Source: Pararhizobium sp. IMCC3301 (GTDB taxonomy: Bacteria; Pseudomonadota; Alphaproteobacteria; Rhizobiales; GCA-2746425). From it: DNA of 64,000 nucleotides. Below the pieces are notes generated by a model. The model ran no database searches. It saw nothing but the letters and a program-made list of their open reading frames with translations, and was not told the origin of the DNA. Both the position numbers and the translations under genes were made by a program. Location of the stretch: assembly GCF_030758315.1 (NCBI RefSeq), contig NZ_CP132336.1, positions 2,509,001 to 2,573,000 of the forward strand, read 5' to 3'. Below are positions 1 through 64,000 of the stretch, one piece after another. Numbering within the stretch: position 1 is the stretch's first letter; each line of letters begins with the position of its first letter.

Positions 1-336
1 AACGATGCGCTTGCCATTGCAACACACCGCGATTTGAGCGGAGCCCAGAACATGGCCGGCGGGATGAAATGAAACACTGACATCGCCAATCCTGCGGCTC
101 GCTCCATAGGCAATGGCCTCGGTACTGTCCGCATGAGCCGCGCCATAGCGTAACGTCATGATATCCAGCGTCTGCCGTGTGGCCAGAACCGCCTTGTGAC
201 CTGCCCGCGCATGATCGGCATGACCATGCGTAATCAACGCCCGGTCAACCGGCTTTACCGGATCAATGTAGAAATCGCCCGGTGGACAATACAGCCCCCT
301 TGGAGTGGGATGGAGCAATTCATCAAAGCGCATCAT
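1..336 (-). CDS. Ligase-associated DNA damage response exonuclease (5' part only)
   Basis: The reverse strand encodes 112 codons from an ATG at 336 to the window edge, so the C-terminal part is missing. The N-terminus (MMRFDELLHPTPRGLYCPPG) and the metallo-beta-lactamase metal motif THGHADHAR match the mRNA 3'-end-processing-factor-like exonuclease found next to bacterial ATP-dependent DNA ligases. Members are MBL/beta-CASP-fold nucleases thought to act in DNA end processing. The gene diverges from the DEXH helicase and PdeM genes, which belong to the same conserved repair neighbourhood; the ligase usually lies just downstream of this gene, here outside the window. A second ATG at 333 is an equally possible start. 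Confidence 0.85.
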   Translation of the reverse strand, partial: MMRFDELLHPTPRGLYCPPGDFYIDPVKPVDRALITHGHADHARAGHKAVLATRQTLDIMTLRYGAAHADSTEAIAYGASRRIGDVSVSFHPAGHVLGSAQIAVCCNGKRIV

Positions 337-453
337 GTTGCCTGTGTCGTAAACCTGTGCCTTCTGCCAGCAGATAAGACTGTGCGGTTTAATGTCAAAC
401 AGAACCCGCTGCATGCTTGTGAGGTGCCAGAGCTTGCCGGCGGTCTTTCAAAC

Positions 454-3063
454 ATGGCTCGCAAACGGGGATTTGCGTTCTATGTTATGGCTCTGGCTCC
501 AGCGAATAACGGGTGGTCTGTGGACGAAGTTCAAACAGCCGAAAAACTGCAAGGCTTGCCGCCGCTGTTTGAACACTGGTTCACTTCACGCGGCTGGCAA
601 CCGCGTGCGCATCAGCTTGACCTGCTGCAACGTGCTTGCAACGGCTGCTCAACCCTGCTGATTGCCCCGACAGGTGCAGGAAAAACCCTTGCCGGGTTTC
701 TGCCGAGCCTGATCGACCTGCATCAGGAGGACGGCTTGCGGCGCAAGCCTGGTACCGCCTTTTTCGGGCCCCACACGATTTACATTTCTCCGCTGAAGGC
801 TCTGGCGGTCGATATTGCGAGAAATCTTGAGGCACCTATTCGCGAGATGAACCTGCCGGTTCGTGTCGAAACAAGGACCGGTGATACACCTGCCCACAAG
901 CGCCAGCGCCAGAAGGAATACCCGCCCGATATCCTGCTGACAACGCCGGAGCAGATAGCTCTTTTGTTGTCGGACAGAAACGCACCGCGGTTTTTCAGAC
1001 AGGTCAAAACCGTGATTTTCGATGAATTGCACTCGCTGGTGGTATCCAAACGCGGCGATCTTTTGTCCTTGGGTCTGGCGCGAATGGTCCGCCATGCCCC
1101 ACAACTCACCACCATTGGCCTGTCGGCAACGGTTGCCAATCCACAGGATCTGCAGGCCTGGCTGGTGCCGCAGCAGCGCATCCACGGGGAAGTGCAGGAA
1201 GCCGGGTTGATCCATATTTCCGGTGGTGCAAAACCGCAGATCAGCATCCTGGAGACAGAGCAACGCCTGCCATGGGCCGGCCACACCGCACTTTACGCAA
1301 TTGCTGATATCTACCGGCAGATCAAGGCGCACAAGACCACCTTGCTGTTCGTCAACACAAGGTTTCAGGCTGAATTGCTGTTTCGGGAACTGTGGCGTGC
1401 CAATGACGACGCCCTGCCAATAGCCATGCATCACGGCTCGCTCGATGTCGCACAGCGCCGCAAGGTGGAGGCGGCGATGGGCACGGGCAGTCTGCGCGCC
1501 ATCGTCGCCACATCGACGCTGGATCTCGGCATTGACTGGGGCGATGTCGATCTGGTGATTCATGTCGGCGCACCAAAGGGGGCCAGCCGGCTGGCCCAGA
1601 GAATCGGCCGCTCCAACCACCGCATGGACGTCCCGTCAAAGGGAATTCTGGTTCCGGCAAACCGGTTTGAGGTGCTGGAATGCAAGGCTGCACTGGACGC
1701 CAATTATATCGGCGCGCAGGATACACCCAGACTGCATGACGGGGCGCTTGATGTGCTGTGCCAGCATGTGCTTGGTATGGCTTGCGCAGCGCCGTTTCTG
1801 GCCGATGAGCTGTTTGCAGAAGTCACTTCAGCCGCGCCCTATGCCGATCTGACCAGAGCCACATTTGACAGGATCATCGACTTTGTCGCAACCGGCGGCT
1901 ACGCCCTGAAAAGCTATGAGCGCTACGCCAAAATCCGCAAGACCGAAGACGGCACCTGGCGTCTGACCCATCCCCGTCTGGCGCAGCAATACCGCATCAA
2001 TGTCGGCACGATTATTGAAAACCCGATGCTTCTGGTCAGGCTGACCAGAAGCAGAGACGGACGGGTCGGACGCGGCGGCCGTGTGCTTGGCAAGGTCGAG
2101 GAATATTTTCTGGAAACGCTGGAGCCGGGGGACACGTTTCTGTTTGCCGGCCAGATCGTGCGCTTTGAAGGTATTCGCGAGAATGAGGCGTTGGTGACCA
2201 AAAGCGCTGCCGAAACGCCAAAAATCCCGAGCTTTGCCGGGGGCAAGTTCCCGCTCTCCACCTATCTGGCCGAAGGCGTGCGCAATATGCTGTCTGATCC
2301 GGCCAGCTGGGCGGCGCTGCCAGAGCAGGTGTCGCAATGGCTTGAGATGCAGAGATTGCGCTCTGTGCTGCCGGGCCGCAGTGAGTTGCTGCTGGAAACT
2401 TTTCCCCGTGGCGACAAGCATTATCTGATTGCCTATCCGTTCGAGGGGCGGCTGGCGCATCAGACACTGGGTATGTTGTTGACCCGAAGGCTGGAGCGCA
2501 TGAAGGCGCGTCCGCTGGGCTTTGTCGCCACGGATTATGCGCTCGGAGTGTGGTGTCTGCGCGATCTGTCACAGATGATCCGCAAAAAACAGCTGAGTCT
2601 GGATGCTCTGTTCGACGAAGACATGCTGGGGGATGATCTGGAAGCCTGGCTGCGCGAGAGTTTTCTGATGAAACGAACCTTTCGCAACGCGGCGTTGATT
2701 GCCGGACTGATTGAAAAACGCCATCCGGGCAAAGAGAAATCCGGCCGGCAGGTCACGGTTTCCTCGGATCTGATTTACGATGTGCTGAACGAACATGAAC
2801 CTGATCACATTTTGCTGCAGGCGGCTTGGGCGGATGCGTCAACTGGTCTTTTGGATATTCAGCGTCTCGGCGCTATGCTTGGCCGTGTCAAGAATCACCT
2901 GCGTCACAAATCCCTCGACCGGATTTCCCCGCTGGCGGTTCCAGTGATGCTGCAGATTGGCAAGGAGCCGGTTTTCGGCAGCGCCGATGAAATGATTCTG
3001 GCGGAGGTTGCGGGCAATACCAGTCCGCTGGACGATCTGGTCGAAGAAGCAATGCGATTATAA
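454..3063 (+). CDS. Ligase-associated DNA damage response DEXH box helicase (Lhr-like)
   Basis: This is a superfamily 2 helicase of the Lhr type, about 870 residues from the chosen start. Visible motifs, numbered from 454, are a Q-motif-like segment (RAHQLDLL), Walker A PTGAGKT near residue 72, DELH (motif II) near 190, SAT (motif III) near 223, and the motif VI segment AQRIGRSNHR, followed by the winged-helix/Lhr C-terminal region. The family unwinds DNA and is encoded with ATP-dependent ligase, MBL exonuclease and PdeM. The reading frame stays open back to 196, but that would overlap the divergent exonuclease gene. ATGs at 454 and 487 are both reasonable; neither has a strong ribosome site, so the start is uncertain. 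PdeM follows 16 bases after the stop, suggesting co-transcription. Confidence 0.9.
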   Translation: MARKRGFAFYVMALAPANNGWSVDEVQTAEKLQGLPPLFEHWFTSRGWQPRAHQLDLLQRACNGCSTLLIAPTGAGKTLAGFLPSLIDLHQEDGLRRKPGTAFFGPHTIYISPLKALAVDIARNLEAPIREMNLPVRVETRTGDTPAHKRQRQKEYPPDILLTTPEQIALLLSDRNAPRFFRQVKTVIFDELHSLVVSKRGDLLSLGLARMVRHAPQLTTIGLSATVANPQDLQAWLVPQQRIHGEVQEAGLIHISGGAKPQISILETEQRLPWAGHTALYAIADIYRQIKAHKTTLLFVNTRFQAELLFRELWRANDDALPIAMHHGSLDVAQRRKVEAAMGTGSLRAIVATSTLDLGIDWGDVDLVIHVGAPKGASRLAQRIGRSNHRMDVPSKGILVPANRFEVLECKAALDANYIGAQDTPRLHDGALDVLCQHVLGMACAAPFLADELFAEVTSAAPYADLTRATFDRIIDFVATGGYALKSYERYAKIRKTEDGTWRLTHPRLAQQYRINVGTIIENPMLLVRLTRSRDGRVGRGGRVLGKVEEYFLETLEPGDTFLFAGQIVRFEGIRENEALVTKSAAETPKIPSFAGGKFPLSTYLAEGVRNMLSDPASWAALPEQVSQWLEMQRLRSVLPGRSELLLETFPRGDKHYLIAYPFEGRLAHQTLGMLLTRRLERMKARPLGFVATDYALGVWCLRDLSQMIRKKQLSLDALFDEDMLGDDLEAWLRESFLMKRTFRNAALIAGLIEKRHPGKEKSGRQVTVSSDLIYDVLNEHEPDHILLQAAWADASTGLLDIQRLGAMLGRVKNHLRHKSLDRISPLAVPVMLQIGKEPVFGSADEMILAEVAGNTSPLDDLVEEAMRL

Positions 3064-3079
3064 GTTGGTCAACTGATTC

Positions 3080-3811
3080 ATGACTCTTGCAGAAAACAGT
3101 TCAGAGCCGATGCTGCCGCAAGGCGCAGAAGTGACACTGATGGGTGAGACATTCCTCGCGCATCCGCACGGCATCCTGTACTGGCCCGGCGAAGCTACTC
3201 TGATTGTCGCCGATCTGCATCTGGAGAAAGGCTCAAGTTTTGCCCGCAAAGGCACCTTCCTGCCGCCATATGACAGCCGCATCACGCTGGGCCGTCTGGC
3301 CACGCTCGTTGAAGAGCTGCGACCGGACAGGTTGATTGCCCTGGGAGACAGTTTTCATGATGTCGAGGCCGCAAACCGTCTCGGCGCCAAAGAATGTGCC
3401 ACAGTTTTGCGGTTGCAACAGAGCTGTGAGTGGATCTGGGTTTCCGGAAATCATGATCCCTATCCGCCGGTGGCGCTGGGCGGCCATGCCTGTGATGAGA
3501 TGACAATCGGGCCGATCACCTTCCGCCATGAACCGCTAGCCGGCGCAAAGGGCGAGATTGCCGGACATCTGCATCCCTGCAGCAAGGTCAGGGGCCGGGC
3601 GCGTTCGGTCCGCAGGGCCTGTTTCATCGAAGACGGCGATCGAGCCATCCTGCCTGCCTTTGGCGCATTGACCGGTGGCCTCAACATCTGTGATGACGCC
3701 TTCACCGGCATGTTCGGTGTGCCCCATCGCGTCAGAATTCATATGCTTGGAGATCAGCAGATCTACACCGTAGACAGGAATGATTGCCGACCGGATGCCC
3801 GCCGCGCCTGA
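3080..3811 (+). CDS. pdeM: Ligase-associated DNA damage response endonuclease PdeM
   Basis: A 243-residue calcineurin-like metallophosphoesterase. All metal-binding signatures are visible: D45-L-H47, GD at 89-90 followed by SFHD, GNHD at 123-126 and GHLHP at 162-166. The length and these motifs match PdeM, the nuclease that accompanies the ligase-associated helicase and exonuclease. It starts 16 bases after the helicase stop and is probably translated from the same transcript. It converges on the DUF3429 gene with a gap of only 13 bases and no obvious terminator. The biological substrate of this family is not settled; a role in DNA damage response is inferred from neighbourhood and family. 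Confidence 0.92.
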   Translation: MTLAENSSEPMLPQGAEVTLMGETFLAHPHGILYWPGEATLIVADLHLEKGSSFARKGTFLPPYDSRITLGRLATLVEELRPDRLIALGDSFHDVEAANRLGAKECATVLRLQQSCEWIWVSGNHDPYPPVALGGHACDEMTIGPITFRHEPLAGAKGEIAGHLHPCSKVRGRARSVRRACFIEDGDRAILPAFGALTGGLNICDDAFTGMFGVPHRVRIHMLGDQQIYTVDRNDCRPDARRA

Positions 3812-3824
3812 CGGAAGGACCAAG

Positions 3825-4304
3825 CTATAAAAGGCCAAGGCCGCCAGCCACCAGCGCGATGATTGCGCCGACAGTCAAGCGTAACCGCAGGCGCCCGAAC
3901 CAGCGTGGCAAGGAATGGTTGCGTGTGGCTTTGAGATCGACATAGAGCTGCCACAGATAGCCAAAAATCAGCAGGAAGATCCCGCCCGAAATGATTGGCA
4001 GCAACAGGCAGCTCCATCCGAATATGGAGGGCAGCACACTGAGAACAAAATCCCGTGTCTGGGTTTCCTTGGAAGATGCACCAAGCGCTCTGCCCCAGCG
4101 CACGCCACCCAGAAAAGACAGGATCACGGCTCCATAGGCCACCAGGGCCTGACCGGCGGTCTCCTGTAGAAACGGGTCTTCATCGAACAGCAGAACCGCT
4201 GCTGCCGAAATCACGAACGGAATAAGACCGGCATAGCCAAGCCATATAGCCATTTGCGATGACGGACGGCTGGTGTCCTGCGGATCGTTGGACGTCATGA
4301 TCAT
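3825..4304 (-). CDS. DUF3429 domain membrane protein
   Basis: About 159 residues from the ATG at 4304 (a second ATG at 4298). The frame is open further upstream to 4595, but that part overlaps the TIGR02186 gene and is low-complexity and arginine/serine rich, unlike a real N-terminus. The protein has about five hydrophobic segments, including the conserved core with GAVILSFLGGVRWG and a following PSIFGW motif, which is how I recognise DUF3429. Its function is unknown; an inner-membrane location is clear from the sequence. It lies 16 bases downstream of the TIGR02186 gene on the same strand, so the three genes 6017-3825 are probably one operon. Confidence 0.82.
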   Translation of the reverse strand: MIMTSNDPQDTSRPSSQMAIWLGYAGLIPFVISAAAVLLFDEDPFLQETAGQALVAYGAVILSFLGGVRWGRALGASSKETQTRDFVLSVLPSIFGWSCLLLPIISGGIFLLIFGYLWQLYVDLKATRNHSLPRWFGRLRLRLTVGAIIALVAGGLGLL

Positions 4305-4320
4305 CGCGGTTTGCCCCGGT

Positions 4321-5085
4321 CTATTCTCGTCTGAACACCACGCCACCGAACCAGCCAACGAATACCGCCAGAAGCACGGCAAAGACGCCGAACAACATGC
4401 CATTTTCGCGGCTGAAATCATACACAAGCTGCTCAAGTCCCGCCTTGGAAATCCACAGAGACTGCTCGTCATGGGCCAGAAGCGCACCCTGATTGAAGAC
4501 GAAAACCTCAATGCGGTAGGTGCCGACAGACACGCGCGCGGGAATGCGTATCGTGCTTTTGAACAGGGTTTCCGTGAGGAAATCGACGCCGTCATTGTTC
4601 ATGGAAAACAAATCATTGCTGGCTTTCAGACGGCGGTAAGCAAGGGCGAAATCAGTTGAATTGCCCGGTGCCTCGATGGCATCGGTTGCCACCGGGAAAA
4701 TGATATTCTCCAAACCGATCTGATTTGCCTGCAAAGCCTGCGACTGAGCGATATCCTCCGTTGGACGGTTGGCGGCCAGCGCATAAAATGACGGGACACT
4801 GAGGAAGGTTCGCGAGTTGCGGTTGATCCAGACACCAAAAATGCGTTCCTTCTTTCGTGTCACGACATCTACCGGCGGTCCTTTGAAAACCACGACAACG
4901 TCATATTCTCCAGGGCGTGAAATCGATGCGCGGTCGCGCTCGATGCTGCCGAAAACGGTAATATCAGTTCCCGAAAAATTTGAATTGATCGCCACATTCT
5001 CCGAGGAGACCGCTATCACCACGCGCTCGGCAAATACTGGCGTCGCGAGCAGGGCCATCACGCTGGCTGCGAGCAAGCGGAACAT
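4321..5085 (-). CDS. TIGR02186 family protein
   Basis: A 254-residue protein with an N-terminal signal peptide (MFRLLAASVMALLATPVFAE), a long periplasmic part, and one C-terminal transmembrane helix (FGVFAVLLAVFVGWFGGVV) ending in arginines, so it should be anchored to the inner membrane facing the periplasm. The family is alphaproteobacterial and repeatedly found beside a TauE/SafE permease. Here its ATG overlaps the permease stop by one base (TGATG), a sign of translational coupling. The function is unknown; a role as a periplasmic partner of the sulfur-anion exporter is an inference from the coupling. Confidence 0.88.
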   Translation of the reverse strand: MFRLLAASVMALLATPVFAERVVIAVSSENVAINSNFSGTDITVFGSIERDRASISRPGEYDVVVVFKGPPVDVVTRKKERIFGVWINRNSRTFLSVPSFYALAANRPTEDIAQSQALQANQIGLENIIFPVATDAIEAPGNSTDFALAYRRLKASNDLFSMNNDGVDFLTETLFKSTIRIPARVSVGTYRIEVFVFNQGALLAHDEQSLWISKAGLEQLVYDFSRENGMLFGVFAVLLAVFVGWFGGVVFRRE

Positions 5086-6017
5086 CAGCTTGCCCCCATC
5101 AGCCGCAGCACCGAAATCGAATACAACTCGTCCGGTTTCAGAACCAGGTTGACCGCAAACCGCATTCCAACTGCCAGTACCAGCAGACCCAGCAGCGCAC
5201 GAAGATGTTCGCCCCGCAGCTTCTGGCCCAGTTGCGCTCCGAATTGCGCGCCGAAAACGCCGCCGATCATCAGCGCAAGTGCCAGCACAACGTCAACGGT
5301 CTGATTGGTGCTGGCGTGCAGCACGGTGGCAACCGACATGGTGACGAGAATGTAGATCAGCGATGTCCCGATCACCATGGCCGTCGGCACGCGCAGCAGA
5401 TAAATCAGCGCCGGCACCATGATAAAGCCGCCACCGATACCGAGCACCGAGCCCATGAAACCGATCGAGATCCCCAGACCAAGGACCGGGAGCACACTGA
5501 CATAAAGTTTCGAGCGGCGGAATTTCATTTTCAGCGGCAGGCCGAGAACCCAGCTATGCTGGCCCGGCATTCTCGCGGGCGGCGGCTTGCCATCGCGGTT
5601 TTTCAGCATTGCGCGGATTGATTCACGCAACATCAAAATCCCGATTGAGCTCAGAAATGTCAGGTAGGAGACCGAGATAATGAGATCGAGCTGACCGATA
5701 TCACGGAGCAGCCGGAAGACAAAAACACCCAGTGCCGAGCCGACAACGCCCCCGCTGATAAGCATGCTGGCAAGCTTCAGATCAATTGCCTGGCGACGCC
5801 AGTAGGACAGCGCCCCCGATGTCGATGAAGCGACGGTCTGCGAGGTCACTGTGGCGACAGCCACGGCGGGCGGTATACCGGTGAAGATCAACAGTGGCGT
5901 TAACAGAAATCCACCGCCGACACCAAACAGACCCGAAATAAAGCCGACCGCTGCACCCATGCCCAGCAACATCAAAATGCTGACCGGTAGTTCGGCTATG
6001 GGCAGGTAAATCTGCAC
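5085..6017 (-). CDS. TauE/SafE family sulfite/sulfonate exporter
   Basis: A 310-residue polytopic membrane protein with about eight hydrophobic segments. Two internally similar halves carry the glycine-rich family signature: GLFGVGGGFLLTPLL near residue 30 and VLGIGGGFIMVPALI in the second half. TauE/SafE proteins move sulfite, sulfoacetate or related small organic sulfur anions across the inner membrane. It is first in a probable three-gene operon and is coupled by a one-base stop/start overlap to the TIGR02186 gene. The substrate cannot be told from sequence. Confidence 0.92.
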   Translation of the reverse strand: MQIYLPIAELPVSILMLLGMGAAVGFISGLFGVGGGFLLTPLLIFTGIPPAVAVATVTSQTVASSTSGALSYWRRQAIDLKLASMLISGGVVGSALGVFVFRLLRDIGQLDLIISVSYLTFLSSIGILMLRESIRAMLKNRDGKPPPARMPGQHSWVLGLPLKMKFRRSKLYVSVLPVLGLGISIGFMGSVLGIGGGFIMVPALIYLLRVPTAMVIGTSLIYILVTMSVATVLHASTNQTVDVVLALALMIGGVFGAQFGAQLGQKLRGEHLRALLGLLVLAVGMRFAVNLVLKPDELYSISVLRLMGAS

Positions 6018-6144
6018 GGACGTCTGTCTTTATGGCTAGGCGCTCATTGGCGCGAGATGTAACTAATTCTGGCACACCGCCAGTGTGGTTTGATAAACGC
6101 CTGCTGAGTCGCTCTGTCAATGTCCAGAGGGCACAGATTAAATT

Positions 6145-9100
6145 TTAAATTCGAGATTCGTCTATATTTGTTAAAGGTTTGCCGTCAAGCACGCCGGACT
6201 GTTCAAAAAATGTCGGAAGGCCGCCAACGGATGCTGTTTCCCCGTCACTCGCGGTTTCGGCGTGTTTTGCAAGCACGGCTTCCGCACTCGCGGGAAGTTC
6301 GACTGCAATCCACCCTTCATCCGGGATGGCGACATTATTGGCATTTTCCGGCGGCAGCTCTGGAACCCAGCCGGCAACCTTGCGATCAAGCTGCGCGCGT
6401 ATATCGGACAACAGGTCCGGACCCAGCGCATCACGCTTGGCAATAGCATCGGGATCGCCATCCTTGGCGGCAACGGCAAACCAGAAATAGGCCTCTTCAA
6501 GATCGGTCGCGACACCCATTCCGCGGGCATGGAGAATGGCCAGATTGAACTGGCTGTCTCTGACGCCGGCTTCGGCTGCCCTGGTGAACCATTCTGCAGC
6601 TGCAGCGAAGTCCGGTTCACCCAACGCGCCCTGGGCATGCAGAACACCCAGATTATACATCGCCTTGGTGTTTCCTTTGTCGCCAGCCTGTTCATAAAGC
6701 TCAGCCGCCGCAGCCTTGTCCTTGGTAATGCCGCGGCCATGCTCCAGCAAACTGCCGAGCCTGTACAGTGCCGGTGCCAGTCCCTGGTCGGCGGCGCGGC
6801 GATACCACTGCACTGCCTTTTGCATATCGGCAGGAGTGCCGAACCCATCAGCATACCGGCTGCCCACTTCGAACTGCGCCACAGCATCTCCGATTGCCGC
6901 TTTGTAACGCAGCGGCAACGGTCCGATAGTGGAAGCAGGGGCGGGTGCAACAAAGGTATGCAGCAGCGGTGTGTCTGTTGCGGTTTTGGCGCTGTCAGGT
7001 TTGGCAACCGGCAAGGCAATATTGGTCGGCTTGGTCAACGCGCCAAAGATATTTTCACCGAGCGCGCTGAACCGGTCGGTTCCGCCCGGCAGCCGATCGG
7101 GAATTTTCTGGCGCACCGGCCGGGCCGCCGTATCAGAAGGATCATCAATGACCTTGCTAGCCGCTGCCAGGCTTGCCCGAGCGGCCTTTGCCGGCCCCGA
7201 AATACTGCCTGTTGTCAAAACCTCTTCAGGTCCGGATTGTGACCGGTAGCTTTGCAGTGTCAGCGCGACCGCAGCGATGATCAGGGACAATCCCAGACAG
7301 ACGCCGAGAATTTTCTTGCGCCGCGACGGGTCGCTCTCAGTCTGCAGCTCCTGCTTTTGCTGCGCCAGGAAATGTTCGGCGCGCCGCTTGATGCTGTCAA
7401 CGGACGGATCCTCAGTTGATGCTGCTTCTGCGGGAATGGCGGGGCGCTCGGCGCGCTTGTGGGTGGCACGCCGGGCGGCAGCAATATAGTTCATGCCGAC
7501 GCCGGGTTCGGCCGTCTGTTCGGATTTGGCGCTGCGTGAGCCGCGGGCAGTGCCGGAAGCCGCCGCCTGTTGAACCGGCTCTACCGCCTCAACGGATTCG
7601 CTGGGCCGGGCAGTTTCACGGGTAGTCTCCAGGGCAGGTTTTGACGGTTGCGGCGGGGTATCGCCTGATTGATCAGTGCGACCTGTGCGATCAGTGCGAT
7701 CCGGCACGATTTCGGCTTTTCGGATACGGGAACGGGTTTGCGTATCTTTCGCGGCGACAGAGTGTGCAACCGCCTGTTTGCTGCGTTTGGCCTGAAGCCG
7801 GTCGACGCCGCTTTCCAGGTCATAGATTTTGTTCAGCAGCAAGCTCAGCGTATCCGGTACAGAGCTGAGCCGTTTGTCCAGCCCTTCTGGCGATTTCGAT
7901 TTTTCAGCATTCGCCTTGAGCAGTGCTGACAGATCGTCAAGCGTCTGCTGGCTTCGGGCATCAATGCCGCGTTCGACCCGGTTGAGAGCCTCGTGCAAGG
8001 GTGTCACGACAGCATCGGAAACCGCCTTGGAAACTTCAGTGGCGGTCGGTGCAGCGGGAATTTTCGGGTCGGGTCTGGCAAGCTGTTTTTCCAGTTGCGC
8101 CATGACGGTCGACATTTGTGTTTCGATCCGCGCCAGATCATCCTGCATCTGCTGATGCGTGGCATCGGTCTCGTCAATCTTTGCCGCGCCAAGCGCAGGG
8201 ATCTCTTCTATGCGCCGTTCCAGGCTTTCAATCTGGAGACTGAGCTGCTCGACAAAGTTCTGGTTCTGAAAGGTTTGCTGTTCGGTGCTTTCCCCGGCGC
8301 GGCGGTCTGCCTCAAGAGAAGCTGAATCGAACCGCTTCATTGTGTCGTCCAGCCGCGCCAGCAGACTGTCAAAGCGATCCTTGAACAAGTGTGTCTGATC
8401 GCCGGCCTTCAGTGCATTAAGGCTGGTCTGCTGTTCCATCAGAATAGCTTCAAGCCGGCCAACCGTATGTTCAATCGATTCAAGCGTCTCCCGGGGCGGC
8501 AGGAAGCTGATCAGGCTTTGCGGATTGGGCTGCTGCTGGGCAATTTCCGAAGGCAGATTCTGCAAAGTCTTTTCCAGCTTTGCAATTTGCGTCTGCAGTG
8601 CCGAATTGGTCACGGCATCAGGCTGCTGCCGGATGGATTTTTCAAGCTTCTGCACGGTCAGATCCAGCAGGCCTGCAACATCTCTCGACAACGCCGGCTT
8701 GATCGATTTCACAGAGGCTTCCAGATTGTCGATCTGGCTTTGCAAGGCCGGCAATTGCCGGCCTGCGTCAGACTGGGTCACCGAATTATGCAAGCGCACA
8801 TGCTCATCAGCAAGCTTCTGTAAGTTCTGGTCGAGCCGGCCCTGGTCTTCCTGCAGCTTGACCTGCATTTTGGCCATGGGTCGCAAAATCGCCACGTCAT
8901 CTCGGGTTGGCAGTTGCGAGATTTTCGACTCAAGCAGAGACAGATTGTGCTCCAGCTTCTCGCGGATGTCATCATTATGGGTCTTCGCCTCTGAATCCGA
9001 TTTTTCCAGAAGCGAATTTATTTTGTCGCCAAGCAGTTTGAAATGCGACTCCATCACTTCGCTGGAGAGGGCCTCTTCCTTCTCTCCATCTTCTGGCGCA

Positions 9101-9924
9101 GTTTCAGCCTCTTCGAGGATTGCATCCGGGGTAGGGCTGCCGCCAGTTGCAGGCTGTTGGGCAAAGCTCGTGTCCCATAAGGATTGGTCATGGGACTGGT
9201 CAAAGGATTCATCGCCTGCGTCGTATTCAGTCACGCTGTCCGGACGTGTAGTCCGGCCGGGGCTGGCATCCAGATCCAGATCGAATATGATTTCCGGAGC
9301 CGCATTGTTACTTTCTAATTCTGTTTCCGCATCTTCAAGCGGCTCGACGGGGGAAACAATGCGCTGTTTCAAGGCAAGGATACGTGCGCGCAGATCTTCA
9401 ATCGTACTGCCACCACCCTGCATTCTGTAAACTTCATCGTCTTCTGCCGCGCCTTCGGCAGCCGGTAGTTGCGGATTGTCTTCCGTGTTCGGTTCTTCTG
9501 GTGTTTTGAGAAAATTCAACTGTGTACTGAGATCGTCGATTGCGCTGATCAGAGCTTCGCTGTCGGCATCTGTGTCGGGTTCTTCCAATTCGTCCTGAAG
9601 TGCTTCTTCTGCGACGAATGCCGCCCGTTCAGCCTCCAGACGGCTGTGCCGCTGTGTCTGCAACAATTTTTTCAGGGTTTTTTCATCCGGCGACAGATGG
9701 TCGCGATTTTCGTCCTGACGTACGGCTACCTGCAACCAGGTTTCCAGTGACATGCCGTTTCGCTTGGCGGCGTCTATAACCTGGCCAAAGACGTCACCGG
9801 ATTGATCATCATTGATGGTGTCAGAGTCACCGGTTTGCGGGCTGGATTTGCGCTTGAGAACGGTCACTTGCGTTGATGCTTTCTTGCCGGATCCTGTGAT
9901 ACCCGCGCAGGCGGCGCGAGTCAC
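6145..9924 (-). CDS. podJ: PodJ-like polar organizer: coiled coil, one TM helix, Sel1 repeats
   Basis: A 1259-residue protein on one open frame. The N-terminal ~860 residues are acidic and rich in Q, E, L and K, with long predicted coiled-coil stretches in place of an enzyme fold. One transmembrane helix follows a basic stretch near residues 870-890 (ILGVCLGLSLIIAAVALTL). The periplasmic C-terminus has about four Sel1-like repeats (near residues 1005-1165), with the typical spacing of AxxxLGxxxxxGxGVxxDxxxAxxW. This layout matches PodJ/PodJL polar localization factors of alphaproteobacteria, which organise the cell pole, with a cytoplasmic coiled coil and periplasmic Sel1 repeats. The symbol is by architecture only, as coiled-coil parts diverge quickly. 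The gene stands alone on its strand. Confidence 0.75.
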   Translation of the reverse strand: MTRAACAGITGSGKKASTQVTVLKRKSSPQTGDSDTINDDQSGDVFGQVIDAAKRNGMSLETWLQVAVRQDENRDHLSPDEKTLKKLLQTQRHSRLEAERAAFVAEEALQDELEEPDTDADSEALISAIDDLSTQLNFLKTPEEPNTEDNPQLPAAEGAAEDDEVYRMQGGGSTIEDLRARILALKQRIVSPVEPLEDAETELESNNAAPEIIFDLDLDASPGRTTRPDSVTEYDAGDESFDQSHDQSLWDTSFAQQPATGGSPTPDAILEEAETAPEDGEKEEALSSEVMESHFKLLGDKINSLLEKSDSEAKTHNDDIREKLEHNLSLLESKISQLPTRDDVAILRPMAKMQVKLQEDQGRLDQNLQKLADEHVRLHNSVTQSDAGRQLPALQSQIDNLEASVKSIKPALSRDVAGLLDLTVQKLEKSIRQQPDAVTNSALQTQIAKLEKTLQNLPSEIAQQQPNPQSLISFLPPRETLESIEHTVGRLEAILMEQQTSLNALKAGDQTHLFKDRFDSLLARLDDTMKRFDSASLEADRRAGESTEQQTFQNQNFVEQLSLQIESLERRIEEIPALGAAKIDETDATHQQMQDDLARIETQMSTVMAQLEKQLARPDPKIPAAPTATEVSKAVSDAVVTPLHEALNRVERGIDARSQQTLDDLSALLKANAEKSKSPEGLDKRLSSVPDTLSLLLNKIYDLESGVDRLQAKRSKQAVAHSVAAKDTQTRSRIRKAEIVPDRTDRTGRTDQSGDTPPQPSKPALETTRETARPSESVEAVEPVQQAAASGTARGSRSAKSEQTAEPGVGMNYIAAARRATHKRAERPAIPAEAASTEDPSVDSIKRRAEHFLAQQKQELQTESDPSRRKKILGVCLGLSLIIAAVALTLQSYRSQSGPEEVLTTGSISGPAKAARASLAAASKVIDDPSDTAARPVRQKIPDRLPGGTDRFSALGENIFGALTKPTNIALPVAKPDSAKTATDTPLLHTFVAPAPASTIGPLPLRYKAAIGDAVAQFEVGSRYADGFGTPADMQKAVQWYRRAADQGLAPALYRLGSLLEHGRGITKDKAAAAELYEQAGDKGNTKAMYNLGVLHAQGALGEPDFAAAAEWFTRAAEAGVRDSQFNLAILHARGMGVATDLEEAYFWFAVAAKDGDPDAIAKRDALGPDLLSDIRAQLDRKVAGWVPELPPENANNVAIPDEGWIAVELPASAEAVLAKHAETASDGETASVGGLPTFFEQSGVLDGKPLTNIDESRI

Positions 9925-10141
9925 GGGAGGTTTATTTACTCAAACGTCAACGCTTATGGTAAACATGTGGTTAATTTTACCTGCAATGAGCCATGAAAAG
10001 TGTCAGCGGCTTGCCCGATTGGCGAGGCTTTTGCCGTGAAATAACCCGGCCCGGCTGGACACGGTTGATGGCTTCCGGTAATCGGCTTTCCTCGCCGCGT
10101 GATCTGCATCCTCGCCGGAGCAAAAAAGTTGGAGCCCGAAT

Positions 10142-10612
10142 TTGGCTGAAAGCGATTCTGTAACCAAAGCGGCTGAAACCGTCTCATCAAGAGCGCAGCG
10201 CGCCAGCCATGATGAGGATACAACCGAAAATTCGTTTTCCATCGGCCAGTTGGCGCGCGAGTTTCGGGTCACGCTTCGGACTTTGCGTTTTTACGAAGAT
10301 CGCGGTCTGGTCAGTCCTCGCCGCGACGGCACAACACGAATTTACAGTCGGCGCGACCGGGCCAGATTGAAGCTTGTTCTGATGGGCAAGAAAGTCGGGT
10401 TCTCGTTAACGGAAATCCGCGAAATGCTGGACCTTTACGATTTAAAGGACGGTCAGATTGTGCAGTTGCGTGTCGCGCTGAAACGCTTTCAGGAACAGGT
10501 CGATGTGTTGAAAGACCAGCGTAACGACATCGAGCAGGCGATCGAGGAACTGGAGCGCACTGTCGATGTAGTGGCTGGAATGCTGCGTGAAAAAGAGACC
10601 GCCAGCGGATGA
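10142..10612 (+). CDS. MerR family transcriptional regulator (probable regulator of the fad operon)
   Basis: A 156-residue one-component regulator. After a charged ~30-residue leader comes a MerR winged helix (SIGQLAREF, then TLRFYEDRGLVSPRR, near residues 33-65), followed by a coiled-coil dimerisation helix and no recognisable effector domain or metal-binding cysteines. No ATG is available in frame upstream; the start is a TTG preceded by GGAG at 10131-10134 with seven-base spacing. The acyl-CoA dehydrogenase, thiolase and hydroxyacyl-CoA dehydrogenase genes follow on the same strand after 125 bases. MerR proteins of this type commonly precede acyl-CoA catabolic operons, so control of that operon is likely but inferred. 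Confidence 0.88.
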   Translation: MAESDSVTKAAETVSSRAQRASHDEDTTENSFSIGQLAREFRVTLRTLRFYEDRGLVSPRRDGTTRIYSRRDRARLKLVLMGKKVGFSLTEIREMLDLYDLKDGQIVQLRVALKRFQEQVDVLKDQRNDIEQAIEELERTVDVVAGMLREKETASG

Positions 10613-10737
10613 AGCGGGGCCCGGCCGGCGACCTGATGATGCAAAAGTGAACATCCGCTGAGCCGAACCATCTTTTAAAGGTGACGTTGACGTAATATAT
10701 GCATGGGTAGACATCTTCTGAAAAGAGAGAGTCACAG

Positions 10738-12531
10738 ATGCCAGCCTATCATGCGCCGATCAAGGACACTCTGTTTCTGCTCAATGATGTGTTTCACATG
10801 GAGCGATACGACAATCTGCCGGGATTTTCCGACGCCTCGCCAGACACGCTTGAAGCCATCCTCGGCGAAGCGGCGCGGTTTTGCGAACAGACCCTGCAGC
10901 CGCTGAACCGCATTGGCGACATCGAAGGTTGCCGGCGTCATGAGGATGGCAGTGTCACCACGCCGCAGGGATTCAAGCAGGCCTATGATATTTTTGTACA
11001 GGGCGGATGGCCCGGCCTGAGCAGCGATCCGGATTATGGCGGTCAGGGACTGCCTGTCACCCTCAGTAGTGTTGTCCAGGAATATATCTATTCCGCCAAT
11101 TTCGCCTGGGGCCTGTATTCGATCCTGTCGCAGGGTGCCTATGCCGCGCTGAAAGCGAATGCCTCTGACGATCTGTGCCGGACCTATCTGCCACCGCTGG
11201 CCGCTGGCACATGGACCGGAACGATGAATCTGACCGAGCCACATTGCGGTACGGATCTCGGCCTTCTGAAAACCAGTGCGCAGCCGCAGGCGGATGGCTC
11301 TTACAGGATCACCGGGCAGAAGATTTTCATATCCTCCGGCGAACATGATTTCAGCGAAAACATTGTCCATCTGGTGCTCGCCCGTATTGAAGGCGCGCCG
11401 CCGGGCACAAAGGGTATATCCCTGTTCGTCGTGCCGAAATTCATTCCCCGCAAGGATGGCAGCCTGGGCGAACGCAATTCAGTAAGCTGCGGCTCACTGG
11501 AGGAAAAGATGGGCATTCACGGCAATGCCACCTGCACCATGAATTATGACGCGGCTACAGGTTGGTTGGTCGGAGAGGAACATCGCGGCCTGCCAGCCAT
11601 GTTCGTGATGATGAATGAAGCACGCTTGTCGGTCGGTATCCAGGGACTGGGCATATCCGAAATCGCCTATCAGAATGCTGTTACCTATGCCAGGGAACGG
11701 CTGCAAGGCCAGGCCATGGGCAAGCCGAAGCAGGCGGACGCGAAGCCTGACCCGCTGATTGTGCATCCCGATGTCAGACGCATGCTGATGAATATGAAGG
11801 CGTTCAACGAGGGTGCGCGCGCCTTGCTGGTGTGGACCGCCCTGAAAGCCGACGAGTTGCACAAATCCGATGACAGCACCATCCGCCAGGCCGCCGATGA
11901 TTATCTGGGCCTGATGACACCGGTGATCAAGGGCGTGTTTACCGATGCCGGATTTGCCAATGCCGTGCAGGCGCAGCAGATTTATGGCGGTCACGGCTAT
12001 ATTGCCGAAATGGGCATCGAGCAATATGTCCGTGATGCCCGCATTGCCATGATTTATGAAGGCACGAACGGCATTCAGGCACTTGATCTGGTGGGCCGGA
12101 AACTGCCGAAGGATGGCGGCCGGGCGATGCAGACCTTCCTCAGGGAAGTGAAGAAATTTCTCGCTGAAATGTCCGGTGTGGAGGATATGAAGCCATATAC
12201 CGGCCCGCTTGAGGCGGCGCTGGACGATCTGCAAGCCGCCACCATGTGGCTGATGCAGAATGCCATCAAGAAACCGGAAAACGCCGGTGCCGGATCGACC
12301 GATTTCATGCATCTGCTCGGCCTGGTGTCTATGGGTTACATGTGGGCGCTGATGGCAAAGGTCTCGCTGGACAAGATTGCCGGTGATAGCCAGGACCCGG
12401 ATTTCCATAATGCCAAACTTGTCACCGGCCGGTATTTCATGGAGCGCTGCATGCCGGAAACGGCCGCGCATCTGGCCCGCATTTCCAGTGGTGCGGACAC
12501 CATGATGGCGCTGCCGGCTGAGGCTTTTTGA
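10738..12531 (+). CDS. Acyl-CoA dehydrogenase with C-terminal extension (large, ~600 aa type)
   Basis: A 597-residue FAD-dependent acyl-CoA dehydrogenase, longer than the ~380-residue classical form because of the extra C-terminal domain typical of the proteobacterial subfamily that includes DmdC-like enzymes. Recognisable segments are the FAD/substrate-binding MNLTEPHCGTDLG, GTKGISLFVVPKF, the late QIYGGHGYIAEMGIEQYVRDARI and MIYEGTNGIQALDL. It would introduce the 2,3 double bond in acyl-CoA, the first step of beta-oxidation. The ATG at 10738 has a GAGAG-type ribosome site. The thiolase gene follows 11 bases after the stop, so they form an operon. Confidence 0.93.
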   Translation: MPAYHAPIKDTLFLLNDVFHMERYDNLPGFSDASPDTLEAILGEAARFCEQTLQPLNRIGDIEGCRRHEDGSVTTPQGFKQAYDIFVQGGWPGLSSDPDYGGQGLPVTLSSVVQEYIYSANFAWGLYSILSQGAYAALKANASDDLCRTYLPPLAAGTWTGTMNLTEPHCGTDLGLLKTSAQPQADGSYRITGQKIFISSGEHDFSENIVHLVLARIEGAPPGTKGISLFVVPKFIPRKDGSLGERNSVSCGSLEEKMGIHGNATCTMNYDAATGWLVGEEHRGLPAMFVMMNEARLSVGIQGLGISEIAYQNAVTYARERLQGQAMGKPKQADAKPDPLIVHPDVRRMLMNMKAFNEGARALLVWTALKADELHKSDDSTIRQAADDYLGLMTPVIKGVFTDAGFANAVQAQQIYGGHGYIAEMGIEQYVRDARIAMIYEGTNGIQALDLVGRKLPKDGGRAMQTFLREVKKFLAEMSGVEDMKPYTGPLEAALDDLQAATMWLMQNAIKKPENAGAGSTDFMHLLGLVSMGYMWALMAKVSLDKIAGDSQDPDFHNAKLVTGRYFMERCMPETAAHLARISSGADTMMALPAEAF

Positions 12532-12542
12532 AGGAAGATGGA

Positions 12543-13751
12543 ATGACTGACGCTTTCATCTATGATGCGGTTCGCACCCCCCGTGGCCGGGGCAAGGCGG
12601 ATGGCGGTCTTCACACGGTGACCGCAGTTGAACTGGCGGCAACCACCTTGCGCGCGCTGCGTCAGCGCAACGCGCTCGATACCGGGCAGATCGATGACGT
12701 CATTCTGGGTTGTGTCGATCCGATCGGCGAAGCCGGTGGCGACATTGCACGGGCGGCGGTTTTTGCCGCCGGCTTCCACCAGTCTGTTCCCGGAATGCAA
12801 ATCAACCGCTTCTGCGCTTCAGGGCTTGATGCGGTGAATATTGCCTTCTCCCAGATTGCCAGCGGCCAGAACGAGTTGGCAATTGCTGGCGGCGTTGAAT
12901 CCATGAGCCGGATCGGCATCGGTGCCTCCGGCGGTGCATGGCCGGTCGATCCCGGTGTGGCAGTGCCATCCTATTTCATGCCGCAGGGTGTCTCGGCCGA
13001 TCTGATTGCGACGAAATACGGCTTTTCCCGCGATGAGGTTGACGCCTATGCCGTGGAAAGCCAGAAGCGCGCCGCCGCTGCCTGGCAGGAAGGCCGTTTC
13101 GCCAATTCGGTTATCCCGGTGAAAGCGCCCCATGGTGCGACACTGATTGACCGCGATGAGCATTTGCGTCCCGACACCGACATGCAAACCCTGGCCGCGC
13201 TGCTGCCCTCATTTGCGCTGATGGGGGAAATGGGCGGATTTGATGCGGTCGCCATTGAAGCCCATCCAGAGATCGAACGCATCAATCATGTTCATCATGC
13301 CGGTAATTCATCAGGCATCGTCGATGGTGCAGCTGCGGTCCTGATCGGCTCGCGGCAGGCCGGTGAGCAGGCGCAATTGCGCCCCAGAGCGCGTATCCGG
13401 GCATTTGCCAATATCGGCTCCGAACCGGCCCTGATGCTGACTGGACCGGTGGATGTCACACAAAAACTTTTTGCCAGAACCGGTCTGACATTTGACGACA
13501 TTGATCTGGTCGAAATCAACGAGGCTTTTGCCTCTGTTGTACTGCGCTATCAGCAGGCCTTTGATCTTGATCCGCAGATCGTCAACGTCAATGGCGGCGC
13601 CATCGCCATGGGGCACCCGCTGGGCGCGACAGGGGCGATGATTCTCGGCACCGTTCTGGACGAGCTGGAACGGCGGGATCTTTCCACCGCACTTGTCACC
13701 TTGTGCATTGGTGCCGGCATGGGCACGGCAACAATCATAGAGCGGGTGTAG
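12543..13751 (+). CDS. fadA: Acetyl-CoA C-acyltransferase (3-ketoacyl-CoA thiolase)
   Basis: A 402-residue thiolase. The nucleophilic cysteine lies in [10 protein letters not shown] (C91), the catalytic histidine in GHPLGATGA, and the second catalytic cysteine in LCIGAGMG (C388). It cleaves 3-ketoacyl-CoA with CoA, the final beta-oxidation step. The frame is open from a TTG at 12528 inside the end of the dehydrogenase gene, but the ATG at 12543 has a GGAAG ribosome site at the right distance and gives the usual N-terminus. The FadJ-type gene follows after three bases, so the pair is tightly linked, as in many fadA-fadJ arrangements. Confidence 0.93.
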
Positions 13752-13754
13752 ACC

Positions 13755-15983
13755 ATGGCAGTTTCTTATACCGCCTTCAGTTTTGAGATCGACAAGGATG
13801 GCTGGGCGCTGTTCCGCTGGGATATGCAGGACCGCTCGATGAATGTCATCACCGTGACGGTGATGGACGAACTGGACGCCATGATTGATCAGGTGTCACA
13901 GGATGACGCAATCAGGGGTGCCGTGATTGTATCAGTAAAACCCGGATCTTTCACCGGCGGGGCGGATATCACCATGATTCATGCCCTGAAACAGGGCATG
14001 GAAAAGAATGCAGGACTGTCCGCGGATGAGGCCGCTGCCAGGCTGCTGGAGAGTTCATCCCGGCTGTCGCGGATTTACCGGCGTCTGGAAACCTGCGGCA
14101 AACCCTTTGTCGTGGCCATCAACGGCACCTGTCTTGGCGGCGGCACCGAATTGGCGCTGGCCGCTCATGGCCGCATCATGGTTGATGATGGCAAAGCCGC
14201 AATGGGGCTTCCTGAAGTCCGCATCGGAATTTTCCCCGGCGCCGGCGGCACTCAGCGGGTGATGCGCATGACCGATCCGCAATCCGGCCTTCAGATGCTG
14301 CTTCAGGGCAAGAATCTGGATGCCGCAAAAGCCAAAGCCATGGGTCTCGTAGATGTGTTGGTGGCAAAAGAGGCGGATCTTGTTCCGGCCGCCAAGAAAA
14401 TGCTCGCCGACGGGTTGTCCGCGCAAAAGCCATGGGACCGGAAAGGATATAAATTAACCGGCGCGGCGCAGATTTATTCTGCGGCGGGATTTCAGCTCTG
14501 GCCCGCCGCCAATGCATTGTATCGCAAGGAAACCCACGATAATTATCCCGGCGCGCGAGCCATCATGAAATCAGTTTATGAGGGACTTCAACTGCCAATG
14601 GACCAGGCGCTTGCGGTGGAAAGCCGCTATTTCGCGGCCGTCCTGCAAACCGCAGAGGCCAGCAACATGTTGCGCACGCTGTTTGTGTCGATGCAAGCGC
14701 TGAACAAGGGCGCGCGGCGGCCGCATGGTGCGGAAAGCCTGAAGCTGAAAACCGTCGGCGTGATCGGGGCCGGTTTCATGGGCGCGGGAATTGCCTTTGT
14801 CAGCGCCAAAGCCGGGCTTGATGTGGTGCTGCTCGACCGCACAGCTGAGGCAGCAGACACGGGTAAATCCCATTCCGATGCGCTGATGCAGAAAGCCGTC
14901 AAACGGGGCTACGCCAGTGAAGCCGACAGGGAGGCTCTGTTGGCGCGCATCATGCCGACCACCGACTATGCCGCTCTTGCCGCCTGCGATCTGGTTATCG
15001 AGGCGGTGTTTGAAGACCGCAAGGTCAAGGCCGGAGTAATTGCCGCTATCGGCGCTGCACTGCCGGACCATGTCACCCTGGCGTCCAACACCTCCACGCT
15101 GCCGATCACATCTCTGGCCAGCCACCACAGCGATGCGGAAAACTTCATCGGCATCCATTTCTTTTCCCCGGTTGATAAAATGATGCTGGTGGAAATCATC
15201 ATGGGCCAGAAAACCGGCGATCAGGCGCTGGCCAACGCTATGGATTTTGTCCGTGCCATCGGCAAAACCCCGATTGTCGTCAATGATGCGCGCGGCTTTT
15301 ATGCCAACCGTTCGGTCATGGCCTATCTGCTGGAGGCTCATCTGCTGCTGACCGAGGGCATCCCCGCTGCGATGATTGAAAATCTCGCGCTTCAGGCCGG
15401 CATGCCGGTTGGCCCGCTGGCCCTCAATGATGAAATCGCCGTCGATCTTGCGTGGAAAATCGTTCAGGCCACCAAAGCGGATCTTGGCGAGGATGCGATT
15501 CATCCCGCCCAGGAAAAACTCCTCCAGGCGATGGTCGTGGAGCAGCAGCGTCTTGGCCGCAAGAACGGCAAGGGATTTTACGATTATGATGGACGCAACA
15601 AGCGGCTCTGGCAGGGCCTCGCCCAACTTGTTCCACAAATCAGCAATCCCGATCAGATCGATCAGATTGACCGTCAGGACATCCGCAACCGGATACTGGT
15701 GATCCAGGCTCTGGAAGCCGCCCGCTGTTTCGAAGAGGGCGTCGTGACCGATGTTCGTGAAGCCGATGTCGGCTCGATTCTGGGCTTTGGCTTTGCACCC
15801 TTCACCGGTGGAACCCTGTCTTACATCGACACTATGGGCACTGCCGTCTTTGTCGATCTGTGTGATCAGCTGGCCAAAAAACACGGACCAAGATTTGCAC
15901 CCAACACTCTGCTACGTGATCTGGCAGCCGGCAATGAAACCTTTTACGGGCGGTTTGCCGAACAGCCAGGCATGAAAGCCTGA
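13755..15983 (+). CDS. fadJ: Bifunctional enoyl-CoA hydratase / 3-hydroxyacyl-CoA dehydrogenase (FadJ/FadB-like)
   Basis: A 742-residue fusion enzyme. The N-terminal crotonase domain has the oxyanion segment SFTGGADI and the [19 protein letters not shown] motif with its glutamate. The NAD-binding domain begins with [13 protein letters not shown] near residue 335, and the C-terminal dehydrogenase part carries [12 protein letters not shown] and ARGFYANR. It would hydrate 2-enoyl-CoA and oxidise the resulting 3-hydroxyacyl-CoA with NAD. With the two preceding genes it completes a beta-oxidation spiral, missing only an acyl-CoA ligase in the window. The length fits the alpha-subunit family. Confidence 0.93.
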
Positions 15984-16054
15984 AATGATCTGGACGAACC
16001 GGCTGCAATCGGCATAGTTCATTCATCATCAGACACACGGACCCGGATAAGTCA

Positions 16055-16780
16055 TTGAAACGGCTCAGAGCGAAAGGCGCAATTGCTGTCATCCTGTTGT
16101 GCGGCCTCGCGCCGGCACCGCTTGGGGCGCAGCAATCCCTGATGCCCGGTGTCAGCCGCGACGTGACGCCGCAAGGGGTAACGCCGGGGCCAAAAATTAC
16201 TGCGCCGCTGAAACGCATCCCTGGCGTGGCGCCGCCGCCGCCGGATATCCGGGAGCGTAATCTCTATCGCATCAAAGTAGTGGATACGGCCACATTCGAG
16301 GGCCGCTATCTTGGACGTATCTGGCGGGTCGAGCTTCCCGGCGTCGTCGGCATTTCGCGCGATGTCACCTGCACTGCACAAAGCGCCAACTGGCCTTGCG
16401 GTGCATTTGTCGTCAGAGCCCTGCAACGCCACATCCGCCTCAGTGCGCTGAATTGTGCCTTTGCCTGGCAGCCACAGGATCAGCCCCTGCAGATTTCCTG
16501 CGCGCTGCGCGGAGCGGATCTGAGGGATATTGTTGTCTCGAAAGGCTGGGCCTATGCCGCAGACGAAGCGCCGGAGCGGGTGCAAAACCTCGCAGATGAA
16601 GCCTATGCACAATCCGCTGGTATGTATCAGCCGCCGCCGCGCGGCTGGAAAGATTATCAGGCCCTGACCCGGCAGGGCAGCAGCGCAGACCTGCCGCCAC
16701 CGCCGGATCTGCCGGTGGCGGATATTCTCGGCCCGATCAAGTCGCCCGGAAATCCCGGCCGGATCGAAAGCCAGGAATAA
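16055..16780 (+). CDS. Secreted SNase-like (thermonuclease-fold) protein, probably not catalytic
   Basis: A 241-residue protein with a signal peptide (MKRLRAKGAIAVILLCGLAP, cleavage probably after GAQ) and a proline-rich segment. The central region resembles an OB-fold staphylococcal-nuclease domain: near the C-terminal half there is ISCALRGADLRDIVVSKGWAYA, close to the SNase pattern of a cysteine, a glycine-aspartate-leucine and a GWA motif. The usual catalytic segment (RLxGIDAPE) is not present in the N-terminal half, where ELPGVVGISRD stands instead, so nuclease activity is doubtful. There is no ATG in frame; TTG at 16055 is the only plausible start. It ends directly against the stop of the convergent LysRS gene. 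Confidence 0.65.
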   Translation: MKRLRAKGAIAVILLCGLAPAPLGAQQSLMPGVSRDVTPQGVTPGPKITAPLKRIPGVAPPPPDIRERNLYRIKVVDTATFEGRYLGRIWRVELPGVVGISRDVTCTAQSANWPCGAFVVRALQRHIRLSALNCAFAWQPQDQPLQISCALRGADLRDIVVSKGWAYAADEAPERVQNLADEAYAQSAGMYQPPPRGWKDYQALTRQGSSADLPPPPDLPVADILGPIKSPGNPGRIESQE

Positions 16781-18409
16781 TCACTCGGCCTTGATCAGTG
16801 AACCGGACAGCGCTTCGTCAATCAGCCGGGCTGTTTCATCAAGCCCGTACAGCGCGGCGAAGGAGCCGAAACGCGGTCCCTGATCCTGACCCAGCAGCAC
16901 CTGATAGAGCGTCTGAAACCAGCTGCGCAGCGGTTCAAAACCATGCTCCTTGCCTACTGCATAGACCTCGCTCTGGATGATCTCACCATCCGCATCACGC
17001 GGCAGTGCATCAAACCGCTTTTTCAGATCGGTCAGTGCCGCGCGCTCCTGCTCGCTCGCAGCGCGGAAGGTTTTGCCCGGCCTGACGAAATCCTCAAAAT
17101 AGCGGATCGCATAATCCACCATCTGATCGAGTTTCGGGTGGGTCTGCGCAGTGCTGCCCGGCGCGTAGCGCGAGATGAATCCCCACAATACGGTTTTGTC
17201 GGAGGCATTGGATGCGCTGACCAGATTCAGCAGCATCGCAAATGACACCGGCATTTGCGTATCGGGCGCGCGTCCATTGTGTATGTGCCAGATCGGATTG
17301 GACAATTGCTTGTCTGCATCAAGCTTTTCAAACGCCGCCAGATGGGCGAAATATTCATCGACCGTCTTGGGAATAATGTCGAAGTGCAGACGTTTCGCGG
17401 TTTTCGGTTTGATGAACATGAATTGCGACAGGCTTTCCGGCGGAGCGTAGGCCAGCCAGTCTTCAATCGTCAGGCCGTTGCCTTTTGATTTGGAGATTTT
17501 CTGCCCCTGTTCATCCAGGAACAGTTCATAGTTGAAACCTTCTGGCGGCCGCTTGCCCAGCGCGCGACAGATTTTGCCGGACAGCTGCACCGAATCAATC
17601 AGGTCCTTGCCGGCCATTTCATAGCTGACATCAAGGGCCGCCCAGCGCATCGCCCAATCAGCCTTCCACTGGCATTTGACCGCACCGCCGGTAACCAGCG
17701 TTTCAACCAGCTCTTTGGTGTCCGGATCGCGGTAGGAAATCGTTCCCGCTTCCGTATCGCGGGCTTCCATCGGCACCTGCAGCACGACGCCGCTGCGCGG
17801 CGAGATCGGCAGAAAAGGGGAATAGGTGGCGCGCCGGTCCGGCCCCAGGGTCGGCAGAATGATGTTCATGATGTCATCATAGACTGCCAGCATTTTCAGC
17901 AGTGTTTCATCAAATACGCCGCGTTTGTAGTAATCGCTCGAACTGGCGAATTCATAATTAAAACCGAACCCGTCGAGAAACGACCGCAGCCTTGCATTAT
18001 TGGCCGCGCCGAACGAGCCGTGTTCACTGCCGAACGGGTCGGGCACCTGGCTCAGGGGCTGGCCGAGATAGCCTGCCAGCATGTCCTTGTTGGGCACATT
18101 GTCGGGAATCTTGCGCAAACCGTCCATATCGTCGGAGAAGCATAGCAGCCGGGTCTTTATCCTGTCCTCGGTGAGAAGCCGGAACGCGTTTTGCACCATG
18201 CTGGTGCGCGCGACTTCGCCGAACGTTCCGATATGCGGCAGGCCGGATGGACCGTAGCCGGTTTCAAACAGAATCGGCTTGTCAGGCGTTTTGCCGTCCA
18301 GACGTTTGACGATTTTTCGCGCTTCCTCAAAGGGCCAGGCTTTGCAAGTCTGCGCCGCCGCAACAAGCGTTTCGTCCATTGGCATCGGCTCAAGCGTCGG
18401 CGAAGTCAT
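16781..18409 (-). CDS. lysK: Lysine--tRNA ligase, class I
   Basis: A 542-residue class I lysyl-tRNA synthetase, the archaeal-type enzyme also used by many alphaproteobacteria in place of class II LysRS. The HIGH-type motif is [12 protein letters not shown] and the KMSKS-type motif is KISKSKGNG. It charges tRNA-Lys in the cytoplasm. The frame continues upstream to 18517, but the ATG at 18409 has an AGAAGAG ribosome site and gives the normal N-terminus ([20 protein letters not shown]). It stands alone between convergent and divergent neighbours. Confidence 0.96.
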
Positions 18410-18581
18410 GGGAAATCTCTTCTGGTGTCTGGTATCATGGCGCAAAACTGAATATGTCATTTGTTGTGTGCCATTTGCGCGCCCATATGTATCCTGATCT
18501 GCTAAGCGGTCAATCAACAGAATTAAGAATTATGGCTTCCGCAGGGCCTTCCCGTGGCGCCGCAACAGGAAAGAAGCTTTT

Positions 18582-18998
18582 ATGTCAGAGCAAATCGCAA
18601 TCCAGGAAGCCCTGATTTACGCCATGGTCACTGTGTCGGCGGCCGACAGCAATATGACGGATAAGGAACTGAAGACCATTCATGATCTGGTCCAGGGGTT
18701 GCCGATTTTTCATAAATACGACCCTGAAGCCTTGTTGCTGACGGCCTCGTCCTGTGCAGAAAAGCTCCAGGGTGAGCACAGTCTACAGGATGTACTGACC
18801 ATTATAGCCGACAGTCTGCCGCAGCGGCTTTACGACACCGCCTATGCTTTGGCCGTTGAAGTTGCCGCCGCCGACGGGCAGCTGGAGCGTGAGGAGCTGC
18901 GCCTGCTGCAGATGCTGCGCAACCGCCTTGGCCTTGACCGCCTCACTGTGGCAGCAATCGAGCGCAGTGCCATTGCGCGGTTCAGAACCGCAAAATAA
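18582..18998 (+). CDS. TerB family protein (tellurite-resistance-type fold)
   Basis: A 138-residue all-helical protein with the two characteristic acidic turn motifs of TerB: MVTVSAADSNMTDKE near residue 15 and LAVEVAAADGQLEREE near residue 90. TerB-fold proteins bind metal in some members and are linked to membrane-associated stress complexes, but single TerB genes without the rest of the ter operon, as here, have no established function. It is cytoplasmic by sequence. It ends two bases from the convergent DeoR-type regulator gene. Confidence 0.88.
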   Translation: MSEQIAIQEALIYAMVTVSAADSNMTDKELKTIHDLVQGLPIFHKYDPEALLLTASSCAEKLQGEHSLQDVLTIIADSLPQRLYDTAYALAVEVAAADGQLEREELRLLQMLRNRLGLDRLTVAAIERSAIARFRTAK

Positions 18999-19000
18999 GG

Positions 19001-19795
19001 TTACGGGTTGTCGCCGACATCTGAAGCGTCCTGACCGGTGACGTGCAGCGCGACTTTGTTGGCACGGCATATATCCACAATCGCCTGAGGCGGCTTCTGG
19101 TCGGTGATAAAAATGTCCAGCTCTGCCAGATTGCTGACCAGCGCCGGTGCCCGGCGGTTGAATTTCATGGCATCGGCCACGAGTATTTTCGTCCGCGCCT
19201 GGGCGAGAATGGTTTTGGTGACCTGGACTTCGCGGTGGTCAAAATCCAGCAGGCTGCCATCTTCATCTATGGCGGAAACGCCAATGACAGCGAAATCAAC
19301 CTTGAACTGACGGAACATGTCCATCGCCGATGAGCCGACAATACCGCCATCGGATTTGCGCACCATGCCGCCAGCCACCATCAGATTGATGCCTTGCGCA
19401 TCGGCCAGAATATTGGCCACATTGAGATTATTGGTAATCACCAGCAGGCCATTGTGGCGCTTCAGTTCTTCGGCGACCTGCTCCGTTGTTGTACCGATAT
19501 TCAGGATGATCGAGGCATCGTCATTGATGAGGGCTGCGGCCTTGCGGGCAATCGCCTGTTTGGCACCGGATGCCATGTTGCGCCGCGACAGATAGGCGAT
19601 GTTGCTGACGGTTGACGGGAACACTGCGCCGCCATGAATGCGCTGCAGCAGTTTACGGGCGCACAGATCATTCAGATCCTTGCGTATGGTTTGAGGACTG
19701 ACATTGAAAGCTGTTGCCAGATCGTCAACCTCGACACGTCCTTCCCGGCGTGCGCGTTCGACAATTTCGCTTTGCCGCGGATGAAGTACCGGCAT
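19001..19795 (-). CDS. DeoR/GlpR family transcriptional regulator
   Basis: A 264-residue repressor. The N-terminal winged helix shows the DeoR signature (VDDLATAFNVSPQTIRKDL, near residues 22-40), and the C-terminal sugar-phosphate sensor domain has NIGTTTEQVAEEL and the GGMVRKSDGGIVG segment. Such proteins repress sugar or polyol genes and are released by a phosphorylated sugar. It diverges from the RbsD/FucU gene with 180 bases between them, so that gene is the nearest likely target. GlpR-type control of glycerol genes is an alternative, but no glp genes are in the window. Confidence 0.9.
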   Translation of the reverse strand: MPVLHPRQSEIVERARREGRVEVDDLATAFNVSPQTIRKDLNDLCARKLLQRIHGGAVFPSTVSNIAYLSRRNMASGAKQAIARKAAALINDDASIILNIGTTTEQVAEELKRHNGLLVITNNLNVANILADAQGINLMVAGGMVRKSDGGIVGSSAMDMFRQFKVDFAVIGVSAIDEDGSLLDFDHREVQVTKTILAQARTKILVADAMKFNRRAPALVSNLAELDIFITDQKPPQAIVDICRANKVALHVTGQDASDVGDNP

Positions 19796-19975
19796 CTTTG
19801 TCCTTTCCCTCTGGTCTCGCCCGATCTGGCGTCAATGTAACGAACCGCAAAGCTGAAAGCCATGGCCGGCATTACAATCGCGCCATTCATAAAACGCAAC
19901 TGCGACGCGGCATTGCAATCTTCGCAATAAGGTCTGTAATTAGGCTGATGCAACAGAGACGAAACGGAGCCGAAC

Positions 19976-20419
19976 ATGCTTTTGGGGATTAATCCGCTGG
20001 TCACGCCGGAGCTGATGCTGTGCCTCATGGAAATGGGTCATGGCGATGAACTGGTGCTGGCAGATGCAAACTTTCCGGCCTATTCCACCGCCGCAACAAC
20101 AGTGTCCGGCCGTGTGGTCTCGATGACTGGCCTCAATATGCCGCAAGTGGTTGAACTGATCACCGAATTGATGCCGCTCGACGCATTTACCGATTTTTGC
20201 GCTCTGCAGATGCAGGTCGACAACGCGCCGCGGCAGATAAACCCGGTTCATGAGGCGACCAATGCTGTAATCAGGGCCGCGATGCCAGGCGACGCGGCAC
20301 TGGAAAGCATTGAGCGGCAGGATTTTTACGCCCGCGCCGCCAAGGCTTTTGCCGTGGTTCAAACCTCTGAAGACCGCCCTTTCGGTTGCTATATTCTGCG
20401 CAAAGGCGTGGTTTTTTAG
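19976..20419 (+). CDS. RbsD/FucU family sugar mutarotase/pyranase
   Basis: A 147-residue protein with the RbsD/FucU landmarks: the N-terminal LVTPELMLCLMEMGHGDELVLADANFP, containing the conserved histidine and the DANFP segment, and the C-terminal ERPFG-like motif, here DRPFGCYILRKG. Family members interconvert anomers or ring forms of ribose, fucose or related sugars. No sugar kinase or isomerase is adjacent; the divergent DeoR-type regulator is the only linked gene. FucU is slightly favoured over RbsD by the length and the MGHGDELV segment. Confidence 0.85.
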   Translation: MLLGINPLVTPELMLCLMEMGHGDELVLADANFPAYSTAATTVSGRVVSMTGLNMPQVVELITELMPLDAFTDFCALQMQVDNAPRQINPVHEATNAVIRAAMPGDAALESIERQDFYARAAKAFAVVQTSEDRPFGCYILRKGVVF

Positions 20420-20487
20420 GCAATTGGGGTCAACGGCCCATCATCCTGACGAAGTGAAGTCTTGTTGCCGGTTCTGTGGGTCGTTTG

Positions 20488-20502
20488 ATGGAAAATTTCC
20501 AT
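20488..20502. promoter_or_regulatory. Perfect 7-bp-arm palindrome upstream of the peptide ABC operon
   Basis: ATGGAAA-A-TTTCCAT is a perfect inverted repeat about 95 bases before the first gene of the peptide-type ABC operon. Its size and symmetry are those of a dimeric repressor or activator site. No regulator gene lies next to the operon, so the binding protein is unknown. Confidence 0.4.
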
Positions 20503-20551
20503 ATTTTCCCGATATAGTGGTGAGACTCTGATAAAATTCCGGTGTAGCCTG

Positions 20552-20569
20552 AAATCATTCATATGATTT
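20552..20569. promoter_or_regulatory. Second palindrome (AAATCAT-N4-ATGATTT) upstream of the peptide ABC operon
   Basis: Two perfect 7-base arms separated by four bases, centred about 36 bases before the ATG at 20597. It is either an operator overlapping the transcription start region or a small hairpin in the leader. A ribosome site (GGAGG, at 20583-20587) follows it. Confidence 0.4.
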
Positions 20570-20596
20570 TCGCAATCTGATCCGGAGGCATCGAAC

Positions 20597-22156
20597 ATGA
20601 CCAACTATTTCCTGAAACGCGGGCTGAGTGCGGTGGCGCTTGGCTTTGTTCTGGCTACCGGCGCCATGGCGCAAAGTGTTGTAAATGTCGGCGCATTCGG
20701 AGCTGACGCGAACCAGCTTGACCCGCATTTGTCCGGCGGCGGCCAGGACCGTGCTTTGTTTGGTTATGTGTTCAATGGTCTGACACGCTTTCCCCCCGGT
20801 TCCATGGATCCGACCAAGATTGAACTGGATCTGGCAAGCTCCATTGACGGCAGTGATGATGGACTTGTCTGGACCATCAAGCTGCGCGATGACGTGCCAT
20901 TCCACCATGGCTATGGTCAGATGAACTCAGCCGATGTGGTTTATTCGCTCGATCGTGCGCGCAATCCGGAAACATCGGGTTTTGCGTCCGCGCTTGCTGC
21001 AATTGAAAGCGTCGAGGCTGTTGACGACACGACGGTCACGATCACGCTGAAGGAGCGTGTGCCAACATTTGAAGGGATGCTTGCCAACCCGGCAGGCGGC
21101 TACATCATATCTCAAAAAGCCGCTGAGGAACTGGGAGATGATGTCAAAGCCGCAATGGTAGGTACAGGCCCGTTCCAATTCGAAACCTATACACCAAAAG
21201 TCCAGACGGTGCTGAGTGCTCACACCGGCTATTTCCGCGGTGCGCCGAAGCTGGAGCAGATCAATTATCGCTACATTCCCTCGGACAATGCCCGTGAGCT
21301 TGCCTTTGCAGCAGGCGAAATTGATCTGTTTTATGGCCGCCGCGAGCAGGACTGGGTTGAGCGTGTTAAAAATCAGTACGGCGATGATCTGGATGTCCTG
21401 ATTTTCAGCCCCAGCCAGTCACGCATGCTGCATTTGAACAAAAGCGTTCCGCCGCTGGATGACATCCGCGTGCGCCAGGCCATAGCCCACGCCATCAACC
21501 GTGATGAATTCCAGGTGCTGATCGGTCAGGACATCACAAAGCAATTATTTGCTCCTGTACCAAGCGGCTTCCTGGGGCAGGCGTCCGATCTGCCGCGATA
21601 TGAATTCGACCAGGAAAAGTCCAAAGCCTTGCTGGCGGAGGCCGGATATCCCGATGGCGTTTCCATCAAGGTCCCGACAACTCAGATCGCATCTCTTAAA
21701 GTTCCTTTCGAACTGATCATGGAGCAGTTGCGTCGGGTTGGCATCAATCTGGAAGTGGATTTTGTCGATCACCGGGCCTGGCATGCTCTGATCCGAAAGG
21801 ATGAAAGCCCGCTGGTGATTTATGGCGCGGCACCGTTCCCCGAATCCGACGCCTTCCTGACACCCTTCTTTGCATCGTCATCGATTGTTGGCACGCCGAC
21901 TGGCCAGACCAACTTCTCGCATTGCGATGTTGCGGATGAAGAGATTGCCGCCGCCCGGATTGCGTCGGATGCTGCCATGCAACTTGCTTCCTGGGAAAAG
22001 GCTCAGCAGAAGATCATGGAGGACTTATGCGTGGTTCCGATCTTTGAACTGATGCAGGTCTGGGGCAAACGCAAGTCGCTTGAACTGGGCTATGAGTTGA
22101 CCGGAACCCTGAACCTTGGACCTCCTATCACCGAAGCCACTCACTTTGCACAATAG
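20597..22156 (+). CDS. ABC transporter substrate-binding protein (peptide/nickel type, family 5)
   Basis: A 519-residue extracytoplasmic solute-binding protein. The signal peptide ends near residue 25 (ATGAMAQ). The mature part shows the family 5 layout, including LDPHLSGGGQDRALFGYVFNGL near the start and the DIRVRQAIAHAINRDEF segment in the middle. It would deliver peptides or other oligomeric nutrients to the two permeases encoded downstream. It has a GGAGG ribosome site nine bases before the ATG and starts the five-gene transporter/enzyme operon. The ligand cannot be predicted from sequence. Confidence 0.92.
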   Translation: MTNYFLKRGLSAVALGFVLATGAMAQSVVNVGAFGADANQLDPHLSGGGQDRALFGYVFNGLTRFPPGSMDPTKIELDLASSIDGSDDGLVWTIKLRDDVPFHHGYGQMNSADVVYSLDRARNPETSGFASALAAIESVEAVDDTTVTITLKERVPTFEGMLANPAGGYIISQKAAEELGDDVKAAMVGTGPFQFETYTPKVQTVLSAHTGYFRGAPKLEQINYRYIPSDNARELAFAAGEIDLFYGRREQDWVERVKNQYGDDLDVLIFSPSQSRMLHLNKSVPPLDDIRVRQAIAHAINRDEFQVLIGQDITKQLFAPVPSGFLGQASDLPRYEFDQEKSKALLAEAGYPDGVSIKVPTTQIASLKVPFELIMEQLRRVGINLEVDFVDHRAWHALIRKDESPLVIYGAAPFPESDAFLTPFFASSSIVGTPTGQTNFSHCDVADEEIAAARIASDAAMQLASWEKAQQKIMEDLCVVPIFELMQVWGKRKSLELGYELTGTLNLGPPITEATHFAQ

Positions 22157-22171
22157 ACCTGAGCGCGATAA

Positions 22172-23146
22172 ATGGGCGCGATGCATGATTGGGCGGGGCG
22201 TTATCGCGCCCCGCTCTATATCTTGAGGCGGCTGTTGTCGGCCATTCCTACTCTGCTCGCGGTGCTGACAGTCATTTTCTTTGCAATCCGCACATTGCCC
22301 GGAGATCCGGCGCTAGCGATTCTTGGCGATTCCGCTACCGATGCTGCTATTGCGGGCCTGCGTGAAAAGCTTGGACTGAACCTGCCAGTGTGGCGTCAGT
22401 ATCTTGATTTCCTCGGTGGCCTGCTGCGGGGTGATCTGGGCACGTCACTGGTGTACGGGCGCGGCGTGTTGTCAGAATTGCTGCGCGTGCTGCCCTATAC
22501 GCTGGCGCTAACTCTGGCTTCCATCGTGATTGGAACAGTGATCGGCATACCGCTGGGCATCATCTCGGCGCTGCACCGCAACCGGCTGATCGATTATATC
22601 ACGCGAGTGCTTTCGCTTCTCGGGTTTTCATTCCCGGTTTTTTATGCCGGTATCATGCTGATTTTGATATTTGCCGTCTGGCTTCCCTGGTTCCCGGTGA
22701 TCAGCTCAACAACCGGCGGCTTCGGCACTGCCCTGCATGGGCTGGTATTACCCGCAGTGGCCGGATCTCTGGGTTTGATCGCCATGATCACACGTGCCAG
22801 CCGCTCATCGCTTCTGGATGTGCTGGGGGATGATTACATTCGCACAGCACGTGCCAAGGGCCTGCCGGAGAAAACCGTGCTGTACCGACATGCCTTGCGC
22901 AACGCGCTGATCCCCGTCGTAACGGTCATCGGGCTTTATTTTGCACTTATTATCGGCAATTCAGTGCTGATCGAGACAGTCTTCACCCGTCCCGGTCTTG
23001 GTTCACTGATCATCGGTTCGCTGGATAATCGCGATTACCCGATGGTACAGGGACTGCTGGTGGCCTATGCGGCGATCGTCATCATCGTCAACCTTTTGAC
23101 GGATCTGACCTATTCGGTCATTGATCCGCGCATCGGCCAATCATGA
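22172..23146 (+). CDS. ABC transporter permease (DppB/OppB type)
   Basis: A 324-residue inner-membrane permease with about six hydrophobic helices. It starts with the usual DppB N-terminus (YILRRLLSAIPTLLAVLTVIFF) and has the EAA-like loop (DDYIRTARAKGLPEKTVLYRHALRNALIP) that docks on the ATPase. It begins 15 bases after the binding-protein stop. An internal ATG at 22181 is an alternative start. It pairs with the DppC-type gene that follows. Confidence 0.93.
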   Translation: MGAMHDWAGRYRAPLYILRRLLSAIPTLLAVLTVIFFAIRTLPGDPALAILGDSATDAAIAGLREKLGLNLPVWRQYLDFLGGLLRGDLGTSLVYGRGVLSELLRVLPYTLALTLASIVIGTVIGIPLGIISALHRNRLIDYITRVLSLLGFSFPVFYAGIMLILIFAVWLPWFPVISSTTGGFGTALHGLVLPAVAGSLGLIAMITRASRSSLLDVLGDDYIRTARAKGLPEKTVLYRHALRNALIPVVTVIGLYFALIIGNSVLIETVFTRPGLGSLIIGSLDNRDYPMVQGLLVAYAAIVIIVNLLTDLTYSVIDPRIGQS

Positions 23147-23159
23147 GTGGAACACAGCC

Positions 23160-24026
23160 ATGAGTGTAACAGGTTCCATCACCGGGGGACTGGTCCAGAC
23201 GTTTAATCGCAACAAATTGTCCTGGGTCGGCACGGTGCTGTTCACGGCCCTTTGCCTGATTGCAATCTTGGCGCCGGTCATCGCGCCCTACGGACCGATT
23301 GATCAAAGTGTGATAAATCGCATGCGTCCGCCCTCTGCTGAGTATCTGTTTGGCACCGATGCTTTCGGACGCGATCAGTTTTCCCGTGCGGTTTATGGTG
23401 CGCGCATCTCGCTGGCCGTCGGTGTCGTCTCCGTTTTGCTGGGCATGAGTATCGGCGGACTTCTGGGGGTACTGGCCGGCTATTTCGGAAAGCGGATTGA
23501 TGCAGTGGTGATGCGCAGCATGGATGTGTTGCTGTCATTTCCAACACTGATCACCGGTATTGTTATCGTGGCGCTGCTTGGTCCGTCTTTGACCAATGTC
23601 ATCATTGCCATTACGGTTACGCTTATTCCGAAATTTGCGCGCATTGCCCGCGCTCCGACCCTTGCGGTGAAAGAACGGGCCTATATCGAAGCATGCCGCG
23701 CCATGGGATTTTCTCACGCGCGGATCATCCTGTTCCACATCATCCCGAACATCCTCACTGAAATTCTTGTCATGGCATCATTGTGGACCGCAAACGCGAT
23801 CATGATAGAGGCCGGCTTCGCGTTTCTGGGGCTGGGTGTAAGGCCACCCACGCCCACCTGGGGCGGCATGATCCGCGAAGGTTTTGAGCATATCTTTCAG
23901 GCCCCGTGGATGTCCATTTTCCCAGGCCTGTGCATTTTGCTGGCCGTCCTGTCCCTGAACCTCATCGGCGATGGCCTGCGCGATGCGCTCGATCCGCGGC
24001 TGAAACAGGTGAGGGATATGGGATGA
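23160..24026 (+). CDS. ABC transporter permease (DppC/OppC type)
   Basis: A 288-residue inner-membrane permease, second of the pair. It has the DppC hallmarks EYLFGTDAFGRDQFSRAVYG before the second helix and the cytoplasmic loop with YIEACRAMGFSHARIILFHIIPN. The frame is open upstream to 23121, inside the preceding gene, but the ATG at 23160 is preceded by a GAGTGG stretch and gives the standard N-terminus. Its stop overlaps the next ATG (ATGA), indicating coupled translation with the ATPase gene. Confidence 0.93.
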   Translation: MSVTGSITGGLVQTFNRNKLSWVGTVLFTALCLIAILAPVIAPYGPIDQSVINRMRPPSAEYLFGTDAFGRDQFSRAVYGARISLAVGVVSVLLGMSIGGLLGVLAGYFGKRIDAVVMRSMDVLLSFPTLITGIVIVALLGPSLTNVIIAITVTLIPKFARIARAPTLAVKERAYIEACRAMGFSHARIILFHIIPNILTEILVMASLWTANAIMIEAGFAFLGLGVRPPTPTWGGMIREGFEHIFQAPWMSIFPGLCILLAVLSLNLIGDGLRDALDPRLKQVRDMG

Positions 24027-24997
24027 CTGTCCCGGTTCTGCAGGTTCGCAACCTGACTACCAGTTTTTATATTGGCGGAGAATGGCATCCAGCGGTCCGC
24101 AGCGTGTCTTTCGAGCTGGCACGCAATGAAACCCTTGCCATCGTCGGCGAGAGCGGCTGCGGCAAATCGGTGACCGTGATGTCTGTCATGCGGCTCTTGC
24201 CGGAAGCGGGAAGCCGGATTGAAGGCGACGTGCTGCTTGATGGTGTGCCGGTCGGGACCGATGCGCAGACGATGCAAAAGCTGCGTGGCAATCAGATGGC
24301 GATGATCTTTCAGGAGCCGATGACCGCTCTCAACCCGGTTCTGCGCATAGGCTATCAGGTGGCAGAACCTTTGATGCAGCACCGGGGCCTGAGCCGTGAG
24401 GCTGCAATGGATGAAGCAGTGCGTCTGCTGGAACAGGTTGGCATTCCTTCCGCCAGGAGCCGCGCCCGGGAATATCCGCATCAGTTTTCCGGCGGAATGC
24501 GGCAGCGGGTGATGATTGCAATGGCGCTGGCCTGCGAGCCGGCAGTGCTGTTTGCCGACGAACCGACGACAGCTCTGGATGTGACAATTCAGGCGCAGGT
24601 TCTGGGCCTTCTGGAAGATTTGCGCCACGACAAGGGGATGGGCCTGCTGCTGATCACCCATTCCATGGGTGTTGTCGCCGCCGTAGCTGACCGTGTGGCG
24701 GTGATGTATGCGGGCGCGATTGTCGAGACCGGTCCGGTTGCCAAAATATTTGCCGGTCCAATTCATCCCTATACGGAAGGCCTGTTGCGCTCCATCCCGC
24801 GCCCGGACCGCGATGCCAAGGATATTTATTCCATACCGGGTACCGTTCCCTCGATTGACAAGATGCCGAAAGGCTGCCGGTTCGCGCCGCGCTGCCCTTT
24901 GAAAATTGATCGCTGTGAGACTGTTGATCCCATGCTGGTTGAGATGACACCGGGCCACTTTGCAGCATGTCACGTGCGCGCCGGGACAGCGCCATGA
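24023..24997 (+). CDS. ABC transporter ATP-binding protein (DppD/OppD type)
   Basis: A 324-residue ATPase of the peptide importer. Walker A is GESGCGKSVTV near residue 45, the Q-loop is IFQEPMTALNP, the signature is FSGGMRQRV, and Walker B is VLFADEPTTALD. The C-terminal oligopeptide-transporter domain has the cysteine pattern CRFAPRCPLKIDRC, which in this family can bind an iron-sulfur cluster. Its start (ATGA) overlaps the permease stop and its stop overlaps the next start, so the cassette is translated as a coupled unit. Confidence 0.94.
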   Translation: MTVPVLQVRNLTTSFYIGGEWHPAVRSVSFELARNETLAIVGESGCGKSVTVMSVMRLLPEAGSRIEGDVLLDGVPVGTDAQTMQKLRGNQMAMIFQEPMTALNPVLRIGYQVAEPLMQHRGLSREAAMDEAVRLLEQVGIPSARSRAREYPHQFSGGMRQRVMIAMALACEPAVLFADEPTTALDVTIQAQVLGLLEDLRHDKGMGLLLITHSMGVVAAVADRVAVMYAGAIVETGPVAKIFAGPIHPYTEGLLRSIPRPDRDAKDIYSIPGTVPSIDKMPKGCRFAPRCPLKIDRCETVDPMLVEMTPGHFAACHVRAGTAP

Positions 24998-26019
24998 GTG
25001 TTCTTGAGGTGGAAGGGTTGAAGAAGTATTTCCATACCCGTGTCGGTGCGTTCGGTGGCAAGCCGGTAACCGTACGGGCAGTGGATGGCGTGTCATTCCA
25101 TATTGAGGCCGGGGAGGCTTTTGGCCTTGTCGGCGAATCCGGCTGTGGCAAATCCACGGTTGGCCGGGCCGTGCTGCATCTGATCCAACCGGATGCCGGG
25201 CGCGTTAAGCTGCATGGTCAGGATCTGTTGCAGTTGCAACCGGTAGACTTGCGGGCGCTGCGCCCGCACATGCAGATGATATTTCAGGACCCCTATTCCT
25301 CCCTCAATCCAAAGCAACGGGTGGGGGCCGCGCTGGCCGAGCCGATTCGTGTCCATGGTCGGGCTTCAGGTAGCGAAGCGGATCGTATTGTAGCGAATCT
25401 TCTACAGGAGGTAGGGCTGCCGGTCGAAGCAGCAAACCGTTACCCGCATGAGTTTTCCGGCGGCCAGCGCCAGCGCATTGCCATCGCTCGTTCCTTGACG
25501 CTGGATCCGGATCTCATCATTGCCGATGAAGCCGTCAGCGCGCTGGATGTGTCTATTCAGGCGCAAATCCTGAAGCTTCTTGGCGACATCATGCTGCGCC
25601 GCGGCCTGTCGTTTCTGTTTATATCTCATGATCTTGGCGTGGTGCGGGTGTTCTGCAAGCGACTGGCAGTAATGTATCTGGGCCGCATCGTGGAAAGTGG
25701 TCCTGTGGGTCCGGTTTTTGATACACCACTGCACCCCTATACCCGCATTTTGCGTGCAGCTTCGCCGATCCCCGATCCCTCGGTACGCACGGAGCTGGCA
25801 CGGCTGAGCGGGGAAATTCCCTCTGCCTCAGATCCGCCCTCCGGTTGCCATTTCCATCCGCGCTGCCCGTTTGCCACGGATTTGTGCCGCAAGGTAACGC
25901 CGAAAATCATAGAACCGGTAACCGGGCGGAAGGTCGCCTGTCATCTTCACGACCCGGCACAGGCAGATGCCATGCACACAACCAAATACCTGGCAGCAAA
26001 GGAGCTGTTTTTTCCATGA
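24994..26019 (+). CDS. ABC transporter ATP-binding protein (DppF/OppF type)
   Basis: A 341-residue second ATPase of the importer. Walker A is GESGCGKSTVG, the Q-loop is IFQDPYSSLNP, the signature is FSGGQRQRI, and Walker B is LIIADEAVSALD; the usual EPVSALD has become EAVSALD, with alanine in the proline position, which does not remove the catalytic glutamate. The C-terminus again has the CHFHPRCPF cysteine segment. It overlaps the genes on both sides through ATGA sequences. The frame is open upstream to 24967, but the ATGA start is clearly the real one. Confidence 0.94.
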   Translation: MSVLEVEGLKKYFHTRVGAFGGKPVTVRAVDGVSFHIEAGEAFGLVGESGCGKSTVGRAVLHLIQPDAGRVKLHGQDLLQLQPVDLRALRPHMQMIFQDPYSSLNPKQRVGAALAEPIRVHGRASGSEADRIVANLLQEVGLPVEAANRYPHEFSGGQRQRIAIARSLTLDPDLIIADEAVSALDVSIQAQILKLLGDIMLRRGLSFLFISHDLGVVRVFCKRLAVMYLGRIVESGPVGPVFDTPLHPYTRILRAASPIPDPSVRTELARLSGEIPSASDPPSGCHFHPRCPFATDLCRKVTPKIIEPVTGRKVACHLHDPAQADAMHTTKYLAAKELFFP

Positions 26020-26603
26020 GTAGAGAAATTGTCTATTTTCATTCCCTGTCATCACCTTGGGCCTATCTTAGCGGCCCGCGCTTTCATGATATCGTGCGCA
26101 AACATGATCTGAAAGTGCTGCTGCGCCCGACAACCATTCTGGAAGAAAATGGTGGAATTCCCTTGCGCACGCGCCCCTCAGCGCGGCAGGAATATCATGA
26201 GCTGGAATTGGACCGCTGGCGCAAATATCTGGATATGCCGCTTGTGCTGCGACCGGCGCATTATCCAGCCAATCCGGAATATTCCGCCCGTATGGTCATC
26301 GCTGCCGATATTTTGGGATGGGACGCTTTAAGGCTCAGCCACGCCCTGCTGCGCGCATTGTGGTCTGAGGAACGGGATATCCTCGACACCCAGACGCGTG
26401 TTGAAGTGGCCATGGTCGAGGGCATGGACGGGGCACGCCTGGCTGAGATGCAGGATACACCGGACATCATGGCTCTTTGGGAAAAAAGCCATGCGGAAGC
26501 CAGCGCTGCCGGCGTTTTCGGCACGCCCACTTATGTACTGAATGGCGAGCGTTTCTGGGGTCAGGACCGACTGGAGTTTCTCGACAGGCGTTTATCTGAG
26601 TAG
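26016..26603 (+). CDS. 2-hydroxychromene-2-carboxylate isomerase-like protein (kappa-class GST / DsbA family)
   Basis: A 195-residue thioredoxin-fold protein of the DsbA/kappa-GST group. The active-site region reads HSLSSPWAYL, with serine where DsbA has its first cysteine, as in HCCA isomerases; the C-terminal FGTPTYVLNGERFWGQDRL is strongly diagnostic of that family, which uses glutathione to isomerise naphthalene-pathway intermediates. Its ATG overlaps the stop of the OppF gene (ATGA), so it is the last gene of the transporter operon. No aromatic degradation genes are nearby, so a different glutathione-dependent substrate, perhaps imported by the transporter, is plausible. Confidence 0.85.
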   Translation: MSREIVYFHSLSSPWAYLSGPRFHDIVRKHDLKVLLRPTTILEENGGIPLRTRPSARQEYHELELDRWRKYLDMPLVLRPAHYPANPEYSARMVIAADILGWDALRLSHALLRALWSEERDILDTQTRVEVAMVEGMDGARLAEMQDTPDIMALWEKSHAEASAAGVFGTPTYVLNGERFWGQDRLEFLDRRLSE

Positions 26604-26697
26604 TCTGCGGTGTGTCCTGTGCGGCGCATAGGCCATGGTCCCCATTGGCTGCAAACTCCAGCTTGCATTTCCACAATCTGCATGAGAAATAAGCGGC

Positions 26698-27780
26698 ATG
26701 CCCCCTGATTCCTCCTCCGCGTCGGCGCTGTCATGGCTGCTGACATTCAAGACAGTTGCGACCACTCTGATCATAGCCGGTTCGGGTTCTGGTGTTGCTT
26801 ATCTACTAGGCGTCCCGGCACCGTTTCTGGTCGGGTCCTCGCTTGCCGTGGCAAGTATGGGCCTGGCCGGGGTTGCGGTCAGCGTGCCGATGGTCCTGAG
26901 AAATGTCTGTTTCGTGATTATCGGTCTCAGCATGGGTGCCGGCGTTACGCCGGATGTAGTGGAATCCGCCCGGCAATGGCCGTTGAGTTTCGTCATTCTC
27001 GGGCTGTCACTGTTCGCCATTGTGCTGGCAGGCCGCTGGATATTGCAGAACCGCTGGCGGTTTGATCCGATGACGGCACTTCTGTCCGTTGTTCCGGGAC
27101 ATCTCAGCTACGTGCTTGGCTTGTCAGCGGACACCAATGGAGACCTGGCAACGATCAGCGTTATCCAGAGCATACGGGTTCTGGCGCTGACCATTCTGGT
27201 GCCATTCGCAGTGGTCCTGATCGGCATTGAAACCAACGCCTCACTGGTGGCGATGGATATTATGACGCTGCCGATGTTTGGCCTCAGTATTGTCCTGTCC
27301 TTTGCCGGCGGCTATCTGATGAACCGGCTGCGCCTGCCTGCCGCCTATCTGATTGCCGGGCTGGTATGGTCGACCGGGAGCCACATCACCGGCACCATTG
27401 ACGGAACGGTCTCGCCGTATGTCGCCATACCCGCCTTTATCACCATGGGGGCTTTGATCGGCACAAGGTTTTACGGGGTCACACGGGCGCTTCTGAAGCG
27501 CGCCTTTCTGGCCGGAATCACAGTCACGCTGGCGGCTTTCGTCATTTCGGCGCTGGCTGCCTGGAGTGTCTCGCTGTTCATTGATACGCCGCTCAGTCAT
27601 TTGCTGGTGGCTTTTGCCCCCGGCGGCGTTGAAACCATGGCGGCCATGGCGATTTCGCTGAACGCGGATCCCGCTTTTGTCGCGGCCCATCATGTTATGC
27701 GCCTGTTTATCCTTACCTTTCTGGCACCCATCATGCTGGGCTTGGCGCGGCGCAGGGCCGGTTCTGCGGACGACCTGTAG
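26698..27780 (+). CDS. AbrB family membrane protein (putative ammonia monooxygenase-like regulator family)
   Basis: A 360-residue polytopic membrane protein with about ten hydrophobic segments and an internal duplication: PAPFLVGSSLAV and LRLPAAYLIAG start the two halves. MGAGVTPDVV and VPGHLSYVLGLSADTNGD are typical of the COG3180 AbrB family. The name is historical; family members are integral membrane proteins of unknown, possibly transport, function. It starts 94 bases after the HCCA isomerase-like gene and is followed by a strong intrinsic terminator. Confidence 0.88.
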   Translation: MPPDSSSASALSWLLTFKTVATTLIIAGSGSGVAYLLGVPAPFLVGSSLAVASMGLAGVAVSVPMVLRNVCFVIIGLSMGAGVTPDVVESARQWPLSFVILGLSLFAIVLAGRWILQNRWRFDPMTALLSVVPGHLSYVLGLSADTNGDLATISVIQSIRVLALTILVPFAVVLIGIETNASLVAMDIMTLPMFGLSIVLSFAGGYLMNRLRLPAAYLIAGLVWSTGSHITGTIDGTVSPYVAIPAFITMGALIGTRFYGVTRALLKRAFLAGITVTLAAFVISALAAWSVSLFIDTPLSHLLVAFAPGGVETMAAMAISLNADPAFVAAHHVMRLFILTFLAPIMLGLARRRAGSADDL

Positions 27781-27790
27781 GGAAAACCCA

Positions 27791-27825
27791 AAACCCTCGC
27801 GGTGGCTCAGCCACCGCGAGGGTTT
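27791..27825 (+). terminator. Intrinsic terminator after the AbrB-family gene
   Basis: AAACCCTCGCGGTGGC and its near-exact complement CCACCGCGAGGGTTT form a stem of about 15 pairs with a TCAG loop. The flanking A and T tracts are short, so it may stop transcription from both sides: from the AbrB gene on the plus strand and from the DUF4170 gene, which ends at 27847, on the minus strand. Confidence 0.8.
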
Positions 27826-27846
27826 GTTGCGTCATCTGTCACAGCT

Positions 27847-28047
27847 TCAGCCGAAGGCTGGTTCGCTGACGATGGAGTAGCGGATATTGCATTGGGAACG
27901 GTCCTGTTCGGACATGTTGCGCCACATCTGCTCTGCCTTCTTTCGGCATTCCATCGGTCCGACAACCTGTTGTGTTCCCTCGATTACCTGGTTGAACTCG
28001 GTTGAGGTAAATTCGCCGCCGACAATCCAAAAACGTCCGTTTTGCAT
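27847..28047 (-). CDS. DUF4170 domain protein
   Basis: A 66-residue protein. The N-terminus (NGRFWIVGGEFTSTEFNQV) followed by VGPMECRKKAEQMWR matches the small DUF4170 family of alphaproteobacteria, whose members have the pattern FWVVGGEYxDTxF and a later W. Function is unknown. It lies 54 bases downstream of isocitrate lyase on the same strand and may be read from the aceA transcript. The terminator hairpin at 27791-27825 follows its stop. Confidence 0.75.
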   Translation of the reverse strand: MQNGRFWIVGGEFTSTEFNQVIEGTQQVVGPMECRKKAEQMWRNMSEQDRSQCNIRYSIVSEPAFG

Positions 28048-28101
28048 GGTTCTGATCCTTTCAGGTCTGATTTTGCCAGTTAAATTTGACAGGTTTAATC
28101 T

Positions 28102-29388
28102 CTAGGCCGCTTTGGTGAACTGGGCGGTTTCGGTGGATTCGCCCATCGCTGTTGTCGATGACTGGCCACCGGCAATCGCCACACTCACCGCATCGAAATA
28201 ACCGGTGCCGACTTCGCGCTGATGCCGGGTGGCTGTGTAGCCATCAGCCTCGGAGGCAAATTCCGCCTGCTGAAGTTCGGAATAGGCCGCCATGCCGCGC
28301 TCCTTGTAGCCGCGCGCCAGTTCAAACATGCCGTGGTTGAGCTGATGGAAACCGGCCAGCGTGACAAACTGGAACTTGTAGCCCATGGCCCCCAGCTCGC
28401 GCTGATAAATGGCGATGGTTTCCTTATCCAGATTGGCTTCCCAGTTGAATGATGGCGAGCAATTATAGGCCATCATCTTGCCCGGGAATTGCTTTTGAAT
28501 CGCTTCCGCAAAACGCCGCGCATCATCCAGATTAGGCTTTGAGGTTTCCCACCACAACAGATCCGCATGTCTGGCAAATGCCAGGCCGCGCTTGATGCAG
28601 TGATCGACCCCGGTGCCCTCCTTCAGGCGGAAGAAGCCTTCCGGTGTGCGTTCTCCGGTGAGGAATTCATGGTCCCGCTCATCAATGTCCGAGGTGATCA
28701 GACGGGCCGACTCGGCGTCCGTCCGCGCCATCACCAGCGTCGACACGCCGCAGGTATCGGCCGCCAGCCGAGCTGCATCCAGATTACGGATATGCGCCTG
28801 TGTCGGGATCAGAACCTTGCCGCCGAGATGGCCGCATTTCTTTTCAGAGGCAAGCTGGTCTTCAAAATGGACACCCGCTGCACCAGCCTCGATATAGGCT
28901 TTCATGATTTCAAAACAGTTCAGCGGTCCGCCGAAGCCGGCCTCCGCATCGGCGACAATCGGCACGAACCAGTCACGGTTAACGCCGCCTTCACTGTGTT
29001 CAATCTGGTCAGCACGCTGCAGGGTGCGGTTGATCTTGCGCGCCAGTTCCGGCCCGGAATTGGCCGGGTAAAGGCTCTGGTCGGGATACATCGACCCGGC
29101 CACATTGGCATCGGCTGCAACCTGCCAGCCTGACAGGTAAATCGCTTTCAGCCCGGCGCGTGCCATCTGCATCGCCTGATTGCCGGACATGGCGCCAAGG
29201 GCGTTGACATAATCTTCCGTTTTCAGCAGGTCCCACAATTTGCGCGCGCCCCTGTCGGCCAGAGTATGCTCGATCTTCACCGATCCACGCAGCTTTGCCA
29301 CATCCTCAGCGCTGTAAGGCCGTTCGATATACTGAAAGCGGTCCTCAGCTGTGTCGGGGACCAGGGTGCTGAATGTATCGTGTGCCAT
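28102..29388 (-). CDS. aceA: Isocitrate lyase
   Basis: A 428-residue isocitrate lyase. The catalytic cysteine lies in [11 protein letters not shown] and the metal-binding region in FEDQ and DAEAGFGG. It splits isocitrate into succinate and glyoxylate, the first step of the glyoxylate shunt, needed for growth on acetate or fatty acids and thus complementary to the beta-oxidation operon at 10738-15983. Malate synthase is not in the window. It diverges from scfR across a 385-base AT-rich region with repeated TTGTRAA boxes, so regulation by that protein is likely. Confidence 0.96.
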
Positions 29389-29773
29389 TATATGCGTTCC
29401 TTAAGTCGGTTTGCCGCCCCTTGAGGGCCGGCCTTCAGGTTTCTATTGCGCCGCGAGAGGGGCTGTCTTTGCAGTGCGGCAGAAACTGAAATCGGATCAT
29501 TGCGCTGTGTCAGATCAAAGTTTGCGTATCTTGACAAAAACTTTTCAAAATCGTTTCTACGTCAGATAAATTTCAGTTTCTTGCGTAATTGATTTCATTT
29601 TTGAAATTTAATTACAAGAAATATCGTATTTTCTCGGTACAGAATGATGTCGCATTGTAAAGAACGACTTGTAATTTTTGTAAATTTGTGAATTTTGTAA
29701 ATAAGTGTGTGTTGGTCCGGACTGTTGCGGCGCACAGTTTTCGCTGGAATACTCTTCATGATGGAGAAAATTA
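29389..29773. promoter_or_regulatory. aceA-scfR divergent control region
   Basis: A 385-base intergenic region that is clearly more AT-rich than its surroundings, particularly from 29520 to 29710, as expected for two divergent promoters. It contains no plausible gene. Beside the repeats listed separately there is an inverted repeat ATTTCA-TTTT-TGAAAT at 29592-29607. A purine-rich ribosome site (GGAG, at 29763-29766) precedes the scfR ATG. Confidence 0.6.
29655..29701. repeat. Five TTGTRAA-type boxes in the aceA-scfR intergenic region
   Basis: TTGTAAA starts at 29655, TTGTAAT at 29669, TTGTAAA at 29678, TTGTGAA at 29686 and TTGTAAA at 29695, with start-to-start distances of 14, 9, 8 and 9 bases. 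The relatives RamB and PrpR of actinobacteria recognise AT-rich TTTGCAAA-like sites near glyoxylate and propionate genes, so these boxes are good candidates for ScfR binding. That assignment is inference. Confidence 0.5.
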
Positions 29774-31249
29774 ATGAGTGAGGTCGTCGAGAAAAAACTG
29801 TTTATTGGTCCGCGCCTGCGGCGCATACGGCGTGAATTTGGCCTGACCCAGGCGAAAATGGCGGAAGAGCTCGACATTTCGCCAAGCTATCTCAATTTGA
29901 TTGAGCGCAGTCAGCGTCCGGCCACAGCGCAATTCCTCATCAAGCTGGCAGGGGCCTATGATGTCGATATCCGCGCTCTGGCTTCCGATACCGAGCATCA
30001 GGCACTTGGAGAATTGCGTGAAATTTTTGCCGATCCGGTGTTTGCCGGTGGCAGTGGCCCGGTGCCGCCGCAGGAATTGCGTGATCTGACCGAGCACAGC
30101 CCGAGCGTCGCCGATGCGGTGTTGCGGCTGTACCAGGCCTATAAGGGCGCAAAGCTGTCCGGCGACCGTCTCGCCGGAGCTGTCGGCGTTGGCGAGGATG
30201 GTCATGCCCACGCCGCAACGCGCCTCGGCTCTGCCGGTATCCGCAATCCCATGGATGACATTCGCGACATGATCCGCGATGCCAACAATCATTACCCGGA
30301 ACTGGACCAGATGGCGGAAGATCTCTATGGCGGATTTCGCCAGCAGGATGACGAGATCTATGCGCCGATGCGCCGGCATCTGCGCGAGCTTCGCAGCATC
30401 GATGTCCGGGTCATGCCGGAAGACGTGATGCGTGGTGAATTGCGCCGTTTTGACCGCCACCGCAAACGCCTGATGCTGTCCGAATTGATGGAACCTGCGG
30501 GACGCGCCTTTCAGGTGGCCTATCAACTCGCCTTTACCGAGGCCGGCAAAACCATTGATGATCTGGTCCAGCGCGCCGATTTGAAGGACCCGGTGACAAA
30601 ACGGCTGGCGCGGGTCGCCTTTGCAAATTATTTCGCCGGCGCATTGATGATGCCCTATACGCGCTTTCTCGATGCTGCCGAAACCCTCGGCTATGATATC
30701 GATATTCTGTGCCAGCGCTTTGGTGCCAGCTATGAGCAGGTTGCCCATCGGCTCACCACCCTGCAGCGCCAGACCGCACGCGGCATTCCGTTCTTCTTTA
30801 TCCGACTCGACAATGCCGGCAACATTTCAAAGCGCTTTTCGTCGGGGAAATTTCATTTTTCCAAATTTGGCGGCACCTGTCCGCTGTGGAATGTGCATTC
30901 CACCTTTAACACGCCTGGCAAAATTCTGACCCAGATCGTGGAAATGCCGGACGGGGTGCAGTATTTCAGCCTGGCGCGGACCGTACGCCGGGCGATCACG
31001 CCGTTTTCTGAACCCGAGCCGCAACTCGCAATCGGTCTTGGCTGTGAGCTGCGTTATGCCCACCGGCTTGTCTATGCCAAGGGGGCAAATCTGGATACGC
31101 CCAATGCCACGCCGATTGGCATAAACTGCCAATTATGTGATCGCGCCGATTGCCGCCAGCGCGCCGCTCCGCCCCTGACAAAAGTGCTGGATGTGGACGA
31201 GCACCGCCGCGGCATTTCGCCGTTCGGCTTTGTTGACGAGACCGACTGA
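29774..31249 (+). CDS. scfR: Short-chain fatty acyl transcriptional regulator ScfR (XRE / RamB-PrpR type)
   Basis: A 491-residue regulator. An XRE helix-turn-helix occupies residues ~10-66 (GPRLRRIRREFGLTQAKMAE, then SPSYLNLIERSQRPAT). An ImmA/IrrE-like middle region and a C-terminal DUF2083-type domain follow, with the cysteine cluster CQLCDRADC close to the end. This is the architecture of RamB/PrpR/ScfR proteins, which sense acyl-CoA and control acetate, propionate or glyoxylate-shunt genes. It diverges from isocitrate lyase, which supports that role. The ATG at 29774 is preceded by GGAG. Confidence 0.92.
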   Translation: MSEVVEKKLFIGPRLRRIRREFGLTQAKMAEELDISPSYLNLIERSQRPATAQFLIKLAGAYDVDIRALASDTEHQALGELREIFADPVFAGGSGPVPPQELRDLTEHSPSVADAVLRLYQAYKGAKLSGDRLAGAVGVGEDGHAHAATRLGSAGIRNPMDDIRDMIRDANNHYPELDQMAEDLYGGFRQQDDEIYAPMRRHLRELRSIDVRVMPEDVMRGELRRFDRHRKRLMLSELMEPAGRAFQVAYQLAFTEAGKTIDDLVQRADLKDPVTKRLARVAFANYFAGALMMPYTRFLDAAETLGYDIDILCQRFGASYEQVAHRLTTLQRQTARGIPFFFIRLDNAGNISKRFSSGKFHFSKFGGTCPLWNVHSTFNTPGKILTQIVEMPDGVQYFSLARTVRRAITPFSEPEPQLAIGLGCELRYAHRLVYAKGANLDTPNATPIGINCQLCDRADCRQRAAPPLTKVLDVDEHRRGISPFGFVDETD

Positions 31250-31324
31250 ACCAATCCGGATTTGGTCAGACGTCTGAAGCAGCGCCGTTAACAGGGCACT
31301 GCTCCGGATAATGTTGCGGAATTT

Positions 31325-31567
31325 TCAGCCGTCAGTAAGTATCTGGTATTCGGCTTCGTCAAGCACGCCGTCTGCATTCACGTCGGCTGCGAAAAGATCT
31401 TCGTCAGCCAAATTGGGCAGAAGCGTCTGCACTTCCTCCATTGACAGCACGCCGTCTCCATTGATGTCGATTGTAGTAAATTCAACAGGCTGTGCCAGGG
31501 CGGCAGCGGACACTCCGGCAAATAAAGTGGCAAGAAGGATGGATTTCGCTCGTGTCGCATGAGCCAT
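31325..31567 (-). CDS. Small secreted EF-hand protein
   Basis: An 80-residue protein from the ATG at 31567, which has a GGAG ribosome site eight bases upstream. The signal peptide covers roughly the first 26 residues (LLATLFAGVSAAALAQ). The mature part holds two EF-hand loops, DINGDGVLSMEE and DVNADGVLDEAE, each with calcium-coordinating residues in the right places. It should be a small calcium-binding periplasmic or exported protein. The frame is open back to 31753, but that extension overlaps the start of the aminotransferase gene and has no coding character. Confidence 0.82.
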   Translation of the reverse strand: MAHATRAKSILLATLFAGVSAAALAQPVEFTTIDINGDGVLSMEEVQTLLPNLADEDLFAADVNADGVLDEAEYQILTDG

Positions 31568-31743
31568 GATCAGTCTCCAGTGTTGCAATGTTCGGTTTGA
31601 ACAAGCGCAGACTGCCAGCCGGCTGTGGCCGCAATTTTGTCGTGGCGTGGCCGCGTGAAGGTTATTTTGTGGGCGAACTGTGGGTGACAGGGCGCAAGCT
31701 TGTGTGACATAGAACGGCAATCGCCAGCAGACAGGACCAAGCA

Positions 31744-32922
31744 ATGATGTCATTCGATTTTGACCGGGTTATCGAACAGCGCAACACCCATTCGCAAAAA
31801 TGGGACAGCGTGCAAAGCAGACTGGGACTGAGCGGTCCGGACATTTTGCCGATGTGGGTCGCAGACATGGATTTTCAGGCTCCGGCAGCGGTCTCTGAAA
31901 CCCTGCACAGGATGGCGAATCATGGCGTGTTTGGCTATTTTGGCGAAGATGGAGAGTTCAAGCGCGCATTCTGTGACTGGATGCGCAACCGCCATCAATT
32001 CGAGATTGATCCGGACTGGATAGTGAACATCCATGGCGTTGTTGCCGGGCTGGGGTTTGCCCTGCAGAGCTTCAGTGAACCTGGTGACGGTGTCGTCGTA
32101 TTCTCGCCGGTCTATCACGCTTTTGGCAGCACCATCCGGGCGGCGGGCCGGAACCTGATCGAAAGCCCGCTGAAAATCGTTCAGGGCCGCTATGAGATGG
32201 ATCTGGAGCTTCTGGACAGCCAGATCGATGAGCGCACAAAGATTATGGTGCTGTGCTCGCCGCACAATCCCGGCGGCCGCGTCTGGTCGCGCCAGGAACT
32301 GATTGATATTTGCAAATTTTGCGAGTCCCGCGATCTGCTGCTGATCTCAGATGAGATCCATCAGGATCTGGTGTTTGAAGGCCATAAGCATTGCGTCACG
32401 GCAAATGCCTATCCGGCCATCGCCGACCGGCTCATTACCCTGACGGCGGCGACAAAAACCTTCAATGTCGCTGCTTCTCTGACCGGCCATGCCATTATCT
32501 CCGATGCCAGGCTGCGCGATACTTTCAGCAACGCTCTGCGTGGCGCCGGATCAGCTTCGCCAAATCGTGTCGGGATTGAAATGGTCACCGCCGCTTATGC
32601 CCATGGCGCTGACTGGCTCGATGCCCTCTTGCCCTATATTCAGGCCAATCGGGACCGATTTGAAGAAGCCGTGACGCGGAGCATTCCCGGCATCCGCTCC
32701 ATGAGACTGGAGGCCACTTATCTTGCCTGGCTCGATTTTTCAGAAACCGGCTATTCGATAGAGGAAGCCACAGATCGCGTTCAGGAAATTGCTCGAATCG
32801 CCGTCAATAAGGGCCTCTCCTTCGGCAAGGGCGGGGAGAACTGGCTTCGCTTTAATATCGCCTGCCCGCGTGCAACCCTGGAAGAGGCGATCAGCCGGCT
32901 GCAAACAGCCTTCGCTAAGTAG
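31744..32922 (+). CDS. MalY/PatB family aminotransferase / cystathionine beta-lyase
   Basis: A 392-residue fold-type I PLP enzyme. The MalY/PatB N-terminus is evident (LPMWVADMDFQAPAAV), the PLP-binding region has SPHNPGG and ISDEIHQDLVF, and the Schiff-base lysine is in TAATKTFNVA. Family members cleave cystathionine or cysteine to pyruvate, ammonia and a thiol. A start at the second codon (ATG, 31747) is equally possible. It ends five bases from the convergent rirA gene. Confidence 0.92.
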   Translation: MMSFDFDRVIEQRNTHSQKWDSVQSRLGLSGPDILPMWVADMDFQAPAAVSETLHRMANHGVFGYFGEDGEFKRAFCDWMRNRHQFEIDPDWIVNIHGVVAGLGFALQSFSEPGDGVVVFSPVYHAFGSTIRAAGRNLIESPLKIVQGRYEMDLELLDSQIDERTKIMVLCSPHNPGGRVWSRQELIDICKFCESRDLLLISDEIHQDLVFEGHKHCVTANAYPAIADRLITLTAATKTFNVAASLTGHAIISDARLRDTFSNALRGAGSASPNRVGIEMVTAAYAHGADWLDALLPYIQANRDRFEEAVTRSIPGIRSMRLEATYLAWLDFSETGYSIEEATDRVQEIARIAVNKGLSFGKGGENWLRFNIACPRATLEEAISRLQTAFAK

Positions 32923-32927
32923 CGCAT

Positions 32928-33383
32928 CTAAGCGACAGGACGAATGCCCGGCTCCAGGCCCAGTAGAGAGCCGAGCATCGGGTTGGGCACCACCAGATCG
33001 TCAATCGTGTGTCGGCCAAGCACGGCGAAGAACGCATCGAGTGCTTCATGCAGCGCACCGTTCAGGGCACAACTGCCGAGCAGCGGGCAATCGGTCCCGT
33101 CATCCTCAAAACATTCGGCCATGGCGAAATTTTCTTCTGTGGTTTTCACCACATCCAGCAGGGAAATGCTGCCGGCCGGTTTGGCAAGGCGGATACCGCC
33201 ATTGCGGCCGCGAACCGTCTCCATGAAACCGGCTTCGACAAGGGGCTGCAATATCTTGAACAAAAAAAGATCGGACACACCATAGGCCGTGGCGATGGCG
33301 CCGACGCGGCTCAATTGCCCATCATTGGCGGCACAATACATCAACATGCGAATGGCATAATTGGTCTGTCGCGTCAGGCGCAT
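32928..33383 (-). CDS. rirA: Iron-responsive Rrf2-family regulator RirA
   Basis: A 151-residue Rrf2 protein with the RirA N-terminus (MRLTRQTNYAIRMLMYCAAN), helix-turn-helix with VSDLFLFKILQPL, and three cysteines C91, C99 and C105 in CFEDDGTDCPLLGSC that hold the iron-sulfur cluster. RirA represses iron-uptake genes when iron is sufficient in Rhizobiales and relatives. It diverges from a ferric-iron binding protein gene across a region with two TGA-N9-TCA iron boxes, one of them about 45 bases before its own start, so autoregulation is likely. Confidence 0.94.
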   Translation of the reverse strand: MRLTRQTNYAIRMLMYCAANDGQLSRVGAIATAYGVSDLFLFKILQPLVEAGFMETVRGRNGGIRLAKPAGSISLLDVVKTTEENFAMAECFEDDGTDCPLLGSCALNGALHEALDAFFAVLGRHTIDDLVVPNPMLGSLLGLEPGIRPVA

Positions 33384-33425
33384 AATTCACTCCGGGACAA
33401 TAGTTTGGAATCATTCTAAGAAACA

Positions 33426-33440
33426 TGAGTAAAAAATTCA
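33426..33440. promoter_or_regulatory. Iron-responsive operator (TGA-N9-TCA) near rirA
   Basis: TGA at 33426-33428 and TCA at 33438-33440 with nine bases between them match the iron-responsive operator described for RirA in rhizobia. The extended form ATGA-N9-TCAAGTTT is shared with the second box. It lies 43-57 bases upstream of the rirA start codon. Confidence 0.65.
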
Positions 33441-33490
33441 AGTTTTTTTATTGCAGATGATTGACGACCGGCTTTTCGTTGAATAATACA

Positions 33491-33505
33491 TGACTGGCAA
33501 ATTCA
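33491..33505. promoter_or_regulatory. Iron-responsive operator (TGA-N9-TCA) before the Fe3+ binding-protein gene
   Basis: TGA at 33491-33493 and TCA at 33503-33505 with nine bases between them. The flanks (A before, AAGTTTA after) match the box at 33426, so both are probably bound by the same regulator. It lies about 80 bases before the ATG at 33585. Confidence 0.65.
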
Positions 33506-33584
33506 AGTTTAGGGTTGGCACTCCGGATCCGGCAGGGTTCGACCGGTCGGCAACCCGCCTCAAAAACCAACAGTGAGAAGACAA

Positions 33585-34625
33585 ATGAGTTACAAATCAT
33601 CCTGCCTGACGGCAGCTTTCGGAGCAACGCTGCTGACAATCGGTGTGTTGGCCGGAACCGGCGCCAGCCTCGCACAAGGCGAGGTCAATCTTTATTCATC
33701 ACGTCATTATGATACCGATGAACGGCTGTATTCCGATTTTGAAGAACAGACCGGCATCACCATAAACCGGATTGAAGGCAATGCCGACGAGCTGATTGCA
33801 CGGATGGAGGCCGAAGGCGCCAACAGTCCCGCCGACGTGCTGCTGACGGTGGATATTTCGCGCATGGTGCGGGCTGAAGAAAAGCAGTTGCTCGCTCCGG
33901 TCAAAAGTGTGGTTCTTGAAACCAGGCTCCCCGCGCATCTGCGTCATCCCGACGGTTTGTGGTTCGGATTTTCACAACGCTCGCGCATTATATTTTATGA
34001 CAAGGCGCGAATTGAAACCCCGCCTTTGACCTATGCGGATCTGGCAAAGCCGGACTATAAGGGCCTGATTTGCGCCCGCTCCAGCACCAATACCTATCAG
34101 ATCGCATTGCTGTCTTCCATCATTGCCCATGAGGGCGAAGAAGCTGCGACTAACTGGGCAAAAGCGGTGCGCGGCAACATGGCGCGTGCGCCCCAGGGCG
34201 GTGACACCGACCAGTTGCGCGGCATTGTTTCCGGCGAATGCGGCATAGCCATTGCCAACACCTATTATTTTGCCCGGGCGCTCCGCAGCGATGTGACAGA
34301 TCTGTCAGCTTCCATCGACCGTATCGGCTGGGTGTTTCCGGACCAGTCCGGCAACGGCGCACATATGAATATTTCCGTCGGTGCTGTCGCTGCCAATGCG
34401 CCGAACCGCGACAATGCCATCAAGTTTCTGGAATATCTGACCAGCGACAGCGCGCAGAAATATTTCTCCGACGGCAATGATGAATATCCCGCTGTCTCCG
34501 GCGTTGCCCTCAGTGCCTCCGTTGCCAAGCTTGGTCTGTTCCGCCAGGACGCGATCAATCTGTCGACGGTGGCCAACAATTCCACCAAAGCAACCGAAAT
34601 CTTCAATGCCGTCGGTTGGGAATAA
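33585..34625 (+). CDS. Fe(3+) ABC transporter substrate-binding protein (FutA/FbpA type)
   Basis: A 346-residue periplasmic binding protein with a signal peptide of about 30 residues ending in GASLAQ. The mature start EVNLYSSRHYDTDERLY and the late NTYYFARAL are the iron-coordinating histidine/tyrosine regions of the FutA/FbpA family. It binds ferric iron in the periplasm. The frame opens at a GTG at 33573, but the ATG at 33585 is a better start. A matching permease is encoded at 37726-39396 on the opposite strand; no ATPase is in the window. Control by the iron boxes upstream is likely. Confidence 0.93.
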   Translation: MSYKSSCLTAAFGATLLTIGVLAGTGASLAQGEVNLYSSRHYDTDERLYSDFEEQTGITINRIEGNADELIARMEAEGANSPADVLLTVDISRMVRAEEKQLLAPVKSVVLETRLPAHLRHPDGLWFGFSQRSRIIFYDKARIETPPLTYADLAKPDYKGLICARSSTNTYQIALLSSIIAHEGEEAATNWAKAVRGNMARAPQGGDTDQLRGIVSGECGIAIANTYYFARALRSDVTDLSASIDRIGWVFPDQSGNGAHMNISVGAVAANAPNRDNAIKFLEYLTSDSAQKYFSDGNDEYPAVSGVALSASVAKLGLFRQDAINLSTVANNSTKATEIFNAVGWE

Positions 34626-34643
34626 AGCGGCCTCGATTCTTGC

Positions 34644-34677
34644 GTGATGCCATGCTCCAGGCGGAGCATGGCATCAC
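34644..34677. terminator. 15-bp perfect hairpin after the Fe3+ binding-protein gene
   Basis: GTGATGCCATGCTCC and GGAGCATGGCATCAC form an uninterrupted 15-pair stem with an AGGC loop, starting 19 bases after the stop codon. It is not followed by a T tract on the plus strand, so it may stabilise the 3' end of the mRNA instead of acting as a classical terminator. Confidence 0.55.
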
Positions 34678-34704
34678 GGAGTAGCCTGCAAAAATCTCAA
34701 AAAA

Positions 34705-34735
34705 ATGCCATCCGCAATTTTGTTGCGGATGGCAT
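34705..34735 (-). terminator. Intrinsic terminator of the minus-strand dehydrogenase gene
   Basis: ATGCCATCCGCAA and TTGCGGATGGCAT pair over 13 bases around a five-base loop. Read on the minus strand, the stem is followed by a run of seven or more T, the classic rho-independent layout, just after the stop of the dehydrogenase at 34741. Confidence 0.85.
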
Positions 34736-34740
34736 TGATG

Positions 34741-35751
34741 TCAGAAGGATTCAACGACAATCTTGCCCTTTGCCTGGCCGGTTTCAATCAGCGCGTGGGC
34801 GGCCCGGATGTTTTCGGCGTTGATCGGCTTCAGCACCTTGTCGAGTGTGGTGCGGATTCGTCCTGCGTCGATTTCCTGCGCCACATAGTTCAGCAATTTG
34901 TGCTGCTCGATCATATCCGGCGTTGTGAACATGGCGCGGGCGAACATGAACTCCCAGTGCAGGCTGGCTGCCTTGGTCTTCATGCCGGCCATCGGCATTG
35001 GTAGATCGGTGTTATCAATCGAGACAATCCCGCCTTGTGGACGGATCAGCTCAACGGCAGTTTCCCAGTGGCGCATATCATTGAAGATCGCAATATGGTC
35101 GACATGCTGGAACCCCAGCGCGCGCACCTGCTCAACCATCGGCTCGCGGTGATTGACGACATGATCTGCGCCAAGCTCCCTGACCCAGCTCGATGTCTCG
35201 GGACGCGACGCGGTGGCGATAACCACAAGCCCGGCCGCCTTGGCAAGCTGAATGCCGATCGAACCGACACCTCCGCCCGCCCCGATGATGAGAACCGACT
35301 GGCCCTTGTCGGCCCCGTCGCGATCGATACCCAGACGGTCAAAGAAAGCCTCATAGGCAGTGATCGTTGTCAGGGGCAGCGCTGCAGCTTCGGCAAAACC
35401 CAGTCTGTTCGGTTTCGTTCCGACAATACGTTCGTCAACCAGTTGAAATTCGGCGTTGGAACCGGAGCGGGTCACATCGCCCGCATAATACACCTCATCG
35501 CCGGGTTTGAAGAGTGTGACATCCGGACCGACGGCTTCAACCACGCCGCTGGCATCCCAGCCAAGAACGCGCGGCGTGGCTTCGACATCGTCTTTGGGCG
35601 CGCGGATTTTGGTATCGACCGGATTGACCGACACAGCCTTCACAGCCACCAGCAGATCGCGGCCTGCAGCTTCGGGTCGGGGCAGTTCCACGTCGAGAAA
35701 TGCTTCGGGATTGTCGACGGGAAGATAATGCGTAAGAGCGACAGCTTTCAT
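34741..35751 (-). CDS. Zinc-type alcohol dehydrogenase-like / quinone oxidoreductase family protein (MDR)
   Basis: A 336-residue medium-chain dehydrogenase/reductase. The GroES-like N-domain carries VSVNPVDTKIR and GWDASGVVEAVG; the nucleotide-binding domain carries VLIIGAGGGVGSIGIQLAKA. These match the TIGR02817 zinc-binding alcohol dehydrogenase-like group, close to NADPH:quinone reductases, whose members often lack the catalytic zinc ligands. The substrate is unknown. It sits between the two iron transport genes without obvious functional connection, and ends at a strong terminator. Confidence 0.9.
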   Translation of the reverse strand: MKAVALTHYLPVDNPEAFLDVELPRPEAAGRDLLVAVKAVSVNPVDTKIRAPKDDVEATPRVLGWDASGVVEAVGPDVTLFKPGDEVYYAGDVTRSGSNAEFQLVDERIVGTKPNRLGFAEAAALPLTTITAYEAFFDRLGIDRDGADKGQSVLIIGAGGGVGSIGIQLAKAAGLVVIATASRPETSSWVRELGADHVVNHREPMVEQVRALGFQHVDHIAIFNDMRHWETAVELIRPQGGIVSIDNTDLPMPMAGMKTKAASLHWEFMFARAMFTTPDMIEQHKLLNYVAQEIDAGRIRTTLDKVLKPINAENIRAAHALIETGQAKGKIVVESF

Positions 35752-36083
35752 AGTGTAAACCTTATAGCTTGCTGAGTTGGAACGTCTCAGTTTGATCGGA
35801 CAGGACTGGGGCCGTGGATGTGGAAAGCGTGAGTTGTAATAGTGGCCTTAGGGCGCATGGTTTTGCTTCGCCTGCTTTGTAGCAACTGGCGCGCTTGTCT
35901 GCGACCTTAAATGCGTGGCACACCCGGATCGGGTTTGATCTGACCCCAAACTTGGCGGATGTCCTGACATAGCGCAAAGCGGCCTCAGACCTGCGTCACA
36001 GTGACAAGACGTTAATTTGCCAGGGAGAGTCGGCTGTTATATGGCCAATATTCCATTGCCATCCTCGTAAGGGACTTCATCCT
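35752..36083. other. Intergenic region with no recognisable gene
   Basis: A 332-base stretch between two divergent genes. I see no open frame with coding character, no tRNA and no strong terminator. A small GC palindrome, CCCGGATCGGG, lies at 35922-35932. The region before 36084 should hold the promoter of the DsbA-like gene; AAGGGA at 36069-36074 is its likely ribosome site. Confidence 0.5.
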
Positions 36084-36767
36084 ATGTCCGCACTAAAGAT
36101 CCTGCACTTTTCCGACGTTCTGTGTATCTGGGCTTATGTTGGACAAGCCAGCCTTTATAGATTGGTCGAAAAGTTCGATGACCGAGTTCAAGTGGAAGAG
36201 CATTTCTGTTCGGTTTTTCCTGATACGCAAACCAAAATCGACAATGCCTGGCGCGACCGGGGCGGTTTTAGCGGATACGCCGAGCATGTTAAGATGGTTG
36301 CTGAAGGGTTTCCAAACGTAAGTATTCACGATGACGTCTGGTCCAGGGTGCGACCAAAATCTTCTGCAAGCCCGCACTTGTTTATCAAGGCGATAGGGTT
36401 GCTCGAACACGCATCACCCGAAGTCACATTCTCGCATCGTTTGTCCAATAGGGCAGCCAGGGAACTCCGGGTCGGATTTTTTGCTGAAGCACAGGATATC
36501 TCGGATTGGTCTTTTCAAAGAGCTGTCAGTGAGAAAATCGGCGTGAATTTTGACGAGGTTCGGAACAAAATCGAGACAGGCGAAGCAATTGCGAAATTGG
36601 CCGCTGACTATGAGCTTGCCCAATCCCTGCGGGTTCAGGGCAGTCCTACCTATATACTGAGCGAAGGACGCCAGATCCTGTTTGGGAACATCAGCTACGG
36701 AATTCTGGAGGCAAACGTGTCTGAATTGCTCTCTGAAAAAACCAATCAAATCGGGAGTGTCTGTTAA
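36084..36767 (+). CDS. DsbA-family thioredoxin-fold protein with single active-site cysteine
   Basis: A 227-residue protein of the DsbA/FrnE group. The active-site region is FSDVLCIWAYVGQ: the first cysteine (C14) is present but the second position of CxxC is alanine (A17), so it cannot form the usual disulfide. The cis-proline loop is GSPTYIL. No signal peptide is visible, so it is probably cytoplasmic, as are FrnE proteins and glutathione-linked relatives. It may bind glutathione or act as an isomerase. Its codon and base use looks slightly more AT-rich than that of neighbouring genes. Confidence 0.75.
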   Translation: MSALKILHFSDVLCIWAYVGQASLYRLVEKFDDRVQVEEHFCSVFPDTQTKIDNAWRDRGGFSGYAEHVKMVAEGFPNVSIHDDVWSRVRPKSSASPHLFIKAIGLLEHASPEVTFSHRLSNRAARELRVGFFAEAQDISDWSFQRAVSEKIGVNFDEVRNKIETGEAIAKLAADYELAQSLRVQGSPTYILSEGRQILFGNISYGILEANVSELLSEKTNQIGSVC

Positions 36768-36977
36768 TAATTTGACCTTCAAACCGGCGAGCGGCTGCTT
36801 CGCCCACACAACAGACATCTGTTGGGATATTGAGCTTTCCTTGGTAGATATCAGGAAAGTTTAATCAAGCGACGTTGCAGTTGCCTCTGTTTGGCCACAA
36901 AACCAACCAGTCTGGCAGAACCACAGCATATCTGAATTCACACAAGATTTGAACCGATACAAGGAAACTGATTGCTC

Positions 36978-37703
36978 ATGGATGTTGGCTTTAAGTCTGT
37001 CAAATCATTGGCGTCCCGACCGGTCTTCCGGCATTTCGCTGTGGTATGCCTTGCGCTCATCGGCACCTACGGCTTTCTGGAATCCCGTGCTGAATGGTCG
37101 CAGATGCACCGCTGGAACCGTGCAATCGGCGATATGAGCCTGGTTCTGATTGCGCTGTCGATGGCTATTGGGCCGCTGTCGCGGCTTTTCGTCCGTTTCC
37201 GCAGTATCTTGCTGTGGCGTCGCGAGCTGGGAATCTACGGCGTGGTACTCGCCTTCATTCACACCATCATCATTCTGGCCGGTTGGGTCGAATGGGACCT
37301 GATACGCATTTTTGGTTATCAGCTGCATCCCTCCGGGACCTATGTGATGTTGCAGCACGGCTTCGGACTGGCCAATGTCATTGGCATCATAGCCCTGCTT
37401 TACGGCACAGTTCTGGCGCTCTCGTCCAGCAACTGGAGCCAGAGGCTGCTCAGCATCTCGGTATGGAAATTCCTGCAGCAGAGCGCCTATGTATTGTGGA
37501 TGCTGATCGTCGTGCACACCGCCTATTTCCTCTACATGCATTTTCAGGATTTCCATCGCCCGGTCCCGGACCCGAATTGGGCACAGCTTCCCTTTGCCGT
37601 GCTGGTCACGACCATTGTGCTGTTGCAACTGATCGCGTTCTTCAAAACCTGGAAAGTGAAACGCGGCAGTCTTTCAGCCAGACAGCAGTTTTCTGCCGGC
37701 TGA
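36978..37703 (+). CDS. Ferric reductase-like transmembrane protein (MsrQ-like)
   Basis: A 241-residue inner-membrane protein with about six helices and paired histidines in adjacent helices (FIHTIIILAGW, and VLWMLIVVHTAYF) that would hold heme b, as in the ferric reductase-like transmembrane domain family that includes MsrQ. No MsrP gene is adjacent, and no flavin/NAD domain is fused. The frame also has a TTG start at 36972, which is closer to the AAGGA ribosome site at 36961-36965. Its place beside an iron permease suggests iron reduction, but repair of oxidised methionine with a distant MsrP is the alternative. Confidence 0.8.
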   Translation: MDVGFKSVKSLASRPVFRHFAVVCLALIGTYGFLESRAEWSQMHRWNRAIGDMSLVLIALSMAIGPLSRLFVRFRSILLWRRELGIYGVVLAFIHTIIILAGWVEWDLIRIFGYQLHPSGTYVMLQHGFGLANVIGIIALLYGTVLALSSSNWSQRLLSISVWKFLQQSAYVLWMLIVVHTAYFLYMHFQDFHRPVPDPNWAQLPFAVLVTTIVLLQLIAFFKTWKVKRGSLSARQQFSAG

Positions 37704-37725
37704 CCGTAAGCCGGGACCGATTGTG

Positions 37726-39396
37726 TCAGCGCGGCCGGGTCACCGTGGCGCCCAATGCGGGACTGCGTGCCGGCCGTGCCGCATCATTTGCAATCGCTCT
37801 GCACAAAAGTATAACCGGCACCAGTCCGATCGCGACAATCACCAGAGATGGCACGGCCGCCTGTTCAAGCCGCTCATCAGAGGCCAGGCGGTAGGCCTGC
37901 ACGGCGAGGGTGTCAAAATTGAACGGCCGCATGATCAGCGTCGCCGGCAATTCTTTCATGACATCGACAAACACGATCAGCAACGCCGTCAGCAGGCTGC
38001 CGGACAACAGCGGAATGTGGATGGTTTTCAGCATTCCGACTTCCGTGCGCCCCAGCGAGCGTGCGGCCTCGTCGAGGCTCGGTTTGATATTGGCAAGGCC
38101 GGCATCGACGGCGCCCAGCGCTGCCGCCATGAAACGCACCACATAGGCCACGATCAACAGGCCGATTGATCCGGTGAACAGCAATCCGGTCGAATAGCCG
38201 AACTGCTCGCGCGAAAACGCGTCCAGCCAATTGTCGAAACCGGCAAAGGGCACCAGCAGCCCCACCGCAATTACTCCGCCGGGAATGGCATAGCCGATCC
38301 CGGCCAGCAGCTTGGCGCTGCGCGCGGCAATTCCTGGCGACAGGCGCGCGCAATAGGATATCAGAAGCGCCCCCAGAACCGTGACCATGGCTGCCAGACC
38401 GGCAAGGGTGATGGAATTTCCCACAAATCCAAGATAGCGCGCTGTGAACAGGCTCTGGCCGGAGCCGACCGCCATCACCAGCAACATGACTGCCGGGATG
38501 ATAAAGCCGACCAGCACCGGTAATGCGCAGAACGCAATGGCTGCGAATGCCTGTATACCGGAGAGTTGCTGTGGCATCATGCCGTCATTCTTCCTGCCCG
38601 CCGGAAAGCGCTGTGCCGCGCCGCGTTCCATCCGCTCGATGACCGCAAGCAGCACAGCCACCGCCAGCAGCCACAATGCCAGCTGTGTCGCCATACCGCG
38701 GTCCCCCATGGCGAACCAGGCTCTGTAAATTCCGGTGGCAAATGTCTGCACATTGAAGTGGGCAACGGTTCCGAAATCGGCAATCGTTTCCATCAGCGCC
38801 AGGGTCACGCCTGCCACGATGGCCGGGCGCGCCATCGGCAGGCTGACCGATCTGAAAGCGCCCCAGGGGCTGCGCCCCAGCATGCGTGCCGCCTGATAGG
38901 CACTGGCGGATTGCTGCAGAAAGGCTGTGCGCGCGAGCAGATAGACATAAGGGTAAAGTACGAAAGTCAGCATTGCAGCAGCGCCGCCCAGAGACCGAAT
39001 TTCAGGGAACCAGTAATCCCGTGGCCCCAGATTGAAAACCGTCCTTAACGCCGATTGCACCGGCCCCGGATGATCCAGCAGGTTGGTATAGGCATAGGCC
39101 AGCACATAGGCCGGAAAAGCCAGCGGCATGGCCAGTGCAAATTCGAAAATGCGCTGGCCGGGAAAGCGGCAATTCGTCACCAGCCAGGCTGTTCCGGTGC
39201 CAAGCAGGCCGGTTCCCAGGGCAACCCACACCACAAGCTGCAGCGTGTTCCAGACATATCCGGGCAGGACAGTATCAATCAGCGCAGCCCAACGGCCGCC
39301 ATCTGCTCCAAACGCCGTCACCACAACAGCGACGATCGGAAGCAGGCAGAGGGCGGCAAAACTCCATGCGGCCAGACGCAATGCACATTCCTTCAC
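37726..39396 (-). CDS. Fe(3+) ABC transporter permease (FbpB/AfuB type)
   Basis: A 556-residue permease made of two fused transport domains, each with about six helices. Each half has an EAA-like loop: AARMLGRSPWGAFRSVSLPMARPA and AARSLGRTEVGMLKTIHIPLLSG. This double-length form is typical of ferric iron importers such as FbpB/AfuB. It would work with the binding protein at 33585 and an ATPase not seen here. It is convergent with the ferric reductase-like gene (22-base gap) and is not preceded by a TGA-N9-TCA box that I can find. Confidence 0.92.
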   Translation of the reverse strand: MKECALRLAAWSFAALCLLPIVAVVVTAFGADGGRWAALIDTVLPGYVWNTLQLVVWVALGTGLLGTGTAWLVTNCRFPGQRIFEFALAMPLAFPAYVLAYAYTNLLDHPGPVQSALRTVFNLGPRDYWFPEIRSLGGAAAMLTFVLYPYVYLLARTAFLQQSASAYQAARMLGRSPWGAFRSVSLPMARPAIVAGVTLALMETIADFGTVAHFNVQTFATGIYRAWFAMGDRGMATQLALWLLAVAVLLAVIERMERGAAQRFPAGRKNDGMMPQQLSGIQAFAAIAFCALPVLVGFIIPAVMLLVMAVGSGQSLFTARYLGFVGNSITLAGLAAMVTVLGALLISYCARLSPGIAARSAKLLAGIGYAIPGGVIAVGLLVPFAGFDNWLDAFSREQFGYSTGLLFTGSIGLLIVAYVVRFMAAALGAVDAGLANIKPSLDEAARSLGRTEVGMLKTIHIPLLSGSLLTALLIVFVDVMKELPATLIMRPFNFDTLAVQAYRLASDERLEQAAVPSLVIVAIGLVPVILLCRAIANDAARPARSPALGATVTRPR

Positions 39397-39485
39397 TACG
39401 GTTCGTTACGGCTTTCAACCTGCCAATAGCGGCGCGGTTTTAAGCAATTTCCCGGGAGCAGACAACCACTGGCGCGGCGCCGGGA

Positions 39486-40178
39486 TCAGCCCGGCATCAA
39501 CCATTTGTCATAATCGGACACCAGCAGATGTTTTGGTGCCTCATCCTCGTCAATTTCGGCAAATCGGCCAATCGGCTTTGCAAAGATATTGTCCGTCAGA
39601 TCATCGTTAACCGTCGAGACTTCACCGATCAGGACATCTCCGCCATCGCCCCAGAAACTGTGCCAGTTGCCCTGCAGCAAGGTCACGCTTTCGCCCGGTG
39701 ACAGGCGCAGGATATCACCCGCCTTCTGGGTGCGGGGGATGCCGTCACAATGCACCGTGACATCAGAGTCGTGATCGATATCGCCATTGTCCAGCGAGTT
39801 GAAGAGTTTCAGTGCCAGGGTGGCACCGCCGCGATTGATGATGTCTTCCGCCTTGACAATATGGCGGTGCATCGGCGTCAGCTGATCTTTGCGGGCAATC
39901 ATTATTTTTTCAGCGTAGCACATGCCGCCACCGGCCTTCAGATGTTCAGGGTCACCATTGCGCACTGTAAACAGGAACAGGCCCATCTCGTCGAAATTCC
40001 CGGCACCGAAATCGGTTATGTCCCAGCCAAGCCGGGCGTCAACAATGGCTTGAATATCGGTGCGGCGTGCGCGCATTTCCTCGGGTGAAAAATAGGCAAA
40101 AGGCGGCAGAAGAAAACCAAAGGACCGGATGAAATCGTCGGCTTCAGCCATGATCTGGTTTACTGTTGATCGTTTCAT
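39486..40178 (-). CDS. D-lyxose/D-mannose ketol-isomerase family protein
   Basis: A 230-residue cupin-fold sugar isomerase. The sequence matches the YdaE-type D-lyxose isomerase family: YAEKIMIARKDQLTPMHRHIVKAEDIINRGG carries the metal-binding histidines, and GNWHSFWGDGGDVLIGEVSTVND the later histidine and glutamate. It would interconvert D-lyxose and D-xylulose and D-mannose and D-fructose. The ATG at 40178 has a GAGG ribosome site; two further codons upstream are open. It lies 21 bases downstream of the ROK repressor gene on the same strand, close to the frc-type importer. Confidence 0.88.
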   Translation of the reverse strand: MKRSTVNQIMAEADDFIRSFGFLLPPFAYFSPEEMRARRTDIQAIVDARLGWDITDFGAGNFDEMGLFLFTVRNGDPEHLKAGGGMCYAEKIMIARKDQLTPMHRHIVKAEDIINRGGATLALKLFNSLDNGDIDHDSDVTVHCDGIPRTQKAGDILRLSPGESVTLLQGNWHSFWGDGGDVLIGEVSTVNDDLTDNIFAKPIGRFAEIDEDEAPKHLLVSDYDKWLMPG

Positions 40179-40199
40179 GTCAATCCTCAATCTGTTTGG

Positions 40200-41399
40200 T
40201 CAGCTGCCGGAAAACAGCACATTCTGATCGATAAGATACCGGTTGAAAATCGGCAGTGTTGCAGCACCCAGACTGCGGGCATCGTTTCCGATATCTCCTG
40301 CCAGAATATCAGGACGTTGTAGACCTTGTATATTCATTGTTTCAAGCGCTGCGTTGGTTTTTTCGACCAGCCTGGTGCGCACATCTGCCGGGAAGGCGCC
40401 GTCAATGATGATGGCCTGAAAGTCGATCACCGCGCAGCAGGCCAGGGCGGCCCGCGCCAGATGACCGGCTGAATCATCAATCCAGTGGTCCAGAATCTCA
40501 CCGAATGTGGTCCAGCCATCGGGCGTTTTCCAGATCGGCGAGGGATCGATGCTATGCTGTAACAGGGTGGTTTCCAGTTTCGACAGCGACACCTGATCCA
40601 GCAATTGACCGGTTCCATTGTTTCCAACCGCGATCGGAAGTGACCCCAGCGCTCCCGCATTGCCGGAGCGACCCGGGTAGACCGCATGATCGATGACGAT
40701 GCCGCCGCCAATAAAATAGCCAATGAAGAAATAGGCAAAATCGCGATAGGCCTGGCCACTGCCGAAAACCAGCTCGGCGCCGCAGGCGGTTGTAGCATCA
40801 TTTTGCACGAAAACCGGAAGATCTGTCAGCTTGGCAACTTCCGATGCCATGTCGAAATTCTTCCACTCCAACATGTGTGTCCCCGGTGCCCCGACGTGTT
40901 CCGCCCAGTTCCACAATTCAAAGGGCGTCGCGATGCCGATGCCGGCAATCCGTTCATGCAGCTTTGGCGGCAGGTTCTCTACAAGAAGCGGCAGATCGGT
41001 TTTGAGAAAATGCAGGATTTTGTCCGCAAGGGGGTAGGCATAGGCCATGCTGGAGGAGGCGCGTACCGCCCCGAGAAAATCCACCAGGACGAGTTCGGCA
41101 CTGCGGCGGCCGATCTTGAGGCCGATTGAATACACTCCATCAGGATTCAGCCCCAGCGGAATGGATGGCTGGCCAACGCGGCCGCGCTGTGGCTCGCCGC
41201 GCACCAGCAAAGCATCACTTTCCAGGGCCCGCATGATGACCGATGCGGTTTGCGCCGACAGGCCGCTGCGCCTGGCGATCTCCGCTTTCGGCAACTCGCC
41301 ATGCCGCCGGATCAGTGTCATCACTAGGCGTTCATTGTAAGCGCGCACGCGAATCTGGTTCGCACCGCCGCTCGGATCGACCACAATGGGACGGGTCAA
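40200..41399 (-). CDS. ROK family transcriptional repressor (FrcR-like)
   Basis: A 399-residue ROK regulator with an N-terminal winged helix (LPKAEIARRSGLSAQTASVIM near residues 36-55) and a C-terminal sugar-kinase-like domain; the ROK GxGxG-type segment is IGGGIVIDHAVYPGRSGNAGALG. The cysteine zinc motif of ROK kinases is not intact in the corresponding place, as is common in regulators. It diverges from frcB across 208 bases, in the position of the frcR regulator of the fructose transporter cluster in rhizobia. It probably represses both the transporter and the isomerase. Confidence 0.88.
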   Translation of the reverse strand: MTRPIVVDPSGGANQIRVRAYNERLVMTLIRRHGELPKAEIARRSGLSAQTASVIMRALESDALLVRGEPQRGRVGQPSIPLGLNPDGVYSIGLKIGRRSAELVLVDFLGAVRASSSMAYAYPLADKILHFLKTDLPLLVENLPPKLHERIAGIGIATPFELWNWAEHVGAPGTHMLEWKNFDMASEVAKLTDLPVFVQNDATTACGAELVFGSGQAYRDFAYFFIGYFIGGGIVIDHAVYPGRSGNAGALGSLPIAVGNNGTGQLLDQVSLSKLETTLLQHSIDPSPIWKTPDGWTTFGEILDHWIDDSAGHLARAALACCAVIDFQAIIIDGAFPADVRTRLVEKTNAALETMNIQGLQRPDILAGDIGNDARSLGAATLPIFNRYLIDQNVLFSGS

Positions 41400-41508
41400 A
41401 CCGAATCCTCCATGTTATATTATTGTTGCCGTCCGGACCGCCGAATGCAGCGCCGGTTGTGAAAATTTTTACCGTACATTATTTAATAAATCAATCGGAT
41501 TTAGTTAT

Positions 41509-41537
41509 TTGACAGGATGATGAAATCGTGTTTTGAT
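41509..41537 (+). promoter_or_regulatory. Candidate sigma-70 promoter of frcB
   Basis: TTGACA at 41509-41514 and TTTGAT at 41532-41537 are separated by 17 bases, about 70 bases before the frcB ATG. The -35 matches consensus fully and the -10 at four of six positions. The AT-rich stretch just upstream (41469-41508) could hold the ROK operator. Confidence 0.45.
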
Positions 41538-41607
41538 GACATCAGGCTCAGACAAACTGAGTAATATTTGCGTCGCAAATGACGTGCCTTGAGGAGGGAA
41601 ACTTACA

Positions 41608-42639
41608 ATGAAAAAATTGCTTTTAACAACAGCTATGGGTGCCATTGCTGCAGCCAGCCTGGCGACCGGGTCCGCGAATGCAGCAAGCCATTCCACTATT
41701 GCCTGCCTGATTACAAAGACCGACACCAACCCGTTCTTTGTCAAGATGAGGGAAGGCGCGACCGCCAAGGCGGAAGAGCTGGGCATCACTTTGAAAAGTT
41801 TTGCCGGTAAGGTCGACGGCGATCATGAAACTCAGGTCGCAGCTATCGAAACCTGCATCGCCGATGGCGCCAAAGGTATCTTGCTGACCGCTTCTGACAC
41901 GTCTTCAATCGTTGGAGCTGTTCAGCAGGCCCGTGATGCCGGTTTGCTGGTGATCGCGCTGGACACACCGCTCAACCCGATTGATGCTGCTGATGCGACC
42001 TTCGCAACTGATAACTTTCTGGCCGGTGAACTGATCGGCAAATGGGCAGCTGCCACTCTAGGTGATGACGCTGCCAACGCCAAGATTGCCATGCTCGATC
42101 TTGCTGTCAGCCAGCCGACAGTCGGCGTGTTGCGCGATCAGGGTTTCCTGCAGGGCTTCGGCATTGAACTGGGTGATCCGAATAAATGGGGTGACGAAAC
42201 CGATCCGCGCATTGTCGGCCATGACGTAACCGCCGGTAACGAGGAAGGTGGCCGTAAAGCCATGGAAAATCTTCTCGCCACCGATCAGGAAGTCAATGTG
42301 GTCTACACCATCAACGAACCGGCAGCAGCCGGTGCCTATGAAGCGTTGAAATCGATCGGCCGCGAGAATGACGTGCTGATCGTCTCAGTTGATGGCGGTT
42401 GCCCGGGTGTAGCCAATGTCAAAGACGGCATTATCGGTGCCACGTCTCAGCAATACCCGCTGTTGATGGCTTCTCTCGGCATTGAAGCCATTGCAACCTG
42501 GGCTAAAGACGGCACCAAACCGGCAACAACACCGGGCAAGGACTTCTTCGATACCGGTGTATCTCTGGTTACAGACAAGCCGGTCGATGGAGTGGACTCC
42601 ATCTCCGTCGCTGAAGGCATGGATCGCTGCTGGGGTTGA
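41608..42639 (+). CDS. frcB: Sugar ABC transporter substrate-binding protein, FrcB-like
   Basis: A 343-residue periplasmic binding protein with a signal peptide of about 25 residues (ending SANAAS) and the ribose/galactose-type type I fold; [17 protein letters not shown] is the typical N-terminal ligand-binding stretch. The sequence and gene order match FrcB of the rhizobial fructose, mannose and ribose importer. GAGGAGG just before the ATG is a strong ribosome site. A terminator-like hairpin between frcB and frcC probably causes higher expression of the binding protein than of the membrane parts. Confidence 0.92.
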
Positions 42640-42672
42640 TCTCAACCACCACAATGCTACCACTTGGAACGG

Positions 42673-42699
42673 AAAGGGGCGGGCAGATCCCGCCCCTTT
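42673..42699 (+). terminator. Attenuating hairpin between frcB and frcC
   Basis: AAAGGGGCGGG and CCCGCCCCTTT pair over 11 bases around a CAGAT loop and are followed by a short T run. It lies 33 bases after the frcB stop and 73 before frcC. Such hairpins let part of the transcripts end after the binding-protein gene. Confidence 0.8.
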
Positions 42700-42772
42700 T
42701 CAATCCGCAGCCGGCTTCAAGGATACGGCAATTACCCAATCGTGTTAAAGCATCAATGCTGGGGAGGCATTC

Positions 42773-43867
42773 ATGGCTGAAGGTCCATCAAGCGAGCCGG
42801 ATTATGAATCTGCCATAGCCGGCAGTCCCGAAACGGTCGCCGAGTTTATTGAAACAAAGCCTTCGGGCATGAAGCGCATACAGCATGCGCTGCATCAGAC
42901 ACCATCTCTGGTGCCGCTGATTGTTCTGCTGATGTCGCTCGTCGTTTTCGGGCTTCTGCTCGGGTCAAAATTCTTTTCACCTTTCGCGCTCACTTTGATC
43001 CTCCAGCAGGTTGCCATTGTCGGCATTGTTGGCGCTGCACAATCGGTTGTAATCCTGACCGCCGGCATTGATCTGTCGGTCGGTGCCATCATGGTGCTGA
43101 GTTCGGTGGTGATGGGACAATTCACATTCCGCTACGGATTGCCGGTTGAAGTTGCCATAGGAGCCGGATTGCTGTGCGGCGCCTTTTTCGGATACCTCAA
43201 TGGCTGGCTGGTGGCTGTGATGAAGCTGCCGCCCTTCATTGTCACCCTTGGCATGTGGCAGATCGTTCTGGCTACCAACTTCCTGTATTCGGCTAACGAA
43301 ACCATCCGCAGCCAGGATATTGCGGAACAGGCACCGTTGCTGCAGTTCTTCGGCAATACGTTCAAGATCGGGGCAGATGAAGCCGGACGCGGCGGTGCGA
43401 CTTTCACCTATGGTGTGATCTTCATGGTCGCGCTGATTGTGGTGCTGGCCTATGTCCTGCGCGAAACCGCCTGGGGCCGCCATGTCTACGCTGTTGGTGA
43501 TGATCCGGAGGCCGCCGAACTGTCCGGTGTCCAGGTCCGCCGCGTTCTGATTTCCGTTTATGTGCTGTCAGGACTGATTTGCGCCTTTGCCGGCTGGGCA
43601 CTGATCGGCCGCATCGGCTCTGTCTCGCCCACATCCGGACAATTGGCGAATATTGAAAGCATCACCGCTGTGGTGATCGGCGGTATTTCCCTGTTCGGCG
43701 GACGCGGCTCGATCATGGGCATGTTGTTCGGAGCGCTGATTGTCGGCGTCTTCACTTTGGGCCTGCGCCTTCTGGGCGCGGATGCACAATGGACATTCCT
43801 GCTCATTGGTTTGCTCATCATTGCCGCTGTCGCGGTGGATCAATGGATCAGAAAGGTATCTAGCTGA
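42773..43867 (+). CDS. frcC: Sugar ABC transporter permease, FrcC-like
   Basis: A 364-residue inner-membrane permease of the ribose-type family (BPD_transp_2) with about nine hydrophobic segments. GIDLSVGAIMVLSSVVMG near residue 100 and IGGISLFGGRGSIMGMLFGALIVGV near the C-terminus are family signatures. A soluble ~40-residue N-terminal tail precedes the first helix. Its stop and the frcA start overlap by one base (TGATG), showing translational coupling. Confidence 0.93.
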   Translation: MAEGPSSEPDYESAIAGSPETVAEFIETKPSGMKRIQHALHQTPSLVPLIVLLMSLVVFGLLLGSKFFSPFALTLILQQVAIVGIVGAAQSVVILTAGIDLSVGAIMVLSSVVMGQFTFRYGLPVEVAIGAGLLCGAFFGYLNGWLVAVMKLPPFIVTLGMWQIVLATNFLYSANETIRSQDIAEQAPLLQFFGNTFKIGADEAGRGGATFTYGVIFMVALIVVLAYVLRETAWGRHVYAVGDDPEAAELSGVQVRRVLISVYVLSGLICAFAGWALIGRIGSVSPTSGQLANIESITAVVIGGISLFGGRGSIMGMLFGALIVGVFTLGLRLLGADAQWTFLLIGLLIIAAVAVDQWIRKVSS

Positions 43868-44643
43868 TGGAACCGATCTTGAAAGGCGTTAATCTGGTCA
43901 AGCGCTATGGGCGTGTGACTGCTTTGGATCATTGCGATTTCGAATTGTATCCCGGCGAAGTGCTGGCCGTGATCGGCGATAATGGTGCGGGCAAATCCAC
44001 GCTCATCAAGGCTGTGTCGGGGGCCGTGGTCCCCGATGAAGGCGAAGTTTATCTGGAAGGCAAGAAGGTCAATTTCCATTCACCGCTGGATGGCCGCAAG
44101 GCCGGCATCGAGACGGTGTATCAGACCCTTGCCATGTCACCGGCGCTTTCAATCGCGGATAATATGTTCATGGGCCGCGAACTGCGCCGTCCGGGATTTC
44201 GCGGCAAATTTCTGCGCCAGCTTGACCGCAAGGCAATGGAGAATTTCGCCCGCGAGAAGCTCACCGAACTGGGATTGATGACCATTCAGAACATCAATCA
44301 GGCCGTTGAAACCCTGTCAGGCGGCCAGCGTCAGGGTGTCGCCGTGGCACGGGCTGCGGCATTCGGATCGAAGGTCATCATTCTCGATGAGCCAACGGCC
44401 GCCCTCGGCGTGAAGGAATCCCGCCGTGTGCTGGAACTGATTCAGGATGTGCGGAGCCGCGGAATACCGATTGTTCTGATTTCCCACAACATGCCGCATG
44501 TGTTTGAGGTTGCCGACCGCATCCACATTCACCGGCTCGGCAAGCGTCTGTGTGTGATCAATCCGAAGAAATATTCCATGTCGGATGCGGTCGCCTTCAT
44601 GACCGGAGCCAAGGAGCCAGATGCCGAAGATATGGCCGCGTAA
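43867..44643 (+). CDS. frcA: Sugar ABC transporter ATP-binding protein, FrcA-like
   Basis: A 258-residue single-domain ATPase, half the size of RbsA-type double ATPases, as in the frc system. Walker A is GDNGAGKSTL (residues 37-46), the Q-loop has YQTLAMSPALS, the signature is LSGGQRQGV, and Walker B is VIILDEPTAALG. It energises import of the sugar captured by FrcB. It converges on the ribokinase gene with eight bases between the stops; in rhizobial frc operons a kinase gene follows on the same strand. Confidence 0.94.
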   Translation: MEPILKGVNLVKRYGRVTALDHCDFELYPGEVLAVIGDNGAGKSTLIKAVSGAVVPDEGEVYLEGKKVNFHSPLDGRKAGIETVYQTLAMSPALSIADNMFMGRELRRPGFRGKFLRQLDRKAMENFAREKLTELGLMTIQNINQAVETLSGGQRQGVAVARAAAFGSKVIILDEPTAALGVKESRRVLELIQDVRSRGIPIVLISHNMPHVFEVADRIHIHRLGKRLCVINPKKYSMSDAVAFMTGAKEPDAEDMAA

Positions 44644-44651
44644 GCCTGTGC

Positions 44652-45545
44652 TCAGGAAGCGGCATCAATAGCGCTCTTGTCCGGAATGCTGGGCTGTGCG
44701 CCAAAGACGGTACAGGCCAGGCTGCCCGCTACAGACGCCCGAGACAGGGCGTCCGCGACGGCAAAGCCCTGATCAAGAGCCGCAGCAAACGCGCCGGTAA
44801 AACTGTCGCCTGCCGCTGTGGTATCAACCACCTCGACAGCCAGAGCTTTGCCGTGGTGCTCGCCGGCCGGGCCGAAACTGTAGGCGCCCTTGTCGCCCAG
44901 CGTCACAATGACATTGTGTCCGGTTTTTTGTGATAGAGCCCGGGCCGCTTTCACTGCATCAGACCCGGTTGATATGCCGGCGCCATCGGCGACAATCAGG
45001 GCTTCTGTTTCATTCACCACCAGCCAGTCAATAAAACCAAGCGCCTCGCGGTCCAGTTTGCTGGCGGGCGCCAGATTGTGAATGGTTGTCAGACCCAGTT
45101 GTTTTGCCTTGGCATGGGCCTTGAGCGTTTCCTGCTCCAGCACTTCATTCTGGGTCAGCAAAAACCCCTGCACTGAACCCAGCCCGTCAAGTTGCGAGGC
45201 GAGCGCTTTGCTGTTGGCTCCAGCGGCAACGACAATAGCGTTTTCGCCGCTGTCATCGACCGTGATATTTGCAATGCCGGTCGGATCGGCGACCCGGCGA
45301 AGCTGTGCCAGATCGACCCCGTCACGCTGAAGATTGCCGAGCGCCAGATCAGCGAAGGCATCCGAGCCGACCGCACCGACCATCATGGTGTCGCTGCCCG
45401 CGCGTTTTGCCGCCAGCGCCTGATTGGCCCCCTTGCCGCCAGGAATAAGCTGATATGTATCCCCTTTCACGGTTTCGCCGGGACCTGGAATACGGGCCGC
45501 GCGCGTGACGACGTCAAGATTGATGGAACCAAAAACAATAATCAT
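44652..45545 (-). CDS. rbsK: Ribokinase-like PfkB family sugar kinase
   Basis: A 297-residue PfkB carbohydrate kinase. The N-terminal GSINLDVVTRAARIPGPGET, with PGGKGANQALAAKRAG, is ribokinase-specific, and the C-terminal DTTAAGDSFTGAFAA has the catalytic aspartate and anion hole. It phosphorylates ribose or a related pentose or ketose with ATP. It lies convergent to frcA. The phosphorylation step of the sugar module may be its role, but ribose is the default substrate by similarity. Confidence 0.9.
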   Translation of the reverse strand: MIIVFGSINLDVVTRAARIPGPGETVKGDTYQLIPGGKGANQALAAKRAGSDTMMVGAVGSDAFADLALGNLQRDGVDLAQLRRVADPTGIANITVDDSGENAIVVAAGANSKALASQLDGLGSVQGFLLTQNEVLEQETLKAHAKAKQLGLTTIHNLAPASKLDREALGFIDWLVVNETEALIVADGAGISTGSDAVKAARALSQKTGHNVIVTLGDKGAYSFGPAGEHHGKALAVEVVDTTAAGDSFTGAFAAALDQGFAVADALSRASVAGSLACTVFGAQPSIPDKSAIDAAS

Positions 45546-45705
45546 GAAATGACCAGATCCAATTTAGTTAGCGACTGCCATCCAGTGTCTCCGGTGGCCA
45601 TGAAATGTCAAGAACGCTTGATCTGCGGGGGAATCAAATCCGGATGGTTGCGCTGCGTCTGGAACATGGTTCACTGTGGCGCTTTGCCCATATACGGACT
45701 TTACC

Positions 45706-45936
45706 ATGCAGATCAATTTATCAGACGCCAGGAAACGGGAATTCACCGCCAGCCTTAAAAAATTATTCCAGGATGAATTCGAGCTTGAGCTGTCCGAATT
45801 TCGGGCTGACGATATCCTCACCCTTTGTCTGCAGACCCTGTGTCCAGCGGTTTACAATCAGGCGGTGCAGGATGTCAGGCATCACTTGCAGTCAAAGCTG
45901 GATGATCTGGATGGCGAAATCTATCTTGATGGATGA
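45706..45936 (+). CDS. DUF2164 domain protein
   Basis: A 76-residue protein from the ATG at 45706. The family pattern is clear: a conserved ARKREFTASLKKLFQDEFELE, then ELSEFRADDILTLCLQTLCPAVYNQAVQDVRHHL. DUF2164 proteins are small and of unknown function. A GTG start at 45676 would add ten residues but is less typical of the family. A 13-bp tandem repeat follows 63 bases after the stop. Confidence 0.85.
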   Translation: MQINLSDARKREFTASLKKLFQDEFELELSEFRADDILTLCLQTLCPAVYNQAVQDVRHHLQSKLDDLDGEIYLDG

Positions 45937-45999
45937 TTTCCAGCGGCGGCTGGATTGGATCTTTTGCTGCAGCCAGCTGGCAGCTCGGCACCTGACACT

Positions 46000-46084
46000 C
46001 AACAGATGCACTCAACAGATGCACTCAACAGATGCAGGCAACAGATGCACTCAACAGATGCAGGCAACAGATACAGGCAACAGA
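46000..46084. repeat. Tandem 13-bp repeat (six full copies plus a partial)
   Basis: The unit CAACAGATGCACT or CAACAGATGCAGG is repeated from 46000 to 46077 without gaps, then a seven-base part to 46084. The two unit types alternate irregularly (CACT, CACT, CAGG, CACT, CAGG, then a variant with ATACAGG). The array lies between the ends of two convergent genes and stops five bases before the minus-strand stop codon at 46089. The unit length is not a multiple of three, so it does not encode a simple peptide repeat. Confidence 0.9.
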
Positions 46085-46088
46085 AGTG

Positions 46089-46700
46089 TCACTGGCAGGT
46101 GCAGGCATCTCTGCTGAGGGCCGAGATGCCAAAACCGTCCGCATGGCTGCGAAACGGAGCCGATATGGTTTCATAGCGACTTGCCAACGGTTCCAGATAT
46201 GCATCTGCCTCCATCCAGGCATAGATATTCTCTTTGCTGGTGTTCGCAGCGATCAGGTGAATGGTATCTACGATGATGATCGCATATTGAGCCCCGAGCA
46301 TCAAAAGACTGACGGCGTTAGGAGCCCGTGAGGCCAGCGTACTGGTATATCCGCCTGACTTGGTGGCATTCGCGATAATGAAAAAACCCAACTCAATGAC
46401 GGCGCTGGTACTGGCGGAACTCGCCAGGTTTTTGTGGGATTCCCGAACAAGTGTTTCAATATCCGTGTTGTTTGAGCCACCGACACCCAGCAGGGATTGC
46501 AGGGGCTTGGGCAATGCGCCAGACAAGCCTTTGATATGCGCCTTGAAGCCCGACTCCCAGATTTCCGTTTGAGATCTTGTGCGATGGCTGAGTGCATTAA
46601 TTTCCAGTGCGCGCCGGTGGAACAGATTGCTGAAGCCTCTCATGCGTTCAAATTCGGTAAAATGCGCATCCACTGCGCTGCATTGTGGTGTCTTCAACAC
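46089..46700 (-). pseudogene. 3' part of an unknown protein gene, separated from its 5' part by a frameshift
   Basis: This 203-codon frame has no convincing start: it opens at a GTG at 46700, and coding-like sequence continues upstream in the same frame (SLALHADGSNGDLNSYIKTY) up to a TGA at 46776-46778. It overlaps the end of the frame 46648-48054. The most economical reading is one gene of about 650 codons in which the frame slips between about 46775 and 46758. The encoded part is mainly helical with two hydrophobic segments (SAVIELGFFIIANA and LLMLGAQYAIIIVDTIHLIA), suggesting membrane association. I do not recognise the family. Confidence 0.6.
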
Positions 46701-48054
46701 GCTTTGGTAGGTCTTGATGTAGCTGTTCAGATCGCCATTGCTGCCGTCGGCATGAAGCGCGAGAGATTTTATCTCTCAGCCGGTTTTCTGCAACAATGTT
46801 TGTCAGTGTCTTGATTTTGAAAGTTGTTGCAGCATTCATTGAATAGCCGTCTGTCGGGCCCGGATAGAAGCGTTTGCCAGGCAGGCCATCGACAGGCTTG
46901 GTGTGTTTTTGTAAAAGCGTCTGCAACGCATCCGTGTTGTGCGCTTTGAGTGCGATTTCATAGGCCGCATCGCATTTTTTGGCGAAGACCGGACCTGACT
47001 TTGAGCCAAGGGGAATCCATTCGCCATCTTCAGGATCAAGCGCACTGGCGGTGGCCAGTATTGTTCGTTGAATTTCGAGCGTGTCTGTCGAAAAATCCTC
47101 GACATTGAACGTCAGTTTTACCCATTCGCTTTCATATGCTTCGCACTCGATACTCTGAGGAGACTTGATACTGCAGGAGACATTTGGCTGATAGCCGCCC
47201 TGATAAAGCACGGTTTTGTAGCGATCATAGTCACCAGGAGACAGAGAAAGTGGCTTGCTGGTGGTAATCTCCAATTTGACCCATTTGAAATCATCCTTGC
47301 CGGTATTTGCGACAGATATATCCAGTGTTCGCGTCAGACCGGGATCGCGTTGAGATGCGCTGGATAGTCCGAATGGGGAGGTTTTCGTTGAATTGGCCAA
47401 CCTGAAACGGATATCGCCACTGTAGTCTTTGCGCGTTTCTGTGTCCGGCGCCGAAAAATGGCGGGCTTCGACCAGCGCCGTGAATGTATCGCCATACTCC
47501 TGCATGATGATCGCGCCAATTGGCGATGCGACCGATTGCATTATGCCATCGTGAAGCTCAGCCATTTGCTCATAGTCAACGCTGTTCTGCTTTCGCAGCC
47601 ATGCAATTGTCTCGGACAATTGGGCATAGTGATAGCTGAAAAAGGGCAGTGGGTTGACTTGCAGACGTCTAGCGGGCGGTGCTGGCGGGTTTGGTGCGCA
47701 AGGTGGCAGGATGCAAAGATCCAGATTGGCCAGCTCCTGATCAAACTGGTTGAACCGTTTCAACTGAGCATTGTTTTGTGTGTTTAATTCCAAAAACGTT
47801 CTGACTTCCGCAGAGTCCGGATCAAGCGTAGGCAAAAAGCTTGAAAGATAATCAGCCCACGCGTTGGCGTCTGATTTTCCGTTCTTGTCCGGCTGAAGGT
47901 GCTCAGGCACAGCAAAGCCGGTTTGCCCGTAGCCAGAGGTCAGATTCAAAGCACAAATGATCAGCACACAGGCGCGCAGCCAATTCACAAAGAAAGTCGG
48001 GGATTGCACGGCCCTTATATCTCCTGCAGATACCATCCTGGAAAAACATAGCAT
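46648..48054 (-). CDS. Unknown secreted protein, probably 5' part of a frameshifted gene
   Basis: A 468-codon frame. A hydrophobic signal-like segment lies near residues 22-42 (NWLRACVLIICALNLTSGYG). A GTG at 48009 with GGAG upstream would give a normal-length signal peptide and may be the true start. The mature part has a proline-rich linker (PPCAPNPPAPPARR), a beta-rich region, and ends with a basic, serine- and cysteine-rich tail from about residue 430 that looks out of frame. The real continuation seems to be the frame at 46089-46775. No domain is recognised; there is no sign of an enzyme motif. It stands alone between DUF2164 and AEC genes. Confidence 0.6.
   Translation of the reverse strand: MLCFSRMVSAGDIRAVQSPTFFVNWLRACVLIICALNLTSGYGQTGFAVPEHLQPDKNGKSDANAWADYLSSFLPTLDPDSAEVRTFLELNTQNNAQLKRFNQFDQELANLDLCILPPCAPNPPAPPARRLQVNPLPFFSYHYAQLSETIAWLRKQNSVDYEQMAELHDGIMQSVASPIGAIIMQEYGDTFTALVEARHFSAPDTETRKDYSGDIRFRLANSTKTSPFGLSSASQRDPGLTRTLDISVANTGKDDFKWVKLEITTSKPLSLSPGDYDRYKTVLYQGGYQPNVSCSIKSPQSIECEAYESEWVKLTFNVEDFSTDTLEIQRTILATASALDPEDGEWIPLGSKSGPVFAKKCDAAYEIALKAHNTDALQTLLQKHTKPVDGLPGKRFYPGPTDGYSMNAATTFKIKTLTNIVAENRLRDKISRASCRRQQWRSEQLHQDLPKRVEDTTMQRSGCAFYRI
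46761..46777. other. Perfect hairpin at the frameshift point
   Basis: GAGAGAT-TTT-ATCTCTC is a perfect seven-pair inverted repeat with a three-base loop. In the gene sense the region reads GAGAGATAAAATCTCTCGCG and lies exactly where the reading frame changes. It contains an A4 run and a TC repeat, both prone to slippage. Confidence 0.6.
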
Positions 48055-48093
48055 GGATGCAGATTGCAGGCGAAATTCCCGGCCAGAATGCGA

Positions 48094-49008
48094 CTAGGCA
48101 AGCATGGCGAGCGTGATGAGGCTGAGGACGCTGGTCAGTATGATAATCTGGGCGATTGCATCGGTGCGCACATGATAGAGCATGGCGAGGCTGAAGGACA
48201 TTGCCCCCGCCGGTGCGGCTGACGCCAGCAGGAACAGATTGCGGCCATCATCCTGCGCCGCGAACATCTCAAGACCCAGCCAGATCATTGCGGGAAACAA
48301 CAGCAATTTGACCAAGGTAAAACTGATGACAAGTCTGTCCGGCTGAAACCTTGTCTGGGACAGCACAACACCCAGCGCATAGAGCGCCACTGGAGCGGCC
48401 CCCGCTCCGGAAAATCTGACAAAAGTGTTGACCGGCGCAGGGACAGCAATGCCCGCCAGACTGACGATCAGGCCGACGACAATGGCCTGCAGCATCGGCA
48501 GTCTGGCAATGCCGAGCGCGATGGAAACCGGGCTGGCCTTGCCAAGGCTGATGATCTGCAGCGCCAGCATTGACAAGCCAAAGGCAAAGATCGCATCCAG
48601 TGTGACGATGCTGGTCACAGGCAGCACATTGGCCTGGCCATAAAGCAGCACGGACATCGGCAGCACATAGAGCGCATTGTTGCCGAACACCCCGCAAAAT
48701 CCGAGCAGAATGGATTCCGCCGGCGTGCGCCCGAACAGATGCAGCGCGACCAGGAAACCGCAGCTGAATATGACGATCTGCACCACCAGATAAATCATCA
48801 CCGGGACAAAGCTGAAGCTCTGAATCGATGTATTGGCGATCAGCCCGAAGATAAAAACCGGCAACAGGATCGACATCGCAAAGCGGTTCAGAAGCCGCGC
48901 ATCCTCAACGCCGGTCTTGCCGGCGCGGCCCATAGCAAAGCCGAATGCCATGATCGCAAATACGGGCAGGATGGGGTCCAGCAGGACCTGCAGAATTTCC
49001 AAGCTCAC
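48094..49008 (-). CDS. AEC family transporter (auxin efflux carrier type)
   Basis: A 304-residue membrane protein with about ten hydrophobic segments in two similar halves. LLDPILPVFAIMAFGFAMGR at the start and FCGVFGNNALYVLPM near residue 105 (the NALYLA-like crossing region) are AEC landmarks. Bacterial members export or import organic anions such as malate or malonate. It ends about 40 bases from the unknown gene and begins six bases from the GDPD gene stop, so it is probably the last gene of the operon 49952-48094. Confidence 0.9.
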   Translation of the reverse strand: MSLEILQVLLDPILPVFAIMAFGFAMGRAGKTGVEDARLLNRFAMSILLPVFIFGLIANTSIQSFSFVPVMIYLVVQIVIFSCGFLVALHLFGRTPAESILLGFCGVFGNNALYVLPMSVLLYGQANVLPVTSIVTLDAIFAFGLSMLALQIISLGKASPVSIALGIARLPMLQAIVVGLIVSLAGIAVPAPVNTFVRFSGAGAAPVALYALGVVLSQTRFQPDRLVISFTLVKLLLFPAMIWLGLEMFAAQDDGRNLFLLASAAPAGAMSFSLAMLYHVRTDAIAQIIILTSVLSLITLAMLA

Positions 49009-49014
49009 GCCCTT

Positions 49015-49785
49015 CTAGATCGATACAGCAGCTGTGGCCCGCTCGGTTCTGAGTTGCTGAAACAGCGCCAGATAATCGATATTGACGTAATTCATCTTCA
49101 GGCGGAGCGCTTCGATAAAGCGCACCTCGTCCGGCTTGTCGGTATAAAACATCACTTCAAGTCCGGCGTCCTGACACTCGCGGATTCGCGCTGGATCGAA
49201 CGCATCAGTATGGAATTCAACAATTTCGGCGTGGTGCTCCTGCCGGGCCGCCTGCGCGCTGCCCGCATTGGACCAGAGCACCATGCGGCGCACCTCGGGG
49301 CAATGGGTCAGCATGGCCCGGCGCATCTGCGGATTGAAGGAATAGGTGAAACACTGCTCGGCAATGCCGAGTTTGCGCACCAGCTTTGCCACATCTGCGC
49401 AATCGGCCAGTTTGATTTCCAGATAGAAACCGGCGCGCCCGGCAAATGTCGCCAGATAGGCATCAAGCCGCGGCACCTGCTCGCCTTTGAATTTCGGATC
49501 AAACCAGCTTCCCGCATCCAGCCGGTCAATTTGCGCACTGCTCATGTCACAGATGTTGCCGGTGCCATTGGTGGTGCGCTCAACGCTTTCATCATGCAGC
49601 ACATAGAGAACGCCATCGCCCGACTGGCGGATATCCAGCTCGATGATGGAGCCGCCAAGATCGAGCGCTGCTGCAGCCGAAGCAAACGTGTTTTCCGGCG
49701 CGCTCAGCCGGGCACCGCGATGGCAGACCATTTTTGTCTGATGCATGTTCTGATCCAGTGCTGGAGGTGAATTGGCCGCAGCCAT
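49015..49785 (-). CDS. ugpQ: Glycerophosphodiester phosphodiesterase
   Basis: A 256-residue GDPD enzyme. Active-site motifs are CHRGARLSAPENTFAS near residue 21, IELDIRQSGDG with the metal-binding glutamate and aspartate, and VLHDESVERTTNGTG with the catalytic histidine. It hydrolyses glycerophosphodiesters to glycerol-3-phosphate and an alcohol. No signal peptide is apparent, so it is probably cytoplasmic, like UgpQ. The ATG at 49785 overlaps the stop of a small upstream membrane-protein gene (TGATG). Confidence 0.92.
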   Translation of the reverse strand: MAAANSPPALDQNMHQTKMVCHRGARLSAPENTFASAAAALDLGGSIIELDIRQSGDGVLYVLHDESVERTTNGTGNICDMSSAQIDRLDAGSWFDPKFKGEQVPRLDAYLATFAGRAGFYLEIKLADCADVAKLVRKLGIAEQCFTYSFNPQMRRAMLTHCPEVRRMVLWSNAGSAQAARQEHHAEIVEFHTDAFDPARIRECQDAGLEVMFYTDKPDEVRFIEALRLKMNYVNIDYLALFQQLRTERATAAVSI

Positions 49786-49952
49786 CAATAGCCCATCATG
49801 CCGCGAATGGCCGGCAGAACGCTGGCCGCAACCACGCCAACGCCGCCGCCGATGGCCAGCCGCAGGCCAAGCCCGCCAAGACTGGGAGCCAGGCCCGACA
49901 AGGCACCGCAGACAGCCGCATACCAGGCGATTGTTGTTACATCAAATCCCAT
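49785..49952 (-). CDS. 55-residue glycine-rich membrane protein coupled to the GDPD gene
   Basis: A short frame from the ATG at 49952, preceded by a near-perfect ribosome site (GGAGG, five bases before the start), to a TGA that overlaps the GDPD ATG as TGATG. The 55-residue product begins MGFDVTTIAWYAAVCGALSG and continues with two hydrophobic, glycine- and alanine-rich segments ending in RGMMGY. It looks like a small inner-membrane protein of two helices. I do not recognise a family. The ribosome site and the exact stop/start overlap are the evidence for it being real. Confidence 0.75.
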   Translation of the reverse strand: MGFDVTTIAWYAAVCGALSGLAPSLGGLGLRLAIGGGVGVVAASVLPAIRGMMGY

Positions 49953-50124
49953 AAATCCTCCCGACCAGAGTGCATCTCATGTTTACAATGAATTATGTAA
50001 TGCACCAAATCAGGGTTTCGGGACCGGCCCTCACCGCTGCGTCAGCGAGAACTGCAGTGTCACGGGCATCGCATTATCACCCTCTTTGTGCTAATCGGCG
50101 GGGCATTCCAAATTCTGTTGTCCC

Positions 50125-51492
50125 ATGCAAACAAGGCTGGCCATGCGAATATTTCTGGCTCTTCTGCTGTTTCTCAGCTTTGCCGTAGCGGGCGTCTTTG
50201 CCCAGTCCTCACTGGACGAAACCGCACCTGTGGCAACGGATCTGATCGGCAGCGAACCCATTGCTGCGGAAACCGGAATTCCGGCTGACAGCGCCATTGC
50301 CGCACGCATCTCCGCCATCTTTGCCGAGATCGATGCCTTGCGTGCTGTCGATGTGTCGGTCAGATCAGGGGTAGTGCTGCTGCAGGGCGCTGTACCCGAC
50401 AAAGCGGCAATCGAGCAGGCCGCGGCTCTTGCTGGCCGGGTGGAAGGCGTGGTGGCGGTCTCCAGCCAGTTGCTGGAAGACACCTCGGTCAGCGAACGCA
50501 TCGTTCCGATCATGGATAGGCTTTTCACCCGCCTGCAGCGCGCCATCAATTACATCCCGCTGCTAACCGTCGCCGTGCTTGTCTTCGCGCTGGTCGGAAT
50601 CATCGGCTGGTGGTTGGCCGCCCGCAGGTGGCCGTTTGCGAAAATCGCGCCCAATGCCTTCATATCCGATCTGCTGCGCCAGGTGGTTCGTCTGGCTTTT
50701 CTCGGCATCGGGCTGGTTCTGGCACTGGATATTATGGGCGCCACTGCCATTATCGGAACTGTTTTGGGGGCGGCCGGTATTGTCGGTCTTGCGGTCGGGT
50801 TTGCAGTGCGTGACACGGTTGAAAACTATATCGCCAGCATTCTGCTCAGCCTGCGTCAACCATTCCGGCCCAATGATCATGTCGAGATTGACGGTCATGA
50901 GGGCCACGTCATCATGCTGACCGCGCGCGCCACGGTTCTGCTCAGCCCTGATGGCAACCACATCCGCATTCCCAATGCTACAGTGTTCAAAAGCGTGATT
51001 ACCAATTACTCGCGTCATCCGGAACGCAGATTTGATTTTGAAATGGGCATTGCCCCGGATGGCGATCTGCAGCAAGCGGTTGATATCGGATTAGCGGTGC
51101 TGAAACAGGTCGATTTCATTCTCGACAAACCGCTGCCGGAAGCCCGCATTGAAGGATTGGGAGATTCCACGGTTCAGCTCTGGTTTGCCGGCTGGATTGA
51201 TCAGCGCGAAACCAGCATGGTGCTGGCACGGGGCCAAGCCATCCGCCTGATCATGCGCGCCCTGGAAGATGCCGGCTTTGAACTGCCTGAACCGGGCTTG
51301 CGCGTTGCTCTGACCCAAGACACGGCAAAGCCATTGGCGAAACCTGCCGCTGTAAAGAAGAAACCTGTCGCTCCCGTAGACGCAGCCGATATCGCTGCCA
51401 ATGACGGCATCACGGAAATCATTGATGAAGAACGCGCCCAGATGGCGGATCAGGATCTCCTCAAGGAAGATGCACCCCAGGAAATGGGTTAG
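50125..51492 (+). CDS. Mechanosensitive ion channel with BON domain (MscS family)
   Basis: A 455-residue protein. A signal peptide (RIFLALLLFLSFAVAGVFAQ) is followed by a periplasmic BON domain (VDVSVRSGVVLLQGAVPDK and VEGVVAVSSQLLED, near residues 75-120), two or three transmembrane helices, and the MscS pore and beta domain (GLAVGFAVRDTVENYIASI, then LRQPFRPNDHVEIDGHEG). MscS channels open under membrane tension and release solutes on osmotic downshift. The C-terminus is a charged proline- and alanine-rich tail. A second ATG at 50143 with AAGG before it may be the true start. Confidence 0.92.
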   Translation: MQTRLAMRIFLALLLFLSFAVAGVFAQSSLDETAPVATDLIGSEPIAAETGIPADSAIAARISAIFAEIDALRAVDVSVRSGVVLLQGAVPDKAAIEQAAALAGRVEGVVAVSSQLLEDTSVSERIVPIMDRLFTRLQRAINYIPLLTVAVLVFALVGIIGWWLAARRWPFAKIAPNAFISDLLRQVVRLAFLGIGLVLALDIMGATAIIGTVLGAAGIVGLAVGFAVRDTVENYIASILLSLRQPFRPNDHVEIDGHEGHVIMLTARATVLLSPDGNHIRIPNATVFKSVITNYSRHPERRFDFEMGIAPDGDLQQAVDIGLAVLKQVDFILDKPLPEARIEGLGDSTVQLWFAGWIDQRETSMVLARGQAIRLIMRALEDAGFELPEPGLRVALTQDTAKPLAKPAAVKKKPVAPVDAADIAANDGITEIIDEERAQMADQDLLKEDAPQEMG

Positions 51493-51672
51493 GGGAAAGA
51501 TGAGTCAGATATTGCGCAAACTCGCCGGGATTTTTTAAGATCATCGTGCGCATTCGTCACGCTGCACTGCCGGGTCCTTCAAACTGTCGATTTCACAAAC
51601 GTTGAGCTTTTTTGAAATATCTGTCCTTGAACCGCCATTGACATGTAACGATGGTAACAATATGTCGATACC

Positions 51673-52212
51673 ATGGAACACATCACTTGGATTCTCATGA
51701 CCTATAAGGTCCCGCCGGAACCGGCTGCAAAGCGTGTTGCCTTGTGGCGGCGGCTCAAAGGCATGGGCGCGGTCTATCTTCAGAACGGCGTTTGCCTGCT
51801 GCCTCAGACCGAAGAACACATGCGCCAGTTGAAGATGCTGGAAAATGATGCGGCCGCAATGGGTGGAGAATCGGTACTTCTGGTCACAACCTCTCTGGAC
51901 AAGGCACAGGAAGATAAGGTTGTCAGGCGGTTTCAGGAAGATCGAGACGATCAATATCGCGAATTCATCGGAAAATGCGATGCCTTCGAGGCGGAAATCG
52001 CCCGCGAAATCGCGAAAGAAAAATTCACCTATGCCGAACTCGAGGAAGAGGATAACGAACTCAAGAAACTGCAGGGCTGGGTCGAAAAGATTCGAAGTCT
52101 GGATTTCTACGGCGCGCCGCTCGCCGCGGATGCGTCAGAGCGCCTGACGTCCTGCGAAAATCAATTGGCCGATTATGCACGACGCGTGTTCGACGCCAAT
52201 CAGGGTTTGTGA
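51673..52212 (+). CDS. ChrB N-terminal domain protein
   Basis: A 179-residue protein that matches the N-terminal part of the chromate-resistance regulator ChrB: WILMTYKVPPEPAAKRVALWRRLKGMGAVYLQNGVCLLP near the start, and later a region dominated by acidic and lysine-rich helices. The longer ChrB has a second domain, which is absent here. No chrA efflux gene is nearby. It is followed after seven bases by a PAP2 phosphatase gene, so the two may be co-transcribed. Its function outside chromate resistance is unknown. Confidence 0.83.
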   Translation: MEHITWILMTYKVPPEPAAKRVALWRRLKGMGAVYLQNGVCLLPQTEEHMRQLKMLENDAAAMGGESVLLVTTSLDKAQEDKVVRRFQEDRDDQYREFIGKCDAFEAEIAREIAKEKFTYAELEEEDNELKKLQGWVEKIRSLDFYGAPLAADASERLTSCENQLADYARRVFDANQGL

Positions 52213-52219
52213 CACCGCG

Positions 52220-52780
52220 ATGAATCTGTTGTGGAATGTCGATGTCACTGTCACCAGAGCGATCAATGGCTTTGCTGGACAGAGCGGGTTGCTTGACACC
52301 GTCATGATCTGGGCTTCCGCGGCAGGTATCCCGCTGCTGGTTCTGGCCGTGGCCGGCCAGTGGAGGGCGAAACCGGACAGACAAGACACCCGCCATGTTC
52401 TGGTCGCTGCCGGATTGTCCTTTATTCTGGGACTGGCAATCAACCAGATCATTCTGCTGTTTGTGGATCGGGTCCGGCCCTATGCTGCGGGTGTCAGCGA
52501 ATTGCTGATCGCACCCAGTCTCGACCCGTCATTTCCATCCGATCACGCAACAGCGGTATTTGCAATCGCGGCGACATTTGTCCTGCACCAAATGCCAAAA
52601 CGTGCAGCCTGGTTTGCTCTGGCCGCACTGGCCGTTGCCATATCCCGGATCTATGTCGGCACCCACTACGCCAGCGATGTTCTTGGCGGCGCATTGTCAG
52701 GCGCAAGTGCGGCTATTCTGATATTCTTGCTCTATCAGCGGGGGACACGCATTGATCGCTTCATCACCAATATTCTTTGA
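52220..52780 (+). CDS. PAP2 family phosphatase (undecaprenyl-diphosphatase type)
   Basis: A 186-residue membrane protein with about five helices and the three PAP2 phosphatase motifs: a degenerate first one (VDRVRPY, where KxxxxxxRP is usual), PSFPSDHATAVFA with the catalytic histidine, and SRIYVGTHYASDVLGG. It would dephosphorylate a lipid pyrophosphate or phosphatidate at the outer face of the inner membrane. The ATG at 52220 is seven bases after the ChrB-like stop. The DedA-PAP2-LssY fusion gene follows after 36 bases. Confidence 0.9.
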   Translation: MNLLWNVDVTVTRAINGFAGQSGLLDTVMIWASAAGIPLLVLAVAGQWRAKPDRQDTRHVLVAAGLSFILGLAINQIILLFVDRVRPYAAGVSELLIAPSLDPSFPSDHATAVFAIAATFVLHQMPKRAAWFALAALAVAISRIYVGTHYASDVLGGALSGASAAILIFLLYQRGTRIDRFITNIL

Positions 52781-52816
52781 CAAATGCGTGTGTGATCCCT
52801 CACTGGTGAGGACACG

Positions 52817-54958
52817 ATGCAGACATATGTGAATGACCTTCTGCCTTCGCTCCAGTCTCTGGGGTTTTGGGGCTACTGGATCATCGGGCTGCTCGCTTTT
52901 GGTGAAGCACTGGTTTTGACCAGCATTTTTGCGCCCGGCACCGTTGTTGTTGTTCTTGGCGGTGCGCTCATCGCCCAGGGCATTTACGATTTCGGCGACA
53001 TGATCTGGTTTGTCGCCATAGGCACAATCCTAGGCGCGGAATTCAGTTTTAGAATCGGAGCCAGGGGAACAAACCTGTTTCAAGAGGGCCGCCGCGTGTT
53101 CTCGCCCGCAATTCTTCAGCGCGGACAAGGCTTCTTTGCCCGATATGGCGCGCCCAGCATCATTTTCGGCCATTTTTTTGGGCCTTTGAGACCGATTGTT
53201 CCGGTTGTCGCTGGCCTGTCCGGTATGTCTGGAAGCCGCTTCTTCGTGTGGAACGTGATCGGCGGATTTGCCTACGCAATTGCTCTGCTGAGCGTCGGAT
53301 ACTTCTTTGGAACGACCGTTGATCTGTTCAGCGCCACGATGACGCGTGGCGGCCTGTTTGCCATCGCTGTTATTCTGGCCATCGCGATCCTGTGGTTTAT
53401 CGCCATCAAGCTGCGCAAGGCCGTGCCGTTTTTCGTGTCAGTGCTGCGCTCTGTTGGGCTCGCCATCAAAGACAACCCCGATGTCCGGGATCTGGTCGCC
53501 CGTTATCCCATCCTTTTCAGTTTTCTGTCGGATCGCCTGTCACGCCAGGCCTTCAGCGGTTTGCCCGTCACCATTCTGGCATCGGCCTTTGCATACTTTC
53601 TGATACTCTATGCTGGTTCGACGCTGGATTTTTATAATCAGAGCCAGATCGTCGCCGTCGATGTACGTGTCGCCAATTTGTTGTCCGCCTTCCGGGATCC
53701 AAATTTAACGCGGTTTTTCACCCTGGTCACCGCCTTGGGATCCTGGCTGTCCGTCACCATTCTGGCGGCCACTGTATCCCTCGTCCTGCTGTTGCGGCGG
53801 CGGCTGCATTATCTGCCGGGACTGTGGCTCTCCCTGATCGGCAATCAGCTGACGGTGACCTTGCTGAAATATGTCTTTGCCCGCCCGCGCCCCGGCATGG
53901 CAGTATACGCTGAAAGCAGTTTTTCCTTTCCCAGCGGCCACAGTGCGGCCAGTATCGCGTTTTTCGGCTTCCTGACCTATCTTCTGATCCGCGAGCGGGT
54001 CGGTCCGATTTTTGTGTCTTTTCTGGCTGGCGCGACAGTCGTTTTTTTGATCGGACTGAGCCGGATTTATCTTGTTGAGCACTATCTCAGCGATGTGCTG
54101 AACGGCTATCTTGTCGGCGTACTCTGGGCGCTGCTCGGGATTTGGCTGGCGGAATGGCTGCACTCCAAACGGGATCGGAACAAGCAGATCCTGATCCCAT
54201 TCTGGCGGAATGTCGCAGCGATTGCCGCGTTCGCCAGCGCCCTGCTGGCCGTAGGGGTCTTCGTCAAAGATTATCAGCAGACGCTCCACGTACCCATTGT
54301 TGCAGGCGTCGAACAATTGATCGAGCCGGTCGCGGCGGCTTTTGCAGACGGCCGCTTGCCGTCCCATTCAGAGAACATTCTCGGCCAGCCTCAGGAGCCG
54401 ATCAGCCTTATCATTCTGGCACAGGACGAGGCTGCATTTCTTGAGGCTTTCAGCAAAGCCGGATGGCGTCTCGCCGACAGGCCGGGCATCAGCACATTGT
54501 CCCGCGCCGCGTTTGCGGTCTGGTTCGCCAATGAATATGACACGGCCCCCATCACGCCGGCTTTCTGGAATGGTCAGCCCCACGATTTCGGATTTCAGGC
54601 CAAAACCGCAGACAAGAGCCTGCGCGAGCGCCACCACGCCCGGTTCTGGCGCAGCGGTTTTCGCACGGCCGATGGTCAGTCGATCTTTCTGGGAACGGCA
54701 AGCTTCGATGTCGGTCTGAAATGGGGCCTGACCCATCGCATTGATCCCAATATCGACGCCGAACGGGACTTTCTTGCCAGCGGTCTGTCCAAAGCGGGTC
54801 TGGTCAGTTCAGAACAGCGCATCCCGCTCGTTGCACCGGTTCTTGGGCAGAATCTGACAGGAGATCCATTTTTCACCGACGGCAAGGCAATCCTGCTTCA
54901 CATCGCTGGCGATGAAAACTCCATCCCTGTCAATCCTGCGGCACCGCTGCCGAAATAA
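52817..54958 (+). CDS. DedA - PAP2 - LssY C-terminal fusion protein
   Basis: A 713-residue multidomain membrane protein. Residues ~10-210 form a DedA/SNARE-associated domain (FGEALVLTSIFAPGTVVVVLGG, and FGPLRPIVPVVAGLSGM). Residues ~250-460 form a PAP2 phosphatase with KYVFARPRPG, SFPSGHSAASIAFFGF and SRIYLVEHYLSDVLNG. The C-terminal part (after ~residue 500) matches the LssY C-terminal domain and ends in the periplasm or cytoplasm without further helices. DedA proteins include lipid flippases for undecaprenyl phosphate, so a flip-and-dephosphorylate role is reasonable. This domain order is a known family of its own. Confidence 0.92.
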   Translation: MQTYVNDLLPSLQSLGFWGYWIIGLLAFGEALVLTSIFAPGTVVVVLGGALIAQGIYDFGDMIWFVAIGTILGAEFSFRIGARGTNLFQEGRRVFSPAILQRGQGFFARYGAPSIIFGHFFGPLRPIVPVVAGLSGMSGSRFFVWNVIGGFAYAIALLSVGYFFGTTVDLFSATMTRGGLFAIAVILAIAILWFIAIKLRKAVPFFVSVLRSVGLAIKDNPDVRDLVARYPILFSFLSDRLSRQAFSGLPVTILASAFAYFLILYAGSTLDFYNQSQIVAVDVRVANLLSAFRDPNLTRFFTLVTALGSWLSVTILAATVSLVLLLRRRLHYLPGLWLSLIGNQLTVTLLKYVFARPRPGMAVYAESSFSFPSGHSAASIAFFGFLTYLLIRERVGPIFVSFLAGATVVFLIGLSRIYLVEHYLSDVLNGYLVGVLWALLGIWLAEWLHSKRDRNKQILIPFWRNVAAIAAFASALLAVGVFVKDYQQTLHVPIVAGVEQLIEPVAAAFADGRLPSHSENILGQPQEPISLIILAQDEAAFLEAFSKAGWRLADRPGISTLSRAAFAVWFANEYDTAPITPAFWNGQPHDFGFQAKTADKSLRERHHARFWRSGFRTADGQSIFLGTASFDVGLKWGLTHRIDPNIDAERDFLASGLSKAGLVSSEQRIPLVAPVLGQNLTGDPFFTDGKAILLHIAGDENSIPVNPAAPLPK

Positions 54959-55242
54959 GGTGGTTCTGCAGATTACGCGCGGCCGGCATCGCGCCTTGCC
55001 GCCTCGCCAGAGAGCGGGCAAAAGGCTTCGTGTCGCAGCCAGAGACCGTCTTGGTTGAATCAGGTCTGCCAGCAACTTTCGGAACTTCCATGCCCAGCTC
55101 GCGTTTTCCACAGCACTACCCGATACCACGAGGCAGGTCAGTCAAAACTCTGCCAGAGCCAATTTTATGACGGACCCATCGGGGAAGAGATCCAGGGCGC
55201 ATTGCAGCGTTGTTGAGCAAGCCAACGAAACGGGACGAGAGC

Positions 55243-56064
55243 ATGTCTACTGAAAAGGGAATTTCACTCAAGACGACTGATCGGGACTGGTGGACAGTTC
55301 ACCGCGGAGCCTCGCCGGTCCTGGGAACGGCGATCCACAATGGTCATGAGGTTGATGCCACGCTGGAAGATCAGATGGCGCTTCCCGAAGATGACCGGCT
55401 GCGCGAGGAAGATCCATTCACCGAGTTCATCATTCGCGATCTGCCCAACCGGATTGCTTTCCACAGATCGCGCTTTGCCGTCGATCTCAACCGTCCCCGC
55501 GAGGAAGCTGTCTACCTGTCGCCTGAGCAATCCTGGGGGCTGGAAGTATGGGCGGATGACCCAACGCCCGAAATGATTGAGCATTCGCTTCAGATGCATG
55601 ATCATTACTATCTGATGCTGAAGATGATGCTGCGCGAACTGGAAGAGCAGTACGGTCATTTCATTGTTCTGGACATTCACAGTTACAATCATCGCCGCGC
55701 CGGGCCGCAAGCACGGCCCAGCGACCCCGATGACATGCCGGAAATCAATATCGGGACCTACTCAATGGACCGCGAGAAATGGGCCCATGTGGTTGATCCG
55801 TTCATGGACAAATTGCGGGAATTCGAGTTTCGCGGTCACAAGCTGGATGTACGCGAAAATGTCGCGTTTCAGGGCAAGGGTGAGCAGACCCGGTTTATTC
55901 ATGATACTTTCCCCAAATCCGGATGTGCCATTGCGATTGAGTTTAAAAAATTCTTCATGGATGAATGGACCGGGAAGCCTGATCGCGAAGCGCTGGTCGC
56001 AATGCGCAGCATGATTCAATCAGCTTTGCCTCTGCTGGAAGGCATTATTGAAGGAATGTCATGA
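55243..56064 (+). CDS. N-formylglutamate amidohydrolase-like protein
   Basis: A 273-residue protein of the FGase family, which has the carboxypeptidase-like fold. Metal and substrate motifs are TAIHNGHEVDA near residue 30, RFAVDLNRPRE near 84, and VLDIHSYNHRR near 144. The ATG at 55243 follows a GGGACGAG stretch and gives the expected N-terminus. It overlaps the next gene by four bases (ATGA). Classical FGases release glutamate from N-formylglutamate in histidine degradation, but no hut genes are present and the neighbours suggest amide cleavage on another substrate. Confidence 0.87.
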   Translation: MSTEKGISLKTTDRDWWTVHRGASPVLGTAIHNGHEVDATLEDQMALPEDDRLREEDPFTEFIIRDLPNRIAFHRSRFAVDLNRPREEAVYLSPEQSWGLEVWADDPTPEMIEHSLQMHDHYYLMLKMMLRELEEQYGHFIVLDIHSYNHRRAGPQARPSDPDDMPEINIGTYSMDREKWAHVVDPFMDKLREFEFRGHKLDVRENVAFQGKGEQTRFIHDTFPKSGCAIAIEFKKFFMDEWTGKPDREALVAMRSMIQSALPLLEGIIEGMS

Positions 56065-57935
56065 GTGACAGTGGGCAGAAAATCCAGCCGGTCAACGCCA
56101 TAGTGGCGGCTCTTGCGGATGCAAAACCTGTCCGGGCTACGCTGAAGTCCGGTGCGCGGCTGCATATTGACCGGCCACTTCCGTTTATCTGCATTCATCA
56201 CAGAAAGGATGACCTTCAACAGGCCGCTTATGACATTACAACATCCAATGCGTCTTATTTGGTCTCCTCCGAACTTGCCACAGATGTCGAGGCCCTGAAC
56301 CGGATCGGTCACAAAATGATTGAGCGGTTCGGAGCGTTTTTGGTGATTGAAGTGACTGAATTGGATCAGGACACTTTGCTGAGCGACGACAGTCCCTATC
56401 TGCCTGATTTCGAAATTCAGCTTGAGACCGAACAACGACCTGAAACTCGGGCAGCAATGGAGGCCGCAGCCGAAGCGATTGAGAGCGTGGCCGTCAGATA
56501 CCGCTCTCCGGTTGTTGACAGAATTATCTCCGACAGGCGTGACAACTCGACATTGGCCGGACTTGACCCGGCGATCGGGTTTCTCTCAATAAGGTTTGCT
56601 CCCATCTATCGGCAACCCGACAGCGCAGCGGTTTATCCCGAACTTCTTGAACGGGTGGTCGCCAATATTTTTGACGCGCTGCTGCGCGGGGTTGCCGCCT
56701 TTACCACAAAGACTGGTGCGCTTGAACCTGCGTCCCACCGGGCTCTGGGCCGCAGATCATTTGTCGACACGGTCAAAAGGCTCGACCGGCAGATCGACAA
56801 GGTCTGTGGTTCGTTTGATTTTCTCATGGCGGTTACGCCGATCAACACCGCAGAAGCCTGGGGAAAATTCAGTGACAATGCGCAGCAATCCCCACCTGAG
56901 CTGCTTTATCGTCCTCTCACTGTGGAAGTTGATTTTGAGAAGAAGACACTTCATTCCGTTGCTTTTGAAAATCTGGAAGACCCTGTCCTTTACGAAATCT
57001 ACCGGGAAAAACAGCAGGAGCTGGACTTGCAGCTGACTGCAATTGACCTGCGCAACACACCACGGTTCAAAGAGGTCAGTCGGCTTCTGTATGGTTCGGT
57101 TGAAGCGGAGCTTTTGACGATGGCGCAGGATATTCTTGCGCTGCCCCACAGCAGTGGACAGGCATCCAAAGGCGAAGGCGGGCTGGAAGGCCACGTCGAC
57201 TGCTACGCGCTGAAGGCGGCGGCCCGTCAGATGGTGGCTGAGTATCAGGCCGACTATGCCGGCTTTGATGTCGAAATTGTCATCCGCGATGACCTGCCGC
57301 CGGGCATGATGGTTTCTGGCAATGGCCTGATGATATCGCGCAATACGCGCATGGCGCGAAGCCGGGTGCAGGCATTGCTCAGCCATGAGATAGGCGTTCA
57401 TCTGATGACCTATTTCGCCGGTGATGCGCAAGGCTTGAGAATTTTCCGCACCGGACTCGCCGGTTATGAAGGCATTCAGGAGGGATTGGCAGTCTTCGCC
57501 GAGTACCTTGTCGGTGGTTTGACCCCCGGCCGTCTGCGCCTGCTTGCCGGGCGCGTGGTCGGATGCGCGGCAATGCTGGAAGGTGCGGATTTTATCGAAA
57601 CCTATCGGCTGCTGACCCGGGAGCATGGATTTTCCAGCAGCGCCGCCTTCAATCTGACGGTACGGCTGTATCGCTCCGGCGGCTTGGCGAAGGATGCCAT
57701 TTATCTGCGTGGTCTGCGCGATGTTCTCCTCCATATCGGGGCGGGAAAATCGCTCGATCCGTACTGGCTGGGAAAATTCTCCAAAGCCCAGTTTCCGAAG
57801 ATTGAGGAACTTGCCACACGCGGGTTGCTCAGGACGCCGCCGGTCTCCCCGGCCTTTCTCACCGCCAGAGGTGCAGCAAAGCGCCTTGCTGCAGCCCGTG
57901 CAGGCCTGGCACCCGCCGACCTCATTTCAGGATAG
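56061..57935 (+). CDS. QEGLA-motif metallopeptidase (DUF1704 / TIGR02421)
   Basis: A 624-residue protein named in databases as 'flavohemoglobin expression-modulating QEGLA motif protein'. The zinc site is visible: SHEIGVH at residues 441-447, in the form HExxxH, and IQEGLAVFAEYL at 472-483 whose glutamate is the likely third ligand. DUF1704 also includes the animal tyrosine carboxypeptidases that remove the last tyrosine of alpha-tubulin, so a carboxypeptidase-type activity is expected. No signal peptide is present. The ATG overlaps the FGase stop, and the ATP-grasp gene follows eight bases after the stop, so the three are a single translational unit. Confidence 0.9.
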   Translation: MSDSGQKIQPVNAIVAALADAKPVRATLKSGARLHIDRPLPFICIHHRKDDLQQAAYDITTSNASYLVSSELATDVEALNRIGHKMIERFGAFLVIEVTELDQDTLLSDDSPYLPDFEIQLETEQRPETRAAMEAAAEAIESVAVRYRSPVVDRIISDRRDNSTLAGLDPAIGFLSIRFAPIYRQPDSAAVYPELLERVVANIFDALLRGVAAFTTKTGALEPASHRALGRRSFVDTVKRLDRQIDKVCGSFDFLMAVTPINTAEAWGKFSDNAQQSPPELLYRPLTVEVDFEKKTLHSVAFENLEDPVLYEIYREKQQELDLQLTAIDLRNTPRFKEVSRLLYGSVEAELLTMAQDILALPHSSGQASKGEGGLEGHVDCYALKAAARQMVAEYQADYAGFDVEIVIRDDLPPGMMVSGNGLMISRNTRMARSRVQALLSHEIGVHLMTYFAGDAQGLRIFRTGLAGYEGIQEGLAVFAEYLVGGLTPGRLRLLAGRVVGCAAMLEGADFIETYRLLTREHGFSSSAAFNLTVRLYRSGGLAKDAIYLRGLRDVLLHIGAGKSLDPYWLGKFSKAQFPKIEELATRGLLRTPPVSPAFLTARGAAKRLAAARAGLAPADLISG

Positions 57936-57943
57936 GAAAAACC

Positions 57944-58990
57944 ATGCGCATCGCATTTTTTGTCAACGCCATCAAAGATGAGTATCCCCGTTTCACGACA
58001 ACGGTTTTTGCCCTGGCGGCGCTCTCGCGGGGCCATGAAGTGTGCTATATCACCCCCGGCGGCTTCGTCTTGCGAGCCGACGATACCCTTCATGTCAGCG
58101 TTCTGAACCTGCCGAAGAAAGCGTTTAAGAAGGTGGAGACACTGCACAAGGCATTGCAGTCCGAGGAGACCACGCGCGAAACCATCGACGTGACCGGAAT
58201 TGATGTTTTGATGCTGCGCAATGATCCCTCTCAGGATGCCGATACGCACCCATGGGCGGCGCAGGCTGGCCCGATGTTCGGCCGGCTGGCTGCGGATCGT
58301 GGTGTTCTGGTGGTCAATGATCCTGACGGTTTGTCACTGGCTCAGAACAAGCTGTATCTGCAGGGCTTTCCGGAGGCGGCAAGACCGGCTTCACTGATTT
58401 CCAAAAACCTCGAGGAAATCCGGGATTTCATCGGCAGCCAGCCCGAAGGGATCATCATCAAGCCATTGCAGGGCTCAGGCGGCAAGAATGTTTTCAAGAT
58501 CGACGGTCCTGATGATTCCAACATCAATCAGATATTCGAAGCCGTCAGCGAAGAAGGCTATATGATCGCGCAGGGCTTCATGCCGGAAGCCAAGGGTGGC
58601 GATGTGCGGGTCTTCGTCATGAACGGTACACCGTTGGAACGGGATGGAAAATACGCGGCACTGCGCCGTGTCCCTGCGAAAGGTGACGTTCGCTCCAACA
58701 TGCACGCCAAGGGCACAGCGGTGAAAGTGGAGATGACCGACAAGATCCTGGCTGTTGCAGACCTTGTGCGCCCGAAACTTATTCATGATGGATTGTTCCT
58801 CGTCGGTCTGGATATCGTCGGTGACAAGATCCTTGAGATCAATGTGTTCACGCCCGGGGGTATGTGGAGCATATGCGATATGCACGACACCGACTTTGGC
58901 GAGAGTGTCATCATGTCGCTTGAACGCAAACTTGAGATGCGCGAAAGCAGCCACGGCAATTTGTCGAACCGGGAGCTGGCCGTGCTTTGA
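57944..58990 (+). CDS. Glutathione-synthase-like ATP-grasp ligase
   Basis: A 348-residue ATP-grasp enzyme. The N-terminal domain starts like GshB (MRIAFFVNAIKDEYPRFTTT). ATP-binding elements are GIIIKPLQGSGGKNVF with K173, and the metal-binding pair E298-x-N300 in ILEINVFTPGGMW. The family joins an amine to a carboxylate through an acyl phosphate. True glutathione synthetase is normally elsewhere in the genome and not linked to these genes; the operon with a peptidase and an amidohydrolase suggests a peptide-modifying or small-molecule ligase. The acceptor and donor are unknown. Confidence 0.88.
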   Translation: MRIAFFVNAIKDEYPRFTTTVFALAALSRGHEVCYITPGGFVLRADDTLHVSVLNLPKKAFKKVETLHKALQSEETTRETIDVTGIDVLMLRNDPSQDADTHPWAAQAGPMFGRLAADRGVLVVNDPDGLSLAQNKLYLQGFPEAARPASLISKNLEEIRDFIGSQPEGIIIKPLQGSGGKNVFKIDGPDDSNINQIFEAVSEEGYMIAQGFMPEAKGGDVRVFVMNGTPLERDGKYAALRRVPAKGDVRSNMHAKGTAVKVEMTDKILAVADLVRPKLIHDGLFLVGLDIVGDKILEINVFTPGGMWSICDMHDTDFGESVIMSLERKLEMRESSHGNLSNRELAVL

Positions 58991-59018
58991 CAGGCACATT
59001 CGTGGCCCGGTTCAGGAT

Positions 59019-59303
59019 CTACTCAGCCAGCTGTGGAGCAGGTCTTTCCTCGTCGACTTTCTGCAGCGGCGACTCCTCGGCGATGGATGGCAGGCTGCGC
59101 AACACGATGCCGAGCAGCGGCGGCACGGTCAGCAGCGCCGATGTGGCAAGGCCGCCCACCACCACAGACCCCAGGCCGCGATACAGTTCCGAGCCTTCGC
59201 CGGGAAACAGCACCAGAGGCAACATGCCGAACACGCTGGTCAGCGTGTTCATGATACTCGGCCGGAGCAATCGGTCCTCGCAACCTGACGTGGCCATTCG
59301 CAT
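59019..59303 (-). pseudogene. Remnant of an RND efflux permease C-terminus
   Basis: The minus strand encodes about 78 residues (NTLTSVFGMLPLVLFPGEGS and onward to RPAPQLAE, stop at 59019) closely similar to the last residues of the intact RND permease that ends at 60547. The part lacks all upstream RND sequence: similarity begins at about 59265 and the codons before that are unrelated. An in-frame six-base deletion removes two residues in the segment that reads SALLTLLTVPP in the intact gene. Many synonymous differences show it is not a recent copy. No function is expected. Confidence 0.85.
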
Positions 59304-59331
59304 GCGGGTGCGTCGATGTGTCTGCTCCTGG

Positions 59332-59799
59332 CTATCGGATCAACGGGCTGTCCCAGACTTGGAAGAGCAGTTCCTTGAGCTTGGCGAATTGGATCGGCCC
59401 AAGCTCGGCGGACCATTCGCGCTCAATGTCGCGGAGGATATCGTGGATTTTCGCGTATGCAGAGCGTCCACGTTCCGTGAAGTGAACTGCGCGCGCACGC
59501 CCCTCGTCAGGTAGGTCGGACCGCTCGATATACCCGTATGCCTCAAGGCTCCGGAGCAGCTGGTTCATTGCCTGCTTACTCATTCCGGCACGCTCCGCGA
59601 GGATGCTTGGGCGATCCCCATCCGGCCCCGGATACTGCAGCACTGCCATATGCGGAGCGCGGAGTTCGCCAAAACCCGCCGCGTTAAGCTCATTGATGAT
59701 GCGGCGATGAATAGCCTGCGCTGGAACGCGCAACAGTGCACCGATAAGCATATTGCTCGTTTCAACTGGCGCGCTCTGACGCGATGAGTGTATTGACAT
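59332..59799 (-). CDS. MarR family transcriptional regulator
   Basis: A 155-residue MarR protein with the winged helix (RPSILAERAGMSKQAMNQLLRSLEAYGYIERSDLPDEGRARA, near residues 63-105, with the wing DEGRAR). It diverges from a cupin gene; two palindromes with GTAAA/TTTAC arms lie in the 59-base gap and cover the expected promoters of both. MarR proteins sense phenolic or reactive compounds. It is most likely a repressor of itself and the cupin gene. Its place between RND sequences may or may not mean that it controls the pump. Confidence 0.9.
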   Translation of the reverse strand: MSIHSSRQSAPVETSNMLIGALLRVPAQAIHRRIINELNAAGFGELRAPHMAVLQYPGPDGDRPSILAERAGMSKQAMNQLLRSLEAYGYIERSDLPDEGRARAVHFTERGRSAYAKIHDILRDIEREWSAELGPIQFAKLKELLFQVWDSPLIR

Positions 59800-59802
59800 T
59801 TC

Positions 59803-59817
59803 GTAAATTCCGTTTAC
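59803..59817. promoter_or_regulatory. Palindrome 1 in the MarR-cupin intergenic region
   Basis: GTAAA-TTCCG-TTTAC is an inverted repeat with five-base arms, adjacent to the MarR start codon. It resembles the second palindrome and is centred 25 bases from it. It is a probable operator for the MarR protein. Confidence 0.55.
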
Positions 59818-59827
59818 TAAGTTGACC

Positions 59828-59842
59828 GTAAACTACGTTTAC
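59828..59842. promoter_or_regulatory. Palindrome 2 in the MarR-cupin intergenic region
   Basis: GTAAAC-TAC-GTTTAC is a perfect inverted repeat with six-base arms, 16 bases before the cupin start codon. It is the stronger of the two likely MarR operators. Together they leave little room for a promoter that is not covered by the regulator. Confidence 0.6.
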
Positions 59843-59858
59843 CATAAAGGACACCGAG

Positions 59859-60341
59859 ATGATACAGCTTACCAACGGCCTCGACGTCAATCCGTCCGAT
59901 GAGACAATCCGCATCGGGCCGCACACAGTGCACTTCCTGATAACTGGCGAAGACTCAGGCAGCAGCCTCGCAGCCTTCGAACTCGACGTTCCGGCCGCGG
60001 AGAGTCTTGAAGCGCCTGCACATAGCCACGAACACTATGAGGAGACAATCTACGGTATCGACGGAGTGCTTACCTGGACAGTCAACGGAAAGACGATCGA
60101 CGTTGGGCCCGGGATGGCGCTTTGCATTCCACGAGGTGCCGTTCACCGCTTCGATAATAATGGAAGCCAGGACGCAAAGGTGCTGTGCATTATCTCACCG
60201 GCGGCAATCGGACCGCAGTTTTTCCGCGAAGTCGGCGAGGTGATAAACGCGGCGGTCGATGGACCGCCGGACGTAGCCAGTCTGCTGGCAATCATGCGCG
60301 CCCACGGTCTGAGGCCGGCAGCGCCGCCGCCTCAGGCATAG
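59859..60341 (+). CDS. Cupin domain protein
   Basis: A 160-residue single-domain cupin. Motif 1 is PAHSHEHYEETIYGIDGVLTW (histidines and glutamate for metal binding), and motif 2 is PRGAVHRFDNNG with a histidine. Similar small cupins occur as quercetin-dioxygenase-like or detoxification proteins whose substrates are seldom known. It diverges from a MarR regulator and is probably the regulated target. ACACCGAG lies just before the ATG. Downstream is a 205-base stretch without a gene, ending at the convergent RND permease stop. Confidence 0.88.
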   Translation: MIQLTNGLDVNPSDETIRIGPHTVHFLITGEDSGSSLAAFELDVPAAESLEAPAHSHEHYEETIYGIDGVLTWTVNGKTIDVGPGMALCIPRGAVHRFDNNGSQDAKVLCIISPAAIGPQFFREVGEVINAAVDGPPDVASLLAIMRAHGLRPAAPPPQA

Positions 60342-60546
60342 TGCCGAGCGCATCAGGCCGTAGACGGACGGCGATTGAAGAATGGATGGTTCTTATGGCA
60401 CAGATTCGACCCGATGTTCGCCGCCGAGATCAGCAAACCGGACATTTGTACTTCGCGCAGCTTTCGGATTTACTCTCTTGTGAGCGTGGCAGCAGAAAAG
60501 TTTACTGCCCCTCTCCACTCACCATATCGAGGCGTCACACCCGGTT

Positions 60547-63500
60547 CTACTCTGCCGGCTGTGGCGCAGGCCTTTCCCCGTCAATGCTCTGCGCCGGTGC
60601 CTCATCGGCAATCGATGGCTGGCTGCGCAGGACGATGCCAAGCAGCGGCGGTACGGTTAGCAGCGTCAGCAGCGCCGATGTGGCAAGTCCGCCAACCACC
60701 ACAGAACCCAGGCCGCGATACAGTTCCGAGCCTTCACCGGGAAACAGCACAAGCGGCAACATGCCGAAGACGCTGGTCAGCGTGCTCATGAAGATCGGCC
60801 GGATGCGGTTGCGTGTGGCTTCGATGATCGCCGCTTTCGGTTCCAGACCGTCTTCGCGCAGATGATGCAGCGACTGATGCACGATCAGGATTGCATTATT
60901 GACCACAATGCCAACCAGAATGACAAATCCCAGCAGGGTCAGCATGTCCAGCGGCTGGGTTTGAATAAGGTTGAGAGCGGCCAGGCCGCCAACCCCGCCT
61001 GCAGCCGCCACCGGCACCGATATCATGATCACCAGCGGCAGAATAAAACTTTCAAACAGCACCGCCATCACCAGAAATACGATCAGCAGCGCTATGACCA
61101 GATTGATCGAAATCGCATTCCAGGTCTGGGTCAGCTGATCTGCCGTGCCCGACAGGGTGAAGCGCACGCCGGGCGGCAGTCCGCCCTGTTCAAGCACCGA
61201 CACGACTTCGGCTTGCAGAATTTCCAGCGCCGTTTCCAGCGGCAGCGCATTTGAGGGCCGCACTTCCAGCGTCACGGTTCTGAGCCGTTCGCGATGTCTG
61301 ATCTCGGTCGGCCCGGCCGTCACCGTCACCCGCGCCAGAGCTTCCACAGGCACGATCTGGCCGGACTGGGTGACAACCGGATAGGCGCCGATATCCTGGG
61401 TTCTTTGCGCGGCGGCATTGCTGTCGTCGCCTTTGAGGGTCAGATCTATGCGCTCGCCATCGACGGTGATTTCGGCAATCCGCACCCCGTCATTATAGGC
61501 ATCCACCGTTGTCGCCAGATTGGCGGCCCCGACGCCGGCATCAGCCAGCCGCAGACGGTCAGGCGTCAGGCGCACTTCCGGCGCGCCCAGTTCCAGGCCC
61601 GGGATCGGGCGGAACTGATGGCCTTCGTTGCGTGGCAGCCGCCCGGCAATGATACCGGCTGCCTGCTGGGCAACGCCCAGAATATCTTCCAGATCGGGCC
61701 CTGAAACATTCAGTTCTATGGCGCGTCCGCCGCCAATGCCGCGACCAAACAGGGACGGCTGGGTGATGAAACCGAACGTGCCCGGTTCGGAAAAAATCGG
61801 GCGCGACAGGATCGGTATCAGTTCACCGATGCGGCTGCCATTTTTGGCGTCGGCACCGACAAATGAATTACTCGGTGTGGCGACAAAGAAGAAACTGTTG
61901 ATGGCCGGCGGTCCTGCCGGATCGTCCGTCTCCAGGCTCCACATCGGCTCGGCGACATCTTCAATGCGCTTGGCAATGCCGGTCGTGGTTTCCAGATTGT
62001 AGCCCGGTGGAGGAATGACAATCCCGAAGATCAGATTGCGGTTGCCTTCCGGCAGATATTCCAGTTCCGGCAGGTAATACCAGGCCGCCGTCAGCGCGCC
62101 GCCGCCAATCGCTGCCACCATCACCAGCCCGAGCACGCGGCTGGCAATGGTTGCCCGGACATAGGCCATCACCAGACGTGAGAAAAACCGGGCGAAATGA
62201 TCGATCACCGGCAGGCCGACCGGCTCCAGCTTGCCGCGGTTGCCCAGCAACCGGCTCGACAGGGCCGGAATCACCGTTACTGCAACCACCAGCGACAGCA
62301 CAACTGACACCGAGATTGCCACAGCAATGTCGCGGAACAACTGGCCTGCTTCCAGATCCATCACCAGGATTGGAATGAACACCATGACTGTGGTCAGGGC
62401 CGACACCAGAATGGCACCCCAGACCTGCCTTGCACCCTCATAGGCGGCCCGCCGTGAGGAATAGCCCATCTGCCGGAAGCGGAAAATGTTCTCCAGCACG
62501 ACAATCGCCGCATCCACCACCATGCCGACCGCAAAGGCGATGCCCGCCAGCGAAATCACATTCAGTGTCCGGCCCATCGCCGCCATGGCCACAAAGGACG
62601 CCACCACCGAGACCGGAATTGCCAGCGAAATCACCAGCGTGGCGCGCGGCGAGCGCAGAAACAGCATCAGGATGAAAGCCGCCAGAATGCCGCCGACCCA
62701 GATGTTCTGGATCACCAGATCAATGGCGCTGTTGATATACAGCGTTTCATCATAGACCTGATTGAGCACCAGCCCGGCCGGCGCAATATCGCGTTGATTC
62801 AGTGCTTCAAGGGTTTGCCGGACGCCTTCCATGGTCTCAATGACATTCGCCCCGGCATCGCGCACCGCATTGATGGCAATTGCGGGCTGGCCCTTGTAGC
62901 GGATGCGGGCAGTGGCTTCCTTGTAGTCGAAGCGGACCGTTGCAACATCGCTGACCAGAACCCGGCCCAGCCGGTCGGTGCCCAAATCGGTCTCGCTGCG
63001 CAGCACCACGCTGCTGACCGCCTCCAGCGTGTTCAACTCGCCCTGTGCGCGGACAATGTAGCGCCGCTTGCCTTCCTCCACATCTCCGGCGGAGATCGAG
63101 ATATTCTCCGAGCGCAGTTTTGAGATCACCTGCGGAATGGTCAGGCGGAACCGCGCCAGCCGCTCGGGATTGATAACCACGCGCAATTCGCGTGAGACGC
63201 CGCCAAACACATTGACATTGGCAACGCCTTCAACCCGCTCCAGCTGATCCTTGACGACATCTTCAATGAAGTCACCATATTCGACGATCGGGCGGTTGTT
63301 GCCTTCCGCCCGGATCAAAATGAACCAGGCAATCGGGCTGTCCTCCGCGCCGGAGGTGTTGAGCCTCGGCTGCCCGGCTTCATCGGGATATGAGTTGACC
63401 CGGTCGAGTCGGTTGGAGACCAGCAGCAGGGCGCGGTCCATATTGGTGCCGATGGCAAATTCCAGGGTGACTTCGGCGCGCCCGCTCTGGGAGCGCGACA

Positions 63501-63741
63501 GCATGGTCTCCAGACCATCCAGTCCGCGCAGCACATCTTCCTGCGGATTGACGATTTCGCGTTCAACTTCGGCCGGTGCGGCGCCGCCCCAATCCGTTGA
63601 TACCAGGATAATCGGTTTGCGCACATCCGGTGCCAGCTGGATCGGGATCGTGCTCAGTGCGACCAGACCGAACAGCACCGCCATCAACACCGCCGCGATA
63701 ACCGCAATCGGGCGTTCAATGGCATATTTGATGACGTTCAT
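60547..63741 (-). CDS. Efflux RND transporter permease (AcrB/hydrophobe-amphiphile type)
   Basis: A 1064-residue RND inner-membrane pump with twelve expected helices. It begins with the family start NVIKYAIERPIAVIAAVLMA, and has the proton-relay region GMVVDAAIVVLENIFR (D and adjacent residues in helix 4) and VGIVVNNAILIVHQSLHHLR (helix 10 region). It exports drugs, dyes or lipophilic compounds from the periplasm with an adaptor and an outer-membrane channel. The adaptor gene ends three bases upstream (63745). The C-terminal sequence is partly repeated in the remnant at 59019-59303. Confidence 0.95.
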   Translation of the reverse strand: MNVIKYAIERPIAVIAAVLMAVLFGLVALSTIPIQLAPDVRKPIILVSTDWGGAAPAEVEREIVNPQEDVLRGLDGLETMLSRSQSGRAEVTLEFAIGTNMDRALLLVSNRLDRVNSYPDEAGQPRLNTSGAEDSPIAWFILIRAEGNNRPIVEYGDFIEDVVKDQLERVEGVANVNVFGGVSRELRVVINPERLARFRLTIPQVISKLRSENISISAGDVEEGKRRYIVRAQGELNTLEAVSSVVLRSETDLGTDRLGRVLVSDVATVRFDYKEATARIRYKGQPAIAINAVRDAGANVIETMEGVRQTLEALNQRDIAPAGLVLNQVYDETLYINSAIDLVIQNIWVGGILAAFILMLFLRSPRATLVISLAIPVSVVASFVAMAAMGRTLNVISLAGIAFAVGMVVDAAIVVLENIFRFRQMGYSSRRAAYEGARQVWGAILVSALTTVMVFIPILVMDLEAGQLFRDIAVAISVSVVLSLVVAVTVIPALSSRLLGNRGKLEPVGLPVIDHFARFFSRLVMAYVRATIASRVLGLVMVAAIGGGALTAAWYYLPELEYLPEGNRNLIFGIVIPPPGYNLETTTGIAKRIEDVAEPMWSLETDDPAGPPAINSFFFVATPSNSFVGADAKNGSRIGELIPILSRPIFSEPGTFGFITQPSLFGRGIGGGRAIELNVSGPDLEDILGVAQQAAGIIAGRLPRNEGHQFRPIPGLELGAPEVRLTPDRLRLADAGVGAANLATTVDAYNDGVRIAEITVDGERIDLTLKGDDSNAAAQRTQDIGAYPVVTQSGQIVPVEALARVTVTAGPTEIRHRERLRTVTLEVRPSNALPLETALEILQAEVVSVLEQGGLPPGVRFTLSGTADQLTQTWNAISINLVIALLIVFLVMAVLFESFILPLVIMISVPVAAAGGVGGLAALNLIQTQPLDMLTLLGFVILVGIVVNNAILIVHQSLHHLREDGLEPKAAIIEATRNRIRPIFMSTLTSVFGMLPLVLFPGEGSELYRGLGSVVVGGLATSALLTLLTVPPLLGIVLRSQPSIADEAPAQSIDGERPAPQPAE

Positions 63742-63744
63742 CAG

Positions 63745-64000
63745 CTATCCGCCGCTTTTGTCATCTGCAGCCGGATCACCCGCCTCACTCTGCGCCGCTT
63801 TCGGCGCGGCCGGTGATGCACTACCGCCCGCAGCCTGCTCGCCGCCGGGAGGTTCCGTCATGATATCCTGACCCGGCCGCAGCCTTTCATTGCCGCGCAC
63901 CACCACCTGCTGGCCGTCCTGCAGGCCGCTCAGCACCTCAAACCTGTTGCCAACCGCAGCGCCGATCTGTACCGGCCGCGGCTGGGCTTTCCCGGCTTCC
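63745..64000 (-). CDS. RND efflux periplasmic adaptor subunit (3' end only)
   Basis: The minus-strand frame is open from the window edge to a stop at 63745 and encodes the last 84 residues. The segment VQIGAAVGNRFEVLSGLQDG and VVVRGNERLRPGQDI is the membrane-proximal and C-terminal part of membrane fusion proteins. The tail is alanine-, glycine- and proline-rich and charged. It is directly followed by the RND permease gene after three bases, so the pair forms an efflux operon read towards lower coordinates. Confidence 0.88.
   Translation of the reverse strand, partial: EAGKAQPRPVQIGAAVGNRFEVLSGLQDGQQVVVRGNERLRPGQDIMTEPPGGEQAAGGSASPAAPKAAQSEAGDPAADDKSGG

Follow-up and report, generated by a model that had tools for sequence, protein, structure and literature searches.

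ATP-grasp enzymes occur together with peptidases in graspetide and other RiPP clusters. A similar pairing is found in RimK/RimB and in the Pseudomonas rlo operon (RloA-RloB-RloC), which acts in low-osmolarity tolerance and whose RloA proteases cleave poly-Glu and are needed at low osmolarity, according to the accessible part of PMC12239564. The MATCAP/TMCP tubulin carboxypeptidases (PF08014) have tubulin-tail and deglutamylase activity (accessible part of PMC10499314). Here we describe an operon in which relatives of MATCAP, of the glutathione synthetase GshB (1gsa) and of HutG, an N-formylglutamate amidohydrolase (2q7s, 2odf), stand side by side. A literature search, judged by the titles listed, returned no publication on this operon, and we know of no activity for any bacterial member; Iyer et al. 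2009 (Mol BioSyst) reportedly covers amidoligases and ATP-grasp neighbourhoods and might already predict the unit.

We analysed a 64,000-nucleotide stretch of the Pararhizobium sp. IMCC3301 genome (NZ_CP132336.1, positions 2,509,001 to 2,573,000; hereafter the window, numbered from its first letter). Three genes lie tightly packed on its + strand, encoding an FGase-family (PF05013) amidohydrolase or metallocarboxypeptidase-like protein (55243–56064, 273 aa), a QEGLA or MATCAP-type (PF08014) metallopeptidase (56061–57935, 624 aa) and a predicted amide ligase of the GshB/RimK-like ATP-grasp type that belongs to NF009110, also PRK12458 (57944–58990, 348 aa). The FGase and QEGLA genes share an ATGA overlap (56061–56064), and 8 bases (57936–57943) separate QEGLA from the ligase gene. 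Pfam scores of all three proteins are far above cut-off, including 83.4 bits against 28.9 for PF05013, 280.2 against the gathering cut-off of 27 for PF08014, and 168 bits for PF02955 (GSH-S_ATP). An earlier sequence-only reading of this DNA had called the same open reading frames, had assigned them to the FGase, DUF1704 metallopeptidase and glutathione-synthase-like ATP-grasp families, and had remarked that the operon contains no gene for a substrate protein; it was right on all of these points.

The QEGLA protein is just under the TIGR02421 equivalog cut-off (335.1 against 338.65 bits), and six QEGLA proteins from other loci are all above it (343.9–445.2 bits). The closest PDB structure to its AF2 model (pLDDT 93.7) is human MATCAP (7z6s; Foldseek E 2.4e-7, TM 0.68 on target), in keeping with the kinship to animal tubulin carboxypeptidases that the sequence-only reading had given for this family. 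It shares with MATCAP/TMCP the family, the fold and the HExxxH and QEG motifs, which lie where the sequence-only reading had placed them: HEIGVH at residues 442–447 (57384–57401, + strand) and QEGLA at residues 473–477 (57477–57491, + strand). H442, E443 and H447, as well as Q473-E474-G475, are invariant in 80/80 members, and E474 is presumed to be the third metal ligand on the model of TMCP1 and its EEG motif (accessible part of PMC10499314). Unlike MATCAP/TMCP, the bacterial protein has an FGase-like N-terminal domain and an operon with a ligase, and no tubulin. Residues 43–207 (56187–56681, + strand) align with FGase residues 88–262 by hhalign (prob 92, E 6.5e-7) in an alignment that leaves out the H32 part of FGase, and the position equivalent to FGase H146 is His in just 3 of the 80 members. 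The N-terminal third is, judging from this alignment, a decayed FGase-like (pseudo-FGase) domain, which is a new observation.

The FGase shares its PF05013 family and fold with HutG; its AF2 model (pLDDT 92) has 2q7s as closest PDB fold and resembles solved FGases and, weakly, carboxypeptidases, as the carboxypeptidase-like fold attributed to it beforehand would suggest. It differs from HutG in scoring 28.9 bits against the TIGR02017 equivalog cut-off of 278.75 and in its linkage to a ligase and a MATCAP-type peptidase. Eight residues (H32, G34, E55, D57, R77, D81, D144 and H146) are identical in 67/67 aligned FGase ORFs, namely those above 240 bits and below 420 aa, the window FGase included. 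FGase::QEGLA fusions were found in other genomes and FGase::ATP-grasp fusions at two loci (L058 and L062); in Photobacterium sp. DA100, an NF009110-type ATP-grasp gene immediately precedes a fused FGase::QEGLA gene. Across a 150-genome family, 52 fused proteins stand next to an ATP-grasp; 33 of these were read, and the FGase motif is intact in every one. Decay with the ligase missing was seen in three cases in all, two in genomes with no NF009110 gene whatever (G620 and G676) and one in Vibrio HDW18, with no NF009110 gene within 8 kb; each keeps HExxxH and QEG despite the loss. One locus, L145, is a counter-example in which the ligase is present and the FGase motif has decayed. Because the active site tends to persist only alongside the ligase, the FGase, as a metallocarboxypeptidase-like amidohydrolase, may act on the ligase's product or feed.

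The operon ligase and GshB are ATP-grasp enzymes of the same type (114 bits in a PDB sequence search), and K136, K173, R222, R242, R250, D290, E298 and N300 are conserved in both. In the ATP-grasp loop (residues 239–257, ALRRVPAKGDVRSNMHAKG; 58658–58714, + strand), R242, R250 and N252 are invariant, as they are in the GshB and RimK-like rows. The operon ligase differs from GshB in a W and an A inserted at 104–105 and in NVF-SPGG replacing NVTSPT, and NF009110 ligases form a clade apart from GshB in the tree. Its score is above the NF009110 cut-off (448.3 against 408) and below those for the TIGR01380 GshB equivalog (182.1 against 299.05 bits), NF003573 glutathione synthase (202.9 against 272) and the RimK subfamily TIGR00768 (61.7 against 143.4 bits). 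Pfam matches at E 0.001 were GSH-S_ATP, RimK, GSH-S_N and ATPgrasp_ST, with no TTL-type match. In two fused-type relatives, both below the TIGR01380 cut-off, the ligase is barely above the NF003573 cut-off (L144, 276.5) or below it (L145, 268.7). A separate GshB gene lies elsewhere in the IMCC3301 genome, and nothing scores as GshB above cut-off in 32 of the 48 genomes with the operon, many of these being metagenome assemblies of untold completeness. Profile scores and tree thus mark the operon ATP-grasp as a discrete family (NF009110) and not GshB, and speak against the ordinary glutathione synthesis that would have undone the sequence-only reading. Two or three tandem ligases, separately orthologous, occur at 12/80 loci in Planctomycetota and Acidobacteriota, an arrangement that fits stepwise assembly of a small peptide.

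The three-gene unit is widely conserved in bacteria. Among 80 related loci, spanning at least 12 named phyla, the ATP-grasp gene adjoins QEGLA on the same strand in 78, and all three genes are present in about 72; the families therefore co-occur far outside close relatives, as the operon hypothesis had anticipated. In Sinorhizobium meliloti 1021 all three genes are on pSymB. NF009110 genes adjoin a PF08014 QEGLA gene in 15 of 16 cases in a 398-genome sample (compared by eye; Fisher P 2e-12) and in 53 of 54 in a second sample, the 150-genome family. Since the arrangement recurs in related loci and 40 arbitrary 20-kb stretches from 21 operon-bearing genomes gave 0 matches at E 1e-6 to the three operon profiles, it reflects more than chance. 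The exceptions comprise L057, L072 and L086, where no FGase was found nearby (with the ligase orientation reversed in L086), and L091 and the long-type L136, where neither QEGLA partner is present. Eleven short QEGLA loci also have neither FGase nor ATP-grasp, and QEGLA is therefore not tied to the ligase.

No fixed fourth operon gene emerged from clustering of neighbours or from a Pfam scan of 238 neighbours (up to two genes per side, at least 110 aa, proteins above 700 aa cut to 600) at 73 loci, the other 15 of 88 having been set aside beforehand as near-duplicates or as further members of a genus or family already sampled; neighbour genes were called by codon use, because the largest first-round clusters were shadow ORFs. 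LysR accounted for 8 of 106 among the neighbours. No convincing conserved small ORF was found among 3505 ORFs of 30–120 aa within 2.5 kb of the 88 loci; clusters of at least three loci, among those printed, looked antisense-like by eye or came from close relatives. On this basis we rejected both a ribosomal peptide substrate and a graspetide-type RiPP cluster, which would pair ATP-grasp and peptidase likewise and for which no convincing conserved precursor peptide was found among these ORFs.

The unit appears to be tied to coping with low salt. An MscS-family mechanosensitive channel gene with a BON domain (50125–51492, + strand; PF00924, 58 bits) sits 3.75 kb upstream of the operon and outside it. 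Near the operon, 20 MscS genes occur at 16/88 loci where 1.14 would be expected from genome-wide density, the expectation resting on Pfam at E 1e-3 and the flanks being searched at E 1e-6 with a purpose-built profile made partly from an operon-neighbour channel (L177, the neighbour of L046). Pfam scans recovered the MscS neighbours independently of this profile. Control stretches held 1 MscS in 40, and a Fisher test of MscS-positive loci against these 40 stretches alone gave P 0.02. CNNM/CorC genes occur at 11/88 loci against 0.65 expected; the loci are mostly in Planctomycetota and so represent few independent events, an estimate of about five giving P 6e-4. These statistics treat the 88 loci as independent, and MscS or CNNM adjoins a minority of them (25/88 have either). 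In Photobacterium damselae, the accessible part of an RNA-seq comparison of 1% with 3% NaCl lists the adjacent tags A0J47_RS17020 and RS17025, named "GshB" and QEGLA, as 38.4-fold and 27.5-fold up at low salt, with RimK up 52.2-fold. These figures cover a single species, whose two genes are tentatively placed in our families from what they are called, from their neighbouring tags and from the gene order in a relative.

Wide conservation, a non-GshB ligase, a MATCAP-like fold, invariant metal motifs and the FGase model make a ligase with two amide-bond hydrolases a fair reading. We tentatively propose, at something short of even confidence, that these three conserved enzymes form a unit for making and breaking an amide bond, active at low outside osmolarity. 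The NF009110 ATP-grasp would spend ATP on coupling a carboxylate to an amino acid or a comparable amine. The QEGLA protein would be a metallocarboxypeptidase whose FGase-like N-terminal domain contacts the FGase and which could also serve alone. We consider a small, acidic solute of peptide-like character the most likely substrate, ahead of a protein. The add-and-remove cycle of the sequence-only reading survives in part, in the pairing of a predicted ligase with two predicted amide hydrolases; its likening to tubulin tyrosination is not supported, as nothing ties the unit to tyrosine or a protein tail. The osmotic context, the FGase-like domain of QEGLA, the fusions and the tandem ligases lay beyond what that reading had to go on.

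A one-way pathway, in which the hydrolases free or trim the ligase substrate (e.g., by removing the acyl group of an N-acyl amino acid) and a metabolite is only made or only degraded, seems to us doubtful. FGase decay without the ligase fits an FGase upstream as well as downstream of the ligase, and PF05013 bears the name of a catabolic deacylase; however, two different amide-cutters and a ligase, fused in varying order, suit opposing reactions at least equally. Reversible modification of a protein tail, with the ATP-grasp adding C-terminal residues and QEGLA (with FGase) trimming them, as in tubulin tyrosination and polyglutamylation or in RimK/RimB, we judge unlikely. QEGLA is structurally nearest to MATCAP, a protein-tail carboxypeptidase, and the RimK/RimB and rlo systems resemble the operon in composition, in RloA's reported low-osmolarity requirement and poly-Glu cleavage, and in the low-salt response of RimK. 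Yet the peptidases are retropepsin-like in rlo/rim and FGase and MATCAP-type here, and a Pfam scan of eight proteins of the window, those of the operon among them, showed no retropepsin-like protease; the ligase resembles the small-molecule enzyme GshB more than RimK and has no TTL-type match; the operon, unlike rlo, has no RloB-like protein; it has no target protein or convincing conserved small ORF beside it; and tandem ligases better fit stepwise peptide building. A chance neighbourhood of a HutG and a second GshB, with their usual roles in histidine and glutathione metabolism, would match the annotations of NF009110 and PF05013 and the marginal NF003573 score of L144, but we reject this very improbable account on the cut-offs, the separate GshB, the distinct clade, the GshB-less operon genomes and the near-constant NF009110-QEGLA adjacency.

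Our preferred make-and-break reading bears on how existing data are interpreted. The bacterial MATCAP-family label, "flavohemoglobin expression-modulating QEGLA motif protein", is uninformative, and together with a ligase named glutathione synthetase it allows results to be misread; the P. damselae low-salt study, in its accessible part, treats the 38-fold gene as GshB. Recognition of the unit offers a testable function, a defined assay and, in S. meliloti 1021, a tractable host. If the reading is true, the unit would be a second ATP-grasp/peptidase set in low-osmolarity physiology, beside rlo, and would give a bacterial context to enzymes that shape the tubulin code. In a bolder and rather unlikely form, a hitherto undescribed hypo-osmotic system of at least 12 phyla, in which a ligase derived from GshB acts with an FGase and a carboxypeptidase of the MATCAP type to make and break an acidic peptide-like solute (or tag), may later have been the source of the animal tubulin detyrosinases.

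The operon in the window comprises three tightly packed plus-strand genes, as the sequence-only reading had described, and Pfam families agree: an FGase (55243-56064; PF05013, 83 bits), a QEGLA/MATCAP metallopeptidase (56061-57935; PF08014, 280 bits) overlapping it by ATGA, and, after an 8-base gap, a GshB-like ATP-grasp ligase (57944-58990; PF02955, 168 bits; NF009110, 448 bits against a cut-off of 408). In an NCBIfam scan, the window proteins scored below the cut-offs for HutG, GshB, RimK and, narrowly, TIGR02421. The host genome carries one PF08014 gene, five FGases including that of the operon, and a separate GshB elsewhere. Just 3′ of the operon, the translation of a 94-codon minus-strand ORF (59019-59303) closely resembles, by eye, the C-terminal part of an RND-like efflux protein (60547-63741, minus strand); judged by this likeness, the ORF is apparently a partial duplicate of that gene, from which a MarR gene and a cupin-like gene separate it.

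Searches for the QEGLA family (one genome per species, best 80 of 94 loci taken, with partner profiles made from three seeds) bore out the expectation that the three families co-occur. The ATP-grasp adjoins QEGLA on the same strand in 78 of these 80 loci, two of which (L051 and L094) are almost certainly the same records as seeds L013 and L014. A script test for all three genes was passed by 67/80, and reading the 13 failures by eye raised this to about 72: FGase is adjacent but outside the script's distance rule in L034, L073, L085 and L093, and 3′ of the ATP-grasp in L077; L050, L063 and L084 reach a contig end; FGase is absent from the 2.6 kb present upstream in L080 and from the loci L057 and L072; L086 lacks FGase and carries its ATP-grasp in reverse orientation; and L091 has neither partner. 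The operon ligases in our tree name 12 phyla, many rows being metagenome assemblies. In a 398-genome sample of the phylum, PF08014 occurs in 47 genomes and NF009110 exceeds its cut-off in 14 (16 genes), at 436-488 bits versus 241 for the next-best protein, a gap that marks a discrete family. When positions were compared by eye, 15 of these 16 genes proved to neighbour PF08014, and the remaining one (G285) starts 48 bases from a contig end (per genome, 13/14 vs 34/384, Fisher P = 2e-12). A second sample covered 150 genomes from the family of G415, which we take to be Vibrionaceae from its Vibrio and Photobacterium relatives; NF009110 is present in 54, and 53 of these 54 genes adjoin PF08014. 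Lysobacter and Luteimonas (Gammaproteobacteria) ligases nest among those of Sphingomonadales and relatives, a sign of horizontal transfer of the unit, which is also found on rhizobial megaplasmids.

The operon ligases retain the conserved ATP-grasp residues. They are not GshB, judging by a separate clade, by consistent residue differences and by 32 of 48 operon genomes without GshB over cut-off (16 have it; genome completeness is not stated). In a 126-row tree, 101/106 operon ligases form one clade, five fused-type ligases branch elsewhere, and a separate group (support 94, with a program warning of long branches) holds the 12 GshB plus 2 intermediate rows; the differences from the 12 GshB lie at positions 104-105 (W, A), 302 (F) and 305 (G).

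Solved structures matched by the FGase model (pLDDT 92) are the FGases 2q7s and 2odf and, weakly, carboxypeptidases (E 1.6e-3 and worse). For the QEGLA model (pLDDT 93.7), the suggested kinship with MATCAP is upheld at the level of predicted structure, human MATCAP (7z6s, 7z5g) being the best match. FGase and related folds also matched weakly, and we therefore compared profiles: QEGLA residues 43-207 align with FGase residues 88-262 (probability 92, E 6.5e-7). FGase ORFs keep H32, D144 and H146 in 67/67 each, yet the QEGLA equivalent of H146 is Trp in 56/80 and His in 3/80, and that of D144 mostly Glu (64/80). A degenerate FGase domain therefore most probably makes up the N-terminal third of QEGLA, and a fused FGase::QEGLA form may be the ancestral layout.

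Five architectures were seen: (i) the order of the window; (ii) ATP-grasp followed by a single FGase::QEGLA polypeptide (L128, L141, L144-L146, L224); (iii) a fused FGase::ATP-grasp ahead of QEGLA (L058, L062); (iv) two or three ATP-grasps (12/80 loci) or two QEGLA genes (9/80), the tandem ligases forming separate orthologous clades across species; and (v) QEGLA without either partner. The last accounts for 11 short-QEGLA loci and the long-type L136 among 20 further stretches, the remaining 8 carrying ATP-grasp. L136 (genome G269) has no FGase or ATP-grasp match in its 17-kb stretch, unlike another QEGLA copy in G269, which lies beside an NF009110 gene. In the window's class, a different, shorter PF08014 subfamily (L011, L012, L015) adjoins NUDIX-like or ACT-like ORFs (named by look), with no NF009110-type ligase in the stretch seen.

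An intact FGase motif tends to go with presence of the ligase. In the G415 family, ATP-grasp adjoins 52/56 long (fused-length) PF08014 ORFs vs 1/11 shorter ones (P = 4e-8), the latter including a 53-residue fragment; in the one short exception, G627, a free-standing FGase ORF lies in between. For 46 fused proteins we read ten positions of the motif (28 of 30 returned G415-family loci, 11 more and seven other loci; three genomes present twice). All ten are kept in the 33/33 read of the 52 fused ORFs beside ATP-grasp in the G415 family. Among its four fused ORFs lacking an adjacent ligase, the motif is decayed in G620 and G676, intact in G753, where the contig ends, and intact where read, in part, in G736, whose ATP-grasp is some 53 kb distant. 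It is also decayed in Vibrio sp. HDW18, outside this sample, with no ATP-grasp within 8 kb; here the fused plasmid gene (L225, 7974-9965) has D57 and H146 replaced and maoP (DUF413) upstream. HExxxH and QEG stay unchanged in proteins with a decayed FGase motif. Taken together, FGase seems to work with the ligase and QEGLA more broadly, although the decays are few and L145, from another family, is a counter-example with a ligase and a decayed motif.

Among 238 immediate neighbours of 73 loci, Pfam identified seven MscS and six CNNM proteins. Our own profiles, searched over the flanks of 88 loci (the 80 best QEGLA loci and 8 further stretches; 1.151 Mb), found 20 MscS genes in 16 loci vs 1.14 expected (from 228 genes in 231.1 Mb, 48 of the operon genomes) and 11 CNNM genes vs 0.65 expected; merging two related-locus pairs leaves 14 MscS loci (P = 2e-11). 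Forty arbitrary 20-kb stretches from 21 of the operon genomes hold one MscS and no CNNM, and the 11 short-QEGLA loci hold neither. The window's own MscS gene, 3.75 kb upstream of the operon, was excluded from the count. PMC10308900 reports that in P. damselae at 1% vs 3% NaCl 'GshB' (A0J47_RS17020), QEGLA (A0J47_RS17025) and RimK are up 38.4-, 27.5- and 52.2-fold. PMC12239564 describes a different ATP-grasp/peptidase set, the P. aeruginosa rlo operon, which governs low-osmolarity growth and whose RloA cleaves poly-Glu; PMC10219603 reports RimK-type functions to be commoner in brackish than in marine genomes. In three genomes (G610:C41, G601:C2, G611:C52), MscS genes and RimK-like ATP-grasp genes are some 6-11 kb apart, hinting that RimK may likewise be linked with mechanosensitive channels. 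A large cation-chloride-cotransporter-like gene (named by look) is near the operon in 5/80 loci (L039, L045, L054, L062, L096), and LysR-type regulators make up 8 of 106 neighbour proteins scanned (L070-L146).

Because a ligase and two amide metallohydrolases are co-inherited and osmotically linked, the best single account of the operon is a make-and-break unit whose predicted chemistry would form and cut amide bonds. The tandem ligases, the kinship with GshB and the lack of an encoded target lead us to prefer a small peptide-like solute over a protein tag as its substrate.
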